Assembly (NCBI RefSeq): GCF_001561955.1
Contig: NZ_CP014223.1
Coordinates: 2,604,001-2,668,000, forward strand
Origin: Anaerotignum propionicum DSM 1682
Lineage (GTDB): Bacteria > Bacillota > Clostridia > Lachnospirales > Anaerotignaceae
Length of the DNA stretch: 64,000 bases
Direction: 5' to 3'
Shown here: piece by piece, positions 1 to 64,000 of the stretch
Numbering within the stretch: the first letter of the stretch is position 1
Layout: the number at the start of each line of letters is the position of its first letter
The notes under the pieces: generated by a model
Database searches by the model: none
What the model was told of the DNA's origin: nothing
The model's input: only the letters and a program-made list of their open reading frames with translations
Position numbers and translations under genes: made by a program

Positions 1-503
1 GTAGTGGAGCTATGGCGAAAACCGCCCGTATCATAAATTAGTCCAGCATATAACGCTGAAGCAATCTCTTCATCTATTGGAAAAAATTCTTTCAGCAGGT
101 TGTAAACAATTTCGCAAGTCGAAGAAGCATTCTCCTCCACATAATTGTATTCTCCAAAAAAGGAATTACTGGCATGGTGGTCAATGTTCATGGTACACTG
201 CGCACCTTTGAAAACATCCTCGATCCAGTCAAAGCGTCCCACATCACCACAGTCTAAGGCAATAAAAAGCTCTGCTCTGGTCACATCTTCTTTTTGTACA
301 ACCAAATTGCCATTGGGAATCACTTCATATTTGGGGGCATAGGGTCTCAGAAGCACCTGTACATTTTTACCCGCCTTTTTCAGGGAGGCCGCCAAGGCAA
401 GATTTGCCCCAATGGCGTCCCCGTCAGGATTAATATGTCCGCAAAGCACAATATTTTGATGAGCTGAAATGATTTCTCTGATTTTTTCTAAAGAATCATT
501 CAT
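1..503 (-). CDS. nrnA: DHH-family phosphoesterase NrnA (5' part only; rest beyond left edge)
   Basis: The 167 visible residues are the N-terminal half of a DHH phosphoesterase. The metal-binding motifs are present: GHINPDGDAIG near residue 22, an ALDCGD motif near residue 82, and the signature NIDHHASN near residue 106, followed by the conserved TCEIVY and YDTGGFRHS stretches. In Firmicutes this family (NrnA) degrades nanoRNAs of 2-5 nucleotides and dephosphorylates 3'-phosphoadenosine 5'-phosphate. The ATG at 503 overlaps the rbfA stop by 8 bases, so it is probably translationally coupled as the last gene of the rimP-nusA-infB operon, its usual place in Clostridia. The DHHA1 substrate domain lies outside the window. 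Confidence 0.9.
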   Translation of the reverse strand, partial: MNDSLEKIREIISAHQNIVLCGHINPDGDAIGANLALAASLKKAGKNVQVLLRPYAPKYEVIPNGNLVVQKEDVTRAELFIALDCGDVGRFDWIEDVFKGAQCTMNIDHHASNSFFGEYNYVEENASSTCEIVYNLLKEFFPIDEEIASALYAGLIYDTGGFRHSST

Positions 504-879
504 TCCCTTCATTGGCTTCCTTCTCCTTTAAATCCTTAGAAATTTGGCTAATCAGCTGATTCATATGAATTGCATATTCTGCGGATTCATCCAGCTTAAA
601 GGTAAACTCCGGTGTAATACGAAGATTAATTCTTTGTGCGATCAAACGACGTACAAATCCTGCAGCATTCTTCAATCCTTGCATAACACTGCTCTTTTCT
701 TCGTCGTTACCTAAAACAGAAACATACACCTTGCAATATTTTAAATCTGATGTTGTTTCAACCCGTATTACACTGGTCATTGAACCAATACGGGGATCTT
801 TTAGTTCCCCTCTGATAATTTGGGATAGTTCTTTTAAAATCTCGTCATTCACACGAGATATTCTTGTGTTATTTTTCAT
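496..879 (-). CDS. rbfA: 30S ribosome-binding factor A
   Basis: A 127-residue protein of the usual RbfA length. It carries the family's N-terminal stretch around RISRVNDEILKELSQIIR, the DPRIG motif and the CKVYVSVLG strand of the KH-like fold. RbfA binds the 30S subunit during late 16S rRNA maturation, near the 5' end helix, and is needed for cold growth in other bacteria. It lies 12 bases downstream of infB and overlaps nrnA, as in many Firmicutes. The acidic tail (KDLKEKEANEGNE) is a common feature of this group. Confidence 0.95.
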   Translation of the reverse strand: MKNNTRISRVNDEILKELSQIIRGELKDPRIGSMTSVIRVETTSDLKYCKVYVSVLGNDEEKSSVMQGLKNAAGFVRRLIAQRINLRITPEFTFKLDESAEYAIHMNQLISQISKDLKEKEANEGNE

Positions 880-891
880 AAATTCACCTAA

Positions 892-3324
892 TTATCTGGG
901 TACCTCAACCATGGTGAAGGCTTCTACCCAGTCACCTTCCTTTAAATCATTAAACTTCTTGAAAACCAAACCGCATTCATAGCCTGCCGCAACTTCTTTC
1001 ACGTCATCCTTAAAACGCTTTAAGCTTTCCAAATCACCTTCGTAAACAACAATATTGTCACGCAAAATACGTACCTTACAGTTACGAATAAATTTGCCAT
1101 CCTTAACATAGCTGCCTGCAATGGTACCTACGCCGGATGCCTTGAACAGCTGACGAATCTCAGCATGACCCAGTACTTTTTCCTCAAATACAGGATCCAG
1201 CATACCCTTCATTGCTGCTGTTACATCCTCGATTGCATTATAGATGACACGATACAAACGAATATCAACCTTTTCTTCATCTCCAAAGGCTTTTGCCGCG
1301 GGCTCAGGACGAACATTAAACCCAATGATAATTGCATTGGATGCAGAAGCCAACATAACGTCACTTTCTGTAATAGCACCAACACCACCATGAATGATGC
1401 GCACACGTACTTCTTCGTTAGATAAACGCTCCAAGCTCTGGCGAACAGCTTCAACAGAACCCTGTACATCAGCCTTTACAACAATATTTAATTCCTTCAT
1501 ATTGCCGCTTTGGATTTGAGAGAACAAATCATCCAAAGAAACCTTCTGAGGTGTATCCTTTATCAGATTTTCTCTGTTTCTTGCTACAATGCTTTCTGCA
1601 ACCTGTCTTGCCTGCTTATCATTTTCTGCAACATAGAAACCGTCACCGGCAGTAGGCACTTCAGAAAGACCCAAAATTTCAACAGGAGTAGATGGACCGG
1701 CCTTCTTCACACGTCTGCCCTTATCATCTGTCATTGCTCTGATTTTTCCGTAAGCACAACCTGCCACAATGGGATCGCCTACCTGTAGTGTTCCACCCTG
1801 TACCAAAACTGTTGCAACAGGACCTCTGCCCTTATCCAACTGCGCCTCGATGATAACACCTCTTGCATTTTTGTTGGGGTTGGCACGTAATTCCTTCATT
1901 TCCGCAACCAAAGTAATCATTTCCAATAAGGTATCAATGCCGTCCTTGGTAGCTGCAGAAACAGGTACACAAATGGTTTCACCGCCCCAATCTTCAGCCA
2001 ACAGCTGGAATTCTGTCAATTCCTGCTTTACACGGTCAGGGTTTGCAGAGGGTTTATCCATTTTGTTAATTGCAACAATAATTTCCACGCCTGCCGCTTT
2101 TGCATGGTTAATCGCTTCAACTGTTTGAGGCATAACACCATCATCAGCCGCAACCACCAAAATAGCGATGTCTGTAATCTGAGCACCACGCATACGCATT
2201 GCAGTAAAAGCTTCGTGTCCGGGTGTATCTAAGAAAGTAATGGGTTTTCCCGCAATTTGAACGGTATATGCACCGATATGCTGTGTGATGCCGCCGGCTT
2301 CACCTTTGGTTACATCACTGTGTCGAATTGCATCCAACAAGGAGGTTTTGCCGTGGTCAACGTGACCCATAACAACCACAACAGGAGGACGTTCCTCTAA
2401 AAGGCTGTCATCTTCCTCTTCCTCAGCAAATACAGTCTCCATAATATCCGCTTCTATTTCTTTTTCCAAAATAACATTATATTCTAAAGCAATTGTAGCT
2501 GCTGTTTCAAAATCAAGAGCAGCATTGATATTCATCATTTTGCCCTTTTTCATTAAATTCATCACAAGGTCAGAACCTTTTTTCCCAAGCACCTCAGCCA
2601 AATCCTTCACTGTAGTTGTTTCAGGAATGGTCTTTGTTACAGGTTCGGGATTCGCAGCTCTTTCTTCGGCTTCCAAAGCTTCCAACTCTGCCATAAGAGC
2701 AGCTTCTTCTTCTCTTTCACGACGTCTACGCTCAATAGGATTTTCTTTAGGTCTTTGATCCTTTTTATTTCCCTTTGCGTTTCTGTCATCCTTCTTGTTG
2801 CCCTTAGCATTCTTGTCATCTTTTTTCACTGGGGCATTTGGCTGCTGACGTGGGGCATCCTTCTTTTCGATATCCTTCTTAACCTCGTCTTTATTACCTC
2901 CCTGATTCTGGGCAGGTCTATTTCCACCTTGATTCTGGGCAGGTCTATTTCCACCTTGATTCTGGGCAGGTCTATTTCCACCCTGATTCTGAGCAGGTCT
3001 ATTGCCGCCTTGATTCTGAGCAGGTCTATTGCTTCCTTGATTCTGAGCAGGTCTATTTCCACCCTGATTCTGAGCAGGTCTATTTCCTCCTTGATTTTGG
3101 GCAGGCTTATTGCTTCCCTGATTCGTCGCATCCTTTTGCACTGCATTCTTGTCAGATGCTCCATCCTTGGGGGCGTATAATTTCTTTACCTTTTCCACAG
3201 ACTCCGCTTCCAAAACACTCATATGGCTGGATGCTTCAATCTCAATGCTTTTTAGTTTTGCCATTAAATCCTTATTTGTAACACCAAGTTGTTTTGCTAA
3301 TTCATAGATTCGAATCTTTGACAT
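892..3324 (-). CDS. infB: Translation initiation factor IF-2
   Basis: An 810-residue GTPase that places initiator tRNA on the ribosome. Visible domains are an IF2 N-terminal helical module (residues 1-50), a low-complexity linker (about 68-200), a second N-terminal module (about 235-290), and the G domain with GHVDHGKT at 320-327, then [15 protein letters not shown] and the beta-barrel and C-terminal tRNA-binding domains. The linker is odd: eight copies plus a partial ninth of the nonapeptide NQGGNRPAQ, encoded by 27-bp direct repeats, followed by a Lys/Asp-rich segment. The start is supported by an AGAGGTG ribosome site about 6 bases before ATG. It sits between ylxQ and rbfA in the standard order. 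Confidence 0.97.
2893..3123 (-). repeat. 27-bp minisatellite inside infB (8 and a partial ninth copy)
   Basis: In-frame direct repeats of 27 bases encode tandem NQG(G/S)N(R/K)PAQ units in the IF-2 linker. The copies differ only at a few synonymous sites and at G/S and R/K positions, which points to expansion by slippage or unequal recombination. No spacers or flanking cas genes are present, so this is not a CRISPR array. Confidence 0.95.
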
Positions 3325-3368
3325 TCACTACACCTCTACTTTGCAAACGAAAAACCGTTTTTCCCTTT

Positions 3369-3683
3369 TCATTCACGACCTTTTTCTTCTTCCGCTAACT
3401 CCATTAGCTTTTTTGCAAAGCCTTTATCCGTCACTCCAAGGATTGCCCGAAATTCGTCACCAATCGCACTGCCCAAACTCACTTTATCCCCCATCTCGAT
3501 GAGTGAAATTTTATAGTACGCCGCCGAATTATTGAATTTCTTTTTTGTATTTCCCGATGCATCCCCTGCTAAAATCAGCAACTCTGTTGTCTTTTGACGA
3601 ATTGCATTTTCCACAGCAACTTCTCCACCAACGACCTTGCCGGCCTTTTTGCACAATCCTAAAAGAGAGTAAAATTTACTCAT
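3369..3683 (-). CDS. ylxQ: YlxQ, L7Ae-family RNA-binding protein
   Basis: A 104-residue L7Ae/L30e/S12e-Gadd45 family protein. It contains GLCKKAGKVVGGE at the N terminus and LLILAGDASGNTKKKF in the middle, which form the RNA-binding edge that recognises kink-turns in this family. The gene is always found between ylxR and infB in Firmicutes; its precise role is not settled. I chose the ATG at 3683 because it has a GGTGAGGA ribosome site just upstream and gives the family start MSKFYSLLG; it overlaps the end of ylxR by 8 bases. An upstream alternative start at 3695 would only add MVRN. Confidence 0.9.
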   Translation of the reverse strand: MSKFYSLLGLCKKAGKVVGGEVAVENAIRQKTTELLILAGDASGNTKKKFNNSAAYYKISLIEMGDKVSLGSAIGDEFRAILGVTDKGFAKKLMELAEEEKGRE

Positions 3684-3951
3684 GTTCCTCACCACTCAGT
3701 TCTCTCAAAAGCTGTTCATATACCTCTTTAGGTACAGGTGCCTTAAAGGAACGCTCCAAACCTTTGGATTTCTGCGCCTTTGTCAAGCACTCGCTGCATG
3801 GGCATATATATGCACCTCGACCTGGCTTTTTCCCTGTTTTGTCCAAGGAAAATTCACCTTCATCATTACGAACAATACGAATGAGCTCTTTTTTACTTTT
3901 CATTTCCTGACAACCGGTACATTTTCTAAGAGGAATTTTTCTTTGCTTCAT
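3676..3951 (-). CDS. ylxR: YlxR family RNA-binding protein (DUF448)
   Basis: A 91-residue YlxR protein. It shows the family features RKCTGCQEMKSKKELIRIV at the N terminus and the signature GRGAYIC followed by a second cysteine (CPCSECL), suggesting a metal-binding or structural Cys cluster. YlxR is a small nucleic-acid-binding protein encoded between nusA and infB, and work in Bacillus links it to global regulation of transcription. Here it lies 19 bases after nusA and overlaps ylxQ. Confidence 0.92.
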   Translation of the reverse strand: MKQRKIPLRKCTGCQEMKSKKELIRIVRNDEGEFSLDKTGKKPGRGAYICPCSECLTKAQKSKGLERSFKAPVPKEVYEQLLRELSGEEHE

Positions 3952-3970
3952 ACTATCATCCTCCCCGCTC

Positions 3971-5113
3971 TTATTCTTGTGTCAGTTCCTCTTCCTGCAT
4001 CTCTTCCATATGCACAACATCCATTGCTTCTTCCATATCCACGGCATCCGCAGGTTCTTCGGATATAAAGTTTGTTGCCTTTGCTTGTGTTTCACTCTTT
4101 ATGTCAATTCTCCATCCGGTCAGTTTTGCGGAAAGTCTGGCATTCTGTCCTTCCTTACCGATGGCCAATGAAAGCTGATGATCAGGCACAACAATTTTTG
4201 CGCTTTGTTCTTCTGCATTCAATGCAACTGCCAAAACCTTGGATGGGCTCAATGCCGCCGCAATAAATTCCTTAGGGTCATCGCTCCAATTGATAACATC
4301 AATCTTTTCCCCGCCAAGTTCTTTTACAATGACATTCACACGATATCCATTTTGTCCAACGCAAGCGCCCAAAGCATCCACGTTTTTGTCTTTGGAATAA
4401 ACAGCAATTTTTGTACGGCTTCCTGCCTCTCTTGCAATGCTTTTAATCTCAACTGTGCCATCAAATACTTCTGGCACTTCTTGTTCAAATAAACGCTTTA
4501 CCAGCTCTGGATGGGTTCTGGATACAAAAATCTGAGGACCCTTTGTTGTCTGCTTTACTTCCAAAACATACACTTTCAAACGATCCATAAAGTTGTACTG
4601 TTCTCCGGGAATCTGCTCATTTGATGCCAAAACAGCGTCGATTTTACCCATTTGAACAATAATATTGCGTCTGTCTCTTCTTTGAACAATACCTGTTACA
4701 ACTTCACGTTCCTTTGTAATGTATTGATTATATAAAATTTCTCTTTCTGCCTCGCGGAATTTTTGCACTACAACCTGTTTTGCAGTCTGTGCGGAGATTC
4801 GGCCAAAGTCTCTAGGGGTTACTTCCAAGTCAACTACATCACCCACTGTATAGTTAGGGTTCAAAACTCTTGCAGCTGCCAGTAATATTTCATTCTGTTC
4901 ATCTTTAATTTCATCAGTCACTGTTTTTTGTGCATAGCAAGCCACATTTCCAGTTTCTCTGTCAATCACTACCTTGATATTTTGACCACTGCCGAAGTTC
5001 TTTTTACAAGCCGAAACCAAAGATGCCTCAATGGCTTCAAAAATAATTTCTTTATCGATGCCCTTTTCCTTTTCAATCAAATTCAAAGCATCCATAAACT
5101 CCGCTTTATCCAT
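3971..5113 (-). CDS. nusA: Transcription termination/antitermination protein NusA
   Basis: A 380-residue NusA, close to the Firmicute length (no extra C-terminal AR repeats as in E. coli). The order is the RNA-polymerase-binding N-terminal domain (about 1-125), an S1 domain (about 135-200, EREVVTGIVQRRDRRNIIV) and two KH domains (about 230-345, with GACVGQNGYRVNVIVKELGGEKID and AIGKEGQNARLSAKLTGWRID). A Met/Glu-rich tail ends the protein. NusA binds RNA polymerase and nascent RNA, promoting pausing and intrinsic termination. GAGGAGGAAT precedes the ATG. It follows rimP by 23 bases. Confidence 0.96.
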   Translation of the reverse strand: MDKAEFMDALNLIEKEKGIDKEIIFEAIEASLVSACKKNFGSGQNIKVVIDRETGNVACYAQKTVTDEIKDEQNEILLAAARVLNPNYTVGDVVDLEVTPRDFGRISAQTAKQVVVQKFREAEREILYNQYITKEREVVTGIVQRRDRRNIIVQMGKIDAVLASNEQIPGEQYNFMDRLKVYVLEVKQTTKGPQIFVSRTHPELVKRLFEQEVPEVFDGTVEIKSIAREAGSRTKIAVYSKDKNVDALGACVGQNGYRVNVIVKELGGEKIDVINWSDDPKEFIAAALSPSKVLAVALNAEEQSAKIVVPDHQLSLAIGKEGQNARLSAKLTGWRIDIKSETQAKATNFISEEPADAVDMEEAMDVVHMEEMQEEELTQE

Positions 5114-5136
5114 TTTTCCTATTCCTCCTCTTAGCT

Positions 5137-5604
5137 TTAGAAGATCACTGCCAAACGAACGCCGGCAACTTCCTTCTGTTCAAACGTAATAACCTTGTTT
5201 TCCTCGTCTTCAATGGAAATCACACCATTTTCCAACCCCAATAGTTTTCCTTGATATTGTTTCTGCCCATTTAATCCTTTATAGAGCTTAATATCAATGA
5301 TTTCACCACGATATTTTTCAAAATCGGCATCTTTTTTTAATGGTCGGTCAATACCGGGAGAACTTACTTCCAATATATATGCCTGTTCAATAGGGTCTTC
5401 TGTGTCAAGCTTTGCCTCCAACGCACGGCTTACGCCCTCACAATCATCAATATCCACGCCGCCCTCTTTGTCAATATAAACGCGTAGATACCAGTTAGCA
5501 CCCTCTTTTACGAACTCTAAATCAACCAGTTCCAAATTTCTTTCTGCAATAATGGGCTCCAAAATCGGCAGTATTTTTCTATCCGTATTACTAACTTTCG
5601 CCAT
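5137..5604 (-). CDS. rimP: Ribosome maturation factor RimP
   Basis: A 155-residue RimP with the conserved N-terminal core LVDLEFVKEGANWYLRVYIDKEGGVDIDDC, the SPGIDRPLK loop, and the small C-terminal SH3-like barrel. RimP helps assemble the 30S subunit. It is the first gene of the nusA-infB operon. The ATG at 5604 (MAKVSN) has an AGAGGTG site; a GTG two codons upstream is possible but poorly placed. Confidence 0.94.
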   Translation of the reverse strand: MAKVSNTDRKILPILEPIIAERNLELVDLEFVKEGANWYLRVYIDKEGGVDIDDCEGVSRALEAKLDTEDPIEQAYILEVSSPGIDRPLKKDADFEKYRGEIIDIKLYKGLNGQKQYQGKLLGLENGVISIEDEENKVITFEQKEVAGVRLAVIF

Positions 5605-5645
5605 TCCCACACCTCTTTATAAAAATTTAGCCTATGCAATAACAA

Positions 5646-5667
5646 AGAGTGGGCATTTACCCACTCT
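5646..5667 (-). promoter_or_regulatory. Leader hairpin of the rimP-nusA-infB operon
   Basis: An 8-bp perfect stem with a six-base loop lies in the untranslated leader between the operon promoter and rimP. On the minus strand it is followed by a short, imperfect T run (TTTGTTATT), so it could be a weak attenuator or an RNA-stability element. Its position before nusA would suit autogenous control by NusA; that is inference. Confidence 0.55.
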
Positions 5668-5697
5668 CTCGTCCGCATACTATAAGTTTCTTTACTG

Positions 5698-5726
5698 AGT
5701 ATAACACCGTTTTCCCTCAATTGCAA
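5698..5726 (-). promoter_or_regulatory. Sigma-A-type promoter of rimP-nusA-infB operon
   Basis: The minus strand shows TTGCAA (5721-5726), a 17-base spacer and TATACT (5698-5703). It lies about 90 bases upstream of rimP, leaving room for the leader hairpin. Confidence 0.75.
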
Positions 5727-5858
5727 GGACTTTCCTATTTTTTTCCGTTTCACAAGGGTACCCAGTACTTAGAGCTTTTCCATTTTAATGAAAGGCTATT
5801 CCTATCCAGTGCAAATAAAAAGCGCAAGAAAACCATTGTTTAAATGTTACATTCACCA

Positions 5859-6551
5859 TCAGATTATCTGCGCCAACAATGGCGTCAGCAATATTGGAAA
5901 AAACATGGCCGGTAAAAAATTTAAAACCTTTAACTTGGTAATTCCCACTATATTAAGACCTAATGCAAAAATCAAAACCGAACCAACGCAAGTCATTTCC
6001 GCTACTACCCCATCCGTTAAAAAAGGAGCAACCACCTGCGCCAGTAAAACAATGCTCCCTTGAAACAGCAATACAAATACCGCAGAAAGCATAACCCCTA
6101 TTCCCAGAGTGGAGGCAAATATCATAGAGGAGATAAAATCCAGTACAGATTTTGTATAAAGCATTTCATAATTTCCCGATAAGCCCGCCTGCAAAGAACC
6201 CACTACTGTCATCGCTCCCACGCAAAAAAGTAAGGAAGCCGCAATAAAACCCTCTGCAATAGAAATGCTTCCGTCCTGTTTGCTGAATCTTTGTTCTAAT
6301 TTCTTAGCAAAACGATTTAATCTTGCATCCAAATCCAGACCTTCTCCAATCACAATACCAATTGCCATAGAGATTATCAGAACAAGCGTATTGCTTCCTT
6401 TTAATGCACCTGACCACCCAATATATAATGTACAAAGACCAAGGCCTTTCATCATGGTTTCAGAAATTCTTTCAGGTATCCCTTTTTTTAAAACCATGCC
6501 AATCCCACTGCCAAGGATAATTACAATCACATTCACAATAACACCCAGCAT
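5859..6551 (-). CDS. DUF554 family membrane protein
   Basis: A 230-residue, very hydrophobic protein with about six to seven predicted membrane spans and Gly-rich segments, such as IILGSGIGMVLKKGIPERI at the start and GLCTLYIGWSGALKGS. These match the DUF554 (YdfK-like) family, which has no established function and is sometimes annotated as a putative transporter. The chosen ATG at 6551 has a GGGGGAGAAA site; the longer frame upstream looks non-coding. It is alone, with no visible terminator before the promoter of the rimP operon. Confidence 0.8.
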   Translation of the reverse strand: MLGVIVNVIVIILGSGIGMVLKKGIPERISETMMKGLGLCTLYIGWSGALKGSNTLVLIISMAIGIVIGEGLDLDARLNRFAKKLEQRFSKQDGSISIAEGFIAASLLFCVGAMTVVGSLQAGLSGNYEMLYTKSVLDFISSMIFASTLGIGVMLSAVFVLLFQGSIVLLAQVVAPFLTDGVVAEMTCVGSVLIFALGLNIVGITKLKVLNFLPAMFFPILLTPLLAQII

Positions 6552-6724
6552 TTTTCTCCCCCTATCCTTGTATAAACATTGAAAGTATACCATTTTTTGT
6601 AATGTTTGTCCATAAATACAATGTTGCTTTTCTTTCAATTTACAACAATTACGCAAACTTCCACCCTGCCCCAACAGTTGGCTTTTGAAACAAAGGACGG
6701 GAAATTTTTTAAATAAATAATATA

Positions 6725-6761
6725 AAACAGTGCTCGAATTTATAAAATTCGAGCACTGTTT
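6725..6761 (-). terminator. Hairpin terminator (16-bp stem) overlapping the XRE remnant
   Basis: A perfect 16-bp inverted repeat (6725-6740 with 6746-6761) and a five-base loop. On the minus strand the 3' arm ends in TTTTATATTATTT, so it can terminate the short XRE reading frame; the stop codon of that frame lies at the hairpin apex. Confidence 0.7.
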
Positions 6762-6823
6762 ATGTACTCTTGAGAATAATTTGCCCTCTTGCGCAAATCA
6801 TACAGTCTTTCTGCCATTTTCAT
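6740..6823 (-). pseudogene. Truncated XRE-family regulator (27 codons)
   Basis: A strong AGGAGGTGAT ribosome site is followed by ATG and an open frame of 27 codons. Residues 1-21 read MKMAERLYDLRKRANYSQEY, which is the first helix and start of the helix-turn-helix of XRE/Cro-type repressors (compare ELRRQQKLSQEDL in the gene at 22187). The frame then runs into a hairpin and stops, so the recognition helix and rest of the domain are missing. The intact start signals suggest it is still transcribed and translated. It could be the remnant of a deleted regulator or a short peptide; remnant is my preferred reading. Confidence 0.6.
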
Positions 6824-7358
6824 ATTTATCACCTCCTGTAAAAATTGTAGCATGATTTATTCGTTGCACACCACCAATACTTGAGTAAATGATGTAAACT
6901 ATCCGTTGCAAATACGAAATCTATGGTTGCACATAATAAAATCTTGTGTTTCTAGAAATTTTTTTTAGATTTACTGTTTACCAGCATGTTGCAGTTTTAC
7001 CATATTACTTCATTGACTGCATAACATATAAATTCCCAACACTTTTCTACTAAAGTTTATTTTTAATGTGATTACTTGCGCCAGTCAAGGCAATCCTATA
7101 ATGGCAGTTTAATCCTACAAAAGAAATTCACTGTAATTTTAGCCTTTTATTCAAGAATCCAAGCTAAACCTGCCAGTAAACTCCGCTCTTGTATATTTAA
7201 TATCAAACTGTCCAACAAAAAATCCTCCAATAAGATTATTTACAATTCATCGGTAATCGTTTGGCTGTGTGCAAACAACTATGATTTTTGTAAACATCCT
7301 TATCGGAGGATCGCTGAGTCAGAATCCGTAACGTTCCTTCTCGGATACCACTTAAGTT
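6824..7358. other. Gene-poor gap with three GTTGCA repeats
   Basis: About 535 bases without a convincing gene. Near the XRE remnant there are three copies of GTTGCA at 6863, 6905 and 6926, which could be half-sites for the lost regulator. Further right, the minus strand has GGAGGATTTTTTG followed by a 22-codon TTG-initiated frame (about 7167-7235), which is too short to support. I see no clear terminator for the ABC operon. Confidence 0.5.
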
Positions 7359-8087
7359 TTACAACACTTTATTTAAGAAATCTTGGGTTCTTTTGTTTTG
7401 AGGGTTACCAAATACATCTGTTGGTGTGCCCTCTTCAACAATATAACCACCATCCATAAAAATCACACGGTCAGCAACTTCTCTTGCAAAGCCCATTTCA
7501 TGGGTAACCACCACCATGGTCATGCCATCCGCCGCCAGTTTTTTCATTACTTCCAATACCTCACCAACCATCTCAGGGTCAAGGGCAGAGGTAGGTTCAT
7601 CAAAAAGCATAATATCCGGTTCCATGGCCAATGCCCGTGCAATTGCAACACGCTGCTGCTGTCCACCAGAGAGATTTGCAGGATATTCTGTGGCCTTTTC
7701 AGATAAACCAACTGTAGACAACAAAGACAATGCCTTTTCTTTTGCTTGTTCCTTTGTCATCTTCTTTCGATCCACAGGAGCCAGCATAATGTTTTCCAAC
7801 ACATTTAAATGCGGAAACAGATTAAACTGCTGAAATACCATTCCAATGTTTTCTCTGATTTTATTGATATTTGAGCCTTTTGCAGTTAAGTCATTGTCAT
7901 CAACAATAACGATACCGCCTGTAATTTCCTCCAGTCGGTTTAAACAGCGTAAGAAAGTGCTTTTGCCCGAACCCGAAGGACCAATTAAGCAAACCACTTC
8001 CCCCTCTTTCACCTCAAGATTAATCCCCTTGAGAACCTCAAGTTCACCAAAGCTTTTTTTTAGGCCTTCCACCTTAACCTTTACCAT
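7359..8087 (-). CDS. Polar amino-acid ABC transporter, ATP-binding subunit (GlnQ type)
   Basis: A 242-residue ABC ATPase of the polar amino-acid uptake class. Walker A (GPSGSGKST) is near residue 36, the Q loop ([19 protein letters not shown]) follows, then the LSGGQQQR signature, Walker B ([14 protein letters not shown]) and the H-loop VVTHEMGFA. The [10 protein letters not shown] and PTSALDPE wording is typical of GlnQ/ArtP/HisP proteins. It energises import with the permease, whose gene it overlaps by 14 bases, and the lipoprotein receptor upstream. Substrate (glutamine, cystine or another polar amino acid) cannot be fixed from sequence alone. Confidence 0.93.
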
Positions 8088-8745
8088 TTGCCAGCCTCCC
8101 TTCGATGATTTTTGCTACCTTTGTCAAAATTGTAATCACAATATAATACATGACTGCAATCACTGCATAGGTTTCAAAACCGCGAAAATTTCTTGCAACA
8201 ATGAGGTTGCCCTGTCGCATCAACTCGGCACAACCAATCGTCGAAAGGATTGAGGTATCCTTTAACGTAATAATAAACTGATTTACCACCGATGGAATCA
8301 CGATACGAATTGCCTGCGGCAAAATAATCTTTACCATAGCCACACCATAAGGCAGACCAAGGCTTCTCGCTGCTTCCATCTGACCTTTGTTTACCGCCAT
8401 AATGCCACTGCGGAATATCTCCGATAAATAAGCCCCTGCGTTTAAGCAAAGCACAATAACTGCCGCAGAAAAGGGCTGAATCTTTATTTCCAAAACAGCG
8501 GGAATGGCAAAGTAAATGAATACCGCCTGTACCATCAAGGGTGTTCCCCGAATCAAGCTTAAATAGATACCCGAGAATACGTTCAATACCTTTATTTTAG
8601 AGATACTAAACATACAGGAAAAAATACCTATAATCAAAGCCAGAATCAGTGATAAAATCGTCATTTGTAACGTTAAGGACATCCCTCGCAAAAGCTGAGG
8701 AAAAATTCCTGTTGTGTATTCAATAAAATTTGAAAAGCCATTCAT
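8074..8745 (-). CDS. Polar amino-acid ABC transporter, permease
   Basis: A 223-residue HisM/GlnP-type permease with about five membrane helices. The conserved EAA motif that contacts the ATPase is [29 protein letters not shown], and [11 protein letters not shown] is the family signature before it. It is translated between the binding protein (24 bases upstream) and the ATPase (overlapping). The architecture indicates one permease gene, so it probably forms a homodimer. Confidence 0.93.
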
Positions 8746-8769
8746 AAGGCATTGCTCCTTACTGCATTT

Positions 8770-9570
8770 TTATTTCTTGATATATTTATCTAATATTTCC
8801 TGATATTTTCCGTTTGCCTTCAAGTTTTCAAGTCCCTTGTTAAACATGTCTAAAAGCTCTGTGTTCTTGCCTTTGCCAACTGCAAAGCCATAGGAGCTGC
8901 CTTGTTCCATATCAGTAACCATTTTCAGTTCTACACCCTGGGTAATTGCATAACCCATTACAGGATAGTCCTCAAAACAAGCTACACTGTTGCCAGACAT
9001 AACATCCATATACATTGCGCTGGAATCATCGAAGGTTATAGTCGTGAAACCATACTTTTCCTTGATGGATTCTGCGAAAGTTGCACCTTCGGTACCAATT
9101 TTGATTGCAACGGTTTTTCCAGATAAATCATCATAACTCTTAATATCTTCATTGCTCTTTGCAATGCCCATTACAACACCGCTATCAAAATAAGGTGTTG
9201 AAAAATCAAATTTCTGCTTTCTTTCATCTGTAATGCTCATACCGGCAATTACGCCGTCAGCCTGTCCAGCTTCCAAAGCCTGCACTGCTGGATTAAATCC
9301 CATAGGGTTCAATTCATATGTAAAGCCTTGATCTTCAGCAATTGCTGCCAACAAATCTAAATCAATACCAACATATTCTCCCGCCTCATTTTGAAATTCA
9401 AAGGGTGCAAATGTGGTATCAGTGGCAACAATGTATTTCTTCGCCACCTCAGTTGCCTTTTCAGCATCCTCATTACCAGCTTTGTTTGCATCACTGCCGC
9501 CACAAGCTGCCAGCCCCATCACCATAGCAAATGCCATTGCAGTTACAGTTACTTTTTTGAATAAACTCAT
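8770..9570 (-). CDS. Amino-acid ABC transporter substrate-binding lipoprotein
   Basis: A 266-residue family-3 solute-binding protein. A lipoprotein signal peptide ends in LAAC with Cys23 as the lipidation site, followed by a Gly/Ser/Asn linker. The mature domain begins KKYIVATDTTFAPFEFQNEAGEYVGIDLDLL, the classic ligand-binding start of cystine/glutamine receptors, and has the ERKQKFDFSTPYFDSGVV hinge. It should deliver a polar amino acid to the downstream permease. It is a close paralogue of the broken gene at 10734-11542, probably from a duplication. Its own promoter is not obvious; deoC lies 70 bases upstream on the same strand. Confidence 0.93.
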   Translation of the reverse strand: MSLFKKVTVTAMAFAMVMGLAACGGSDANKAGNEDAEKATEVAKKYIVATDTTFAPFEFQNEAGEYVGIDLDLLAAIAEDQGFTYELNPMGFNPAVQALEAGQADGVIAGMSITDERKQKFDFSTPYFDSGVVMGIAKSNEDIKSYDDLSGKTVAIKIGTEGATFAESIKEKYGFTTITFDDSSAMYMDVMSGNSVACFEDYPVMGYAITQGVELKMVTDMEQGSSYGFAVGKGKNTELLDMFNKGLENLKANGKYQEILDKYIKK

Positions 9571-9640
9571 CTTTAAATCCTCCCTTTTTTTGCATGATTC
9601 TTATATGAATACTGCTTAAACAGTATGTCATAAAGCAATT

Positions 9641-10285
9641 TTACTTAAGCATGCCCAGCAAGGAACTGCTGCCCAAACGCTCGGCCCCTGCCTGCAAAAA
9701 ATCTTCTGCATCTTGCACACTTTTAATACCACCTGCAGCCTTAATCTTTGTTCCACCAAATACATGCTTGGAAAACAGTTGAATATCCTCCAGAGTAGCA
9801 CCGTCCTTACTGAATCCTGTGCTGGTTTTAATATAATCCGCCTTCGATTGGCTTACAACTTCGCACATTTTAATTTTTTCTTCCCGGGTAAGCAAGCAGG
9901 TTTCCACAATCACCTTCAAAACTTTCCCCCCGCAAATATATTTTATTGCATTGATTTCCTGCAATATTTTGTCATAAAGCCCTTCTTTTAACCAACCTAA
10001 ATTGATTACCATATCAATTTCATCAGCGCCGTTTTTTATTGCATCGCTGGCTTCGAAAACCTTCACCGCAGTGGTTTGATACCCGTTTGGGAAACCAATG
10101 ACAGTACAAATTGGAACCTGTCCTTGCACAAAGGACGCCGCCTTGGAAACAAAGGATGGGGGAATACAGATCGATGCAGTTTTTTGTTCTATTCCTTCTT
10201 TGCATATTTCCATAATTTCCTGCCAAACAGCATCTTGTTTTAATAGGGTATGATCAATATGGTTTAGAATAAACTGTCTTTCCAT
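9641..10285 (-). CDS. deoC: 2-deoxyribose-5-phosphate aldolase
   Basis: A 214-residue DeoC, which splits deoxyribose 5-phosphate into glyceraldehyde 3-phosphate and acetaldehyde in deoxynucleoside salvage. Family motifs are HIDHTLLK, VIGFPNGYQTT, DEIDMVINLG and the Schiff-base lysine in YIKTSTGF, with GGTKIKAAGGI near the C terminus. I chose the ATG at 10285, which has AAGGAGG seven to eight bases upstream; the longer frame has no support. No other deo gene is nearby; instead the ABC importer follows in the same direction. Confidence 0.94.
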   Translation of the reverse strand: MERQFILNHIDHTLLKQDAVWQEIMEICKEGIEQKTASICIPPSFVSKAASFVQGQVPICTVIGFPNGYQTTAVKVFEASDAIKNGADEIDMVINLGWLKEGLYDKILQEINAIKYICGGKVLKVIVETCLLTREEKIKMCEVVSQSKADYIKTSTGFSKDGATLEDIQLFSKHVFGGTKIKAAGGIKSVQDAEDFLQAGAERLGSSSLLGMLK

Positions 10286-10318
10286 CGTTTCAACCTCCTT
10301 ATATTCACGCATTTTAAA

Positions 10319-10347
10319 ATTATAACACAAATAAAACCTGACAACAA
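10319..10347 (-). promoter_or_regulatory. Promoter of deoC, with palindrome over the -35
   Basis: TTGTTG (10342-10347), a 17-base spacer and TATAAT (10319-10324) on the minus strand. A 13-base perfect palindrome, ACAACA-A-TGTTGT, at 10341-10353 covers the -35 box and may be an operator. Confidence 0.65.
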
Positions 10348-10353
10348 TGTTGT

Positions 10354-10597
10354 TTTTTCAATCGGTTCTTCTCTTTTTTTCTATGAATTATTTTAATTAA
10401 TTAAATTCCTACATATTTTCTCATTTTAAAATTTTTCAGGTAAACCGATATCATTTTATTCATTTCCTATTTCCACTGTTTGTCCTCTGTAAACATGAAC
10501 TAGTATACAAGCAGTCATCCTCCCTAAGTTAAATAGAATAAATGGGATGGCTAACTATTTTTTTCAGTTGCCTCTTCCCACAATACCACCTACTGGC
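10354..10597. other. AT-rich gap with no recognised gene
   Basis: A T-rich stretch between deoC and the terminator of the broken lipoprotein gene. I see no ribosome site with a credible reading frame and no conserved RNA motif. Confidence 0.5.
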
Positions 10598-10640
10598 AAA
10601 AAAAGGGCTTGCCGTCTGGATTCAAACGATAAGCCCTTTG
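10598..10640 (-). terminator. Terminator of the second binding-protein gene
   Basis: A stem AAGGGCTT/AAGCCCTT with an additional CGT/ACG pairing, followed on the minus strand by TTTTTTT. It lies about 95 bases after the broken lipoprotein gene. Confidence 0.8.
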
Positions 10641-10733
10641 CGTTTATTCATGCTGTTCCTATGAGATATGTGCTTCAATCAATTTCAAAAGCTACTTACA
10701 CTCCTGCCACATGATAAAAATAACTAGAAAATA

Positions 10734-11542
10734 TTAACTTTGTACATATGTATTTATAATCTTATCATAAGTGCCATTTTCCATTATATTTTTTAACCCA
10801 TTATTAAACTTTTCAAGCAGTTCTGCATTTTTTCCCTTTGGCACTGCAAAACCGTAGGGACTCCTCTTTTCAATATCAGAAACAATTTTCAGCTCCACTC
10901 CCTGAGAAATCAAATATCCCATTACCGGATAATCCTCGAACAGTGCTTGGCTGTTTCCACTTATTACATCCTGATACACCTGGTTAAATTCAGGAAAAGT
11001 CACTACTTGAAAACCATATTTTTCCTTTATGGACTGTGCATAGGATTCTGCCTCGGTACCCAATGCAACTGCCACGGCAACTGTTTTCCCTTTCAAATCT
11101 TCAAAACCTTTTATATCATGCCGAGTGGCATCTACAGCCATAACTATCCCACCCTCAAGATAAGGCTCAGAATAATCGTAGATTTCCTTTCTTTCTTCCG
11201 TAATGCTTATGCCTCCCATAGCAGCATCCACTTCTCCCGCTGCCAAGGCCTGCAACATTTGATTAAACGTCATATGTACTAACTCATATTCAAATCCCTG
11301 ATCCTTTGCAATTTCGTTCAATAAATCTATATCTATGCCAACATATTCTCCAAATTTATTTTGGAATTCAAATGGCGCAAACATTGTATTCGTTGCAATA
11401 ATATATTTTTTGTTTCTTTAGGTGTATCACTGCTATTTGTATTCTCTACACTGATTGTAACCTTATTACCACCACAAGCAGCCAATCCCACAACCATGAC
11501 AAATGTTGTAATTAAAGCAACAATTTTTTTGAATATAACCAT
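10734..11542 (-). pseudogene. Second amino-acid-binding lipoprotein, broken by a -1 frameshift in an A6 run
   Basis: The first frame (ATG at 11542) gives a lipoprotein signal with LAAC and a Ser/Thr linker up to ETKN, then continues out of frame and stops at 11333. The second frame resumes with KKYIIATNTMFAPFEFQNKFGEYVGIDIDLL and runs to 10734, matching the intact paralogue at 8770-9570 along its length. One additional A in the A6 run at about 11410-11415 would rejoin them. In the first frame the run is read A AAA AAT, a heptamer of the type that can support -1 slippage, so low-level rescue is possible. It has no permease or ATPase of its own. It may be a true pseudogene, a phase-variable gene or a sequencing error. 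Confidence 0.8.
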
Positions 11543-12023
11543 CTCCTAATGCCCCCTACTGTTATTTCAAAATATTTTTTAAGAAGCTTCTAAATTTGTT
11601 CTTAGTGACAAATATCCAATTTTTCCCATTGAATATTAAATTTCCTCCACCTTTTACAGACCTATTTAAATATCTATTCCAATCCATAGCCTTCTGTCCC
11701 AATGATTAGCTAGGTACCTTCAGAAAAGAGTTGTTAAGTATTCATAAAAATTTAATCAACACTTTGCCTTATCCAAAACATCTGTGTTATAGCTTATGAT
11801 AATTATAATAAAATATGCATTATTCCTTAATTCAACTTTACCATAAAATTCCATATCATTGTCCTAAAAATGTTTTTTATATTTTTATTTCTCCTTCTAT
11901 ATTTCAATCTACAGGAATAAGTTTCTCATACCGGACTCTACTTTGTAAAATAACCTTCCTTTTAGCTTAATGATATCATCCTACTTTTTCTGAGAAAGTA
12001 ACTTCCCTCCTATTTTGAATCAT
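11543..12023. other. AT-rich gap upstream of broken binding-protein gene
   Basis: About 480 bases, very AT-rich. Only short frames occur (for example a 32-codon one around 11760-11860 on the minus strand) and none has convincing start signals. Together with the broken gene it looks like a decaying region. Confidence 0.5.
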
Positions 12024-12075
12024 AAAAGCCCGATTGTTCCTCACAGATAAATCTGTGAAGAACAATCGGGCTTTA
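12024..12075 (-). terminator. Strong terminator of the ispH-rpsA gene
   Basis: A 15-bp outer stem (12025-12039 with 12060-12074), one mismatch, then 8 more pairs around a small loop. On the minus strand it is followed by TTTTATGATT. It lies 70 bases after the ispH-rpsA stop and closes the long upstream run of minus-strand genes. Confidence 0.85.
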
Positions 12076-12145
12076 TTCTCATGGAAAGCCTAAAGTTACA
12101 AGCTTTTCTATTTCTTACATTTCAGCAACAAGGGCCATATTTCAC

Positions 12146-14113
12146 TTAAGCCTCTGTTTCAACAACTTCTTCTGCTGCTTCTTCTGCGAGAGCCTCTGCC
12201 TGTCTCTTGGAAAGGCTGATTTTCTTCTGCTCGGTATTTACCTCAAGAACTTTCACGCTGATTACCTGACCAACCTTCAATTCATCTTCAGGCTTTACAA
12301 CATGCTTGTTTGCGATCTGTGAGATATGTACCAGACCATCTACGCCGGGTTCCAATTCCACAAATGCACCGAAAGGTACCATACGAACAACCTTACCCTC
12401 AACGATTGTACCAACAGCATATTTTTCAACTGCAAGGTTCCAAGGGTTCATATTATTATCTTTCAAGGAAAGGCTGATTTTACCTTTTTCCTTGTCAACA
12501 TCTAAGATAAGCACTTCTACTGCCTGACCTTCTTTTAAAATTTCCTTAGGGTTGGTGATTCTGCCCCAGCTCATTTCAGAAATATGGATCAAGCCATCAA
12601 CGCCGCCCAAGTCAACAAACGCGCCAAAGTCAGTCAATCTGCTAACCTTACCTGTTGCCTTTACACCAGCTTCGATGGAAGCAAACAATGTAGCTCTCTT
12701 TGCACTGATTTCTTTTTCAACCAATGCTTTTCTGCCACCGATAATACGACGTTTTACTCTGTCCATTTCAATGATATTGAAATCCAATTCCTGGCCTTTG
12801 AAAACGCTTAAATCTTCAATAAATCTATTTGAAACCTGAGAAGAGGGAATAAATACTCTTACGCCGTTTACAACTGCGATTAAGCCGCCCTTTACAACCT
12901 CAGTTACTGTACCTGTAACAACTGATTTCTCGTTGAAAGCCGCTTCAATTTCCTCCATGCCCTTCTGCGCTTCAATACGCTTTTTGGACAAAAGAACATT
13001 ACCGTCGCCGTCGTTTACACGAACTACAAATACTTCAATCTCATCTCCGGGCTGAATTACTTTACTAGGGATTACTGTAGGATCACCGCTGAATTCGCCT
13101 CTGGGGATAACACCATCGGACTTATAGCCGAGATTCACAGATACTTCCTCGTTAACAACCTGAATTACAGTGCCTTTCACAACATCGCCTGTATGCAGAG
13201 TAACGAGAGATTCTTCTAACATTTGTTCGAATGAAATTTCCTCACTTCCTCCTAAATTTTGTACTGCATTGTCAAATGCTTCGCTCATAGTAACAACTAC
13301 CTCCTTAATTATTGCAGGTGGTGTAGACGCACCCGCAGTTATACCTATTTTATCATTCTTTGAAAAATTATTCAACACCAAATCACAAATTGTTTCAATG
13401 TGAACGGTATTCTCGCAATTTTTTCTGCAAATTTCCACCAATTTTTGGGTATTAGAGCTTTTTTTGTCGCCAATGACAATCATTTTGTCAACATTTTGGG
13501 ATAATGACACAGCTTCCGCTTGTCTTTTCTCCGTTGCAGAGCAAATGGTGTTGAATACCAAAAGATGAATTTTTTTCTTTTTTAACTCCGCCACAATCTC
13601 ATCAAATCGACTTTGGCGGAAAGTTGTCTGCACCACAATGATATATTCTGCCCCATCTTGCAAATCCAATGCAGAGGCTTCCTCTGGTGTCTCAATGATC
13701 TTTGCAGCATTTTCGCACCAGCCGTTAATTCCCACCACCTCGGGGTGCTGACTGCTTCCTGCAATAATAATTCCTTTGTTTGCATCGTGGTTTTCCTTCA
13801 CTATGCTATGTATCTTTTTCACAAAAGGACAAGTCCCATCAACCACAGGAAGTCCTTTTTCCTCCAATGCATCATAAAGTGCTTTTCCAATACCATGGGA
13901 GCGCACCAGAATTGCACCTTCAAAAATATTATCCAGACTTTCAATAATCGTTAGTCCCTTCTTCTCTAAATCTCCCGTCACTTCTTTATTATGGATTAAC
14001 GGTCCATAGGAATAGGTTTTTTCGTTATTTTCTATCTGTTGATAGGCCATTTCTATGGCTCTTTTTACACCAAAACAAAACCCAGCCGACTGGGCAACTG
14101 TAATTTTACTCAT
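12146..14113 (-). CDS. ispH: IspH-ribosomal protein S1 fusion (HMBPP reductase + four S1 domains)
   Basis: A 655-residue fusion. Residues 1 to about 280 are 4-hydroxy-3-methylbut-2-enyl diphosphate reductase, the last step of the MEP isoprenoid pathway. The iron-sulfur ligands are Cys13 (GFCFGVKRAI), Cys95 (DGTCPFV) and Cys190 (NTICSATEKRQ), with active-site HPEVVGI and the TAGASTP loop. Residues from about 305 carry four S1 RNA-binding domains, each with the G.V..... V.LG/D.GVDGLIHISE pattern, resembling ribosomal protein S1. Fusions of this kind are known in Clostridia. The gene overlaps plsC by 4 bases and ends at a strong terminator. Why the two activities are joined is not known; the S1 half may bind mRNA or ribosomes. 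Confidence 0.96.
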   Translation of the reverse strand: MSKITVAQSAGFCFGVKRAIEMAYQQIENNEKTYSYGPLIHNKEVTGDLEKKGLTIIESLDNIFEGAILVRSHGIGKALYDALEEKGLPVVDGTCPFVKKIHSIVKENHDANKGIIIAGSSQHPEVVGINGWCENAAKIIETPEEASALDLQDGAEYIIVVQTTFRQSRFDEIVAELKKKKIHLLVFNTICSATEKRQAEAVSLSQNVDKMIVIGDKKSSNTQKLVEICRKNCENTVHIETICDLVLNNFSKNDKIGITAGASTPPAIIKEVVVTMSEAFDNAVQNLGGSEEISFEQMLEESLVTLHTGDVVKGTVIQVVNEEVSVNLGYKSDGVIPRGEFSGDPTVIPSKVIQPGDEIEVFVVRVNDGDGNVLLSKKRIEAQKGMEEIEAAFNEKSVVTGTVTEVVKGGLIAVVNGVRVFIPSSQVSNRFIEDLSVFKGQELDFNIIEMDRVKRRIIGGRKALVEKEISAKRATLFASIEAGVKATGKVSRLTDFGAFVDLGGVDGLIHISEMSWGRITNPKEILKEGQAVEVLILDVDKEKGKISLSLKDNNMNPWNLAVEKYAVGTIVEGKVVRMVPFGAFVELEPGVDGLVHISQIANKHVVKPEDELKVGQVISVKVLEVNTEQKKISLSKRQAEALAEEAAEEVVETEA

Positions 14114-14700
14114 AGCTTAACCTTCATTTCCCGCACTCTGCCCATTATTTTTTCTGTGACTTCTTCCATCAAATCAGTGGTGATTCTTTCGCCACGATAT
14201 TCTTCTAAAGTCAACGGTTCTCCGAATTCTATTCTGATTTCCGAGCGAAACTTATAGCTTCCTGAAATTGCCACAGGAATAACCGGTGCATCTCCCTTTA
14301 GTGCAAACATGGCAACGCCGGCTTTTGCCGCTTTATCCTCACCCTCTTTTACCCGAGTTCCCTCAGCAAAAATTCCCAGCAATTCTCCGCCTTTTAACAC
14401 ATTTATAGCTGTTTTAAAGGCTTTCATATCCATCACCGCTTGACGATCTATGGGGAATGCTTGTAAATTGCGCAGCAAAGCTCCTAGAATTTTATTTTGA
14501 AACAGCTCTTTTTTTGCAATATATCGGGGCAGTCTGTCCAAATATACAGCCATAGTCAATGGGTCGAAATTACTGATATGGTTGCAGCAAAGTACCCCAT
14601 TGCCTTCTTGAGGCACATTTTCCTTCCCCACAATGGTTACCTTAAATAAAATTTTAAAAAGCATCTTCACTAACACCTTTACAAAAGGATACACGCTCAT
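14110..14700 (-). CDS. plsC: 1-acyl-sn-glycerol-3-phosphate acyltransferase (PlsC family)
   Basis: A 196-residue acyltransferase that forms phosphatidic acid in phospholipid synthesis. It has an N-terminal hydrophobic anchor, the catalytic NHISNFDPL (HX4D) motif near residue 49, the QAFPIDRQ segment and the substrate-binding FAEGTRVKEGE motif, plus PVIPVAISG. The ATG at 14700 has GGGAGGTGTGG upstream. It overlaps cmk and ispH by 4 bases each, so the three are translationally coupled. Confidence 0.93.
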   Translation of the reverse strand: MSVYPFVKVLVKMLFKILFKVTIVGKENVPQEGNGVLCCNHISNFDPLTMAVYLDRLPRYIAKKELFQNKILGALLRNLQAFPIDRQAVMDMKAFKTAINVLKGGELLGIFAEGTRVKEGEDKAAKAGVAMFALKGDAPVIPVAISGSYKFRSEIRIEFGEPLTLEEYRGERITTDLMEEVTEKIMGRVREMKVKL

Positions 14701-15380
14701 ACCCACACCTCCCCTAATTTTTCTTGCACAATCGTTAATATTTTGTCTACAGATTCTTCAATGGACATTTTCGTTGTGTCTATATAAACTGCATCCTTCG
14801 CTTTACGCAAAGGGTTGTGTTGGCGATTCATATCATTTTCATCCCGTTGGATAATTTCCTTACGTACCACCTCAAAATCAGGCTTTTCGCCCTTTGCTTT
14901 CAGCTCACCCATGCGGCGCATTGCACGCTCATCTACACCGGCATCCATATAAATTTTCACTTCTGCTTGGGGAAGTACGTAAGTACCAATATCCCTGCCA
15001 TCCATAACCACAGAATTTTGATTTGCCATGGCTCTTTGTATATCTCCAAGTTTCTGACGCACGGATTGAATCTTTGCCACCTCGGAAGCCCCTTGTCCGA
15101 TTTGTTGGGTTCTGATTTTCTCAGTTATATCTTGATTTTCAAGAAAAATTCGTTGCCCTTCCTGCGTAGGCTGAATCTCCAAGTGAATCTCCTCAAGCAA
15201 CAACAAAACCGCCTTTTCATCTGAACAATCTACGCCCTTTTGTATACAATCATAAGCCACACCTCGATACATTGCCCCTGTATCCACATAAATGATGCCC
15301 AATCTTTTTGCGACAGCTTTAGCAACCGTGCTCTTCCCCGATCCAGCAGGGCCGTCTACTGCAACGGCAAACCTTTTCAT
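14697..15380 (-). CDS. cmk: Cytidylate kinase
   Basis: A 227-residue (d)CMP kinase. The P-loop is DGPAGSGKST, followed by YVDTGAMYRGVAYD, the DGRDIGTYVLPQAEVKIYMDA motif and the RDENDMNRQHNPLRKAKDAVYIDTT lid region, all typical for bacterial Cmk. I chose the ATG at 15380 because GGAGG sits seven bases upstream; a start at 15398 would overlap the preceding gene but has no ribosome site. In Clostridia cmk commonly sits directly before plsC and ispH, as here. Confidence 0.95.
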   Translation of the reverse strand: MKRFAVAVDGPAGSGKSTVAKAVAKRLGIIYVDTGAMYRGVAYDCIQKGVDCSDEKAVLLLLEEIHLEIQPTQEGQRIFLENQDITEKIRTQQIGQGASEVAKIQSVRQKLGDIQRAMANQNSVVMDGRDIGTYVLPQAEVKIYMDAGVDERAMRRMGELKAKGEKPDFEVVRKEIIQRDENDMNRQHNPLRKAKDAVYIDTTKMSIEESVDKILTIVQEKLGEVWV

Positions 15381-15394
15381 ACCGATTCCTCCAG

Positions 15395-16630
15395 TCATTG
15401 TGAAAGCACCCCTTCTCCTGCCGCATAGCCGCTGGAAAAAGCAATTTGCAGATTATAACCACCTGTATAAGCATCCACATCCAAAACTTCTCCTGCAAAA
15501 TGCAAGTTCTTCACAAACTTACTTTCCATGGTGGCAGGGTCAATCTCGTCCACCGAAATTCCGCCGCTGGTAATTACTGCTTCGTTAAAACCAGCCGTTC
15601 CCGTAATGGTTAAAGGCAGTCCCTTTAATAAAGAAAGAAGGTTTTTTCGTTCTTCCTTTGTAATACTATTCACCTTTTTATCCCCAGAAATACCAGAAAG
15701 CTCAGCAATTACCGGAATCAACTTTTGAGGCAGCAAATCACCCAAAGCATTGATAAAATCCCGATTTGCATATTTCTCAAAATCTCTAAGCAAGCGCATA
15801 TCCAGCTTCTTTTCATCCATAGCGGGCTTCAAATCAATGAAAAGCTGATACCCTTCGTCAATAGAAAACAGGATGTGTCTGCTTGCACTTAAAATCACAG
15901 GTCCTGAAACTCCATAATGGGTAAAAAGCATCTCACCGAATTCTTCAAAAACAGTTTTGCCTTTTTTATTTTTTATCTTTATGGAAATATTACGCAAGCT
16001 TAACCCCATCAAGTCTTTGCACCAAGCCTCCGCCGCTTTTAAAGGTACCAGTGAAGGGTATAATTTGGTCACATGATGACCGGCTTTTTTTGCAAAACCA
16101 TATCCATCCCCTGTGGAACCCGTTGCAGGGTAGGATAATCCTCCTGTGGCTACAATCACTGCATCCGCTTCAATAATGGTACCTTTTTTTAAACGCACAC
16201 CAACAGCCCTACCGTCAGAAACCAAAATTTCTTCCACAGGGCTGTCCAAGTGCTGTTTTACCTTATTCTCACGTAAATATTGTTCCAACGCAAAAACCAC
16301 ATCCAAAGACTTATCGGAAACTGGAAAAACACGGCGTCCTCTTTCCACCTTTGTTTCTAACCCAAGGCGATGAAATAACGCTTGGGTTTCACTACTATCC
16401 AAACGATAAAAGGAGCTGTACATAAAATAAGGATTCCCCGGGATGTTTTCCAACAGTGTCTCAACATCACAATCGTTGGTTAAATTACAACGACCTTTTC
16501 CCGTAATTAAAATCTTCTTTCCAAGTCTGTTATTCTTTTCAAATAAATGCACCTCGTGTCCACGGCTTCCCGCTTTACCTGCCGCAATCATTCCGGCAGC
16601 ACCGCCGCCTACTACGATAATTTTTCCCAT
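15395..16630 (-). CDS. FAD-dependent oxidoreductase, BaiN/HI0933 (YhiN) family
   Basis: A 411-residue flavoprotein. An N-terminal dinucleotide-binding motif IIVVGGGAAGMIAAGKAGSRGHEVHLFEK is followed by the family signature ITGKGRCNLTND, the internal VIVATGGLSYPATGSTGDGYGFAKKAGH, and the C-terminal FAGEVLDVDAYTGGYNLQIAFSSGYAAG. The family includes BaiN, reported to act in bile-acid 7-alpha-dehydroxylation, and proteins named aminoacetone oxidase, but most members, like this one in a housekeeping cluster, have no proven substrate. It lies 4 bases after the phosphatase gene. Confidence 0.88.
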   Translation of the reverse strand: MGKIIVVGGGAAGMIAAGKAGSRGHEVHLFEKNNRLGKKILITGKGRCNLTNDCDVETLLENIPGNPYFMYSSFYRLDSSETQALFHRLGLETKVERGRRVFPVSDKSLDVVFALEQYLRENKVKQHLDSPVEEILVSDGRAVGVRLKKGTIIEADAVIVATGGLSYPATGSTGDGYGFAKKAGHHVTKLYPSLVPLKAAEAWCKDLMGLSLRNISIKIKNKKGKTVFEEFGEMLFTHYGVSGPVILSASRHILFSIDEGYQLFIDLKPAMDEKKLDMRLLRDFEKYANRDFINALGDLLPQKLIPVIAELSGISGDKKVNSITKEERKNLLSLLKGLPLTITGTAGFNEAVITSGGISVDEIDPATMESKFVKNLHFAGEVLDVDAYTGGYNLQIAFSSGYAAGEGVLSQ

Positions 16631-16634
16631 ATTT

Positions 16635-17279
16635 TCACCCGTTTTTCAGTAATTCCGCCATTTCCAAATGGGCCTTATCATTTAAGGTCATTAAAAACAT
16701 TTGGTCCTCCGGAGTAATATCAATCATAGAAATAGATGTATTTGTCAACCACATCCTGCGGTACATATTCAAATCCAACCCTAATAATTTAATTATAAGA
16801 ACACGCAGCAATCCCCCATGAGAAACGATAGCTACGCGCTGTCCTCTGTGTTTCTTTATAATTTCTTGAAAACCTGCCAGAGAACGCTCAGCCACTTTAT
16901 GAAAGGAGCCTTCTCCGGGCATCGTATGGGCAAAGGGATCATCAAAAAAATCCGTATATGGCTTTCCGTATTTTTCTGTTAACTCTGCAACGGTGTGCCC
17001 TTCCCACTCTCCAAAATTAATTTCCTTAAAATGCTCGTCCATGATAAGGGGAAGTCCCTTTTGTTTTGCAATGGGTTCCGCCGTAGCAACAGCCCGCTTT
17101 AAAGGGGACACATATATGGCGTCAAGGGGCATATATTCAAAGCGTTTTGCCAAAAGTGCGGCTTGCCATGTACCCTCCTCAGAAAGCTCAATGTCTGTCC
17201 AACCTTGATACCTTCCACCCTTATTCCATTCCGTTTCTCCGTGACGAATTAAATATAATCTTGTTTTATCCTGCTTCAT
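16635..17279 (-). CDS. Histidine phosphatase family protein (GpmB/CobC-like)
   Basis: A 214-residue phosphoglycerate-mutase-like phosphatase. The catalytic RHGETEWN motif is at residues 12-19, the conserved Arg in YVSPLKRAVATAEPIA and the second catalytic His in VAIVSHGGLLRVLI are present, as is the acid ENFGEWEG-type motif (EINFGEWEGHT). Such enzymes act on small phosphate esters; alpha-ribazole phosphate phosphatase and phosphoglycerate phosphatases are close relatives, and no cobalamin genes are nearby to favour the first. AAAGGA precedes the ATG. Confidence 0.85.
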   Translation of the reverse strand: MKQDKTRLYLIRHGETEWNKGGRYQGWTDIELSEEGTWQAALLAKRFEYMPLDAIYVSPLKRAVATAEPIAKQKGLPLIMDEHFKEINFGEWEGHTVAELTEKYGKPYTDFFDDPFAHTMPGEGSFHKVAERSLAGFQEIIKKHRGQRVAIVSHGGLLRVLIIKLLGLDLNMYRRMWLTNTSISMIDITPEDQMFLMTLNDKAHLEMAELLKNG

Positions 17280-17399
17280 ATGAAATCATTCCTTTTTTTC
17301 AAATATCCTAAGGTGATACCGCTCATTCAAACAAGGCATCAACCATGAATCATGGTGTGTTGCCCTAGCTATATATTATACGGTATTGTACTTGTCCTT

Positions 17400-17504
17400 T
17401 CAATAAAAAATGCCCCGAAAGCATCTCCTTGGGTAAATCGAACCCATAAATTTGTATTCGGGTCCAAAAGCCACAGCGGATGTTCCGGAGCTTACTATTT
17501 TCAA
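17400..17504 (-). CDS. Possible 34-residue small protein (uncertain)
   Basis: A TTG-initiated frame, preceded by AAGGTG, encodes a 34-residue peptide with a compositionally protein-like middle (GTSAVAFGPEYKFMGS) and a basic end with a single Cys (PRRCFRG). Its last codons overlap a short hairpin with a T6 run. I do not recognise it. It could be a real small protein, a remnant or chance; the rest of the 17280-17566 gap holds nothing else that I can support. Confidence 0.3.
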   Translation of the reverse strand: MKIVSSGTSAVAFGPEYKFMGSIYPRRCFRGIFY

Positions 17505-17566
17505 AATCAACACCTTACATTAATAATGCCTTGATTTTTCCTATGACTTTTATAATAGATAAAAAC

Positions 17567-18283
17567 TTATAAGCTTTTCAAATATTTGACTTCCTTAGGG
17601 GTAAGATGACGATATTTACCTTTGGGCAGATCCCCCATTGTCAAATCCCCGGTGGCAACACGTTTTAACTGGGCAACAGGATGCTTAATGGCTTCGCACA
17701 TTTTACGAACCTGTCGGTTTCTGCCCTCATGAATGATAATTTCCACAGTGGACTGACGCTCACCCTTTTCTATAATTTGCATTTTAGCAGGCTTGGTTTG
17801 TTTCCCGTCAATCACAACGCCACGGCGAAATTTTTGTAAATCCATATCATCAGGGGTTCCGTACAGCTTAGCTATATAAGTCTTATCCACATCATGCTTA
17901 GGATGGGTTAATTTATAAGTCAAATCTCCATCATTCGTTAAAAGTAACAAACCCGATGTATCATAATCCAATCTTCCCACAGGAAAAATTCTTTCTTTCA
18001 CATCCCGAACCAAATCCATAACACCGGGACGGCCAAATTGCTCCTTCGCCGTGGTCACATAGCCCTCGGGCTTATGAAGCATAATGTATACCAGTTCTAC
18101 TTCCTTTTTGCTGACTTCCTTATCCAGATACAGTACCTCATCCTTTTTGGGGTCAATTTTGGTACCTAATTCCGTCACAACTTTTCCATTTACCTTTATT
18201 TTGCCCGCTGCAATCAGCTCCTCAGCCTTACGGCGAGATGCAACGCCTGCTTCCGCTAAAAATTTTTGAAGTCTTTCTTCCAT
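17567..18283 (-). CDS. rluB: rRNA large-subunit pseudouridine synthase B (RluB/RsuA family)
   Basis: A 238-residue pseudouridine synthase. The S4-like RNA-binding domain covers residues 1-60 (RLQKFLAEAGVASRRKAEELI), and the catalytic aspartate lies in GRLDYDTSGLLLLTNDGDL. The C-terminal motif IIHEGRNRQVRKMCEAIKHPV is typical. RluB modifies U2605 of 23S rRNA (E. coli numbering). It lies beside scpB and dacF, the usual Clostridial setting. Specificity between RluB and RsuA is inferred from context and similarity. Confidence 0.9.
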   Translation of the reverse strand: MEERLQKFLAEAGVASRRKAEELIAAGKIKVNGKVVTELGTKIDPKKDEVLYLDKEVSKKEVELVYIMLHKPEGYVTTAKEQFGRPGVMDLVRDVKERIFPVGRLDYDTSGLLLLTNDGDLTYKLTHPKHDVDKTYIAKLYGTPDDMDLQKFRRGVVIDGKQTKPAKMQIIEKGERQSTVEIIIHEGRNRQVRKMCEAIKHPVAQLKRVATGDLTMGDLPKGKYRHLTPKEVKYLKSL

Positions 18284-18406
18284 ACTGTTCCTCCGTCTTT
18301 ATCTCATTGGAAACAGTATACCCTACAAACTTAGGAAAGTCAAAAAAACTCTGAACAAACGTTGATTTTATGAGGATTAGGAAGGTATTGGTAAATATTT
18401 ATATTT

Positions 18407-18441
18407 TAAAAAAACAAATGCCCTTACAACTGGGTATTTTT
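18407..18441 (-). terminator. Terminator after dacF
   Basis: On the minus strand AAATACCC pairs with GGGCATTT (one mismatch) around an eight-base loop, followed by GTTTTTTT. It is about 60 bases after the dacF stop. Confidence 0.65.
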
Positions 18442-18497
18442 CAAGCTTTTCGATACCATCCAACTGTAATTCTACCAGGGAAATAATACATAAATTC

Positions 18498-19646
18498 TCA
18501 AAACCATGTAATCCAACTCTGGGATAAATAGGATAACCAGTCTGCTAAGGTATATGCTGGTGCAGTCTGATCCGCTAAAATTGGAATTTCCGCCAAAACC
18601 TCATCCTTTAGCTTTATCTGGGCATTTCCCAATTGCTGTCCTGCCTGCACAGGCGCTTCAATACTTTCGGGCAAAGAAATAATGAGCTGAATGGCATTCT
18701 GTTCCTCCTTAGAGAATAAACCCTGATATCCATCCTGCAAAACAGCATTCACCTCTCCCACCTTGGAGTGAAGCATAGCAACTTTACCACAAACCTGCCC
18801 TTTTTTTGCCGCTTCAAACGGAAAAAAGGTATCAAACCCATAATTCATAATGGCCTTTGTGTCTGACCATTTTTTCTCTTTTCCCCCACTTCCCCAACCA
18901 CTGCCCAAAACCGTGCTCACCAAACGAACCCCGTTTTGTTCCGCCGCTCCAACAAAGCAATGACCCGCCTTATTGGTATAGCCGGTTTTTACCCCCATTG
19001 CCCCCTTATATTCTTTTAAAAAACGGTCGGCATTGGTAACCTCACACTGCCTTTTCCCTGTCACCTCTTTAATGGTTATAGAGGGTTGGGCAATCACACT
19101 GCAAAACTTTTCATTTTTCAAAGCATATGCCCCAATCAAAGCCATATCTTTGGCAGTCGAATGGTGCTTGGCAAAAGGAATCTGGCTGTCTAAACCGTTA
19201 GGAGAGCCAAAGACGGTGTCCTCAGCACCAATTTCTGCCGCTTTTTTTGTCATCAGCTGGCAAAATTCTTCAACACTGCCAGAAACATGTTCCGCCAGTG
19301 CCACAGCCGTATCATTGTAAGAACGCATCATCATAACAGAAAGCAGATCGCCAACCTTCCATTGCTCTCCCGCCTTCAAATCCATATGTACCTCTGGCTG
19401 ATTTGCGGCTTTTTTACTCACTGTCACCACATCATCCAGATTCGCATTTTCCAAAACCAAAATAGCCGTCATAATTTTTGTTGTGCTTGCCATGGCCAAT
19501 GGCTCCTCTGCATTCTTCCCCCATAATAATCGACCTGTATTTCCATCTACCAAGGCCGCGCCCTGTGCGCCTACGGAAGGCTCTGCCCCATAAGCAATGG
19601 AACAGCATAAAAAAAGCAGGAGAACCAAGATTCCCGCACGCCTCAT
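18498..19646 (-). CDS. dacF: D-alanyl-D-alanine carboxypeptidase (DacF/PBP5-like)
   Basis: A 382-residue penicillin-binding protein with an N-terminal signal peptide ending near SIAYGA. The active-site motifs are STTK (serine near residue 54), SYN (RSYNDT), and KTG (GVKTGYTNKAG), in the order of class C low-molecular-weight PBPs. It removes the terminal D-Ala from peptidoglycan stem peptides; DacF in spore formers acts on spore peptidoglycan, which suits the position next to scpAB in Clostridia. The C-terminal region ends in a hydrophobic, Trp-rich tail (LADWLSYLSQSWITWF) that could be an amphipathic membrane anchor. I chose the ATG at 19646, eight bases after GAGAGGGG. Confidence 0.93.
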   Translation of the reverse strand: MRRAGILVLLLFLCCSIAYGAEPSVGAQGAALVDGNTGRLLWGKNAEEPLAMASTTKIMTAILVLENANLDDVVTVSKKAANQPEVHMDLKAGEQWKVGDLLSVMMMRSYNDTAVALAEHVSGSVEEFCQLMTKKAAEIGAEDTVFGSPNGLDSQIPFAKHHSTAKDMALIGAYALKNEKFCSVIAQPSITIKEVTGKRQCEVTNADRFLKEYKGAMGVKTGYTNKAGHCFVGAAEQNGVRLVSTVLGSGWGSGGKEKKWSDTKAIMNYGFDTFFPFEAAKKGQVCGKVAMLHSKVGEVNAVLQDGYQGLFSKEEQNAIQLIISLPESIEAPVQAGQQLGNAQIKLKDEVLAEIPILADQTAPAYTLADWLSYLSQSWITWF

Positions 19647-19752
19647 GTGCATCACCCCTCTCCTGCTATGTTTATTCAGCTTATTTTCATTTCATACAAA
19701 AAAAGAATTCAATTTATATCATCAACAAATCTGAAGGCTGTCAATCTTTTTT

Positions 19753-20109
19753 TCAGTCTCGTAAAATGTTGACCTTGGTAATTTGATTTTTCTGCACCTC
19801 CAGCACCAGCCATTCACTGTCAATGGAAATCAAACCTCGCTCCGGTCCCAAATAATAGACCATGTTGTTTTCCGTCTTAAAATACTCTGTATCCGTAGAT
19901 TGCCCCAGCAATGAAATAACTTCTTCTTGGGTCATTCCCATTAATTCATATTTTGACAGTAAGTCATCCACCATATCTACCCTTTTTTCAGGATACTTCT
20001 GCCAGCTTTCAGATGAAAACCTATGTATAAGAATATTTCGACCAAACAAAAACAGTAGAACAAAACCGATGATAAACAGTATTCTATATTTATAAATCAT
20101 TTCCTTCAT
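19753..20109 (-). CDS. Small membrane-anchored protein, possible BamE/SmpA-like fold
   Basis: I do not recognise a named family. The 118 residues start with one transmembrane helix (RILFIIGFVLLFLFG), then an extracytoplasmic domain of about 90 residues. The segment LLSKYELMGMTQEEVISLLGQSTDTEYF, followed by strands YYLGPERGLISIDSEWLVLEV, resembles the helix-helix-strand layout of BamE/SmpA/DUF4309-type domains. That is a guess from pattern. It overlaps scpB by 20 bases and precedes dacF, so it is probably co-transcribed with them. Confidence 0.65.
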   Translation of the reverse strand: MKEMIYKYRILFIIGFVLLFLFGRNILIHRFSSESWQKYPEKRVDMVDDLLSKYELMGMTQEEVISLLGQSTDTEYFKTENNMVYYLGPERGLISIDSEWLVLEVQKNQITKVNILRD

Positions 20110-20638
20110 GCTGCACCTGACTTTCCTGTACATCACCCAGAGGCGGCAGCTCTTTTATACTCTTAAACCCAAAATATCGCAAAAATTCATTGGTTGTTCC
20201 AAACATAATAGGCTTGCCGGGCGTATCCATTCGCCCCACCTCACAAACCAGTTTTTTCTCAACCAATTTGCTCACGGCATGCTCTGCGCTAACGCCACGA
20301 ATCTCCTCAATTTGGGCACGGGTAATGGGTTGCTTGTAGGCAATGATTGCCAATGTCTCCAATAAAGCTTGGGTTAAGCCTTGTCTATTGGGGCTTTTAT
20401 ACATATTTCTTATATACTCAAAACACTCCCCAGCAGTACACATTTGATAAGAACCATCGAGTTCCACAATGCGAATGCCTCGTTTTTCACTTTCATATTT
20501 ATCCGCCAACGTATGAATAATGGCTTTTGCCGTGGCCTTGTCCATCTCAATGGTCTGGGCAATTGCCGATAAAGGCACCGCCTCGCCGGAAATAAACAGC
20601 AAAGACTCTACTACCGCTTCCAACTCCGATAATCTCAT
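20090..20638 (-). CDS. scpB: Segregation and condensation protein B
   Basis: A 182-residue ScpB, the winged-helix kleisin partner of SMC-ScpA in chromosome condensation. Motifs include the N-terminal LEAVVESLLFISGEAVPLSAIA, the winged-helix signature ALLETLAIIAYKQPITRAQIEEIRGVSAEHAVSKLVEKKLV and GRMDTPGKPIMFGTTNEFLRYFG. It overlaps scpA by 4 bases. The C-terminal tail is short and acidic. Confidence 0.95.
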   Translation of the reverse strand: MRLSELEAVVESLLFISGEAVPLSAIAQTIEMDKATAKAIIHTLADKYESEKRGIRIVELDGSYQMCTAGECFEYIRNMYKSPNRQGLTQALLETLAIIAYKQPITRAQIEEIRGVSAEHAVSKLVEKKLVCEVGRMDTPGKPIMFGTTNEFLRYFGFKSIKELPPLGDVQESQVQHEGNDL

Positions 20639-21396
20639 GCACTATCCCTTCCGTCATATTTTGTTATGGTGATTTCTCCAAAATTAGTAGTCTGAAAAAT
20701 GTGTACCTCTTTTCGCTTAATCAATTCCAACAAAGCTAAAAATGTAACCACCTTTTCCATTTTGTCTGCATTCTTTCGAAAAATAGTGAAAAAGGTGGAT
20801 TTCGGCTGTAAAATCAACATATCCCGAATATAGTCCATCTTTTCTTGAACCGTAAATATATCTCTGGGAACACCTTTGAAGGAGCTGCGAACATGATCCA
20901 CTTTTGTCTCTTTTCTGTCCATCACTTGGCGAAAAGCAAGATATAAATCCTCCATGGTTACGCCCTGTAAAAAGTCCTCCAACTCCTGAGGCTTTTTCCC
21001 TTTTAACTGGGCTACCGCCTTATCTGCTTCCTTGAAAAGAAGCAAGGCGGCCTCTTCCTCACGCTGACGCCAGTCCTCAGTTACCTCTTTAATCTTTTTG
21101 TATTCCAAAAGTTTTATAACCAGTTCTTCTCTAGGGTCTGGGCCTTCTTCTGCTTCATTTTTAGGCTTTGGTAAAAGAAGCTTACTTTTGATTTCTAACA
21201 GCGTCGCTGCCATGACCAAAAACTCACTCATCCCATCCATATCCCGATCTTCCGCCAAATCCAAATACGCCAAATATTGATCCGTCAAACGGGCAATGGG
21301 AATATCGTAAATATCAATTTCGTTCTTCTCTATCAGGTGATACAAAAGGTCTAAAGGCCCTTCAAAGGCATCTAATCGAATTGTAATTTGCTCCAA
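20635..21396 (-). CDS. scpA: Segregation and condensation protein A
   Basis: A 253-residue kleisin that bridges the SMC heads. The N-terminal SMC-neck-binding stretch is DAFEGPLDLLYHLIEKNEIDIYDIPIARLTDQYLAYL, then LEIKSKLLLPK, and a C-terminal winged helix with TFLALLELIKRKEV. A TTG at 21396 fits the family N terminus and has AGAGGG eight bases upstream; a GTG at 21405 lies too close to that site. It follows the site-2-protease-like gene by 18 bases. Confidence 0.94.
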   Translation of the reverse strand: MEQITIRLDAFEGPLDLLYHLIEKNEIDIYDIPIARLTDQYLAYLDLAEDRDMDGMSEFLVMAATLLEIKSKLLLPKPKNEAEEGPDPREELVIKLLEYKKIKEVTEDWRQREEEAALLLFKEADKAVAQLKGKKPQELEDFLQGVTMEDLYLAFRQVMDRKETKVDHVRSSFKGVPRDIFTVQEKMDYIRDMLILQPKSTFFTIFRKNADKMEKVVTFLALLELIKRKEVHIFQTTNFGEITITKYDGRDSA

Positions 21397-21413
21397 TTTC
21401 CACACCCTCTGCT

Positions 21414-22013
21414 CTACAGAATCATACTCATAATCTGAATGATGACATTAATAATGGCACTAAAAAACCCGCCTGCTAAACCAACAAACAGTAAAAGCAA
21501 AAATATCAACTGAATCATTTTTTCATATTGCAAATATTGAAAATATCTGTTGGCAGGAATGGTTACCGATAATACCTTTGCGCAGTCCATGGGAGCAACA
21601 GGCAAAATATTATATACCGCCAGACCAACATTGTAATAACAAAGATAATTAAAGAGCATTGCTAAATACATATTGTTATTAAAAATCTTGCTCTGCAAAA
21701 TCAAAAAAATAAAGCCTAAAACCAGATTCACCACAGAAGGTATTAATGCAACCAAAAGAGTATCTCTTTTTCGGTTTTTATAATATAATGCGCTGGTCTC
21801 TACCGGTTTTCCCCAGCCAAAGCCGCCGCTGTAAAACATTAACAAAAATCCAATGGGTTCAAAATAATTGAAAGGATTTAAAGTTAAACGCCCTTTGTTT
21901 TTAGGCAAGGTATCTCCCAATGCCGTTGAAACTGCAGCCCTTGTAAATTCATGTATAGTTGTTGCAACAATAATTCCAGGGATACTAAATAAAAAGATCA
22001 AAAAATAATTCAT
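21414..22013 (-). CDS. Site-2-protease (M50) homologue with altered zinc motif
   Basis: A 199-residue polytopic membrane protein of the M50 family, in the position (upstream of scpAB) where Clostridia usually encode an S2P-like protease. The hallmark HExxH is changed: residues 21-25 read HEFTR, so the second zinc-binding histidine is Arg25. The usual HxxxH-LGD surroundings (AAVSTALGD, NPFNYFEPIG, GWGKPVE) and the downstream Asp motif in LPVAPMDCAKVL are kept. It is therefore probably not an active zinc protease unless another residue substitutes. I chose the ATG at 22013; the frame extends seven codons to a TTG. Confidence 0.85.
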   Translation of the reverse strand: MNYFLIFLFSIPGIIVATTIHEFTRAAVSTALGDTLPKNKGRLTLNPFNYFEPIGFLLMFYSGGFGWGKPVETSALYYKNRKRDTLLVALIPSVVNLVLGFIFLILQSKIFNNNMYLAMLFNYLCYYNVGLAVYNILPVAPMDCAKVLSVTIPANRYFQYLQYEKMIQLIFLLLLFVGLAGGFFSAIINVIIQIMSMIL

Positions 22014-22110
22014 TCTCTCAAAATTCCTTTCCAATAATTCCTTTTTTTTCTTTTTTTATAATAACAGAAATTCAAACCTCAGTCAATTTTACCTTTATTA
22101 CAATTTTTTT

Positions 22111-22171
22111 GCAAAGTACACTTGACAAAAAATGCAAAGCAGACTATACTAAAAGCAAAGTTAGCTTTGCA
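22111..22171 (+). promoter_or_regulatory. Promoter and candidate operator of XRE regulator
   Basis: TTGACA (22122-22127), 17 bases, TATACT (22145-22150): a near-consensus promoter. GCAAAG occurs at 22111, 22134 and 22155, and the last copy forms a perfect inverted repeat GCAAAG-TTAG-CTTTGC (22155-22170) over the likely transcription start. These are good candidates for binding sites of the regulator encoded just downstream. Confidence 0.75.
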
Positions 22172-22186
22172 GAAAGGAAGGATGCC

Positions 22187-22393
22187 ATGAATACACGTAT
22201 TGCAGAACTTAGACGTCAGCAAAAACTGTCTCAAGAAGACTTGGCAAAAGCCGTTGGGGTAACCCGCCAAACAATTACCTCATTGGAAGTGGGCAAATAT
22301 ACCGCTTCACTAGTGCTTGCCCATAAAATTGCACGCTTTTTCAATTTAACCATTGAAGATATATTTCTGTTTGAAGAGGAGGAAAATCTATGA
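22187..22393 (+). CDS. XRE-family transcriptional regulator (68 aa)
   Basis: A compact helix-turn-helix protein. The domain spans almost the whole length: ELRRQQKLSQEDLAKAVGVTRQTITSLEVGKYTASLVLAHKIARFFNLTIEDIFLFEEE. This matches the YozG/YvaO-like small XRE group in which the regulator is paired with a membrane protein. The ATG at 22187 has AAGGAAGG six bases upstream. The next gene overlaps by 4 bases, so both are one transcript, and the operator repeats at the promoter suggest autorepression. Confidence 0.9.
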   Translation: MNTRIAELRRQQKLSQEDLAKAVGVTRQTITSLEVGKYTASLVLAHKIARFFNLTIEDIFLFEEEENL

Positions 22394-22821
22394 AAACCAT
22401 GTCCTTTGAAAAGCGATTAAATATGCGCCTCTCTGTAAATATTGGCTGTATGATTGTTTCTGCTGTTTTGCTTGCCCTTGCCTTTGGCATAAAAAACTTT
22501 GAAGCAATAAGACCAATGTATACAGGCACCTTTATTAGTCTTTTTGTAATCTCATTGGCTTTATATTTTAAAAATAAAGCATTGAAAAAAGATCCGGAAA
22601 AAATGAAGAGAATAGAGCTTTTAGAAACCGACGAAAGAAATGTTTATATCCTTCGAGTAAGCTATACGATCTTCACTTATGTTTCGATAGGTATTTTATA
22701 TGTTTCTATGCTAATTGCAGGTTTTTTCTCAACCACCGTTTACTATACCCTTGAAACCCTGCTTTGCATGGATCTTATCTTGATCCTTTTGATTCGTAAA
22801 CTTGTTGAAAAGAAATATTGA
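22390..22821 (+). CDS. Small integral membrane protein, partner of XRE regulator (DUF2178-like)
   Basis: A 143-residue protein with four predicted membrane helices in two pairs (about 17-34, 45-62, 92-112, 118-136) separated by a charged cytoplasmic loop with LETDERNVYILR. The ETDER-N motif in this place is typical of DUF2178-type proteins encoded next to small XRE regulators in Firmicutes. Function unknown. It overlaps the regulator gene by 4 bases. Confidence 0.75.
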   Translation: MKTMSFEKRLNMRLSVNIGCMIVSAVLLALAFGIKNFEAIRPMYTGTFISLFVISLALYFKNKALKKDPEKMKRIELLETDERNVYILRVSYTIFTYVSIGILYVSMLIAGFFSTTVYYTLETLLCMDLILILLIRKLVEKKY

Positions 22822-22940
22822 TAGATCACAAACAAAAGAATAAAAAACTAATACTTTATGAGATTTGAAATCTTTTATTTCTTAGTAATCTACAAAAATT
22901 GGACTCTGGTTTTTTTCAATTCCTTTGTAGCTTACTTCAT

Positions 22941-22984
22941 AAAAAAAGGGGTTGTGAAACAAATTGTTTCACCCCCTTTTACCT
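22941..22984. terminator. Bidirectional terminator between convergent genes
   Basis: A strong hairpin: GTGAAAC/GTTTCAC plus AAAAGGGG/CCCCTTTT with a two-base bulge. It lies between the XRE/membrane pair (plus) and the panE-like gene (minus) and can serve both. Confidence 0.85.
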
Positions 22985-23055
22985 TTTAAATCAATACCTT
23001 TTGAACCGTTTATTTATATTGCCTAACATTGGCTGGTATAGCTTTAAAATATCTG

Positions 23056-23973
23056 TCAACCATTTCTGATTTTCGCCTCATACACCTTTTCCATATAAGG
23101 TACCGAAACGCCTAACTCTTGGGCTAATTTGTAACCTCCACCTATCACCCATTCAAATTCAGTTTCCTCTTTTCCTTCACGAATATCCCTGTATAAAGAA
23201 GAAATAGTTTGGGGTGGCAGTGTTAAAAAGTGCTGATAATACTTCTCAGGCATTTCTTCCAGACCTGTGACCCCTGATGCCTTTGCCAAACGGAGAATGT
23301 CTTCATAAATACCCCGTAAAAACTCTAATTTATTAGCATCCTTTTGTATGTCTCCTGCTTCACAATCAAAATAGATAAATGCACAACTATTTCCGCACAT
23401 CATGGCATACTTTTCCCAAATGCTCATCATAATATCCTGCCCGTAAGCAGAAGGTAAGCCTCCTTCATTAAGCATTGCAACAAGCTGTTTAGCCTTTTCA
23501 TTATCTCTTCCATCTGCAAAGCCTATGCCGATTCTCAAAAGCTCTCCACGGTTAAACACATGTCCCGTTTCCACAATATTTGAAAAACAATAAATAAAGC
23601 TGTCACTCACGACACCCTTCCCCTTCAACCAATGTGAAACATATCTGGAAGTCATAATGCCATTTTGCAAAGGAACAACCAAGGTGTTTTCCCCAATAAT
23701 ATCACTATACTTTTGGCAAGCTGCCTCTAGACCGTAGCTTTTACTGCAAAGAAACAAAACATCCACCATGCCGATTTCCTCGGGATCATCGGAAACCAAA
23801 CCAGGGTGTATTCTTTGATCCCCCAATTTCTCCGACTCCAGATACAGACCTTTTTCTCTCAGCACACTTTTAGTTTCTCCTCGGGCAATAAAAATCAGAT
23901 TTTTTTCATATTTCTTTAGTGCCCCGGCAACAGTGGCTCCCACTGCACCAAGTCCCAATATGGCAATTTTCAT
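23056..23973 (-). CDS. Ketopantoate reductase family protein (PanE/ApbA)
   Basis: A 305-residue NADPH-dependent 2-dehydropantoate 2-reductase-family enzyme. The N-terminal Rossmann motif is KIAILGLGAVGATVAGAL, followed by VLFLCSKSYGLEAA and the VPLQNGI motif; the C-terminal helical domain includes WEKYAMMCGNSCAF, where the catalytic lysine is expected. No other pantothenate genes are nearby, so the substrate may be another 2-keto acid. The ATG at 23973 is favoured over longer frames by GGGGG upstream. It is the last gene of the proBA cluster. Confidence 0.85.
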   Translation of the reverse strand: MKIAILGLGAVGATVAGALKKYEKNLIFIARGETKSVLREKGLYLESEKLGDQRIHPGLVSDDPEEIGMVDVLFLCSKSYGLEAACQKYSDIIGENTLVVPLQNGIMTSRYVSHWLKGKGVVSDSFIYCFSNIVETGHVFNRGELLRIGIGFADGRDNEKAKQLVAMLNEGGLPSAYGQDIMMSIWEKYAMMCGNSCAFIYFDCEAGDIQKDANKLEFLRGIYEDILRLAKASGVTGLEEMPEKYYQHFLTLPPQTISSLYRDIREGKEETEFEWVIGGGYKLAQELGVSVPYMEKVYEAKIRNG

Positions 23974-23998
23974 TGTATCCCCCACTTCTTTCAGCTCA

Positions 23999-24946
23999 TT
24001 AATAACGCAATGGAATATCCGATAGGGTAACGGGAATATTATCAAGTCCTTGCCCCATTAGAAAGGATCGCATACCTCTTACAGCAATATCACTGTTATT
24101 TTTTGCACCAACAGTAACGGAAGTCAATGGAATGGGTGTTGCAAATCCATCCAGCTCCACCATAATGTATGGTAAAAATATCTGTTTTAGAATCCGAAAC
24201 CTGGGTTGACCTCCCCGATCTGTACGTAATGGAGAGAATACAAAACGATATTCCTCTTCTCCCTTGAAAAATTCACTTTTAAAGAACATGGCATAAACAG
24301 AGCAAACCATAGCCATGTCACCACCAATTTCCAATAAAGCTTCATCTCCGATTTCAGCATTTTCTTCATATATAGTATCCAGTTCAACAAAACCATCATT
24401 CACTCCCCTGCGGACGCAGGCAATCAGCGCATCCAAGAGGCAGGAAATTTGAACTTCCTCACTATAAATGACCGTTCCATGCAAAAATGACCTGCCTGTA
24501 AATCCTTTCACCAGCTTTTCATAATCAAACCCAAGACAATACCCTCTAAAATCAGTAAACTCAGCCCAAAGCAATGCACTATTATCCAGCTTGGAGAAAG
24601 AAATTACATAAAAGCTTTTGTCCTCATGATCCGGTACACAAACTGTTTGGCAAGAAGGTGTGATGATAGCAAGCTCATCCATCTCCGCCTTTATAATTTT
24701 AAACAGCCTCCGCCCCAAATCCTTATTTACAATATAAGTGTCAATTACTTTTTCTAAAATCTCTAATGAATACAGAAATTCAAGCTTGTCATTTAAGAAA
24801 TCACTTTTTGTGGCAATAAACTGCCTATTTTCGATAATGCCTTGAACCCCTTCCGCAGTGGTATAATGGTACAATTTATCACCTTTATCACAAAGGGGCA
24901 CCCGGACCCAATCATCTAAATATTTTGTTGTTCTATTTGCTTCCAC
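23999..24946 (-). CDS. DUF2971 domain protein
   Basis: A 315-residue protein. It opens with the DUF2971 signature LYHYTTAEGVQGIIENRQFIATKSDFLNDKLEF and later has SFSKLDNSALLWAEFTDFRGYCLGFDYEKL, the pattern that defines the family. The function is unknown; several members occur in defence or toxin contexts, but here the gene is embedded between proA and the panE-like gene. GTG at 24946 has GGAGG seven bases upstream. It is an oddity of the cluster. Confidence 0.85.
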   Translation of the reverse strand: MEANRTTKYLDDWVRVPLCDKGDKLYHYTTAEGVQGIIENRQFIATKSDFLNDKLEFLYSLEILEKVIDTYIVNKDLGRRLFKIIKAEMDELAIITPSCQTVCVPDHEDKSFYVISFSKLDNSALLWAEFTDFRGYCLGFDYEKLVKGFTGRSFLHGTVIYSEEVQISCLLDALIACVRRGVNDGFVELDTIYEENAEIGDEALLEIGGDMAMVCSVYAMFFKSEFFKGEEEYRFVFSPLRTDRGGQPRFRILKQIFLPYIMVELDGFATPIPLTSVTVGAKNNSDIAVRGMRSFLMGQGLDNIPVTLSDIPLRY

Positions 24947-24959
24947 CAAAAATCCTCCA

Positions 24960-26207
24960 TTACTGTCTTATTTGCCCGTTCCCATAGATAATGTACTTCG
25001 TCGTGGTCAGTTCTTTCAAACCCATAGGTCCCCTTGCGTGGAGCTTCTGCGTGCTAATGCCAATTTCTGCACCAAAACCAAATTGTCCGCCGTCAGTAAA
25101 ACGGGTAGAAGCATTCACGTATACTGCCGCGGCATCCACTTCATTTAAAAAACGCTGAGCATTAGAATAGTTTTCTGTAAGAATTGCCTCGGAATGCCCT
25201 GTGGAATATTTACGAATATGGGTGATGGCCTCCTCTAAATTGGCAACCACCCTGGTGGAGATAATATAATCCGTAAATTCCGTAGCCCAATCTTCCTCCA
25301 CTGCGGGAACAGACCCTGAAATTAGGGCACAGGTTGCTTCGTCTCCACGAATTTCAACTGCCTTTTCTTGCAATGCCTTCCCTACCATGGGGAGAAATTT
25401 TTCCGAAATCTTTTCATGCACCAAAAGACTTTCACAGGCGTTGCAAACACCGGGACGCTGGGTTTTGGCATTCATCACAATGGCCACAGCCTGATCCAAA
25501 TCTGCAGTCTCATCCACAAAAATATGGCAGTTGCCAACGCCCGTTTCGATTACAGGAACGGTGCTGTTTTGCACCACACTTTGAATCAAACCCGCTCCAC
25601 CCCGAGGAATCAATACATCCAAATATCTATTGAGACGCATCATTTCATTGGCTGTTTCCCTTGAGGTATCAGGCACCACCTGCACAATATCCCCGGGTAG
25701 TCCTACCTCTTCCATAGCCGTACGAAATACCGAAACAACGGCTTGATTGGTACGGAACGCTTCTTTTCCTCCCCTTAGTATAACCGCACTGCCTGCCTTT
25801 AAACATAAACCAAAGGCATCAGCGGTAACGTTTGGTCTAGCTTCAAAAATAATCCCGATTACACCCATAGGCACTCTTTTCTGCCCAATGATTAACCCGT
25901 TGTCCATGGTCTTCATAGAAAGAACCTCACCTACAGGGTCATCCAAAGCCGCAACTTGACGAAGTCCCTCTGCCATTTCCTGAAGCCTTGTTTTTGTCAA
26001 TGTCAAACGATCAATAAAAGCACCCTTGATGCCCGATGCCAGTGCCTCTTCCACATCCATCTGATTGGCAGAAAGAATCTCTTTCTCTGCCGCCAAAAGA
26101 GCCTCTGCCCCATGGCAAAGGGCTTCATTTTTTTTCGGTGTGGACAATACCGCCAATACAACGGATGCATCCTTTGCTTTTTGTCCCATTTCAGTCAAAA
26201 TACTCAT
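24960..26207 (-). CDS. proA: Gamma-glutamyl phosphate reductase
   Basis: A 415-residue ProA, which reduces gamma-glutamyl phosphate to glutamate semialdehyde in proline synthesis. Visible motifs are [48 protein letters not shown] and the catalytic Cys in [37 protein letters not shown] is the C-terminal signature. The ATG at 26207 follows GGGGG by about 8 bases. It is separated from proB by three other genes, which is unusual. Confidence 0.96.
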
Positions 26208-26209
26208 CA

Positions 26210-26773
26210 CTAAAACCCCCCTATCAAGCCGTCTTCCGTTATAATACAATCAACGGGTTTATCAAATACTTCCACTTGCAAATCAAATTCCATAACCTGA
26301 AAAGAAAAAGCTACGGCAATTTTATAAATGTTTGGATATTGCTCAAAAAAACGATCGTAAAATCCGCCGCCATAACCATAACGATTCCCTTTTTGATCAA
26401 ATACACTTCCTGGAACAAGAAAAACATCCGTTTCCTTTGGAATTACCCTGTCTTCCCTTTCTTTTTCCGGCTCCATAACACCAAATCGACTTTTTCTCAG
26501 TTCCGAAAAAGAATCAATTGGTACAAAATACATTTCCCCTTTCGCTTTTGCAATGGGAACGGCAACCTTTTTTCCATCTTGCCACGCTTGCTCAATCAAA
26601 GGATATGTATTTACCTCATTATCCATAGAAATAAAAGTGAATATCGTTTCCGCTTTTTCGTATCTTTTACTGCCTATCAGGGTAGCTATTATATTATCAC
26701 TTTTTCTCTGGCGTTCTTCTTCAGTCATCTCCTTGCGTTTTTTCAATATTTCTTGACGCAGCCTGTTTTTCAT
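26210..26773 (-). CDS. 5-formyltetrahydrofolate cyclo-ligase
   Basis: A 187-residue MTHFS family enzyme that converts 5-formyl- to 5,10-methenyl-tetrahydrofolate with ATP. Motifs: [16 protein letters not shown] at the start, [24 protein letters not shown] near the C terminus (phosphate/ATP loop), and the [22 protein letters not shown] end. It overlaps the DUF2085 gene by 4 bases and precedes proA by 2 bases. I chose the ATG at 26773. Confidence 0.93.
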
Positions 26774-27393
26774 TGCCGCAACACCCCTATTGTCATAATA
26801 ATAAGAAAACTTCCGCAAAAGGATAACAACCAAAAAGGCAAAATCCGATTGCCCGCTAAATTTTTCAAAATCAAATAAATCAAATTAGCCCAAAAATAAA
26901 CAATCCCCAGCACAACAATTACCGAGGTTACAAAATAGCTTCCCATGTTCAGCCAAATCATAATTCCGAATAATAAGGTCATTCCCATTACCAAAAGCTG
27001 TTCTCCAAAAGATTGAAAAATGGGCTTATTGTTTTCTGCTCCCACCATAAAGTTTGCGCCCAAAAGAAAAAACCCTGAAAGTGATGCCCCTGCCAATGCC
27101 CCGGTAACCACCCTTAGCAGCTGAGTACTTTCCCAAAAGCCTAAATAGCTGAAAAAACCATCAACAGAAATAGGAATAAAGGCTAAGGCTCCCAGAAGCA
27201 TTCCCTTGGTTGAGTAGGGTCTGTTCCCATGAAGCCTCCTAAAAATTACAAAAAATACCATAGAAAAGAACATTCCCGAATAAATCCCTGTGCATCGAGC
27301 GCAGACAGGCAGTTGCTGTCCCTGAAGAATAAAACTGCGCTCTGCCATCTGATGACAGACGGCAGAGCCAATCATTTTAAATATTGTATTCAT
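26770..27393 (-). CDS. DUF2085 membrane protein
   Basis: A 207-residue membrane protein with about five to six helices. Near the N terminus it has CHQMAERSFILQGQQLPVCARCTGIYSGMF, the family signature (CHQ and CARCTGIY), suggesting a metal- or disulfide-bearing loop. Function unknown. The start is uncertain: the ATG at 27393 lies just after the stop of the upstream gene, without a good ribosome site, so coupling is likely. Confidence 0.8.
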   Translation of the reverse strand: MNTIFKMIGSAVCHQMAERSFILQGQQLPVCARCTGIYSGMFFSMVFFVIFRRLHGNRPYSTKGMLLGALAFIPISVDGFFSYLGFWESTQLLRVVTGALAGASLSGFFLLGANFMVGAENNKPIFQSFGEQLLVMGMTLLFGIMIWLNMGSYFVTSVIVVLGIVYFWANLIYLILKNLAGNRILPFWLLSFCGSFLIIMTIGVLRQ

Positions 27394-27398
27394 AGCAA

Positions 27399-27878
27399 TT
27401 AATAATAAGGAAAGTAATACATCATACTTCCAAAAACCCCAAACACCCCCTGTACCAGGCAGCACAATAACCAAAATGCCAACATAACACTACTTATGAT
27501 AATTAAGGCTTTACCAAATCTACTGTAATCCTCAATAGGGCTTTTTAATAAAATCACGCCCGCAATTAAGCCTGCAATTTGACCAATGCCGCCTACAAAA
27601 AGAATTAAAAGTATAGTAATTACTTTTAAAACTGTGGGAATGACCTGCTCTTGAACAGGCTTAGGTTCCTTTGATTGATAACTTTCCCAGCTTCTGGCTT
27701 CACTTTCCCCCTGAAATTTCTGAGAAGTACCGTCTTTATCTTCAACGGTAAATTCATTGATTGCCTCCGCCTCTTCCACATCAGCTTTGGCAGTATTTTT
27801 GCTTTCATTAAGCGTACAAACAGGACACCCGAGACTTTCGTCAAAAATCTCTCTCCCGCATTTTGGGCAAAAACTCAT
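27399..27878 (-). CDS. Zinc-ribbon membrane protein of unknown function
   Basis: A 159-residue protein. It begins with a zinc ribbon, CPKCGREIFDESLGCPVC, continues with a charged linker (about 25-85) and ends with two hydrophobic segments (about 85-110 and 120-150) that form membrane helices. This architecture is common in Clostridia. An AAGGAGCG site precedes the ATG. It lies 22 bases after proB. No function can be given. Confidence 0.75.
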   Translation of the reverse strand: MSFCPKCGREIFDESLGCPVCTLNESKNTAKADVEEAEAINEFTVEDKDGTSQKFQGESEARSWESYQSKEPKPVQEQVIPTVLKVITILLILFVGGIGQIAGLIAGVILLKSPIEDYSRFGKALIIISSVMLAFWLLCCLVQGVFGVFGSMMYYFPYY

Positions 27879-27900
27879 ATAAATCGCTCCTTATAAAAAT

Positions 27901-28695
27901 CTATTTTCTCCTACTGTTAAAAAATGTACCTACATCTTCGCCGGCTATCACTCGATGAATAACGGTGGGGTCTTCACCTAGCACAATGGCCATTTTCACC
28001 CCGGCATCCTGACAAATCTCCGCCGCCTGTAATTTGGTAAGCATTCCGCCAACACTAAAGGCTGAGCCTTTGTCCCCTGCCATTTTTCTGACCTCATCCG
28101 TAACCCAATCCACACAAGAAATGCGCTTTGCATTGGGATTTGATTTTGGATCACTGTCATATAAGGCATCAATATCTGTCATTAATATCAAGATATCCGC
28201 ACAAATGATTTCTGCTACAATAGCGGAAAGCCTATCGTTATCGGAAATCCCAATTTCCTCTGTAGAGATACTGTCATTGGCATTGACAATGGGAATGACT
28301 CCAAGCTCCATCAATGTTTCCATTGTATTCTTTGTATTCTGATATCGTTCCTCACTACCTACCTCTTCCTTGGTTAGCAGAACTTGTGCAACCGTTTGGT
28401 TATACCGATCAAAAAAATTATGATATATCTGCATTATCATGGCCTGCCCAACAGCTGCAGCAGCCTGTTTTTGGCGCATGACTGTAGGTCTTTCCTTCAT
28501 ACCCATTCGTACCGATCCAACACCAATGGCACCGCTTGTAACCAGTACAACATCCTTGCCACTGTTTTTAAGGTCTGTTAAAACCCAAGCCAGCTCTTCT
28601 ATGCGTTTCAGGTTCAAAAGACCGTTTGGGTATGTAATGGTAGATGTTCCAACCTTAACAACAACTCGATTGCAATCCTTCAATAATTCCCTCAC
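27901..28695 (-). CDS. proB: Glutamate 5-kinase (no PUA domain)
   Basis: A 264-residue kinase catalysing the first step of proline synthesis. It contains VVVKVGTSTIT, the LVTSGAIGVGSVRMG glutamate-binding segment, PIVNANDSISTEEIGISDNDRLSAIVA and the GGMLTKLQAAEICQDAGVKMAIVLG motif. The length fits the short form without a C-terminal PUA domain. GTG at 28695 is chosen because GGAGAGG lies six bases upstream; a TTG five codons earlier lies within that region. It heads the proB-...-proA cluster, probably feedback-inhibited by proline as in the family. Confidence 0.95.
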   Translation of the reverse strand: MRELLKDCNRVVVKVGTSTITYPNGLLNLKRIEELAWVLTDLKNSGKDVVLVTSGAIGVGSVRMGMKERPTVMRQKQAAAAVGQAMIMQIYHNFFDRYNQTVAQVLLTKEEVGSEERYQNTKNTMETLMELGVIPIVNANDSISTEEIGISDNDRLSAIVAEIICADILILMTDIDALYDSDPKSNPNAKRISCVDWVTDEVRKMAGDKGSAFSVGGMLTKLQAAEICQDAGVKMAIVLGEDPTVIHRVIAGEDVGTFFNSRRK

Positions 28696-28710
28696 ATTAA
28701 TCCTCTCCAA

Positions 28711-29376
28711 TTCCTATGTATAGACAAAGTATACTATATTTTTTCCTTGTTAAAAAGGGATTTCGTGAATACAAAGAAAATATTAAAGGTTTCTTTAAAG
28801 TTAAAGCGTATTTCTTACCCTTCGTTTCCAATCTACCTTCTAGTAATTCTATACCGAAACTTATATTATATAATCTACTCACATCGAAGAAGGTTTTTTA
28901 AAAAAATATTATTTCACTTCAAAATCACTTTCATCCATTTCCTTGATAACTTTATAACACCTTTGTTATTTTTCTATCCCTTTCAGCGGCAAAGCTGTAT
29001 TGTAGCAATTTTTATCTCAATTCTTAATATCTTCCTATTGATTTGATTTTTATATTACCACAAATATAAAATGATGAAACAGGGGATATTGTAAACTCTT
29101 TCAAATACCCTAAATTAAATCATATCAAATTAATATGAATATTTAATATGGATATGTATCTCATTGCATATTTGCTTGCTTACATTAGAGAATTTTAGAG
29201 TCACACCAAAGAAAATCATGATATATTGGACCCCAGTCTCTAAAAAACCATTTAATATGCATTGCCTTTATGTTCTAAGAAGCAATATGCCAATCAGCAT
29301 TTAAATTAAAATGAAATGTACAATATGTTTTCCTCTCCCCTCAAAACTGTGTATTTAATTTAAGATAGGAAAGCAA
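28711..29376. other. AT-rich gap before proB with no recognised gene
   Basis: About 665 bases, strongly AT-rich, containing only chance-like frames rich in Lys, Phe and Ile. A TATACT at 28728-28733 (minus) may be the proB -10 box, but the -35 is weak. I find no riboswitch or T-box signature. Confidence 0.5.
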
Positions 29377-29412
29377 TAAAAAAGACCAACGGATGAGTAT
29401 TATCCATTGGTC
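29377..29412 (-). terminator. Terminator of glnS
   Basis: An 11-base stem with one G-T pair (GACCAATGGAT with ATCCGTTGGTC) followed on the minus strand by TTTTTTATT, 8 bases after the glnS stop. Confidence 0.88.
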
Positions 29413-29419
29413 ATATTCA

Positions 29420-31096
29420 TTAAGATAATTTAAAAGAACTTTTTAGCGATACAATTCGGTTAAATACTAATTTTTCCTCTGTGGTATCCTTTGTGTCAAC
29501 AATGTAGTATCCGTTACGCATAAACTGGAAGCGATCCCCTTTTGCAGCCTCTTTTACAGCGGGCTCAATAAAGCATTCCTTTACCTCTAAAGAATTGGGG
29601 TTCATAATCATTTCACCGTTAGAATCTTCAGGATTATCCAGCATCATATAGTCATATAATCTTGCTGTAGCCTGAACATTTTCCGTTGCACTCACCCAAT
29701 GAAGGGTTCCCTTTACTTTTCTTCCCTCAAAGCCACTGCCACTTCTTGTTTCAGGATCATAGGTGCAATGTACTTCTACAACGTGTCCATTCTCATCCTT
29801 CACAAAATCAGTACAAGTCACAAAATATGCACCTTTTAAGCGTACTTCCTTGCCCGGAGCCAAACGGAAGAACTTTTTCACAGGCTCCTCCATGAAATCT
29901 TCTCTTTCGATATATAGCTCTCTGGTAAAAGGTACTCTTCTTGTGCCAAGCTCAGGAGTTTCTGGGTTGTTTTCCAACTCCATCATTTCCACTTGGCCTT
30001 CAGGATAATTTGTAATGACAAGCTTCAATGGATCCAAAACCGCCATAACAACCTTTGCCTTCGCCTTCAGATCGTCACGAATACAGTAATCCAATAAACC
30101 GCTGTCAACCATACTGTTTGCCTTGGATACACCAATACGCTCACAAAAATCCCGAATGGATTCGGGGGTATATCCTCTGCGGCGCAAGCCACTGATGGTA
30201 GGCATACGTGGGTCATCCCAACCGTCAACCAAGCCATCCTCAACCAAAGCACGGAGCTTTCTTTTGCTCATCACTGTATTTGTCATCCCCAAACGGGCAA
30301 ACTCAATCTGTCTGGGAGGGTTCACCAAATACCCTGCTTCTCTCACCACCCAATCATATAGAGGGCGATGATCTTCAAACTCCATGGTGCAAATGGAATG
30401 GGTAATTCCTTCAATGGCATCCTCTAAAGGATGGGCAAAATCATACATAGGATAAATGCACCATGCATCCCCTGTTGTATGATGGGTTGCGTGGGCGATT
30501 CTATAAATAACAGGGTCTCTCATGTTAATGTTGGGAGAAGCCATGTCAATTTTGGCTCTGAGTGTACGGGAACCATCAGGGAATTCGCCGTTTTTCATGC
30601 GTTCAAATAAATCCAAATTTTCTTCCACACTTCTATTGCGATAAGGGCTTTCCTTCCCCGGTGTGCTTAATGTTCCACGGTATTGGCGCATTTCCTCCGC
30701 AGGCAAATCACAAACAAAAGCCTTGCCGTCTCGAATCAGCTTTAAAGCAACCTGATAGTACTGCTCAAAATAGCTGGACGCATAATATAATCTGTCTTCC
30801 CAATCAAATCCCAGCCACTTTACATCCTCACGGATAGAATCAACATATTCTACATCTTCCTTTGCAGGGTTTGTATCGTCAAAGCGCAAATTGCACTTTC
30901 CTCCGTAAAGATTTGCCAAACCAAAGTTCAGGCAGATGGATTTTGCGTGTCCAATATGCAAATAGCCATTAGGTTCAGGTGGGAATCTGGTATGAATTTT
31001 ATTTAATTCCCCCTTCAAGTCCTCCTGGATATAACTATGTATAAAGTTTCCAGTCGCACCTAATCCGCCATTCTCCATAATCTTTTCTTCTGCCAT
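29420..31096 (-). CDS. glnS: Glutaminyl-tRNA synthetase
   Basis: A 558-residue class I synthetase. The HIGH motif is [14 protein letters not shown] near residue 42, the KMSKS-like motif is VMSKRK, with [19 protein letters not shown] and the anticodon-binding beta-barrels in the C-terminal third. GlnRS charges tRNA-Gln directly. Many Firmicutes lack it and use the amidotransferase route, so its presence marks the Clostridial/Lachnospiraceae lineages that gained it. GGGAGG precedes the ATG. Confidence 0.96.
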
Positions 31097-31133
31097 ATTG
31101 CTATCCTCCCAAAATTGTGGTTGTCCTACTAAA

Positions 31134-31161
31134 ATAATACTACATAAAGTAAACGTTTCAA
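31134..31161 (-). promoter_or_regulatory. Promoter of glnS
   Basis: TTGAAA (31156-31161), 16 bases and TATTAT (31134-31139) on the minus strand, about 40 bases before the start codon. Confidence 0.65.
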
Positions 31162-31664
31162 ATCAACATTTCAATAAAGGATTCCCATTTTTTCGCATTT
31201 CAAACATCATTGTGCCAATGGATACCCTTATAAAATTTAAGCAAAAAAGCACTGTTTCATGCTGGCATACAACTTGATTAGGGATTTTTCCAAGTTATGA
31301 ATCCGTCCAAATAAAAACTTCCCTCAAGAAGTATACACAAAATAACTCAACAGTTTCTTATTACCAATGGACCAAACAGGTCATTTCCCCATTTTAAGCT
31401 AAAATGATTCATCCCCATGTCATAATTATAATATTATAATATAGCCTGTCTTTAAACGCAATTCATTTCCAAATAAAATTTGCCTGACTGCCTGCCGGCA
31501 TCATTTTATTTGTTTTTTCTAACTTTTCATAGTAGAATAAAACAAACATTAGGAATACGAAAATTTTAATGAGACTATTTATCTAACCATATAAACATAA
31601 ACTTTTTCACTTTTTGAAAATTGTATTTTAAATCCTTTTCAAAAATATTTCGGGAGGAACAATC
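31162..31664. other. Divergent gap between glnS and DUF5721 gene
   Basis: About 500 bases of AT-rich sequence. On the plus strand TTGTTT (31510-31515), 17 bases and TAGAAT (31533-31538) form a weak promoter for the DUF5721 gene. I see no gene in it. Confidence 0.45.
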
Positions 31665-32120
31665 ATGTTAGCATTTACCGTTTTTGATACTAAAAAATTG
31701 ATGGCATATTTATTAAAAGGGGATGTTTTTGACCACTTCACCTTCCGCCAAGGGGAGATTTACTCCTTTGCGTCCTTCACCATAAATGGCAAAAAAGAGG
31801 AAAGCTTCCTGACGGAAGATGACACCGAGCCATTTTGTCTTTGGGCGGACATCAAACCCTTTGTTTTTGAAACGGTAAAAGGAAAACGTCTTCCGAAAAG
31901 CATGAAATTGGTTTTTTCTCTTCCAAAGGAGAAAATTGAAAGATACCCCAATGCAAAAGCAGTTTTTTTAAATCTTCTGTTTCGAGAAGGCACCCTCTTG
32001 TGCACCACCTCCATTACCGAGGAGACCTTCTCCTTAGAGCAAAAAGCAACCAAGCAATGGGATGAAGATATTATAAGCTTTTTCAAAAAGCATGAAATAC
32101 CAATACAAATTGAAACATAA
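31665..32120 (+). CDS. DUF5721 family protein
   Basis: A 151-residue soluble protein with the family pattern FTVFDTKKLMAYLLKGDVFDHFTFRQGEIYSFASFTINGKKE near the start and the LPKSMKLVFSLPKEK and CTTSITEETFSLEQKATKQWDEDIISFFKK segments. DUF5721 is common in Lachnospiraceae and has no known role. GGGAGGAACA precedes the ATG. A CIRCE/hairpin lies directly behind the stop codon. Confidence 0.8.
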   Translation: MLAFTVFDTKKLMAYLLKGDVFDHFTFRQGEIYSFASFTINGKKEESFLTEDDTEPFCLWADIKPFVFETVKGKRLPKSMKLVFSLPKEKIERYPNAKAVFLNLLFREGTLLCTTSITEETFSLEQKATKQWDEDIISFFKKHEIPIQIET

Positions 32121-32124
32121 ATTG

Positions 32125-32151
32125 TTAGCACTCATTTAATCCGAGTGCTAA
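32125..32151 (+). promoter_or_regulatory. CIRCE operator (HrcA binding site) upstream of htpG
   Basis: A perfect TTAGCACTC-N9-GAGTGCTAA, the consensus site of the heat-shock repressor HrcA, whose gene is at 54186-55244. It lies 8 bases upstream of the htpG -35 and is followed on the plus strand by TTTTTT, so the same hairpin could end the DUF5721 transcript. Confidence 0.93.
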
Positions 32152-32158
32152 TTTTTTA

Positions 32159-32187
32159 TTGACTTTTTCTGCTCAATTGGCTAAAAT
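32159..32187 (+). promoter_or_regulatory. Promoter of htpG
   Basis: TTGACT (32159-32164), 17 bases, TAAAAT (32182-32187), just downstream of the CIRCE palindrome. Confidence 0.72.
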
Positions 32188-32240
32188 TACAATGTGTGAT
32201 ACATGCTACAAACAATCTTTGTTTTAGGAGGTTATGCGAA

Positions 32241-34259
32241 ATGAACGAAAAAGGAAATCTGTCTATTAACAGTGAGAATTTCCTGCCCATTATTAAGAAG
32301 TGGCTCTATACTGACAAAGATATTTTTGTCAGAGAATTGGTATCCAACGCCTGCGATGCCGTTACAAAACTGCAAAAACTTGCACGCATGGGGGAAGCAG
32401 AAATCCCTGAGGACGAAAAATTTGAAATTCATGTTGTTTTAAATCAAGACCTTCATATCCTGCAAATCATTGACAATGGAATTGGTATGACTGCAAATGA
32501 AATCAAAAAATACATTAACCAAATCGCTTTTTCCGGAGCTACAGATTTTCTTGCGAAATTCCAAGAAAAGGCTGAGCAAGAAAATGAAATCATCGGCCAT
32601 TTTGGATTGGGTTTTTATTCCGCCTTTATGGTTGCAGATAAAGTAGAGATTGATACCCTTTCCTATCAAGCGGAAGCTCAAGGGGCAAAATGGCTTTGCG
32701 AAGGTGGTATTGATTATGAAATGGACGCTGGCAACAGAGAAACAAGAGGTACCACCATTACCCTCTATTTAGGTGAGGATGGCAAAGAATTTTTAGAAGA
32801 ATCCACCCTTTATGCTGCCCTTCGCAAATATTGCTCCTTTATGCCGGTACCTATTTTTGTTGATATTGTAAAAGAATCAACAGAAGCAGAAAAGGAAGCT
32901 GAACAAAAAGAATCTAATACTATCCATATCTCTCCTGAAGAGGCAGAAAACCTCACCAAAGAAGATGCTTTAGAAAAGCTGGAAGCAAAAAAAGCTGAGG
33001 ATAATGAAGATCCTAAGCCTTTGAACGATACCACCCCTTTATGGCAAAAACAGCCTAAGGACTGTACGGATGAGGAATATAAGGCTTTTTACCACCAGGT
33101 ATTTTTTGATATGAATGACCCTTTGTTTTGGATTCATTTGAATATGGACTATCCCTTCCGCCTAAAAGGAATTTTATATTTCCCTAAGCTTGTAGAGCAT
33201 ATGGACGTGATGGATGGAGAAATTAAACTCTATGCCAACCAAGTATATATTGCGGATAATATCAAAGAGGTTGTGCCAGAATTTCTCCTCCTATTAAAAG
33301 GCGTTTTGGATTGCCCCGATATGCCCCTAAACGTATCCCGTAGTGCTTTGCAAAATGATGGTTATGTTGAAAAAATGAGCACCTATATTACAAAAAAGGT
33401 TGCAGATAAGCTGACTCAGCTTTTCAAAAATGAACGTTCCGTTTACGAAAGCTTCTGGAATGATATTGGTGTTTTCATTAAATATGGCTGTATGAGAGAA
33501 GAGAAATTTTATGACAAAGTGAAGGATGCGTTATTGTTCAAAACCACTGACGGCGTATACGAAACTCTTCCCGAATATTTAGAAAAAAATAAAGAAAAGC
33601 ATGAAAATAAGCTGTTCTTTGTTTCTGACGAAAATTTACAGGCACAGTATATTCGTCTGTTTAAGGAGCAAGGTCTGGAAGCGGCTATTCTCTCTACCCC
33701 TGTTGACAAACCCTTTGTATCTTTCTTGGAGTACAAAAACACTGGAGTCTCTATTCAGCGTATTGATGCAGACATTTCTGAAACCTTACAGAAAAAAGAG
33801 GATACGGAAATCTCTGAGGCTAAAAAACAAGCTGAAGAACATACAAACACACGAATGGAAGCTTTCTTCCGTGGGCTTTTGCAAAACGATTCCCTGAAAG
33901 TAAGTGTGGAAGATTTGAAAGCCGAAAGTATTTCCGCCATGCTTCTTTTAAGCGAAAAATCCCGTCGTATGCTGGAGATGATGGAGGCATATGGGAATGC
34001 CACTGAATTAAAAGCAATGTTTGCAGATGTGAAGCCGGAGGAAACCTTAGTGCTCAATCGCTCCAATGGCCTTGTAAAAAATCTGTTGGATATGAGTGAA
34101 AAAGAGGAAAAGAAAGAGGACGTTGAAATGCTCTCCCGCCATGTTTACGACTTGGCATTGATGAGCCATCGCCCCTTGACATCCGAAGAAATGACCAGCT
34201 TCATTGATCGTAGTAATATTTTGTTAGAAAAACTTTCTTCCCTTGAAGCAGGAAGGTAA
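32241..34259 (+). CDS. htpG: Molecular chaperone HtpG (Hsp90) with acidic linker
   Basis: A 672-residue Hsp90. The ATPase domain shows ELVSNACDA, DNGIGMTANEI and GHFGLGFYSAFMV; the middle domain has NVSRSALQND with the catalytic Arg. Between the N and middle domains is a charged linker of about 50 residues, rich in Glu, Lys and Asp (around residues 210-262), much longer than in E. coli HtpG. The C-terminal dimerisation region has no MEEVD tail. The ATG at 32241 follows AGGAGG; a longer frame from 32196 lacks a ribosome site. It is transcribed under CIRCE, so it should be induced by heat. Confidence 0.96.
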   Translation: MNEKGNLSINSENFLPIIKKWLYTDKDIFVRELVSNACDAVTKLQKLARMGEAEIPEDEKFEIHVVLNQDLHILQIIDNGIGMTANEIKKYINQIAFSGATDFLAKFQEKAEQENEIIGHFGLGFYSAFMVADKVEIDTLSYQAEAQGAKWLCEGGIDYEMDAGNRETRGTTITLYLGEDGKEFLEESTLYAALRKYCSFMPVPIFVDIVKESTEAEKEAEQKESNTIHISPEEAENLTKEDALEKLEAKKAEDNEDPKPLNDTTPLWQKQPKDCTDEEYKAFYHQVFFDMNDPLFWIHLNMDYPFRLKGILYFPKLVEHMDVMDGEIKLYANQVYIADNIKEVVPEFLLLLKGVLDCPDMPLNVSRSALQNDGYVEKMSTYITKKVADKLTQLFKNERSVYESFWNDIGVFIKYGCMREEKFYDKVKDALLFKTTDGVYETLPEYLEKNKEKHENKLFFVSDENLQAQYIRLFKEQGLEAAILSTPVDKPFVSFLEYKNTGVSIQRIDADISETLQKKEDTEISEAKKQAEEHTNTRMEAFFRGLLQNDSLKVSVEDLKAESISAMLLLSEKSRRMLEMMEAYGNATELKAMFADVKPEETLVLNRSNGLVKNLLDMSEKEEKKEDVEMLSRHVYDLALMSHRPLTSEEMTSFIDRSNILLEKLSSLEAGR

Positions 34260-34280
34260 CTTAAATTAGAAAATAAAATA

Positions 34281-34378
34281 AACTCCCTAAAACAAACCGA
34301 TACACTTCATTAACGGAGGAAATTGCCTCCCAACTAATGACTTGTATGTGATAGTTCTGTTTTTAGGGAGTTTTTTTT
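34281..34378 (+). terminator. Long nested-hairpin terminator after htpG
   Basis: The outer stem AACTCCCTAAAA pairs with TTTTAGGGAGTT and ends in TTTTTTTT. Inside are ATACA/TGTAT, TCATTA/TAATGA and GGAGG/CCTCC arms, separated by small symmetric loops. The structure is about 95 bases, far longer than a usual terminator. Confidence 0.85.
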
Positions 34379-34608
34379 GGAGATTTTGTAGTAACAAATC
34401 GATTCAAGCAAATTAAATATTATTACTATTTTTTTATTCATTTATCAAAATATCTAATCGTTTTTTTTAAGATACAAAATCGTTATGAATATTGCATATT
34501 TTTTATCAATCTACCGTTAATTTTTTTGTAAAAAAATGGCATTCTATTTTTCTTTTCTCCTCTCCCGACTCTTAAGATGCTGAATTAAATCGAAAAGCCA
34601 CTTCCAAG
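34379..34608. other. AT-rich gap, no recognised feature
   Basis: T-rich sequence with long poly-T and poly-A runs. I see no gene or structured RNA. Confidence 0.5.
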
Positions 34609-34638
34609 TTGTAATACCACTTGCCGTAGGAGTATACT
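34609..34638 (+). promoter_or_regulatory. Promoter of the unknown gene-cstA pair
   Basis: TTGTAA (34609-34614), 18 bases, TATACT (34633-34638), 36 bases before the start codon of the gene at 34674. Confidence 0.65.
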
Positions 34639-34673
34639 AATATAAAACAATACAATGCATTCCGAGGTGACCT

Positions 34674-35174
34674 ATGACAAAAGAACTTTTCTTACAAAAG
34701 CTTATGCCGTCCTATGAGGCTTTTTTCGATATCCAATATGATGTTGCCCTTGGTTCCAGCCAATTTCCTGCTGTTGCGCAGTTCCACTCACGCTCAGAAA
34801 AATATGTTTTGGTGCGCGCAGCAAAGCTTTGGGCAACGGAAATGAACGAATATGCATACTTCGCCTTTGCCGATGTTCCGAATACGGAAGGGTTTATTTC
34901 CTTAAAAAAAGAGGTCTTACAACTTGGCCTAGCACAGATTAAGCCCCATAGTGAGCATATGTATTCCTACGTTACCTTAATTTTAATTTCAGATTTGCTC
35001 CCAGATGAAATCATTCAGCAAATAAAAAAAACCAACTACCATAAAACCTATCTGTTTTCCTTACATGGATGGATGTACCTTAGAATCGCTGCGGTAGACC
35101 TCAGCAACGGAAAGGTCTATTCTAATCACAGGGGAAAAGAGCTCCTGCCGTTGCTGCAAAATATTTTATCTTAA
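34674..35174 (+). CDS. Unknown 166-residue protein upstream of cstA
   Basis: I do not recognise the family. It is a soluble protein of mixed alpha/beta type with no signal peptide or membrane span, containing FHSRSEKYVLVRAAKLWATEMNEYAYFAFADVP and LHGWMYLRIAAVDLSNGKVYSNHRGKEL. GAGGTGACCT precedes the ATG. It lies 42 bases before cstA in the same direction and behind one promoter, so a role connected with CstA (folding, control or use of the transported pyruvate or peptide) is possible but only inferred. Confidence 0.7.
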   Translation: MTKELFLQKLMPSYEAFFDIQYDVALGSSQFPAVAQFHSRSEKYVLVRAAKLWATEMNEYAYFAFADVPNTEGFISLKKEVLQLGLAQIKPHSEHMYSYVTLILISDLLPDEIIQQIKKTNYHKTYLFSLHGWMYLRIAAVDLSNGKVYSNHRGKELLPLLQNILS

Positions 35175-35216
35175 TCATCTATATTTTAATGCATTTCCTT
35201 GGAAAGGAGGATATTT

Positions 35217-36899
35217 ATGAATTCATTGTTATTATTAATCATCTCTATTGCTGTACTTGTTATTGGCTACATTACATACGGCGGCTGGCTGGCAAAGCAA
35301 TGGGGGGTAGATCCCTCAAAAGAAACACCCTCACACACACAACAGGATGGTGTGGACTATGTCCCTGCAAAAGCCCCTGTATTAATGGGTCACCACTTTG
35401 CTTCCATTGCAGGTGCAGGTCCCATTAATGGCCCCATTCAGGCAGCTATTTTTGGTTGGCTTCCTGTATTGCTTTGGATCCTCATTGGCGGTATTTTCTT
35501 TGGTGCTGTTCAAGATTTTTCTTCAATTTTCGCATCAATTCGCCACAAAGGAAAATCAATTGGTCATGTCATTGAACAAAACGTCGGTGCAAAAGCGAAA
35601 AAGCTGTTCTTAATTTTTGCTTATCTAACTTTACTCCTGGTTGTTGCAGCTTTTGCAAGTATCGTTGTTGGAACCTTTAACGGCTTTACACCAGAGGGTG
35701 ACATCGTTCCGGCAAATGGCTCCACAGCAACAATTTCGGTATTATTCATCATTATTGCAATTATTTTCGGTGCTTTGGTCTATCGTAAAAACGCACCTCT
35801 TAGTGTGGCAACTGTTGTAGGTATTATTGCCATTATCGCATGTATTGCCATTGGTTTAAATTTCCCCATTTATTTATCAGCAACTACTTGGTTAATCCTT
35901 ATTTTAATATACATTTTTGTTGCTTCTGTTACGCCGGTTTGGATTTTGCTCCAACCCAGAGATTATTTAAATTCATTCCTTCTATATGGCATGATGATTG
36001 CAGCTGTTGTGGGTATCGTTGGAAGTCATCCCGCTATTGAGCTGCCCGCCTTCACTGGCTTTCAGGGGATTAACGGAAACAGCTCCTTGTTCCCCATGCT
36101 CTTTATCACCGTTGCCTGCGGTGCTATTTCCGGCTTCCATAGCTTGGTGGGTTCTGGTACAACTTCCAAACAGCTTAATTCAGAAAAAGATGCCAAAATT
36201 ATTGGCTTCGGTGGCATGTTAATTGAATGTGCTTTGGCAGTCATCTCTTTAATTGCAGTGGGCATTCTTTTTGCTGATGGTGCAATGCCCAATGGAACGC
36301 CTACCCAGGTTTTTGCCACAGGTATTGCATCCATGATTGCTGCCATCGGTTTGGAATCCGCTTATAATGTGGCATATGCTATCATCATTTTGGCAGTATC
36401 CGCTTTTTGTCTCACTTCTTTGGATACAGCAACAAGATTGGCAAGATATATGTTCCAAGAGTTCTTTATTCCCGAAGGAACCGATCCAAAAACATTAACA
36501 GGTTTTAAAAAGGTTTGTGCAAATCCTTATTTTGCAACCCTTGTTACTGTTATCATCGGTGGTATCATGGCAGCCGGCGGTTATGCTAAAATTTGGCCAT
36601 TGTTCGGTTCAGCCAATCAGCTCTTAGCGGCGCTGGCTCTCTTGGCTGCTGCTGCTTGGTTAGGCAATATCGGCAAGAATAATAAAATGTTTATATTTCC
36701 AATGATTTTTATGCTTATTGCAACATTAAGCGCATTGGTTATTACGTTAATTAAAAACGTGGTTGCCTTTTCTGCTGGAACTGCAACTCTTTCAACGGAA
36801 GGCTTGCAAATTCTATTCATCGTTTTATTGATTGCTCTGGCAATTGACTTGGCGATTGAAGGATGCCGTGTTATTTTTGGTAAAAAGAAAACTGCATAA
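35217..36899 (+). CDS. cstA: Carbon starvation protein CstA family (pyruvate/peptide transporter)
   Basis: A 560-residue membrane protein with about 14-16 helices. The N-terminal CstA signature is GHHFASIAGAGPINGPIQAAIFGWLP, followed by GAVQDFSS, RHKGKSIGHVIEQN and the DYLNSFLLYGMM and FHSLVGSGTTSKQL motifs. Members transport pyruvate (BtsT and CstA in E. coli) and have been linked to peptide use during starvation. The ATG at 35217 follows AAAGGAGG. It is the short form of the family (about 560 rather than 700 residues). A terminator follows. Confidence 0.93.
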   Translation: MNSLLLLIISIAVLVIGYITYGGWLAKQWGVDPSKETPSHTQQDGVDYVPAKAPVLMGHHFASIAGAGPINGPIQAAIFGWLPVLLWILIGGIFFGAVQDFSSIFASIRHKGKSIGHVIEQNVGAKAKKLFLIFAYLTLLLVVAAFASIVVGTFNGFTPEGDIVPANGSTATISVLFIIIAIIFGALVYRKNAPLSVATVVGIIAIIACIAIGLNFPIYLSATTWLILILIYIFVASVTPVWILLQPRDYLNSFLLYGMMIAAVVGIVGSHPAIELPAFTGFQGINGNSSLFPMLFITVACGAISGFHSLVGSGTTSKQLNSEKDAKIIGFGGMLIECALAVISLIAVGILFADGAMPNGTPTQVFATGIASMIAAIGLESAYNVAYAIIILAVSAFCLTSLDTATRLARYMFQEFFIPEGTDPKTLTGFKKVCANPYFATLVTVIIGGIMAAGGYAKIWPLFGSANQLLAALALLAAAAWLGNIGKNNKMFIFPMIFMLIATLSALVITLIKNVVAFSAGTATLSTEGLQILFIVLLIALAIDLAIEGCRVIFGKKKTA

Positions 36900-36930
36900 A
36901 TTGCTTTTATGCTATAAAATATAGATGATA

Positions 36931-36962
36931 AAAGACCCGTGGATTCACGGGTCTTCTTCTTA
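36931..36962. terminator. Bidirectional terminator between cstA and exoA
   Basis: A perfect 10-bp stem AAGACCCGTG/CACGGGTCTT with a 4-base loop, flanked by T-rich sequence on the plus strand and by TTTTATC on the minus strand. It serves convergent cstA and exoA. Confidence 0.87.
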
Positions 36963-36974
36963 TGTGTCATTTTA

Positions 36975-37730
36975 TTATAGCTTAATCGCTAGCTCCACAG
37001 GGCAATGGTCCGAACCCATAATATCACTATGAATCTTTGCATCCACAAGCCTCTCTTTCAGTCTTTCAGAAACAACATAATAATCAATGCGCCAACCTGC
37101 GTTGTTTTTCCTTGCATTAAAACGGTAGCTCCACCAAGAATAATTACCCGTTGCATCAGGATAAAAGAAGCGATATGTATCAATAAAACCGGCACTTAGC
37201 AGCTGGGTAAACTTCCCTCTTTCCTCATCAGTAAATCCTGCACTGCGTCTGTTAGAAGAGGGATTTTTCAGGTCTATTTCATTATGGGCAACATTTAAAT
37301 CACCGCAGATAATCACAGGCTTCTTCTCATCTAAATCGGAAACATACCCCCGAAAAGCATCCTCCCACGCCATACGGTAATCAAGCCTTGCATTTTCTTG
37401 CTGAGAGTTCGGTGTATACACTGTAATGTGATAAAACTCCTCAAACTCTAGTGTAATTACTCTTCCCTCGGTATCATGGGCATCATGGCCCAACCCATAA
37501 GAAACAGATAAAGGCTCTTTTTTTGTGAATACAGCAACTCCGGAATAGCCCTTTTTCTGAGCGTAATTCCAATATTGAAAATACCCCTCTGTATCTAATT
37601 CTATCTGCCCCTCTTGAAGCTTTGTTTCCTGTAATGAGAAAATATCTACATCCACTTCCTTAAAATATTCCATAAAGCCTTTGCCAACTGCGGCACGCAA
37701 GCCATTCACATTCCATGAAATCATCCTCAT
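36975..37730 (-). CDS. exoA: Exodeoxyribonuclease III / AP endonuclease (ExoA type)
   Basis: A 251-residue enzyme of the exonuclease III family for base-excision repair. The conserved elements are ISWNVNGLRA, DIFSLQETKLQ with the metal-binding Glu, GDLNVAHNEIDLKNP, SAGFTDEER, and the catalytic GSDHCPVEL end. The ATG at 37730 has AAAGGGAG upstream. It stands alone on the minus strand. Confidence 0.95.
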   Translation of the reverse strand: MRMISWNVNGLRAAVGKGFMEYFKEVDVDIFSLQETKLQEGQIELDTEGYFQYWNYAQKKGYSGVAVFTKKEPLSVSYGLGHDAHDTEGRVITLEFEEFYHITVYTPNSQQENARLDYRMAWEDAFRGYVSDLDEKKPVIICGDLNVAHNEIDLKNPSSNRRSAGFTDEERGKFTQLLSAGFIDTYRFFYPDATGNYSWWSYRFNARKNNAGWRIDYYVVSERLKERLVDAKIHSDIMGSDHCPVELAIKL

Positions 37731-37959
37731 TGAAACACTCCCTTTCAATTTACGAATCAAATCTATATTTTTCTAACTACATTTTTTGATACTTTTTGAC
37801 ACCCTTCAATTCTAACATAATTAGAAGTTTTTTTTCAACAAATTAAAATGCCAAAACCCCCTTTCATTAAATATAATACTTTCTTTTGTTTTGCATATCC
37901 TTTAGCTTGTATCTTATCTTAATTTCAACTAAAATCAGAATAGATGGAAAGGAGTGTTC

Positions 37960-38298
37960 ATGATGAATATACAAATCTATGGCTCCCAAAAGAGTTTTGA
38001 CACAAAAAAAGCAGAACGTTATTTTAAAGAGAGAAAAATACCTTACCAATATATTAACATTCATGAATTCGGAATGAGTAAAAGCGTTTTTGAAGCTGCA
38101 AAGAGGAGTATTCCACTGGAGGATATGATTGACCGCAAAGCAAAAGCATATCAAACCTTGTTTATGGATTATATTGATGAAAGTAAACGGGAGGGCACCT
38201 TGTTGGAAAATCCTGTTCTTTTTATGACTCCCATTGTGAGAAACGGAAAGGATTTTACATTAGGCTACTGTCCCGATGTATGGAAAGAATGGAGTTAA
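37960..38298 (+). CDS. ArsC-family thioredoxin-fold protein lacking the active-site Cys
   Basis: A 112-residue ArsC/Spx/YffB superfamily member. The N terminus reads QIYGSQKSFDTKKAERYFKERKIPYQYINI, where the active-site Cys of arsenate reductases and Spx is replaced by Ser (position 11 region). The rest, with EGTLLENPVLFMTPIVRNGKDFTLGYCPDVWKEW, keeps the cis-Pro (ENPVLFMTPIV) fold signature. A dead or altered redox enzyme is likely; a DNA- or RNA-polymerase-binding role as in Spx is conceivable but unproven. AAAGGAG precedes the ATG. It is 15 bases before a nitrilase gene. Confidence 0.8.
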   Translation: MMNIQIYGSQKSFDTKKAERYFKERKIPYQYINIHEFGMSKSVFEAAKRSIPLEDMIDRKAKAYQTLFMDYIDESKREGTLLENPVLFMTPIVRNGKDFTLGYCPDVWKEWS

Positions 38299-38313
38299 GA
38301 GGAGGCGAAGCTG

Positions 38314-39126
38314 ATGCGTATCGGTCTGGCTCAAATAGATATGGGCTTTGAACATAAACAATATGCAAGAACGCTTTGCCAGGAAATGATTCTTACTGGT
38401 GCAAAAGAAAACGTGGATTTTATGGTATTCCCCGAGATGACCTTAACAGGTTTTACCGTAAACATAAAGGAATTGGGGGAAGCTTTTGAAACCAGTGAGA
38501 CCATTCAATTTTTCAAACAACAAGCTATCTTGCATCACATGGCAATCTGTTTCGGCCTGCCTATTGTGGATTCCCAAAAAGCTGAAAATCAATGTGTCAT
38601 CCTATCTGCCACAGGGGAACTTCTGGCTAACTATGCAAAAATCCACCCCTTTTCTTTTGGTACCGAGAAGGAATTTTATATAGGAGGAACCACGCTGGCT
38701 TTCTGCCAAATAAAAGATTTTACCTTGTCACCCTTCATTTGCTATGACTTGCGGTTTCCTGAAATTTTTCAGATTGCCTCTAAGCAAAGCACTTTATTAG
38801 TGGTCATTGCCAACTGGCCTGTATCTCGTAAAGAAGATTGGTCAATTCTATTAAAAGCAAGGGCCATCGAAAACCAAGCCTTTGTGGTGGGTGTAAATCG
38901 GGCAGGCACCGGTGGTGGCCTTGCGTATTTTGGCGATAGCATGGTAATCTCCCCACGTGGAAAAATACTTGCCCAAGCAAAAGATGGAACCAATCTTACA
39001 ACCTTTGATATTTCTTGTGAGGAAGCCCTTCAATGTAGAAATAAATTCCCTCTAAAATCTGACCGACGGCCTGAGCTGTATCAACAGCTTATGATAAACG
39101 TAAATGGAGAAAGGAGTTCCATATGA
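38314..39126 (+). CDS. Carbon-nitrogen hydrolase (nitrilase family, omega-amidase-like)
   Basis: A 270-residue amidase of the nitrilase superfamily. The catalytic triad is visible: Glu in VFPEMTLTGF, Lys in YAKIHPFSFGTE, and Cys in SPFICYDLRFPEIF. The PEMTLTGF and KIHPFSFGTEKEFY pattern resembles YafV/Nit2 omega-amidase proteins that deaminate 2-ketoglutaramate or repair deaminated glutathione. The specific substrate is inferred. It overlaps the phosphatase gene by 4 bases. Confidence 0.9.
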   Translation: MRIGLAQIDMGFEHKQYARTLCQEMILTGAKENVDFMVFPEMTLTGFTVNIKELGEAFETSETIQFFKQQAILHHMAICFGLPIVDSQKAENQCVILSATGELLANYAKIHPFSFGTEKEFYIGGTTLAFCQIKDFTLSPFICYDLRFPEIFQIASKQSTLLVVIANWPVSRKEDWSILLKARAIENQAFVVGVNRAGTGGGLAYFGDSMVISPRGKILAQAKDGTNLTTFDISCEEALQCRNKFPLKSDRRPELYQQLMINVNGERSSI

Positions 39127-39587
39127 TTCGTGTATTATTTGTATGCCATGGAAATATCTGTCGTTCCCCTATGGCAGAATTTCTATTTCGAGATATGTTG
39201 ATAAAAAAGGGGCTAAATCAAGATTTTTATGTTGCCTCCGCCGCCACCAGTCGAGAAGAAATCGGTAATACTGTCTATCCCCCAGCAAAGAAAAAACTAA
39301 ACTCTTTGGGAATAGATTGCAGTGGAAAAACAGCTCGGCAAGTGACTAAACAGGACTATGTTGATTTTGATTATCTGCTGGTAATGGAGGCCTATAACAC
39401 AAAAAATATAATGAGAATCTTAGGGCATGACCCTCAAAAGAAAGTATATCGTCTTTTGGATTTCTCACAGCGCCCCAGAGATATTGCTGACCCTTGGTAT
39501 TCAGGAGATTTCGATATTACCCATACGGATATTTTGGAGGGACTGGAAGCTTTTCTAGAATTTGCTTTGAAAAATGAACTGAATTGA
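39123..39587 (+). CDS. Low-molecular-weight protein tyrosine phosphatase
   Basis: A 154-residue Wzb/YwlE-type phosphatase. The P-loop VCHGNICRSPMAE has the catalytic Cys and Arg, and the general acid Asp is in the DPWYSGDF motif near the C terminus. Such enzymes dephosphorylate tyrosine or, in YwlE, arginine residues. It is preceded by AAAGGAG and coupled to the nitrilase gene. Confidence 0.92.
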   Translation: MIRVLFVCHGNICRSPMAEFLFRDMLIKKGLNQDFYVASAATSREEIGNTVYPPAKKKLNSLGIDCSGKTARQVTKQDYVDFDYLLVMEAYNTKNIMRILGHDPQKKVYRLLDFSQRPRDIADPWYSGDFDITHTDILEGLEAFLEFALKNELN

Positions 39588-39749
39588 TGTAACGATTCAT
39601 ATTAACCTCTGGGATAAAAAAGCCTTTTGCCTATCATATGGAGACTATAAATACCCATAACAGCTTCCGTAACATCACAATAAAAAAATATCACGGAAAT
39701 ATAAGTATTTCTATTAATATCAACTCTTTTTAAACAAAGTTGAAATTTG

Positions 39750-39788
39750 GGAGGCATGCGGTTTTTATCCCGTTGCCTCCTCATTTTA
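39750..39788 (+). terminator. Possible terminator of the ArsC-like/nitrilase/phosphatase operon
   Basis: A 7-bp GGAGGCA/TGCCTCC stem with a 17-base loop and a TCATTTTATT tail on the plus strand. It is 160 bases after the phosphatase stop, so the assignment is moderate. Confidence 0.45.
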
Positions 39789-39849
39789 TTATCTATAGAT
39801 TTATACCACGTTTTTATTTAGATAAATAACGTCACCTCTAAATCTTCAA

Positions 39850-40644
39850 TTAATACTGCCCCATAGCGGCCTTCATAGTCCTAACAAATTCAGATACAGG
39901 CTCTATACATTCTCTCCCATAAGCTCCCACCATTTTCACAATTGCACTTCCCACAATAACACCATCGGCAACCGTACTCATTTCCGCAGCAGTTTCAGGG
40001 TTTGAAATGCCAAAGCCAATGGCACAGGGGATATCCTTAATCTCTTTCAACCTTGCCACCATTGCCCCAACATCTGTTGTAATTTCATTTCTGGTTCCCG
40101 TAACCCCCAAAGACGAAACACAATAAACAAACCCTTCTGCCTCCGCCGCAATTTTACTGATTCTATGTTTAGATGTGGGAGCAATGAGAGAAATCTGCTT
40201 AACTCCGTATTCCTGAAATTTATCCCCCATTTCTCCCTTTTCCTCAAAAGGAATGTCAGGAAGAATGACACAGCAGATACCGCAGTCCTTACATTTCAAA
40301 AGAAATCTGTCCAGACCATAGGTAAACACAAGATTGGCATAGGTCATAAAGGCAAGGGGTACATTAGATTTTTCTCGAATTTTCTTAACCATTGCAAAAA
40401 TTTCATCTGTTGTAGTACCGCAATTTAAAGCCCGCTGACTGGCCTCTTGAATCACCAAGCCTTCGGCAACTGGGTCGGAAAAAGGTATCCCCAGTTCAAT
40501 CAAATCAGCCCCAGCTTCCTCCATAGCATAAACCAGCTTCTCTGTGGTTTCCAAATCCGGGTCACCACAAGTAATAAAGGGAATGAATGCTTTTCCTTTG
40601 GAAAACGCTTTGTCTATGTAGTCTTGTGCTGTCAATTTATTCAT
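39850..40644 (-). CDS. trpA: Tryptophan synthase alpha subunit
   Basis: A 264-residue TIM barrel. TrpA cleaves indole-3-glycerol phosphate to indole and glyceraldehyde 3-phosphate, passing indole through a channel to TrpB. Visible motifs: [39 protein letters not shown] (catalytic Glu and Asp), and [12 protein letters not shown], with GFGISNPE. The ATG at 40644 has GGGGG upstream and overlaps trpB by 8 bases. Last gene of the trp operon. Confidence 0.96.
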
Positions 40645-41827
40645 AAATCTCAACCCCCTTGTATCTTGCAATCGCCGCCACATCTTTATCCCCTCGCCCC
40701 GAAACATTTACTACTATGATTTGGTCTTTCCCCATGGTAGGTGCCAGCTTCATTGCATAGGAAATTGCATGGGCACTTTCAATTGCAGGAATGATTCCTT
40801 CAATTCTTGAAAGATATTCAAAGGCTTCCACCGCCTCATCATCAGTAACAGGAACATATTCTGCTCTGCCTGCATCTCTTAAATAAGCATGCTCAGGCCC
40901 AATCCCTGGGTAGTCCAACCCCGCTGAAATAGAATAAACAGGAGCAATCTGACCATATTCATCCTGACAAAAATAAGACTTCATGCCATGAAAAATACCA
41001 ACACTGCCTGTAGCCATGGTTGCGGCGGTATCCTTTGTGTCAACACCTCTTCCCGCCGCTTCACAACCAATGAGCCGCACCTCCTTATCCTCAATAAAAT
41101 TGTAAAATGCTCCCATGGCATTGCTCCCTCCACCTACACAGGCAAGAACAGCATCAGGTAATCTGCCCTCCTTCTCTAGCACCTGCTCCTTGATTTCCTT
41201 GCTGATCACCGCCTGAAAATCACGCACGATCAACGGAAACGGATGAGGCCCCATTACCGAACCCAAAACATAATGGGTATCATCAATTCTTTGTGTCCAC
41301 TCCCGAAAAGTTTCGTTTACTGCATCCTTCAGGGTCATCGTTCCGCTGGTAACGGAATGCACCTTTGCGCCCAAAAGCTCCATACGATACACATTTAAGG
41401 CTTGACGGTCAGTATCGTGCTTTCCCATATAAATTTCGCATTCCAACCCCATCAGTGCCGCGGCTGTTGCCGTTGCAACACCATGCTGACCTGCACCTGT
41501 TTCCGCAATAACTCTTGTCTTTCCCATTTTCTTTGCCAAGAGCACCTGCCCTAAAACGTTATTGATTTTGTGGGAACCAGTATGATTCAAATCCTCTCGC
41601 TTCAAATAAATCTTTGCACCACCAAGCTTCTCTGTCATATGCTTTGCATAATAAAGATTTGAAGGGCGCCCCGCAAAGTTACTCAATAAATCCTCCAGCT
41701 CTGCCACAAATTCAGGATCACCCTTGTATTTGTGATAAGCCTCTTCAAGCTCAATCACTGCGTTCATTAAAGTTTCAGGTATAAACTGTCCACCGAACTC
41801 TCCAAACCTGCCTTGTTTCTCTTTCAT
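40637..41827 (-). CDS. trpB: Tryptophan synthase beta subunit
   Basis: A 396-residue PLP enzyme joining indole and serine. The PLP lysine lies in [18 protein letters not shown], and [10 protein letters not shown] binds the phosphate; [22 protein letters not shown] and RGDKDVAA are family signatures. It follows trpF with a 17-base gap and forms the alpha2-beta2 complex with TrpA. Confidence 0.97.
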
Positions 41828-41844
41828 ATAATCAATCCTTCCTC

Positions 41845-42456
41845 TTATAGTAGCTTTGCGAGGGCTACCACACCCATAAACTTTCTGTCATCCTTATATC
41901 CATTTGTTTCACAACCACTGCTCACATCAAAGGCAAAGGGCTTGCAGGTTCTTGCCGCCTTGCCCATATTACTGGCATTTAATCCCCCTGCTAGGAAATA
42001 TGGTTTTTTGATAGGGGGAATCACTCTATGGTCAAAGGCCTCTCCGCTACCACCGTAATTGTACTCTCGGTAAGTATCTAATAATAAATACTCGCAAGGA
42101 AGTTTTTCCGCCGCCAAAATCTCCCCTGCATTTTTTACCCGCACCGCCTTTATAATGGGATTTTGTACAACCTCTTTTAACTGACGGATATAATCCTCAT
42201 CCTCATCTCCATGAAGTTGAACCATATCAATAATTCCTTGGGAGCAAAGGTCTGCAATCAGAGAAATCTCCTCATTTACAAATACGCCAACTGCACTGAT
42301 ACCCAAATCCAGTTTACCCTTTAGCTGAGCAGCTTTTTCAGGGGACACATATCTTGCACTTGGTGGGTAAAACACAAACCCAATGAAATTAGGCTTATAT
42401 GTGTTTGCCATTGTAATATCTTCTTCTCGGCTCAAACCGCATATTTTAATATTCAT
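41845..42456 (-). CDS. trpF: Phosphoribosylanthranilate isomerase
   Basis: A 203-residue TIM barrel of usual length for TrpF. It has [14 protein letters not shown] at the start with the catalytic Cys, [28 protein letters not shown], and the [10 protein letters not shown] phosphate-binding end, with a catalytic Asp in [19 protein letters not shown]. It catalyses the Amadori step of tryptophan synthesis. It overlaps trpC by 4 bases. Confidence 0.96.
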
Positions 42457-43235
42457 AATTCTCCTTTCAGAGCTTCCAGCTCTTTCTTTTTATCGTTTGC
42501 CCGCATTAGGGTTTCCCCAATCAAGACGGCGTCCAGTCCTGCGTCTCTTATTTTTGCAATATCTGTCGCAGTTTTTATGCCACTTTCCCCGATGGTAATT
42601 ACATCCTTTGGGATATATCTTTTCAGTCTAACGCAGTTCTGAATGTCAACAGTAAAATCCTTTAAATTTCGGTTATTCACACCAATGATTCTTGCTCCCG
42701 CCTTTACCGCTGAAGCAATCTCTGTTTCATCATGAGCCTCCACAAGGGCACTCAAACCCAAATTGTCGCAGACTTTTATATATTGCTTTAATGTATCGGT
42801 TTCCAGCAAAGCACAAATCAATAAAACTGCCGAAGCTCCCAAGGCTTTTGCTTGATAAATCATATACGCATCCACCGTGAAATCCTTTCGCAAAAGCGGG
42901 CTTTTCACCTGCTTACTGATTTCAGCCAGATACTCATCTCGCCCAAGAAATTTTGTAGGCTCAGTCAGGACAGAAATACAGTCTGCTCCCCCTTGTTCAT
43001 ACTCCTTTGCAATTTCCAAATAAGGAAAGTCCTGTGTAATAATGCTTTTGGAAGGACTTGCTTTTTTCACCTCACAAATAAAAGCAAGACCCTCTTTTCG
43101 CAAGGCTTTCTCAAAGGCAAAGGGAGTATTTGTGTTATTGCTTTTAGCAAGCTCCTTCATTTCCTCCAAGGAAAACCTTTTTTTCTGTTCCGCTATACGT
43201 TTTCGTGCACTGTTTGCCAACTCATCCAGAATCAT
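42453..43235 (-). CDS. trpC: Indole-3-glycerol phosphate synthase
   Basis: A 260-residue TIM barrel. The signature FICEVKKASPSKSIITQDF contains the catalytic Lys, followed by SVLTEPTKFLGRDEYL, LLRKDFTVDAYMIYQAKALGASAVLLI, GVNNRNLKDF and GESGIKT. The ATG at 43235 has GGGGGGAG upstream; a longer frame overlapping trpD is unlikely. It cyclises the product of TrpF. Confidence 0.96.
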   Translation of the reverse strand: MILDELANSARKRIAEQKKRFSLEEMKELAKSNNTNTPFAFEKALRKEGLAFICEVKKASPSKSIITQDFPYLEIAKEYEQGGADCISVLTEPTKFLGRDEYLAEISKQVKSPLLRKDFTVDAYMIYQAKALGASAVLLICALLETDTLKQYIKVCDNLGLSALVEAHDETEIASAVKAGARIIGVNNRNLKDFTVDIQNCVRLKRYIPKDVITIGESGIKTATDIAKIRDAGLDAVLIGETLMRANDKKKELEALKGEL

Positions 43236-43248
43236 ATTCTCCCCCCAA

Positions 43249-44259
43249 TCATCGGTTCGTTGCTTGAATAAAGACTTCCAGCTTCTCCATTGCCTTGCCG
43301 CTTTCCAGCATTTCCTTTGCAATCTGAATCCCCTCTTGAATGGTATGACATTTCTCTGCAATATAGAGGGAAACCCCTGCATTCAAAAGCACCACATCCC
43401 GTTTTACCCCCTGCTCCTTCCCAGAAAGAATATCCAAGGCTATTTTCTTATTTTCCTCAGGATTACCACCTACAAGCTCTGATGGCTGACAATAGGTAAA
43501 ACCGTAATCCTCAGGGTCAATCACACGGCTTTTTAACTTTCCGTTTCGTATCTCACAGGCTGTTGTTGTGGTTGTCATGGTGATTTCGTCCAAACCATCA
43601 TCGCCGCAAACCACCATTCCCGCCTTGACTCCCAGATTCAACATAACTTGGGCGAGAGGGCGAACCAGTGCCTTATCATAAACCCCCATCAACTCCATAT
43701 TTGCCCCTGCGGGGTTTGCAAGGGGGCCAAGAATATTAAAAATTGTTCTCACCCCCAAGCTTTTTCTCACAGGTGCTACAAACTTCATAGATGGGTGATA
43801 TTTCTGAGCATACATGAAGCAGATATTATTTTCTTCAAGGCATTTGGTCATGACATCTATTTCCGCGGCAATGTTTACACCTAAGCTCTCCAAAACATCT
43901 GCCGCTCCGCATTTGCTGGAAACGCTTCTATTGCCGTGCTTTGCAACAGGTACCCCCGCCGCTGAAATCACAAAAGCTGAAATGGTAGAGATGTTAAAGG
44001 TAAACGCTTCATCCCCCCCGGTACCCACAATTTCTAGAACGTCCTTATCGTGGAGTAGTCTGGTGCAGGCTTTGCGCATTCCCTTTGCACTTGCAGTAAT
44101 CTCGTCTATAGTTTCTCCCTTCATGCGAAGAGCTGTCAAATATGCCGCCATTTCAGTTTCTGAAGCACTTCCCGACATGATCTCATTCATTACCTCTTCC
44201 GCCATCTCTGTTGAAATATTGTGTTTTTCCATGGCCAGTTTCATTGCTTTCTTTATCAT
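43249..44259 (-). CDS. trpD: Anthranilate phosphoribosyltransferase
   Basis: A 336-residue TrpD of nucleoside phosphorylase-like fold, transferring phosphoribose from PRPP to anthranilate. Motifs: VGTGGDEAFTFNIST, KHGNRSVSSKCGAADVLESLGV (anthranilate/PRPP site), RTIFNILGPLANPA and the D-D-metal site in DGLDEITM. It lies 17 bases after trpG, separate from it (no fusion). Confidence 0.96.
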   Translation of the reverse strand: MIKKAMKLAMEKHNISTEMAEEVMNEIMSGSASETEMAAYLTALRMKGETIDEITASAKGMRKACTRLLHDKDVLEIVGTGGDEAFTFNISTISAFVISAAGVPVAKHGNRSVSSKCGAADVLESLGVNIAAEIDVMTKCLEENNICFMYAQKYHPSMKFVAPVRKSLGVRTIFNILGPLANPAGANMELMGVYDKALVRPLAQVMLNLGVKAGMVVCGDDGLDEITMTTTTTACEIRNGKLKSRVIDPEDYGFTYCQPSELVGGNPEENKKIALDILSGKEQGVKRDVVLLNAGVSLYIAEKCHTIQEGIQIAKEMLESGKAMEKLEVFIQATNR

Positions 44260-44276
44260 AAAAATTCACCTCCGAT

Positions 44277-44840
44277 TTATAATTCTAGAAAGTTTTTCAT
44301 AATTTCACTGCCGTACTGAGATAAAATGGACTCTGGGTGAAACTGCAAACCATAAATCTGCTTATCCTTCACCTTTACCGCCATAACCTCCCCATCAACC
44401 TCCCCAAGAATCTCCAGGGTTTCAGGTATTGTGCTCCGTTGTGCCACAAGAGAATGATATCTTGCCGCTTTTATTCTCTTTGGTAAATTCTCGAAAATGG
44501 GTGCAGAATTGTCTATTTCAATTTCGCTTTGTTTACCATGCATCAGCCTGTTTGCATGAACGATTTTTGCACCATAAACCTCACAAATTGCCTGATGCCC
44601 TAAACACACCCCCAAAATCTTATACTGATTCCCAAGCTTTTGAATGACCGCTTCACTGATTCCCGCTTCATGGGGGTAGCAAGGTCCAGGTGAAATAATA
44701 ATGCTATTCGGATGAAGCTGGTCAATCTCCTCGGGAGTGATGCTGTCATTTCTAAACACCCTTATATCATCATCAAACTGATATGCGAGATGTACCAGAT
44801 TGTATGTAAAGCTATCAAAATTATCAATTACCACAATCAT
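44277..44840 (-). CDS. trpG: Anthranilate synthase, glutamine amidotransferase subunit
   Basis: A 187-residue class I glutaminase that supplies ammonia to TrpE. The catalytic Cys is in GVCLGHQAICE, with ISPGPCYPHEAG and the His-Glu pair in GLQFHPESIL. It overlaps trpE by 4 bases. In some bacteria the same protein also serves aminodeoxychorismate synthase (PabA); its position within trp favours TrpG. Confidence 0.95.
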   Translation of the reverse strand: MIVVIDNFDSFTYNLVHLAYQFDDDIRVFRNDSITPEEIDQLHPNSIIISPGPCYPHEAGISEAVIQKLGNQYKILGVCLGHQAICEVYGAKIVHANRLMHGKQSEIEIDNSAPIFENLPKRIKAARYHSLVAQRSTIPETLEILGEVDGEVMAVKVKDKQIYGLQFHPESILSQYGSEIMKNFLEL

Positions 44841-46300
44841 AGGTCATTTGCCTCCTTTGCGTTTATAATGGCGTTTATGACTGCCTTAGCTTTGTTCTCA
44901 CTCTCCAAATATTCGGATTCACCCACGCTGTCCGCCACAATGCCGCCCCCTGCCTGAACAAAAACCTTGTTGTTTTTTTTCACTGCCATACGAATGGCAA
45001 TGCAAGTATCCAAGTTCCCTGTAAAATCAATGTATCCCAATGCCCCCCCATAAATCCCTCTGGGGCATCGTTCCGTTTCCTCAATGATCTCGCAAGCTCT
45101 CACCTTTGGTGCACCGGAAAGGGTTCCTGCGGGAAGAATTGCCTTGACTGCATCGTAAGCATCTAGCCCCTCTCTCAGTTCTCCATTCACTTCAGAACAA
45201 ATGTGCATGATTTTTGAATATTTTATGACCTTCATATATTCAGCAACAGAAACCGTTAAGGGCTTTGCTATCCTACCAATATCGTTCCTCGCCAAATCCA
45301 CCAGCATATTGTGCTCAGAAAGCTCTTTTTCATCTGCCATCAACTCTTTTTCAAAAGCTGTATCCTCTTCCTCTGTCAACCCCCTTGGTCTCGACCCTGC
45401 AATGGGGAAGGTGGAAATCTTTCCATCCCGAAGCTTTACAAGTGTCTCGGGGGAGGCAGAAAGTATCTGGGTATTATCACATTGCATAAACACCATGTAA
45501 GGTGATGGGTTTGTGGTTCTAAGCACTCGATAGGCATTGAGTAAACTGTCGTTGTAATCCGTTTCAAAACGCCTTGAGATAACTGCCTGAAAAATATCTC
45601 CATCGTAGATATATTCTTTCACCCGTTCCACAGCCTGACAAAATTCCTCTTTCGTAAAATTGCAAGTGAAATGGGGCACGCTTTTTGTAGTCTCTCTTTC
45701 TGTAGGCATCTGATTTGTTATAAACGCTGAGAGATTTTCTATCTCCGATATTGCCTCACCATAGTTTTCTAAAACCTGATCTGTTTTCATGTTCACAATA
45801 ATTTGTATTTTTTGCTTCAAGTGGTCATAGGCAATGACCTTATCAAAAAGCATAAAATCATAATCGTCTATTTCATCTTTGGAAATATCCAATGTTGGTT
45901 CACAATAACCAATCACGGAATAGGCAAAATATCCAACCAAGCCGCCTGTAAAAGGAGGCATATCAGGCAGCTTTGGCGCTTTATATTGCTTCATTAGCTT
46001 CCTAAGTGCCTCAAAAGGCTCCTCTCCAATTAGTTTTCGCTCTCCGTTTTCTTCTACCACCACCGCGCCATTCCTGCAGGTAATACGCATAATGGGATTA
46101 AAACCAAGAAAGGAATATCTGCCCCACTTTTCCCCTCCCTCTATGCTTTCCAGAAGAAAATATCGGTGATGATGCTTGGAAATTCTTCTTAACAAAGAAA
46201 TCGGTGTGATCACATCAGCGTAAATCTCCTTTGCAATGGGTATCATTTCATATTTTTCTGCCAGCTTGCTAATTGTTTCTGCGTTTGGTTTCATGCTCAT
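44837..46300 (-). CDS. trpE: Anthranilate synthase component I
   Basis: A 487-residue chorismate-binding enzyme, producing anthranilate with TrpG. The N-terminal regulatory domain includes the LLESIEGGEKWGRYSFLG tryptophan-binding segment; the catalytic domain has IAGSRPRG, GDIFQAVISRRFE, LVDLARNDIGR, and GTLSGAPKVRACEIIEE. I chose the ATG at 46300 (MSMKPNAE), seven bases after AAAGGAG; longer frames run into the T-box leader. Probably feedback-inhibited by tryptophan, as usual. Confidence 0.96.
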   Translation of the reverse strand: MSMKPNAETISKLAEKYEMIPIAKEIYADVITPISLLRRISKHHHRYFLLESIEGGEKWGRYSFLGFNPIMRITCRNGAVVVEENGERKLIGEEPFEALRKLMKQYKAPKLPDMPPFTGGLVGYFAYSVIGYCEPTLDISKDEIDDYDFMLFDKVIAYDHLKQKIQIIVNMKTDQVLENYGEAISEIENLSAFITNQMPTERETTKSVPHFTCNFTKEEFCQAVERVKEYIYDGDIFQAVISRRFETDYNDSLLNAYRVLRTTNPSPYMVFMQCDNTQILSASPETLVKLRDGKISTFPIAGSRPRGLTEEEDTAFEKELMADEKELSEHNMLVDLARNDIGRIAKPLTVSVAEYMKVIKYSKIMHICSEVNGELREGLDAYDAVKAILPAGTLSGAPKVRACEIIEETERCPRGIYGGALGYIDFTGNLDTCIAIRMAVKKNNKVFVQAGGGIVADSVGESEYLESENKAKAVINAIINAKEANDL

Positions 46301-46329
46301 AATGGCGCTCCTTTCGATTTTTGGTAATA

Positions 46330-46613
46330 AAAAAAGCCTTTGCCCCTTAACCAAGGGACAAAAGCTTATAGCCTCTGCGATACCACCCAAATTACCTGTA
46401 TTAAAAAAATACAGATCACTCATTTTATGTACAAACATACACACCCCACTGATAACGGACAGGGTTCCCGTCGGACATTACTTTCGCCTAAGCGATTTCT
46501 TTCCGCCCTCACAAGTCCATTCGGAACAACAACACTGCCGCTTCACACCATCCAACGACTCTCTGAAAGTGATTTGTTATGCCTACTCTTCTTGTTCTAC
46601 GGTTTCAATTTTT
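46330..46613 (-). promoter_or_regulatory. Tryptophan T-box riboswitch controlling the trp operon
   Basis: On the minus strand a leader of about 280 bases precedes trpE. It has the T-box core GGGTGGTATCGC (46377-46388), which base pairs with the tRNA acceptor end. The specifier region contains GAATGGAC with a TGG (Trp) codon at 46517-46519 (CCA on the plus strand). An intrinsic terminator (46330-46368; a long GC-containing stem followed by TTTTTTT) overlaps the antiterminator. Uncharged tRNA-Trp should stabilise antitermination and turn the operon on. Confidence 0.95.
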
Positions 46614-46617
46614 GCTA

Positions 46618-46646
46618 ATTGTAGCACTTGCATTTTTCTCTGTCAA
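46618..46646 (-). promoter_or_regulatory. Promoter of the trp operon
   Basis: Consensus TTGACA (46641-46646), a 17-base spacer and TACAAT (46618-46623) on the minus strand, immediately before the T-box leader. Confidence 0.88.
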
Positions 46647-46811
46647 GTATTTCATTTAATAATATTTAGTTATATTTAAAAATATACCTAAATTTTCTTA
46701 TGAAAATGATTTTTATTCTGATTTTTCCATAAATATTTTTCTTTTTCACACAATGAAAATAAATCGCATTATGAATGGTAAAACCCTGCAAACTAAGCAT
46801 GTTTAATAATA

Positions 46812-46856
46812 TAAAAAGGCTGTGCCCATTCCTTAGCACAACCCTTTTGCTTAGTC
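46812..46856 (-). terminator. Terminator of phzF-like gene
   Basis: On the minus strand AAAGGGTTGTGC pairs with GCACAGCCTTT (one bulge), followed by TTTTATATT. It lies just after the phzF-like stop. Confidence 0.72.
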
Positions 46857-46866
46857 AATGTATCTC

Positions 46867-47646
46867 TTAAACAAATATTTCGCCCTTCAAATACAGTATG
46901 GCGCCGCCACGAATTTGTACCCGTTCCCCTGCGTTCTTGCAGTGCAATACGCCACCCCTTTGGGAAACCTGCTTTGCAACCATCTCTTCCTTACCCAATT
47001 TATTCGCCCAATAAGGAATCAAGGTGCTGTGGGCAGAGCCTGTAACGGGGTCTTCGTCAATTCCTGCTTTTGGCACAAAACATCTGGAAACAAAGTCAAA
47101 TTCTGTCCCCTTTGCAGTTGCCACCAAAAGCATACCTTCTTTCAGCTTCTCTACTTTCTCAAAATCAGGCTTTAACTCTATTACACTTTTTTCATCCTCC
47201 AGCAATAAAATTAAATCTCTTGATAAGTATGCCTCTAAAGGCCTTGCGCCAATGGCTTTTTCCATTTCTTCTGTCACCTTAATCTCCATAGGCATCCAGC
47301 TGGGAAAATCCATTTCAAGCAAGTCACCACTTTTCGTCACAGTTAAAATACCGCTTAATGTGGAAAACTCCATTTTCACAACCTCTTTATCTATAAAATT
47401 GGCAACAACAAAAGCTGCTCCTAAAGTTGCATGGCCGCAAAGGTCAATCTCCACTATTGGCGTAAACCATTTTAAATCATATTTTCCCAATTCTCTCTTG
47501 AAAACAAATGCCGTTTCCGATAAATTATTCTCTGCGGCAATACTCTGCATCATTTCTTTTGACAATTGCTCCTCCAGAACACAGACTCCTGCAGGATTTC
47601 CCCCAAACACATTTTCCGCAAAGGCATCCACAACGAAATATTTCAT
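46867..47646 (-). CDS. PhzF family isomerase/epimerase
   Basis: A 259-residue PhzF-family protein, with a diaminopimelate-epimerase-like fold. It has VVDAFAENVFGGNPAGVCVL at the N terminus, LSETAFVF with the likely catalytic Glu, LKWFTPIVEIDLCGHATLGAA, and the C-terminal SRCFVPKAGIDEDPVTGSAHSTL. Family members isomerise small metabolites; the substrate here is unknown. The ATG at 47646 has AAGGAGAGGAG upstream. It is divergent from a MocR-type regulator across a 116-base gap, a common regulatory pairing. Confidence 0.88.
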   Translation of the reverse strand: MKYFVVDAFAENVFGGNPAGVCVLEEQLSKEMMQSIAAENNLSETAFVFKRELGKYDLKWFTPIVEIDLCGHATLGAAFVVANFIDKEVVKMEFSTLSGILTVTKSGDLLEMDFPSWMPMEIKVTEEMEKAIGARPLEAYLSRDLILLLEDEKSVIELKPDFEKVEKLKEGMLLVATAKGTEFDFVSRCFVPKAGIDEDPVTGSAHSTLIPYWANKLGKEEMVAKQVSQRGGVLHCKNAGERVQIRGGAILYLKGEIFV

Positions 47647-47691
47647 AAATATCGCTCCTCTCCTTGATAATTTGTATAAATGCATCTATAA

Positions 47692-47708
47692 TGCAATTAT
47701 AATTTGCA
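47692..47708. promoter_or_regulatory. Candidate operator between phzF-like and MocR genes
   Basis: An inverted repeat TGCAA-TTATAAT-TTGCA lies centrally in the divergent promoter gap and overlaps AT-rich -10-like sequence. It could be the binding site of the MocR-type regulator encoded to its right. Confidence 0.5.
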
Positions 47709-47762
47709 TATTGTATGGCTTCAAGGAGGAAATTGTATGTCATACAAAAAAGGAGAAAAAGT

Positions 47763-49175
47763 ATGCCTGTCAATTCATTTGAAGATTATCCTATGTCTTG
47801 GAAACCGGAAAAGTCAAAATTAACACAGCCATTATATCTTTCTTTGGCAAAGCTTTTGGAGCAAGATATTAAAGACGGTACATTGGTACCCCATACAAAG
47901 CTGCCTCCCCAAAGGGAACTTGCAGACTATTTGGATATCAATTTAAGCACAGTTACAAAAGCCTTCAAGCTCTGTCAGTTAAATGGGTTTCTATATGCCG
48001 TTATCGGCAGAGGTACATTCGTATCTCCAAATGCCGGTGTTTCCATCGCCATACAAGATACCAAAACAAATCGAAATACCATTGAATTCGGGATTATTAA
48101 ACCATTGGATTTCATGAATCAATATACAGAAGATGCAATGAAAAAAGTTCTGGCAAACAGTTCGGTGGATTCCCTTTTGGACTATAGCGCCCCCTTCGGC
48201 TCTCCCTATCAAAAAAGTGCAGCATTAAAGTGGTTTTCTAAATTCGGGCTACATCCCCATGCAGAAGATATTTTTTTTACCACTGGAGGCCAAAATGCCT
48301 TTGCGGTTGTGCTTATTACGTTATTTCACCATGGAGATAAAATTGCAACAGACCGCTTTACTTATTCCAACTTTATTGAGCTTGCAAATATGCTAAATAT
48401 TAAGCTTGTGCCCATTCAAGGGGATGAAAAAGGAATTCTTCCCGAGGATTTAGAAATGCAATGTCGCTTGCAAGGGATACAGGGCGTATATCTCGTTCCT
48501 ACCTATAGCAATCCCGTGGGAACCTTAATGGATACCCCCCGAAAAGAGGCCTTGGCAAAAATCATCAGAAACCAACACCTAACCCTGATTGAAGATGATA
48601 TTTATGCATTTCTGGCACCGCCGGATTATGTACCCCTTTCGGTATTCTGCCCCCAAGAGGGCTGTTATATTGCTAGCCTATCAAAATCAATTTGCCCGGG
48701 GCTGCGGGTTGCAATCATGTCTGTGCCCCATCGCTTTACTGCCCTGATTGCCCGAGGTATTTTTAATATCAATGTGAAAACCTCATCAATTAGTATTGAA
48801 ACTGGGGCATATATGATTCATACCGGCATAGCCGAGGAGATTATAGAAAAAAAGAAATCTCTGGCTTACAAAAGAAATTTGATTTTCGAACAATATTTTC
48901 CCAGTATCTCCCCTACACCACTCTCCTTTTGCCGTTGGCTACCCTTGCCCCAGGCTCTTTATGATTTGCCTATGGAGCAGTTAGCTATGGAAGAAGGAAT
49001 ACATTTGTTTCACTCAAATCGTTTTTTAGTAGGAACGCCCCCTAAGGAGCAATTCCTTCGCATTGCCATTTCCTCTGCGGATACAAAAGAGGATTTAGAA
49101 TATGGCTTAGAAAAGCTAAAAAGACTTTTGTTTGAGGATGAACGTAAAGTAAATGATTTTACCATCATTATTTAA
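47763..49175 (+). CDS. MocR-type regulator (GntR helix-turn-helix + aminotransferase)
   Basis: A 470-residue fusion. Residues about 10-80 form a GntR winged helix (LYLSLAKLLEQDIKDGTLVPHTKLPPQRELADYLDINLSTVTKAFKLCQLNGFLYAVIGRGTFV), and the rest is a fold-type I aminotransferase domain with the PLP lysine in IASLSKSICPGLRVAI. MocR proteins sense PLP adducts and usually regulate neighbouring genes for vitamin B6, GABA, or amino-acid use. Here the divergent phzF-like gene is the natural target. AAAGGAG precedes the ATG at 47763. Confidence 0.92.
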   Translation: MPVNSFEDYPMSWKPEKSKLTQPLYLSLAKLLEQDIKDGTLVPHTKLPPQRELADYLDINLSTVTKAFKLCQLNGFLYAVIGRGTFVSPNAGVSIAIQDTKTNRNTIEFGIIKPLDFMNQYTEDAMKKVLANSSVDSLLDYSAPFGSPYQKSAALKWFSKFGLHPHAEDIFFTTGGQNAFAVVLITLFHHGDKIATDRFTYSNFIELANMLNIKLVPIQGDEKGILPEDLEMQCRLQGIQGVYLVPTYSNPVGTLMDTPRKEALAKIIRNQHLTLIEDDIYAFLAPPDYVPLSVFCPQEGCYIASLSKSICPGLRVAIMSVPHRFTALIARGIFNINVKTSSISIETGAYMIHTGIAEEIIEKKKSLAYKRNLIFEQYFPSISPTPLSFCRWLPLPQALYDLPMEQLAMEEGIHLFHSNRFLVGTPPKEQFLRIAISSADTKEDLEYGLEKLKRLLFEDERKVNDFTIII

Positions 49176-49276
49176 TCACATAAGTATTTTTCTTATATTC
49201 TATCCTCAGAAAAAAGTGTAAATAATATCTGCAATTAAAGATTCATCTATTTAAATAAATACGAATGTAGTTCCAC

Positions 49277-49316
49277 AAAAAAAGGATTATTCCAATAAGA
49301 AGAATAATCCTTTTTC
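49277..49316. terminator. Bidirectional terminator between MocR and CDF genes
   Basis: A 14-bp stem AAAAAGGATTATTC/GAATAATCCTTTTT with a small loop, running into T tracts on both strands, between convergent genes. Confidence 0.88.
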
Positions 49317-49317
49317 T

Positions 49318-50235
49318 CTATTCCTGCCCTACCAAATCTTCCTCTGCTGGGTTCACATGCACCATACAATGCTTAACTTCTTGAAAATTATTTTCAATTG
49401 CTTCATGTACTTGCTCTGCAATGGTATGAGCCTCGCTTAATGTCATATGTCTGTTGGCGGCAATTTCCACATCTACATAGATTCTGGCGCCAAATAAGCG
49501 GGTTTGCATTTGGTCGATGCCCGTTACGCCTTCTTGGGAAAGAATAATGTCACGCATGCGTTCCACAGTCTCATTGTCACAGGCAGTATCCAGCATTTTA
49601 TTAATAGCATCCATAAAAATATCATAAGCTGCCTTCACAATAAAAACACAGATAATGACGCTTGCCAAAGGGTCACATATAGGATAGCCTAATCTTGCAC
49701 CGATAATACCAACCATACTCCCTATGGAGGACATAGCATCAGAGCGATGATGCCATGCATCTGCCATCAAAGCGCCTGAATTCACCTTGTTTGCCGCAGC
49801 TCTGGTATACCAATACATACCTTCCTTCACAACGATGGATACAATTGCCGCAATCAAAGCCAATATTCCCGGCATTGCCAAGTTCAACTCATTGGCATGA
49901 ATGATTTTCAGAACACCTTCATAACCAATGACAATCCCTGTTGCACATAAAATGCCCGCTAGAATCAATGCCGCAACGCATTCAATCCTCTCATGCCCAT
50001 ATTGATGATGCTCATCTGACTCCTTGGCTGATAATTTGTATCCTATCATGACAACAATGGTACTAAGTACATCTGACGCAGAATGAATACCGTCAGAAAT
50101 CATGGCGCCAGAACTGGCGATCACACCTGCTGCCACCTTGCCAACGGACAAAATAATATTTGCTATCATGGATTTTGCGGATACGCTCATTACAATTTTC
50201 TCATTTTCTTCAGCATTGCTTTTCTCTGCTTCCAA
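49318..50235 (-). CDS. Cation diffusion facilitator (CDF) metal exporter
   Basis: A 305-residue CDF transporter (CzcD-like) with six membrane helices. It shows the HxxxD metal-site pattern twice: ISDGIHSASDVLS in helix 2 and ADAWHHRSDAMSS in helix 5, then a cytoplasmic domain from about residue 205 (ITGIDQMQTRLFGARIYVDVEIAANRHMTLSEAH) that senses metal. CDF proteins export Zn, Co, Ni, Fe or Mn in exchange for protons. The NiCo riboswitch upstream suggests Co, Ni or Fe. I chose a TTG at 50235 because GGAGGG lies seven bases before it; an in-frame ATG five codons earlier is the alternative. Confidence 0.92.
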   Translation of the reverse strand: MEAEKSNAEENEKIVMSVSAKSMIANIILSVGKVAAGVIASSGAMISDGIHSASDVLSTIVVMIGYKLSAKESDEHHQYGHERIECVAALILAGILCATGIVIGYEGVLKIIHANELNLAMPGILALIAAIVSIVVKEGMYWYTRAAANKVNSGALMADAWHHRSDAMSSIGSMVGIIGARLGYPICDPLASVIICVFIVKAAYDIFMDAINKMLDTACDNETVERMRDIILSQEGVTGIDQMQTRLFGARIYVDVEIAANRHMTLSEAHTIAEQVHEAIENNFQEVKHCMVHVNPAEEDLVGQE

Positions 50236-50297
50236 AATAAAACCCTCCATTTTCAATTCTATTTTATTCTATCCAAATGTAGGCGAGAAAATAATAT

Positions 50298-50340
50298 AAA
50301 AAACGCCCACAAGGAACATATTACTGTCCCGCAGGCGTTT
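50298..50340 (-). terminator. Riboswitch-controlled terminator before CDF gene
   Basis: On the minus strand AAACGCC (50334-50340) pairs with GGGCGTT and runs into TTTTTT (about 50298-50303). It overlaps the 3' part of the aptamer, as expected for a metal-controlled antitermination switch. It also closes any read-through from dnaJ. Confidence 0.82.
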
Positions 50341-50395
50341 ATCTGCTGCTGCTTGCCCGGCCACATGGCTATTATGCCATTGCCTGATCAGTTCT
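50321..50395 (-). ncRNA. NiCo (czcD) riboswitch aptamer
   Basis: The minus strand carries the pattern of the known czcD/NiCo aptamer. It runs from AACTGA (50389-50393), through CAGGCAATGGC and a hairpin, GCCGGGC and a GCAGCAGAT segment, to TGCGGGACAGT (about 50323-50333). The first and last pieces (ACTG and CAGT) pair as the outer stem; the GGCAATG, CCGGGC and GGGACAG elements match my recollection of the family. The class is known upstream of CDF exporters in Clostridia and responds to Co2+/Ni2+, later also argued to sense Fe2+. With metal the terminator would not form, allowing exporter expression. Confidence 0.85.
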
Positions 50396-50399
50396 TAAC

Positions 50400-50428
50400 A
50401 TTCTAATATAAGAAACTGTTTTTTTCAA
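50400..50428 (-). promoter_or_regulatory. Promoter of the CDF transcript and riboswitch
   Basis: TTGAAA (50423-50428), a 17-base spacer, and TAGAAT (50400-50405) on the minus strand, directly before the aptamer. This separates the exporter from the dnaK-dnaJ operon. Confidence 0.78.
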
Positions 50429-50458
50429 GTATTATTTTTAAATAATGCTTTCCTGTTT

Positions 50459-51616
50459 TTACTCCTTAAACAGATCTTTCATTTTTTCTGAAAAAGATTT
50501 TTTTTCTTCGGAGGCACTCTTACTTTCATTGGTATTTACAGCCTCATCTTTATAAAACTGACGCAACAAATCTTTCTGTTTCTCATTCAAATCTATAGGA
50601 ATCTGCACCTTCAAAGTTACAACCTGGTTTCCACGAACCTTGGGATTTCTTAAATTGGGGACACCAACACCCCTTAAAGTCACTACTGTTTCCGGTTGTG
50701 TTCCAGGCTTAACGCTATATTTCTGCTCACCGTCAATGGTTTTGATTGTGATTTCGCCACCTAACGCCGCCTGTACAAAGGTAATGGGCACATCGCAATA
50801 CACATCAAATCCCTTTCTGATAAACATAGGGTCTGGCTGTACATAAACGGTTACCAGTAAATCGCCGTAGCCACCGCCATTTTCACCAATTTCCCCTTTG
50901 TTTGCCAAACGAATGGTCTGACCGTTATCGATGCCCTTGGGAATGTTCACTTCATATTTCTTATTCTTCTTCACCTTACCTGTACCGCGGCAAGTGGAAC
51001 ATGGATCTTTAATAATCTTCCCGGTACCTTGACATTGGCTGCAAGTACGCACTGAGGTAACCGAACCAAACATGGACTGTTGAACAAATCTCTCCTGTCC
51101 TGTGCCATTGCATTTCGGGCAGCTTTCTGCATGGGTACCAGTCTTTGCTCCAGTTCCATGGCAAGTTTCACATTCATCGTATATACTTACGGAAATTTCC
51201 TTTGTGCAGCCAAATGCCGCCTCTGCAAAGCTAAGCTGAATATTTACATTTATATCATTCCCACGTCTTGGGCCGGTTCTGCGGGTGCTTCCGCTAAATC
51301 CACCAAAGCCGAACATGCTGCCGAAAATATCGCCCAAATCTCCCATATCAAACCCTTGGCCATAAAATCCACCGCCTGCACCGCCCTGTTCAAAAGCAGA
51401 ATGGCCAAACTGGTCATATTGCGCTCTTTTTTGAGAATCGCTCAGAACTTCATAGGCTTCATTGACTTCTTTAAACTTTGCCTCAGCCTCTTTATCTCCG
51501 GGGTTTTGGTCAGGATGATATTTCACTGCCATTTTACGATAAGCCTTTTTTAGCTCTGCGTCAGAAGCGCCTTTGCCTACCCCCAGTATTTCATAATAAT
51601 CTCTTTTCTCTGCCAA
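50459..51616 (-). CDS. dnaJ: Chaperone protein DnaJ
   Basis: A 385-residue Hsp40, type I. The J domain (1-70, [35 protein letters not shown]) has the HPD motif, followed by a Gly/Phe-rich region, four CxxCxGxG zinc-finger repeats (about 145-205), and the C-terminal substrate-binding beta domains. It stimulates DnaK ATPase. I chose TTG at 51616 (LAEKRDYY), which has GGTGAGGAAG upstream; a GTG four codons before it is the other option. It follows dnaK by 86 bases. Confidence 0.96.
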
Positions 51617-51661
51617 CTTCCTCACCACCTTATTCCTTCAAGGTCTATTTACAGCAAAAGC

Positions 51662-51692
51662 AGGGGCGGATAACCGCCCTTGCCATGCAGAA
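51662..51692 (-). terminator. Intercistronic hairpin between dnaK and dnaJ
   Basis: A perfect GGGCGG/CCGCCC stem with a four-base loop, extended by weaker pairs and followed on the minus strand by TTTTG. It may act as a weak attenuator or a stability hairpin and lower dnaJ expression relative to dnaK. Confidence 0.6.
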
Positions 51693-51702
51693 CTCTTTTA
51701 TT

Positions 51703-53535
51703 TTACAGTTCTTTGCCTTCGCCGTCAACCACATTTGGGTCCGCACCGTTAGGGTCTGCACCCTGAGCTGCCTGTGCCTGCTGATACAACTTTTCAGAAA
51801 TCTTGTAGAATTCCTGGGTCAACGCTTCTGTTGCGGCTTTCAGCCTCTCTACATCAGCCTCTGTCATTGTTTCAGCGTTCATATCCTTTGCTGTATCTTT
51901 CAATTTGCTCAATTCAGCTTCTACAGCGCTCTTTTCTTCATCACTCAGCTTGCCTTCCAGCTCGCCCAGTGTCTTTTCTGTCTGGAAGATCAAAGAATCT
52001 GCTTCATTTTTTGCATCAATTGCTTCTTTTCTCTTTCTGTCATCTTCTGCAAACTGTTCTGCTTCTTTTACTGCCTTTTCGATTTCATCATCGCTGAGGT
52101 TAGAACCTGCGGTAATGGTGATTTTCTGTTCCTTGCCTGTGCCCAAATCCTTAGCGGAAACGTTTACAATACCGTTGGCATCAATATCGAAGGATACTTC
52201 AATCTGAGGAACACCACGTCTTGCTGGAGCAATGCCATCCAGTTTAAAGCGTCCCAATGTTTTATTATCCTTAGCCAAAGGTCTTTCACCCTGTACAACG
52301 TGGATATCAACTGCTGTTTGATTATCGTCTGCTGTGGAAAAAACCTGTTTTTTGTTTGTAGGGATTGTAGTATTTCTGTCGATGAGCTTTGTTGCAACCC
52401 CACCCAATGTCTCAATACCTAAGGATAGAGGTGTAACGTCTAACAGAAGCACACTGCCTGCACCCTCATCACCTGCTAATTTACCACCCTGGATTGCCGC
52501 ACCAACTGCAACGCACTCATCAGGGTTAATGCCCTTGAAAGGCTCTTTTCCTGTATATTTTTTCACTGCATCCTGTACAGATGGCATTCTTGTGGAACCA
52601 CCAACCAATAATACCTTGTCAATTTCACTTGCGTTAAGTCCTGCATCAGACAATGCCTGACGAACTGGGCCCATAGTACCATCAACCAAGTCAGCTGTTA
52701 ATTCATCAAATTTTGCTCTGCTAAGGGTAACATCCAAGTGCTTAGGACCATCCTGATTCATAGTGATGAAAGGAAGGTTGATGTTGGTTGTGGTTACTGT
52801 AGAAAGCTCTTTTTTCGCTTTTTCCGCAGCTTCTTTCAATCTCTGCATTGCCATTTTGTCTTTGCTTAAATCCATGCCTTCAGCCTTTTTAAATTCAGCC
52901 ACTAAAAAGTCAATGACTCTCTGGTCGAAATCATCGCCACCCAAACGAGTGTTACCATTTGTGGAAAGAACCTCGATAACGCCATCACCAATTTCAATAA
53001 TGGAAACGTCGAATGTACCGCCGCCCAAGTCGTAAACCATAATTTTCTGTTCATGTTCGTTATCCAAACCGTATGCCAATGCGGCAGATGTAGGCTCGTT
53101 GATAATACGCTTTACTTCCAAGCCCGCAATACGACCAGCATCCTTTGTTGCCTGTCTCTGAGCATCATTAAAATAAGCAGGAACCGTAATAACCGCCTCA
53201 GAAACAGTTTCGCCCAAATAGCTTTCTGCATCCGCTTTTAATTTCTGCAAAACCATTGCGGAAATCTCCTGAGGAGAATAGCCTTTTCCTTCAATATCTA
53301 CTTTGTAGTTTTCGCCCATTCTTCTTTTGATAGAGCTGATTGTATTATCAGGGTTTGTAATCGCCTGACGCTTTGCAGTCTCACCAACCAGTCTTTCACC
53401 GTTTTTTGCAAAACCAACAACGGAAGGAGTTGTTCTTGCACCATCACTGTTTACAATAACAACAGGCTGACCGCCTTCCATAACTGCAACGCAAGAGTTG
53501 GTTGTTCCTAAGTCAATACCAATAATTTTTCCCAT
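51703..53535 (-). CDS. dnaK: Chaperone protein DnaK (Hsp70)
   Basis: A 610-residue Hsp70. Phosphate motif [18 protein letters not shown] starts it, followed by [17 protein letters not shown], the linker [14 protein letters not shown], the substrate-binding beta domain (about 390-480) and the helical lid; it ends with an acidic GlnAla-rich tail ([19 protein letters not shown]). It is the core heat-shock chaperone, with GrpE as nucleotide exchanger. Third gene of hrcA-grpE-dnaK-dnaJ. Confidence 0.98.
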
Positions 53536-53574
53536 AACCTTATCCTCCTATTAATCAATTAATCTCTTATTTTT

Positions 53575-54168
53575 TTAGTTAGCGACCTTCACCATACTAT
53601 GGCGTATGACTTTGTCTTTATATTGATAACCCTTTAGCATTTCCAGAATAATCTCATTTTCTCCATAGTTTTCATCATCTTCATGGGCTACCGCCGCATG
53701 TAAGTTGGGGTCAAATTTTTCACCCAAGGCTTTAATTTCTTCTACGCCCAAACCATGTAAAATCTCCTGAAATTGCTTTAAGATCATTTGTACACCTTTC
53801 AAGAAACTATCGTTTTCTTCCGCCTTGCCTTCTTGTGCTGCAACAGCTCTTTCTAAATTATCAACTACACTTAAAAGCTTTTCTACTGTATCTCTCACAC
53901 CATCATCATACATTGTTGCTTTTTCCTTCATGGTGCGTTTGCGGAAGTTATCAAATTCAGCCAAGCTTCGCTGGTACTTATCAAAATTCTCCGCCGCCTG
54001 CTGTTCCAGTTTCGCAATCTTTTCTGAAGTATCGTCAACGATTTCGCCTTCTGTCACTTCTGATTCCTGTTCTTCTTGTTCTGTGGTTTCAACCATTTCT
54101 TCCTGTAAAATTTCTTCCTGTAATACCTCTTCTTTCAAGGCCTCTTCTCTGTCTTTATTTTCTGCCAC
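53575..54168 (-). CDS. grpE: Nucleotide exchange factor GrpE
   Basis: A 197-residue GrpE. A long acidic N-terminal segment (about 1-60, rich in Glu) precedes the paired coiled coil and the C-terminal beta domain with VEEIKALGEKFDPNLHAAVAHEDDE, the DnaK-contacting signature. The start codon is GTG at 54168 with AGAGGG upstream. Second gene of the hrcA operon. Confidence 0.95.
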   Translation of the reverse strand: MAENKDREEALKEEVLQEEILQEEMVETTEQEEQESEVTEGEIVDDTSEKIAKLEQQAAENFDKYQRSLAEFDNFRKRTMKEKATMYDDGVRDTVEKLLSVVDNLERAVAAQEGKAEENDSFLKGVQMILKQFQEILHGLGVEEIKALGEKFDPNLHAAVAHEDDENYGENEIILEMLKGYQYKDKVIRHSMVKVAN

Positions 54169-54185
54169 TTCATTCCCTCTTTTCT

Positions 54186-55244
54186 CTAACCATCTTTATT
54201 GTCTTTATTATTATTATCCGTCAGATTTCGCAATACTCTCTCAATATTTTTCACCATTCCGTTTAAAACGGAAACCACTTGGGAGTAATCCATTCTAGTT
54301 GGTCCAACAATGCCGATGGTACCTCTGGTATCATCACTCAGCTTATAAGTTGCCGTAATTACACTGCAATCCTTCATGCCTTGCACAGTATTTTCACTGC
54401 CAATTAATATTTGCAGATCATTGCATTTGCTTTCTTCCAGCAAGGTAACCAAAACATCCTTTTCCTCTAAAGTCTGGAATAACGACTTGGCCTTGCTGAT
54501 ATCTGAAAACTCGGGAAAGGCTAACATATTTTTTGCACCACTCATATGAACTTGAACCTTTTCCGCCGCTTGCATGGTATTCTCCAAAGCTCTTAAGATT
54601 GGCCCTAGCAGACCCTTATAGTCTCCCAGCTCAATTTGCAAACGCTGGATGACCCCTTGATCAATCTGCTGTAATGCACAGCCTTGAAAAGCCCTGTTTA
54701 GATACGTTCCAATTTGAAATATAATATCGTCATCCGGCGCTGTTCCCACTTTAATTACATGGTTTTTCATAAAATTATCTTCTGTTACAATAACCAAAAG
54801 CACAGAAGCCATATCCAGGGGCAGCAACCGTATTTGTTTAATTCTTGCCCTTTGTCCCACAGGCTCGGAAATAAAGGTGGTGTAGTTTGTCAAAGCGGAA
54901 AGCACCTTTGCTGTTTCCTCCATAAGATAATCAATTTGGCTGATATCTCTGGAAATAACACTTTGTAAATAACCTTGTTCATCTAAGCTTAATTCTCGTT
55001 TTTGCATCAAGTGATCCACATAAAGCCTATATCCCAAATCTGAGGGGATACGCCCCGAGGAAGCATGAGGCTGCATAATAAAGCCCATCTCCTCCAAATC
55101 GCTCATTTCATTGCGAATTGTTGCAGAACTGATACCAAGGTTATATTTTTTTGCTATAGTTCTGGAGCCGACTGGTTCCGCCGTTTCAATATAGTCATTG
55201 ATAATTGCCTGTAATATCTGAATTTTTCTGTCATTCAACGACAT
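54186..55244 (-). CDS. hrcA: Heat-inducible transcription repressor HrcA
   Basis: A 352-residue HrcA with a winged-helix N terminus (SLNDRKIQILQAIINDYIETAEPVGSRTIAKKYNLGISSATIRNEMSDLEEMGFIMQPHASSGRIPSDLGYRLYVD) and the GAF-like core. It binds CIRCE sites and loses activity on heating, restored by GroEL. Two CIRCE elements occur in this window: before hrcA and before htpG. The ATG at 55244 is chosen because GAGGAGG lies upstream. Confidence 0.97.
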   Translation of the reverse strand: MSLNDRKIQILQAIINDYIETAEPVGSRTIAKKYNLGISSATIRNEMSDLEEMGFIMQPHASSGRIPSDLGYRLYVDHLMQKRELSLDEQGYLQSVISRDISQIDYLMEETAKVLSALTNYTTFISEPVGQRARIKQIRLLPLDMASVLLVIVTEDNFMKNHVIKVGTAPDDDIIFQIGTYLNRAFQGCALQQIDQGVIQRLQIELGDYKGLLGPILRALENTMQAAEKVQVHMSGAKNMLAFPEFSDISKAKSLFQTLEEKDVLVTLLEESKCNDLQILIGSENTVQGMKDCSVITATYKLSDDTRGTIGIVGPTRMDYSQVVSVLNGMVKNIERVLRNLTDNNNKDNKDG

Positions 55245-55269
55245 CTGAGCCGCCTCCTCTTTTACATTG

Positions 55270-55296
55270 TTAGCACTCACTTAGCACGAGTGCTAA
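55270..55296 (-). promoter_or_regulatory. CIRCE operator before hrcA
   Basis: Perfect TTAGCACTC-N9-GAGTGCTAA (55270-55278 and 55288-55296). It lies downstream of the promoter -10, the usual autoregulatory position. An extra TTAGCAC copy sits in the spacer. Confidence 0.95.
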
Positions 55297-55307
55297 TTCA
55301 TATACAT

Positions 55308-55336
55308 AAGATAGCACTTGACACCTTATATGTCAA
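55308..55336 (-). promoter_or_regulatory. Promoter of hrcA-grpE-dnaK-dnaJ
   Basis: Consensus TTGACA (55331-55336), a 17-base spacer and TATCTT (55308-55313) on the minus strand, followed directly by CIRCE. Confidence 0.85.
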
Positions 55337-55394
55337 GCGCAAATTGTAAATTTATTATAATTTTACCAAAGAAAAATATTAAGATTTATTTTCT

Positions 55395-56540
55395 TTATTC
55401 ATCCAATAAAAACTCTGCAAAAACCTGATTACTTAAGTCAATTCCTCTTTGCGTCAGTGCGATTCCCTCTTCTGTTTGTCTTAATAAATCACTTTCTAAA
55501 AAATCTGAAATCACCTTACTATAAACCTCTGTCATCTCCACGCCAAAGCGCTCAAAAAATACTTTGAACGATACCCCCTCTGTCAAGCGAAGCCCCAGAA
55601 ACATAAATTCCTCCATGGCGGCCTTTTTTAATACCATTTCCCGTTCTTCTTCTAATCTATTTATTTCCCCATCCGCCAGAATATATTTGTCCAAATCATA
55701 GGTATTGTGGAAACGGCTTCCTTGAAAATAGGAATGGGCACCTAAACCCATGCCTAAATAGGGTGTGGTCTGCCAATATATTTTGTTATGCCTGCTCTCT
55801 CGCCCCAATTTGGAAAAATTTGAAATTTCATATTGATAATAGCCTTTTTCAGCTAAAAAAGCCACCGCATAATGATACATCTCTCTGTCCAGCACTTCCT
55901 CTGTTTCCACAAGCTCGCCTTTTTCAAATCTTTCATAAAAAGGTGTTCCTTCTTCAATGATTAGGCTGTATGCCGAAATATGTTCCGGATTCAAATCCGT
56001 AATTTTCTCAAGAGTCTCCTTCCAATCCGTAAAGGTTTGCGTTGGCAAAGCAAACATAAGATCAACATTAATATCGTCAAAACCTGCTTTTCTTGCATTT
56101 TGAAAATTATCCACAAATTCTTCTATGGTATGGATGCGTCCTAAAGTGGATAACAGTCGGTTTTGCCATGCCTGAACGCCCATGCTTAAGCGATTAAAGC
56201 CCATTTTTCGCAATGCCTCACCCATTTTACCATGGATGGTACCGGGATTGGCTTCAATGGTGATCTCTGCATCCTCAACAATGGTAAAAGAAGCGTTTAT
56301 CTTTGTCAGCAGTCTTTCGAGTAAATCTTCAGAAAGCACTGTGGGTGTTCCACCGCCAAAAAAAATAGATGAAACTTGAAAACCCCTGGTTTTTTCTCCA
56401 CGCTTTTCTATTTCCTGCTCCAATGCATAGACGTATGCTTCAAATTTATCCTCCATGTTTCCAAAGGAAGGAAAATCGCAGTAAAGACACTTTCTTTTGC
56501 AAAAGGGAATATGCACATATATCCCTATATTTTTCATCAT
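55395..56540 (-). CDS. hemW: Radical SAM protein HemW (heme chaperone, HemN-like)
   Basis: A 381-residue radical SAM enzyme. The iron-sulfur motif CKRKCLYCDF follows the family start IGIYVHIPF; FFGGGTPTVL is the SAM-binding glycine motif and RLSMGVQAWQ a family signature. The C-terminal HemN domain is present. HemW proteins bind and hand on heme and lack the Cys of true oxygen-independent coproporphyrinogen dehydrogenases. In Firmicutes hemW sits before hrcA-grpE-dnaK, as here. Confidence 0.94.
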   Translation of the reverse strand: MMKNIGIYVHIPFCKRKCLYCDFPSFGNMEDKFEAYVYALEQEIEKRGEKTRGFQVSSIFFGGGTPTVLSEDLLERLLTKINASFTIVEDAEITIEANPGTIHGKMGEALRKMGFNRLSMGVQAWQNRLLSTLGRIHTIEEFVDNFQNARKAGFDDINVDLMFALPTQTFTDWKETLEKITDLNPEHISAYSLIIEEGTPFYERFEKGELVETEEVLDREMYHYAVAFLAEKGYYQYEISNFSKLGRESRHNKIYWQTTPYLGMGLGAHSYFQGSRFHNTYDLDKYILADGEINRLEEEREMVLKKAAMEEFMFLGLRLTEGVSFKVFFERFGVEMTEVYSKVISDFLESDLLRQTEEGIALTQRGIDLSNQVFAEFLLDE

Positions 56541-56580
56541 AGCTCATCCTTTCTTTCCCATATCATAGCATAGGCTTTCC

Positions 56581-56610
56581 TTGAAAAAAAAGGAGAATTT
56601 GTGCTATAAT
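56581..56610 (+). promoter_or_regulatory. Promoter of the LTA-synthase-like gene
   Basis: TTGAAA (56581-56586), 18 bases and TATAAT (56605-56610), about 65 bases before the start codon. Confidence 0.72.
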
Positions 56611-56675
56611 TTTTAATTGTGGAAAATAAATCAATATATTTTATCGATAAATTCTGAAACTGCGAGGTCTTTCCT

Positions 56676-58553
56676 ATGAGTGCTTTTCATGAAATGAAAG
56701 AGGAGATAACAGCATTTTTTAATCGCAATCTGGTTCTTAAACTTTTTAAATGGATCAGTGTAATTTTATTCCCATTGTATCTTACCTTAGCAGTAAACTA
56801 TCTGTCCTTTGGAAATACAACACAATTGTATACACTATTTACGAAAGATATAGGTTCCTTTGCCTTTGGCTTACTATTGGTTTGGTTGGCCTTTCTCTTT
56901 TTTGCCGCAGTGATACCTAATTTATCCTTAGCGGCACTGGTCACCGCCATTCTATTTATTAGTTTTTCCTTAGTTGATTATTTTAAATTTGCTATTTTAG
57001 AAGTCCATTTTTTCCCGTGGGATATTTATCTGGCACGAAATGCTTCAAGTTTTGGAGAGTTTCTAAGTACCATTGTGATACCTGAATCCCTTTGGGAGAT
57101 TCTTTTCAGCACATTATTTTATTGTATCTTACTTTTTCTGTTAGCTCCCAAAATCTCTATGAAATGGAGATTTCGTGTATTGACCTCCCCTTTATTTTTT
57201 GTGGGTTTTATTCTGCTTATGACGAACCATACCGTTCAGCAAGGTTTGTCTCCTTTTTTAGGAATCTCATCTGAAAAACCAGCAGATCAAAATACGTTTT
57301 ACGCTGAGCATGGCTTTCTAACTGCCTTTTGCCTAAACTTTGGCAGTGTTCAAAATACAAATGTACCGCAAAATTATAGCAAAAGTTATATAAAGAACGC
57401 CTTTGAAAAATATCTGCCTAATCAGAACAGCGGAGAAACCTTTCAAAACCCCGATATTGTTGTAGTGCTTTCCGAGGCTTTTTGGGATCCTACTGTTTTA
57501 AATGGCGTTACCTTCTCTGATGACCCTTTAAAAAATTTTAGAAAAATTACGAAATCAAACCCAAGCGGTAAAATGATTTCCCCAACCTTTGGTGGTGGCA
57601 CCGTTCGTCCTGAATTTGAGATTTTGACAGGCATGTCCACCAGCGCTTTGCCCCCGGGAAACATTCCTTATCAGCAGTATGTAAAAAAGGATATTTTCTC
57701 ATACCCCAGAGTTTATAAAAATCTTGGCTATGATACAATCGGCCTACATACCTATCAAAAAACCTTTTATGATCGCGCTAAAGCATATCCCCTTATGGGT
57801 TTCGATGATTTTTTAGGGGAATATGACCTTCATGCGGAACAGCATTGGAACAGCGGACCATATATTACCGATGAAACCATTGCTGAGGAGATTGTATATC
57901 AGTTGGAACAACCCCATGATGTAGGGGTATTTGTAATGGCAATTACTATGGAAAATCACAGCATGTATCAAAATAAATTCGATGAAAAGGATAAGGTTAT
58001 TAAAGTGAGTGGTGATAACCTTACTTCCCAGCAGATTTTGACCTTGGAAAACTATGCCGCAGGTGTGAGAGATTCTGATCGTGCATTAAAAGCAATTTAT
58101 GATTATGTTATGAGCCGAGAGAAACCCACAATTGTACTGTGGTATGGAGACCATCTGCCAACGCTGGGGGATGATTTTGATCCCTATCTGGCGACCGATA
58201 CCATTTCCTGCCCAACAGCGGCACAGTGGTCGGAGGAGGAGAAGCATATCATGTTTTCTACCCCCTATTTGATTTTCACAAATTATGATACAGGAAGAGC
58301 ATATTTGGCAGACAACCAATCTGTTTCGCCCTTTCTGTTGCCTGCTCTTATGGCAGACTACATAGATGCTCCCCAGTGCCTGCAAACAAATTTCTTATTG
58401 GAATTGTATCGTACATGCCCTATTATGAGTAAATATTATAACTTCTACTCCCCCAATGCCGATAAAACCAAGCGGGAACAAATACGGGAGCTTCATGAAC
58501 TCATGACTTATGATATGCTCATTGGCAAAAACTATATTTCAGAAATAAAGTAA
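56676..58553 (+). CDS. LTA synthase family sulfatase (phosphoglycerol transferase-like)
   Basis: A 625-residue protein with about five membrane helices in the first 200 residues, then an extracellular alkaline-phosphatase-fold domain. The catalytic Thr is expected in SPTFGGGTVRPEFEILTGMSTSALP; metal-site features are VVVLSEAFWDPT, the HTYQKTFYDRAK loop and VLWYGDHLPTLGDD. Such enzymes add glycerol phosphate to lipoteichoic acid or modify surface polymers with phosphoglycerol or phosphoethanolamine. Which one cannot be decided here. A terminator follows directly. Confidence 0.9.
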   Translation: MSAFHEMKEEITAFFNRNLVLKLFKWISVILFPLYLTLAVNYLSFGNTTQLYTLFTKDIGSFAFGLLLVWLAFLFFAAVIPNLSLAALVTAILFISFSLVDYFKFAILEVHFFPWDIYLARNASSFGEFLSTIVIPESLWEILFSTLFYCILLFLLAPKISMKWRFRVLTSPLFFVGFILLMTNHTVQQGLSPFLGISSEKPADQNTFYAEHGFLTAFCLNFGSVQNTNVPQNYSKSYIKNAFEKYLPNQNSGETFQNPDIVVVLSEAFWDPTVLNGVTFSDDPLKNFRKITKSNPSGKMISPTFGGGTVRPEFEILTGMSTSALPPGNIPYQQYVKKDIFSYPRVYKNLGYDTIGLHTYQKTFYDRAKAYPLMGFDDFLGEYDLHAEQHWNSGPYITDETIAEEIVYQLEQPHDVGVFVMAITMENHSMYQNKFDEKDKVIKVSGDNLTSQQILTLENYAAGVRDSDRALKAIYDYVMSREKPTIVLWYGDHLPTLGDDFDPYLATDTISCPTAAQWSEEEKHIMFSTPYLIFTNYDTGRAYLADNQSVSPFLLPALMADYIDAPQCLQTNFLLELYRTCPIMSKYYNFYSPNADKTKREQIRELHELMTYDMLIGKNYISEIK

Positions 58554-58573
58554 CCTATTTTCACAGAATCCAC

Positions 58574-58618
58574 CCCTATGCTTTAAAGAAAATCCATATC
58601 TCAGAGCATAGGGTTTTT
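58574..58618 (+). terminator. Terminator of the LTA-synthase-like gene
   Basis: A 9-bp stem CCCTATGCT/AGCATAGGG with a 22-base loop and a TTTTT tail, 20 bases after the stop codon. Confidence 0.8.
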
Positions 58619-58623
58619 CATGC

Positions 58624-58657
58624 AAAAAAGAGTGTTTTCTAATGCTAGAAACACTCC
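58624..58657 (-). terminator. Terminator after the ammonia-lyase gene
   Basis: A GAGTGTTT-containing stem (about 11 pairs, one mismatch) followed on the minus strand by TTTTTTG. It is about 150 bases after the ammonia-lyase stop; the intervening stretch has no gene. Confidence 0.7.
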
Positions 58658-58808
58658 TTTCGCAATGCTTTTGTCTCTTCTATTTAAAACCATCTGACCC
58701 TCATAAGCATATGAATTTTATATAATATTATGATCTTCAACTTGAAAACATAGAACGCTATTGCCACTCTTTTCATAACGTGAAGTTGTGATATAAAGCA
58801 AAGATTTT

Positions 58809-60014
58809 TTATCTCTTTATTCTTGAAAACGCACCATCCCATACAACGGATTGATACCCTTCTCTATCTGTGTCCCCTTCGGTACTAAAGCACAATATCT
58901 TGGCATTTTCATCAAGTTTTAATTTCTCTCTCCACTCTCTCAAATGGGGATTTCTCATAATTTCCCCAACAATCCCAAAGGTTACTGCACCGCTTTCTCC
59001 TGAAATAATACGTCCATCCCCCTTTGTAGGGTTTCCCAAAATACGCATTCCCTGTGCTGCTACATAATCAGGACAGGAGATAAAATTGTCTCCATACTCC
59101 TTCAAGATTTCCCATCCAATACTGCAAGGCTCGCCACAGGCCAAACCTGCCATAATAGTGTCCATCTCACCTGTCACATAGTGGAGTTTTCCATCCCTTG
59201 CCTCTGCGGTACGATAAATGCAATCTGCCTTATTTGGCTCAACAATGGTTATGATGGGACAGTCTTCTTTATATATTGCGGCAAAAAAAGCTGTTACTGC
59301 CCCAGCCATAGAACCCACACCGGCTTGCAAAAAAATATGAGTTGGCTTTTCCGACATCTGGGTATATGCCTCGTAAGCCATGGTTCCATACCCTTGCATA
59401 ATCCATAAAGGAATATCCTCATAGCCTTTCCATGCTGTATCCTGCACCATGATCCAGCCTTTTTCCTCTGCTTGCCTATGGGCAAAACGAACAGCATCAT
59501 CATAATTCATATTTGTAATGGAAGCCTCTGCTCCCTCCGCCAAAATGTTTTCCAAACGCTCAATTGCACTACCCTTGGGCATATAAACCACAGCCTTTTG
59601 CTTTAGGGTTTTTGCAGTCCAAGCAACCCCTCTGCCGTGATTTCCATCCGTGGTCGTAACAAAGGTCATCTCTCCTAAAACATTTCTTGTTTCCTCAGAA
59701 ATCAAATCATTGTATGTAAAAGCATCTATGCCTCTGCCCATTTTTTGTGCCATGAAATTTCCTATGGCAAAACTGCCTCCCAACACTTTAAAAGCATTCA
59801 AGCCAAATCGAAAGGATTCATCTTTTATGAAAATATTCCCTAATCCCAATTCCTTTGCAGTATTTTGAAAAGAAACCAAAGGTGTTTTTTGATAAATAGG
59901 AAAGCTGTTATGAAATTCCTGCACTCTCTTTGCCTTTTCCAAACAAAATTGGCTTAAATCACCCTTTTGTCTGCCCAACCGTTGATATTGCACAAGTTTA
60001 AACTCTTCTTTCAA
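58809..60014 (-). CDS. dpaL: Diaminopropionate ammonia-lyase
   Basis: A 401-residue fold-type II PLP enzyme (YgeX/DpaL). The PLP lysine is in FRFGLNAFKVLGGSFAIG; TTDGNHGRGVAWTAKTL, SEKPTHIFLQAGVGSMAGAV and the STEGDTDREGY C-terminal motif are characteristic. It converts 2,3-diaminopropionate to pyruvate and two ammonia. A TTG at 60014 follows GAGGAGGG; longer frames lack support. It is expressed from its own promoter just upstream, downstream of the ceramidase-like gene on the same strand. Confidence 0.93.
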   Translation of the reverse strand: MKEEFKLVQYQRLGRQKGDLSQFCLEKAKRVQEFHNSFPIYQKTPLVSFQNTAKELGLGNIFIKDESFRFGLNAFKVLGGSFAIGNFMAQKMGRGIDAFTYNDLISEETRNVLGEMTFVTTTDGNHGRGVAWTAKTLKQKAVVYMPKGSAIERLENILAEGAEASITNMNYDDAVRFAHRQAEEKGWIMVQDTAWKGYEDIPLWIMQGYGTMAYEAYTQMSEKPTHIFLQAGVGSMAGAVTAFFAAIYKEDCPIITIVEPNKADCIYRTAEARDGKLHYVTGEMDTIMAGLACGEPCSIGWEILKEYGDNFISCPDYVAAQGMRILGNPTKGDGRIISGESGAVTFGIVGEIMRNPHLREWREKLKLDENAKILCFSTEGDTDREGYQSVVWDGAFSRIKR

Positions 60015-60049
60015 TATAAACCCTCCTCTGGCCAACTTTTTATTATTTT

Positions 60050-60078
60050 AGTATACTAATTTTTTCCTTTTCACGCAA
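60050..60078 (-). promoter_or_regulatory. Promoter of dpaL
   Basis: TTGCGT (60073-60078), a 17-base spacer and TATACT (60050-60055) on the minus strand, about 35 bases before the TTG start. Confidence 0.72.
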
Positions 60079-60093
60079 TATAAGAAGAAATTG

Positions 60094-60123
60094 AAAAAGC
60101 GCAGCCTTGTATAATGCCGCGCC
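60094..60123 (-). terminator. Terminator of the ceramidase-like gene
   Basis: GCGCGGC pairs with GCTGCGC (one G-T pair) around a ten-base loop, followed by TTTTT on the minus strand. It lies about 35 bases after the stop and before the dpaL promoter. Confidence 0.75.
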
Positions 60124-60157
60124 ATCTTTCACACTATTTCATCTTAATGTTATTATT

Positions 60158-61450
60158 TTAAAGCGGTGCGTTCTCTACTGCACCTTGAATCAGCAAAGTG
60201 AAAGCATCTCGGTTCAGCGGAAATACCCGATTAAAATAGATATAATAAATCAGCATAGACCAATAAACCTCAAATCCCCCTTTGTCATACTCAGCCTCTG
60301 TAGGAAAATACCCTGTACAACCATTGGTATAACCACCAAAATAAAAATATTCATTTCCAGTTAATTCTAGGGCATGCAAAGCAAATTCACACATGATTTC
60401 ATTTGCTACACCGCACAAGCAACCATTTCCAATAGAAAAATACTGAATTTCGATGGTCTCCTTTTGAGTTTTAATACCACTTTTCTGCAATTGTAAAACC
60501 TCAGCCAACCACAAGGTACCGTCAATTCCTGCAAACTGTTTCGCCTCTTTGGCAATTTTCAAAGCTCGCTCATAAGGAAGCATATCTGCAAATAAATCAA
60601 GCTCCACGGAATACATCCCCAATCCTTTGAAAGCAGCTGGTGCAATGTTATCAATTACCGCTGAAATCTGCTTCAATACCTCTTGAGCCATCAGACTTAA
60701 TGCCTTCTCAGACCGAACAAATCGATCATCTCCCGCATCCGGAGGGGTTAGCTTTGAATTAAAATATTTCGGCGCTACATCGCCAGATGCACCTTGGGTT
60801 ACCATAACGGGGCACCCAAATCTTTGTTGTAAGGCATCTCGAACAGTACCAAAATAATCAGGAGAAATCAAATAATTATCCCCCTTCAAAACATTTGCGT
60901 GGGCAGTTAGCCTCAATAACAACAGCTTTAAATCGCCGCTTTCGGCATCAATTACCTTAAAAAAACCAATTCTTCGATCCAAGGCATCGTTGTCCCATCT
61001 ACGGTTTAAGCCAATATCCCCATAAGCATTTCCCCATGCCCCTTTCATAGGCATAAACTTCTTTAATGCCAACCCAACAGCTTTCATTATTTGGTTGTCC
61101 ACAAATTCTGCGTATTCCTTTTCTATGGTGTCATTGGGTGCCGAATGGGTATGGGAAAAACAAAGCATTACCTTTTCTTGCTCTACGCCTAACACTTTGC
61201 CAATAGCCCTACGCAAAATATCTCCATGCACCTTAGAAAAACCGATATGGTCAATGGCAATCAAGCAGCATATCTCTTTCTGATATTTCCATAAGGAAAC
61301 CTGAGCCAATAGCCTGTCCATCACCCCTCTGGATTCCTCGTCCTCACGACCAAAGCCAATGGTCTGCATAGGTTCCTGAGGTGTGATATCCACTTCCTCA
61401 TATGCAAAATGAACTACATCATTTGTTTCGCTTAATCTTTGATTCTTCAT
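60158..61450 (-). CDS. Neutral/alkaline ceramidase-like hydrolase
   Basis: A 430-residue protein resembling the N-terminal catalytic domain of neutral/alkaline non-lysosomal ceramidases. It has the start YEEVDITPQEPMQTIGFGRED, the metal-binding SHTHSAPNDT motif, and MVTQGASGDVAPKYF, the family's catalytic-serine-like region. There is no signal peptide and no C-terminal domain, so it may be cytoplasmic. Bacterial proteins of this type are widespread and mostly uncharacterised; a sphingolipid substrate should not be assumed. Upstream lie competing hairpins (61533-61593), and a terminator and a separate promoter divide it from dpaL. Confidence 0.8.
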   Translation of the reverse strand: MKNQRLSETNDVVHFAYEEVDITPQEPMQTIGFGREDEESRGVMDRLLAQVSLWKYQKEICCLIAIDHIGFSKVHGDILRRAIGKVLGVEQEKVMLCFSHTHSAPNDTIEKEYAEFVDNQIMKAVGLALKKFMPMKGAWGNAYGDIGLNRRWDNDALDRRIGFFKVIDAESGDLKLLLLRLTAHANVLKGDNYLISPDYFGTVRDALQQRFGCPVMVTQGASGDVAPKYFNSKLTPPDAGDDRFVRSEKALSLMAQEVLKQISAVIDNIAPAAFKGLGMYSVELDLFADMLPYERALKIAKEAKQFAGIDGTLWLAEVLQLQKSGIKTQKETIEIQYFSIGNGCLCGVANEIMCEFALHALELTGNEYFYFGGYTNGCTGYFPTEAEYDKGGFEVYWSMLIYYIYFNRVFPLNRDAFTLLIQGAVENAPL

Positions 61451-61532
61451 TATACTTTACTCCTTTATTTTCATTAAGTTAGTAACCCTTTTCATCTAGG
61501 GTAAGCTATAACGTTTTCTTAATTATAAAAGT

Positions 61533-61593
61533 GCAAAGTCATCTTCAAATATCTACTCCATGCAAACAATTTCTAAAATGACTTTGCATGGAG
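61533..61593 (-). promoter_or_regulatory. Two mutually exclusive hairpins upstream of ceramidase-like gene
   Basis: CTCCATGCAAA (61556-61566) is complementary to TTTGCATGGAG (61583-61593), while GCAAAGTCAT (61533-61542) is complementary to ATGACTTTGC (61578-61587). Both need 61583-61587, so only one can form. On the minus strand the second hairpin is followed by ACTTTTAT, reminiscent of a terminator/antiterminator switch. Alternatively the repeats may be protein-binding DNA sites. Confidence 0.6.
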
Positions 61594-61740
61594 AAAATAC
61601 AATGGTCAGTCTCATTCTATCCCTACTTTTCTTTTTCTTTTATTTTAGCATATTTTATGGAAATTAAAAGCTTTCTTAAAATAAAAATATTACTCCTCAA
61701 ACAAAAAACTTTAATTTATTTTAATTAGTGTCGTATATAC

Positions 61741-61776
61741 TTGACATTAAGTAATTTTTGTTTCAATATATGTCAA
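61741..61776 (+). promoter_or_regulatory. Promoter and operator-like repeats of second XRE gene
   Basis: TTGACA (61741-61746) with CAATAT about 17 bases on forms a promoter. TTGACAT (61741-61747) and ATGTCAA (61770-61776) form an inverted repeat around it, and TGTC is repeated at about 61730. These resemble operator half-sites for the regulator immediately downstream. Confidence 0.6.
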
Positions 61777-61788
61777 AGAGGTGATGTT

Positions 61789-62010
61789 ATGGGAAGAAAT
61801 ATTGCAATTAAGGTTGCTCGCGCCCAGTTAGATATGACGCAAAAACAGCTTGCAGAAAAAGTGGCTATTTCACGGCAGACAATGAATGCCATCGAACAGG
61901 GGGAATATAACCCCACTATAAAATTATGCCGAGCAATCTGTAAGGTTCTTGGCAAAACTTTAGACGAACTTTTTGGAGAGGATGATAACAATGAAACTGC
62001 AAAACAATAA
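61789..62010 (+). CDS. XRE-family transcriptional regulator (73 aa)
   Basis: A small helix-turn-helix protein: VARAQLDMTQKQLAEKVAISRQTMNAIEQGEYNPTIKLCRAICKVLGKTLDELF. It is related in design to the one at 22187, although the sequences differ. GAGGTGATGTT precedes the ATG. The next gene overlaps by 20 bases and encodes a membrane protein, again a regulator/membrane pair. Confidence 0.9.
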   Translation: MGRNIAIKVARAQLDMTQKQLAEKVAISRQTMNAIEQGEYNPTIKLCRAICKVLGKTLDELFGEDDNNETAKQ

Positions 62011-62452
62011 CTTAGATGAAATGCAAGAAAAAAAACTTTTGGAAATTGAACATAAAGGGTGCTGGCTGGCCTTTTGGGGTCTCCTTATAGCGATATTAGT
62101 GCAAATACTTATATTCGATGAAGATGTTATTCGCTCCGTCGCCGGTGAATGGATTATTCTGTTTTGTCTTTCCCTTTATATGTCCATCGGCAGTATGAAA
62201 AACGGAATTTGGGATAGACGACTGAAACCTACGGGAAAATACAATGCTGTTTTAAGTCTGGTTTCAGGCCTGGTTTGTGCCCTGATTTTTTCCATTTCCT
62301 CTTATTTGAAATACAATGCTTTAATGGGCTCCATAGCAACAGGTGTTTTTATGTTCATTTTCATATTCGCTATCACCTTTTTAACTTTAAGTATATCTGT
62401 AAAGATGTATCATAAAAAAATAAGTAAAATGGAAACCAATTGTGAAGATTGA
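61991..62452 (+). CDS. Membrane protein paired with XRE regulator (DUF6773-like)
   Basis: A 153-residue protein with four predicted membrane helices (about 26-44, 55-72, 91-110, 115-137). The start EIEHKGCWLAFWGLLIAILVQ and the SMKNGIWDRRLKPTGKYNA loop resemble DUF6773 proteins; this family assignment is from memory. Function unknown. The ATG at 61991 overlaps the regulator gene, so they are co-translated. Confidence 0.75.
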   Translation: MKLQNNNLDEMQEKKLLEIEHKGCWLAFWGLLIAILVQILIFDEDVIRSVAGEWIILFCLSLYMSIGSMKNGIWDRRLKPTGKYNAVLSLVSGLVCALIFSISSYLKYNALMGSIATGVFMFIFIFAITFLTLSISVKMYHKKISKMETNCED

Positions 62453-62602
62453 TTTTGATCGAAGCTTTAAACAAAAACAGCTCTATGTGTTTTGAACAAA
62501 AAAGCTTATAAACTCAAGTTTATCTACACTTGCTTTTTCCGAAACAATTAAGCACCTTTTTCAAGATTTTAGAGTTCGTGCATAATTGACTTACAGATAT
62601 AA

Positions 62603-62645
62603 AAAAGCCCGTATACCAAGATAATTTCAAAGTATACGGGCTTTT
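62603..62645. terminator. Bidirectional terminator between convergent operons
   Basis: A perfect 14-bp stem AAAAGCCCGTATAC/GTATACGGGCTTTT with a 15-base loop. It serves the XRE/membrane pair (plus) and the YbjQ/YccF operon (minus). Confidence 0.88.
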
Positions 62646-62740
62646 ACCTTCAATTAGATTATAAGTTTGTTTAATAGAACCCTGACATTTGAAATCCAAA
62701 ATTTCTCTCATTTTCACTTTACAATACAATCACTGAATTA

Positions 62741-63061
62741 TTATTTACAAACCACTGCTGTGCCGGAAACACTAACCATCAGCATCCCATTGTCAGCTCC
62801 TAAAACTTCGTAATCAACATCTACACCCACTATGGCATTTGCCCCCATAGCATTGGCTCTTTTCATCATCTCTGCAATGGCTTGCTCCCTTGCATTGATT
62901 AATTCGTCCTCATAAGTACCGGATCTACCGCCAAAAAAATTGCTTAAACCGGCAACCATATCCTTTACGAAGTTCACACCTGCAACAACCTCGCCAAAAA
63001 CAATGCCCTGATAAGATAAAATTTCTTTTCCTTCAATACTATTTGTCGTTGTAATAATCAT
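62741..63061 (-). CDS. YbjQ family protein (UPF0145, heavy-metal-binding-like)
   Basis: A 106-residue protein matching UPF0145: [62 protein letters not shown] and [15 protein letters not shown]. Members form pentamers and were once named heavy-metal-binding, but no function is proven. AGAGAGGG precedes the ATG. It is the last gene of a DUF2161-yccF-ybjQ operon. Confidence 0.9.
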
Positions 63062-63087
63062 TCTATTATCCCTCTCTTTTCTCTTTT

Positions 63088-63462
63088 TTAGTAAATCACC
63101 CTGCGCATTTGTGCCCCAAAGGGCATTAAAGCAAGTCCTGCAAATTTAAAATGCTGAATGCCAAAGGGAATCCCAATTATGGTCACACAACATGCAATAC
63201 CTAATGCCAAAGAACCCATTGCTAACTCAAGACCACACAACAAAATCCAAATTACATTTAGAATAATTGAGCCTGAGTTTAAATTACCATAATGTATTTC
63301 AGTCCCAAAGGGCCAAATTACCATCTCTGCAAATTTAAAACACTGCAATCCAATGGGTATTCCTATGATTGTGATACAGCAAACAATTCCCGCTAAGAAC
63401 CAACCAATTGCAGTAAGAAGTCCGCCAAATATCAGCCAAAGAATATTCCCCAACACGCTCAT
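63088..63462 (-). CDS. YccF-domain inner membrane protein
   Basis: A 124-residue membrane protein with two copies of the YccF module: [29 protein letters not shown] and [29 protein letters not shown], each with a pair of hydrophobic helices. Function unknown. It overlaps the DUF2161 gene by 4 bases. Confidence 0.9.
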
Positions 63463-64000
63463 TGTTCTTTTTCCTTTCTATAAAACGCTCTATAATAGTC
63501 AACGGCTTTTTCATAATCTAGGGATGTAAGCACTTCATGACCTGCCTCTGTAAGCTCATACACACCCTTTTCAACTCTTTCAAACCATTGATAGGCATTG
63601 CTCCTAAGATTAGAGGCGTACTTATCGTCCTTCCCCAACTCTCGCAACGCTTTTAGAGAAATCTGCCCAAAAGCTTCTATCATACAGCAAAGCTCAATGG
63701 CTTTCTCCCGATAAGCAGTCATGATCTTTTTCCGGTTCATACCACCCACATTTTCAGCCACATGGCGATTTTCCAGCTCTGCCATGAACCGCTCCTGCTT
63801 CTTGCGGCTTTTCCGAATCATGCTGTCAGCTGGCTCTAAAATAACATCAACAGATTGCATTGGGCTATCTAACGCAACAGTAATCAGTCCAAGCTCCAAT
63901 CGCTTTAATAGCCTCAGCATATCCTTCCATGCTCGCTCTCTCTGTCCCTTTTGGGGTCGAGGAATGGCAACAAAAACTTCATCCGTTAGACTTTGCCGCT
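63459..64000 (-). CDS. DUF2161-type protein (3' part; start beyond right edge)
   Basis: The reading frame stays open to the window edge: residues before the first Met visible at 63920 read LTDEVFVAIPRPQKGQRERAWKDM, continuous with LRLLKRLELGLITVALDSPMQSVDVILEPAD. This pattern is that of DUF2161, a putative PD-(D/E)XK nuclease-like domain. The last third has a winged-helix-like stretch ALRELGKDDKYASNLRSNAYQWFERVEKGVYELTEAGHEVL. No function is known. It is coupled to yccF by a 4-base overlap. Confidence 0.8.
   Translation of the reverse strand, partial: RQSLTDEVFVAIPRPQKGQRERAWKDMLRLLKRLELGLITVALDSPMQSVDVILEPADSMIRKSRKKQERFMAELENRHVAENVGGMNRKKIMTAYREKAIELCCMIEAFGQISLKALRELGKDDKYASNLRSNAYQWFERVEKGVYELTEAGHEVLTSLDYEKAVDYYRAFYRKEKEQ

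Follow-up and report, generated by a model that had tools for sequence, protein, structure and literature searches.

A NiCo (czcD) riboswitch with an overlapping terminator between dnaJ and the only CDF exporter gene of Anaerotignum propionicum DSM 1682

The window analysed here, a stretch of 64,000 nucleotides from the 3.12-Mb genome of Anaerotignum propionicum DSM 1682, carries on its minus strand dnaJ (50459..51628) and, downstream of it on the same strand, a gene for a CDF metal exporter of 305 amino acids (49318..50235), which starts with TTG and has the Shine-Dalgarno sequence GGAGGG (50243..50248, minus strand) 7 nt before the start. An earlier note on this DNA had placed a metal-responsive RNA between the two genes, and its promoter, aptamer and terminator do lie between position 50459, where dnaJ stops, and the CDF start at 50235; dnaJ is the upstream neighbour and stands outside the switch. 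Behind the CDF stop a second intrinsic terminator (49278..49315, minus strand; AAAAAGGATTATTC...GGAATAATCCTTTTTTT) was recognized by inspection, and we therefore regard the CDF gene as a monocistronic unit.

The protein is a member of the CDF family, as had been claimed: it contains the domains Cation_efflux (158.1 bits) and ZT_dimer (82.9 bits) and the A-site quartet of TM2 and TM5, which in the alignment with YiiP structures reads H51/D55-H162/D166 (HD-HD). Its best general NCBIfam match is TIGR01297 (233.8 bits), and among the NCBIfam equivalogs every cut-off was missed, that of FieF/YiiP with 145.2 versus 420 bits. The best named relative is a protein from A. neopropionicum (79%). Since the gene is the sole CDF gene of the genome, a riboswitch in front of it would govern the whole CDF capacity of the cell.

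Upstream of this gene the covariance model of the NiCo (czcD) family, RF02683, matches at positions 50401-50322 of the minus strand with 52.3 bits, as compared to a cut-off of 37 (cmscan); the alignment is full length (model positions 1-96 of 96), and the E-value is 4.4e-9 for the 64-kb window searched with 4227 Rfam families. The significance of the aptamer is settled by this E-value: the element is a NiCo (czcD) riboswitch aptamer, far beyond chance, and an ordinary example of an already known riboswitch class. The family had been recognized in the earlier note from the motifs CAGGCAATG, GCCGGGC, GGGACAG and ACTG/CAGT, all of which are found at their place, and a minus-strand hit with the Rfam NiCo model, which the note had named as the check, is what the search returned. 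The genome contains this one NiCo copy. Folding the window RNA by itself gave weak free-energy z-scores (-1.65 for the whole RNA, -0.01 for the aptamer), which speak neither for nor against the element. When all Rfam families were searched, two reached their gathering score in the window, NiCo and a T-box. The T-box leader (RF00230) lies at 46608-46351 on the minus strand (121.5 bits), and the open reading frame downstream of it (region 44837-46444) looks like a gene for anthranilate synthase component I (trpE).

The covariance-model alignment places the aptamer at 50322..50401, of which 50392-50323 (minus strand) form the core when the unpaired 5' tail of the model is excluded. Helix P1 consists of ACUG (50392-50389) and CAGU (50326-50323) together with the pair C50386-G50328. 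P2 (50359..50384) contains an internal loop and is built from GGC (50384-50382) with GCC (50361-50359) and from AUGGC (50380-50376) with GCCAU (50369-50365). It is followed by the first conserved GGG (50356..50358). P3 (50348..50356) is minimal, with the 2 base pairs G50356-C50348 and C50355-G50349 closing a 5-nt loop; it has 1-3 base pairs in the genus (one in locus L032) and 3-6 in other relatives, and with only 2 base pairs the window RNA may bind with lower affinity or less cooperatively than the members of the class that have been studied. P4 (50331..50346) pairs GCAGAU (50346-50341) with GCCUGC (50336-50331) with one A.C mismatch, and the second conserved GGG (50328..50330) is at the same time part of the terminator stem. 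Both GGG runs are intact in the window. The first is kept in 31 of 32 aligned relatives, locus L021 having AGG instead, and the second is invariant in all 32 aligned sequences. By motif, we take the first run to correspond to G45-G47 and the second to G87-G88, the metal-binding guanosines of the RNA whose structure was solved with Co(II). A role of the conserved G runs in metal binding is documented for the class (PMC7689651).

Helices P1-P4 are maintained by compensatory change. Among 32 sequences of the same order, the pairs were formed in 91.4% of cells, and 13 of the 22 pairs were changed on both sides, among them 2 pairs of P1 (93.8% of cells paired), 6 of the 9 pairs of P2 and 4 of the 6 pairs of P4 (94.7% of cells paired). 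Cells with two-sided changes numbered 66, as compared to 19.7 +/- 3.4 after shuffling, and none of 500 shuffles reached 66. The shuffle control ignores the relatedness of the 32 sequences; a slid control, which keeps it, let pairing fall to 23-43% when the partner was moved by 1-3 columns.

That the unit has its own promoter, as had been proposed, is borne out by conservation. The site (50400..50428, minus strand) consists of a -35 box TTGAAA (50428-50423), a 17-nt spacer and a -10 box TAGAAT (50405-50400). It agrees with the consensus at 10 of 12 positions, which on its own is not above chance, 3 such sites being found versus 4.9 expected in shuffles. The -10 region TATATTAgAAT recurs, however, in all five genus members compared, and TATATTAGAAT/TATATTAAAAT with a TTGxxx box 17-18 nt upstream is kept in 5 of 5. 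The end of the -10 box is only 7 nt away from P1, and transcription would start at about 50393.

The aptamer runs into an intrinsic terminator (50298..50340, minus strand), the expression platform, with a stem 50340-50325/50318-50301 interrupted by a 2-nt bulge and with a U-tract at 50303-50298. This terminator overlaps the 3' strand of P4, the second GGG and the beginning of the 3' strand of P1, and the hairpin 50340-50301, which runs into the U-tract, has a free energy of -20.4 kcal/mol; a terminator that shares bases with the aptamer had thus been described correctly. The hairpin at 50340-50298 is absent from the list of a generic terminator scan of the window, probably because of the bulge in its stem. 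Per-locus folding showed GGGAC/P4 to be paired in a downstream terminator hairpin in 47 of 50 NiCo loci, the exceptions being L022 and L029, where the script was halted by a run of T within the loop, and L036, which is a match below the cut-off. Per-locus folding was used since covariation of the terminator by alignment column (MAFFT alignment A1), which gave no signal above shuffles, had been scored with the structure derived from the window and was uninformative; the positions of the bulge probably differ between species.

Since bases are shared, aptamer and terminator exclude each other. The whole RNA folds with -33.6 kcal/mol when the terminator is formed and with -20.1 kcal/mol when the 3' arm of the terminator is lacking, the best fold in the latter case containing P1, P2, P3 and P4. 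Because the terminator fold is the more stable one, termination would be the default, and the metal would have to take effect on the growing transcript while the 3' arm is still missing; with the terminator fold ahead by about 13 kcal/mol in the energy model, switching would be kinetic and dependent on the metal being present during transcription.

We propose that the element is very probably a transcriptional ON riboswitch of the NiCo class, which controls the CDF exporter by metal-driven anti-termination. From its start RNA polymerase would transcribe the aptamer before the rest. If metal is lacking, the 3' half of P4 and GGGACA would be captured by UGUUCC...GGGCGUU, the hairpin would form and transcription would stop at the U-tract. 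A divalent metal bound at the junction of the G runs would stabilize P1 and P4, so that these bases are held, the terminator is blocked and polymerase reads through to the exporter gene; the exporter, once made, would pump the metal out and the switch would turn off again. For the class it has been described that without metal a terminator prevents formation of the full-length mRNA and that metal promotes read-through (PMC7689651). The relief of termination by metal, already suggested in the earlier note, is in line with this mechanism and with the anatomy of the shared bases.

Promoter, aptamer, terminator, exporter and the position behind dnaJ are conserved in the genus. A NiCo match was found in 8 of 8 genus genomes, six of them above the cut-off, and the order dnaJ-NiCo-CDF in five loci of the genus and in five other loci of the family. 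In 48 of 50 NiCo loci a CDF homologue is located directly downstream; the exceptions are L006, with a different open reading frame, and L019, where the CDF gene follows about 1 kb further on. Left out of this count is L040, which was rejected as a NiCo locus because the match is below the cut-off and a false positive in a coding region. The open reading frame downstream of the riboswitch in L006 (G001:C62:38294-38399) does not encode a CDF protein; by eye its start resembles a P-type cation ATPase.

Could the aptamer have decayed and no longer switch, the element being a plain terminator of dnaJ or of a constitutive leader? Its 52.3 bits are below the scores of many relatives (up to 83.8), P3 is short, and two genus members stay under the gathering score; yet the core nucleotides, P1-P4 and the terminator overlap are kept in the genus while the loops vary, and we consider decay highly improbable. 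A different proposal adds to anti-termination at the exporter rather than opposing it: the terminator of the riboswitch could also end the mRNA of the dnaJ operon, the metal then coupling heat-shock transcription to the exporter via read-through. The dnaJ stop and the -35 box are separated by 30 nt (50458-50429), and no terminator was found in this gap, unlike in 7 of 8 dnaJ-adjacent relatives, where a terminator-like hairpin (a weak one in the case of L035) separates dnaJ from the riboswitch. These hairpins were called by loose criteria, however, and the arrangement in the window is not conserved in relatives, so that we rate such a coupling as possible, its chance being somewhat short of even.

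As to the metal, the original work on the class from 2015 reportedly named Co/Ni as ligand. In Clostridium, induction was obtained in that work with Co/Ni, and not with Mn or Zn (PMC7689651). In later measurements under buffered conditions the affinities of NiCo RNA are 120 nM for Co, 61 nM for Ni, 93 nM for Zn, 400 nM for Fe and 11 uM for Mn, and when these values are compared with estimated metal levels of the cell only Fe(II) and Mn(II) would be able to bind (PMC7689651). A NiCo-controlled exporter from Listeria confers resistance to Fe(II) (PMC7689651), and a review of 2024 lists the class under Fe2+ (PMC11477304). In three genomes of the family (G017 and G249 from one genus, G270 from another), each with one CDF match, we found an intact NiCo riboswitch 47-82 nt upstream of a CDF gene with the quartet ND-DD: L027 (G017:C1:72944-73023, CDF 73066-74031), L145/L176 (G249:C44) and L150/L178 (G270:C78). 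This quartet marks the Mn clade of bacterial CDF proteins (PMC5703985), but the A-site predicts selectivity poorly (PMC5703985), and for this reason the ND-DD exporters behind NiCo are a hint and not a proof of what the ligand is. As a hint they weaken a pure Ni/Co reading.

It is from these data that one may argue that Fe(II), or Fe and Mn, is the physiological ligand, that Co and Ni are only toxic mimics, and that the exporter is a safety valve for iron and manganese. No cobalamin riboswitch was found in the window genome at E <= 0.001, which fits; since there is also only one CDF gene, cobalt handling in the organism may be limited. Against it stand the induction by Co/Ni in Clostridium and the HD-HD site of the window protein, which is shared by exporters of several metals and is typical of clades that transport Zn, the A-site being in either case a poor guide. 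We hold the arguments for and against an Fe/Mn ligand to be evenly balanced. For the window, then, Fe(II) or Co(II)/Ni(II), or both, and perhaps also Mn(II) come into question as ligand, between which the sequence does not choose; "Co/Ni, possibly Fe", as the earlier note had put it, agrees with the state of the field, less so if it is read as Ni/Co alone. The occurrence of the same RNA class in related hosts, with HD-HD exporters in some and ND-DD exporters in others, offers a natural comparison for the disputed ligand (Co/Ni, Fe, Mn).

Many relatives differ from the window by an upstream hairpin, P0. Of 91 distinct NiCo leaders, 46 have two near-invariant boxes, (CTCT)TTGCACTGC and ACAGTACAA, directly on the 5' side of P1, 43 have neither box and 2 only one of them. 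P0 lies 29-60 nt upstream of the first CAG of the aptamer (e.g., in L022, L027, L038, L058, L071 and L088). The boxes pair at 7 of 8 positions, with a C.A mismatch; the loop between them differs widely in length and often folds as a hairpin. In L009 the boxes are replaced by a variant that pairs completely, TTGTATTG/TAGTATAA. Of these boxes the Rfam model RF02683 includes only the second (3') one, unpaired. Of the 10 matches that the P0 pattern gave in a scan of 196 genomes, 9 were at NiCo loci and one was a chance match in a coding gene, and no other Rfam family matched the P0 region; the idea that the boxes are an element of their own or a promoter was therefore rejected. No description of P0 was found in the reviews through which the literature on the class was consulted, and novelty is not claimed. 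P0 is absent from the genus of the window; in the window the -10 box abuts the aptamer directly and leaves no room for a ACAGUACAA/P0 leader. A more tentative view, which we find rather doubtful, is that NiCo RNAs are sensors of Fe(II)/Mn(II), that the exporter behind them was swapped from HD-HD (genus of the window) to ND-DD (G017, G249 and G270), and that P0 is an unrecognized tuning module.

The class with which the window RNA is to be compared is NiCo (czcD), RF02683 (Furukawa et al. 2015), with the crystal structure of an Erysipelotrichaceae RNA under PDB 4RUM. The window RNA shares with it the four-way junction of P1-P4, the two GGG runs, a terminator overlapping the aptamer and a CDF gene downstream; it differs by its 2-bp P3 and by the -10 box in the place of the leader. 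With the NiCo-CDF loci of the same order (e.g., L022, L038 and L056-L129) it has the exporter family and the RNA core in common and, in part, the position behind dnaJ, whereas many of those loci have P0 and a few control CDF proteins of the Mn type ND-DD. The exporter itself resembles the CDF transporters FieF/YiiP, CzcD and MamB/MamM in having the Cation_efflux and ZT_dimer domains; unlike YiiP, whose A-site is DD-HD, it has an HD-HD site.
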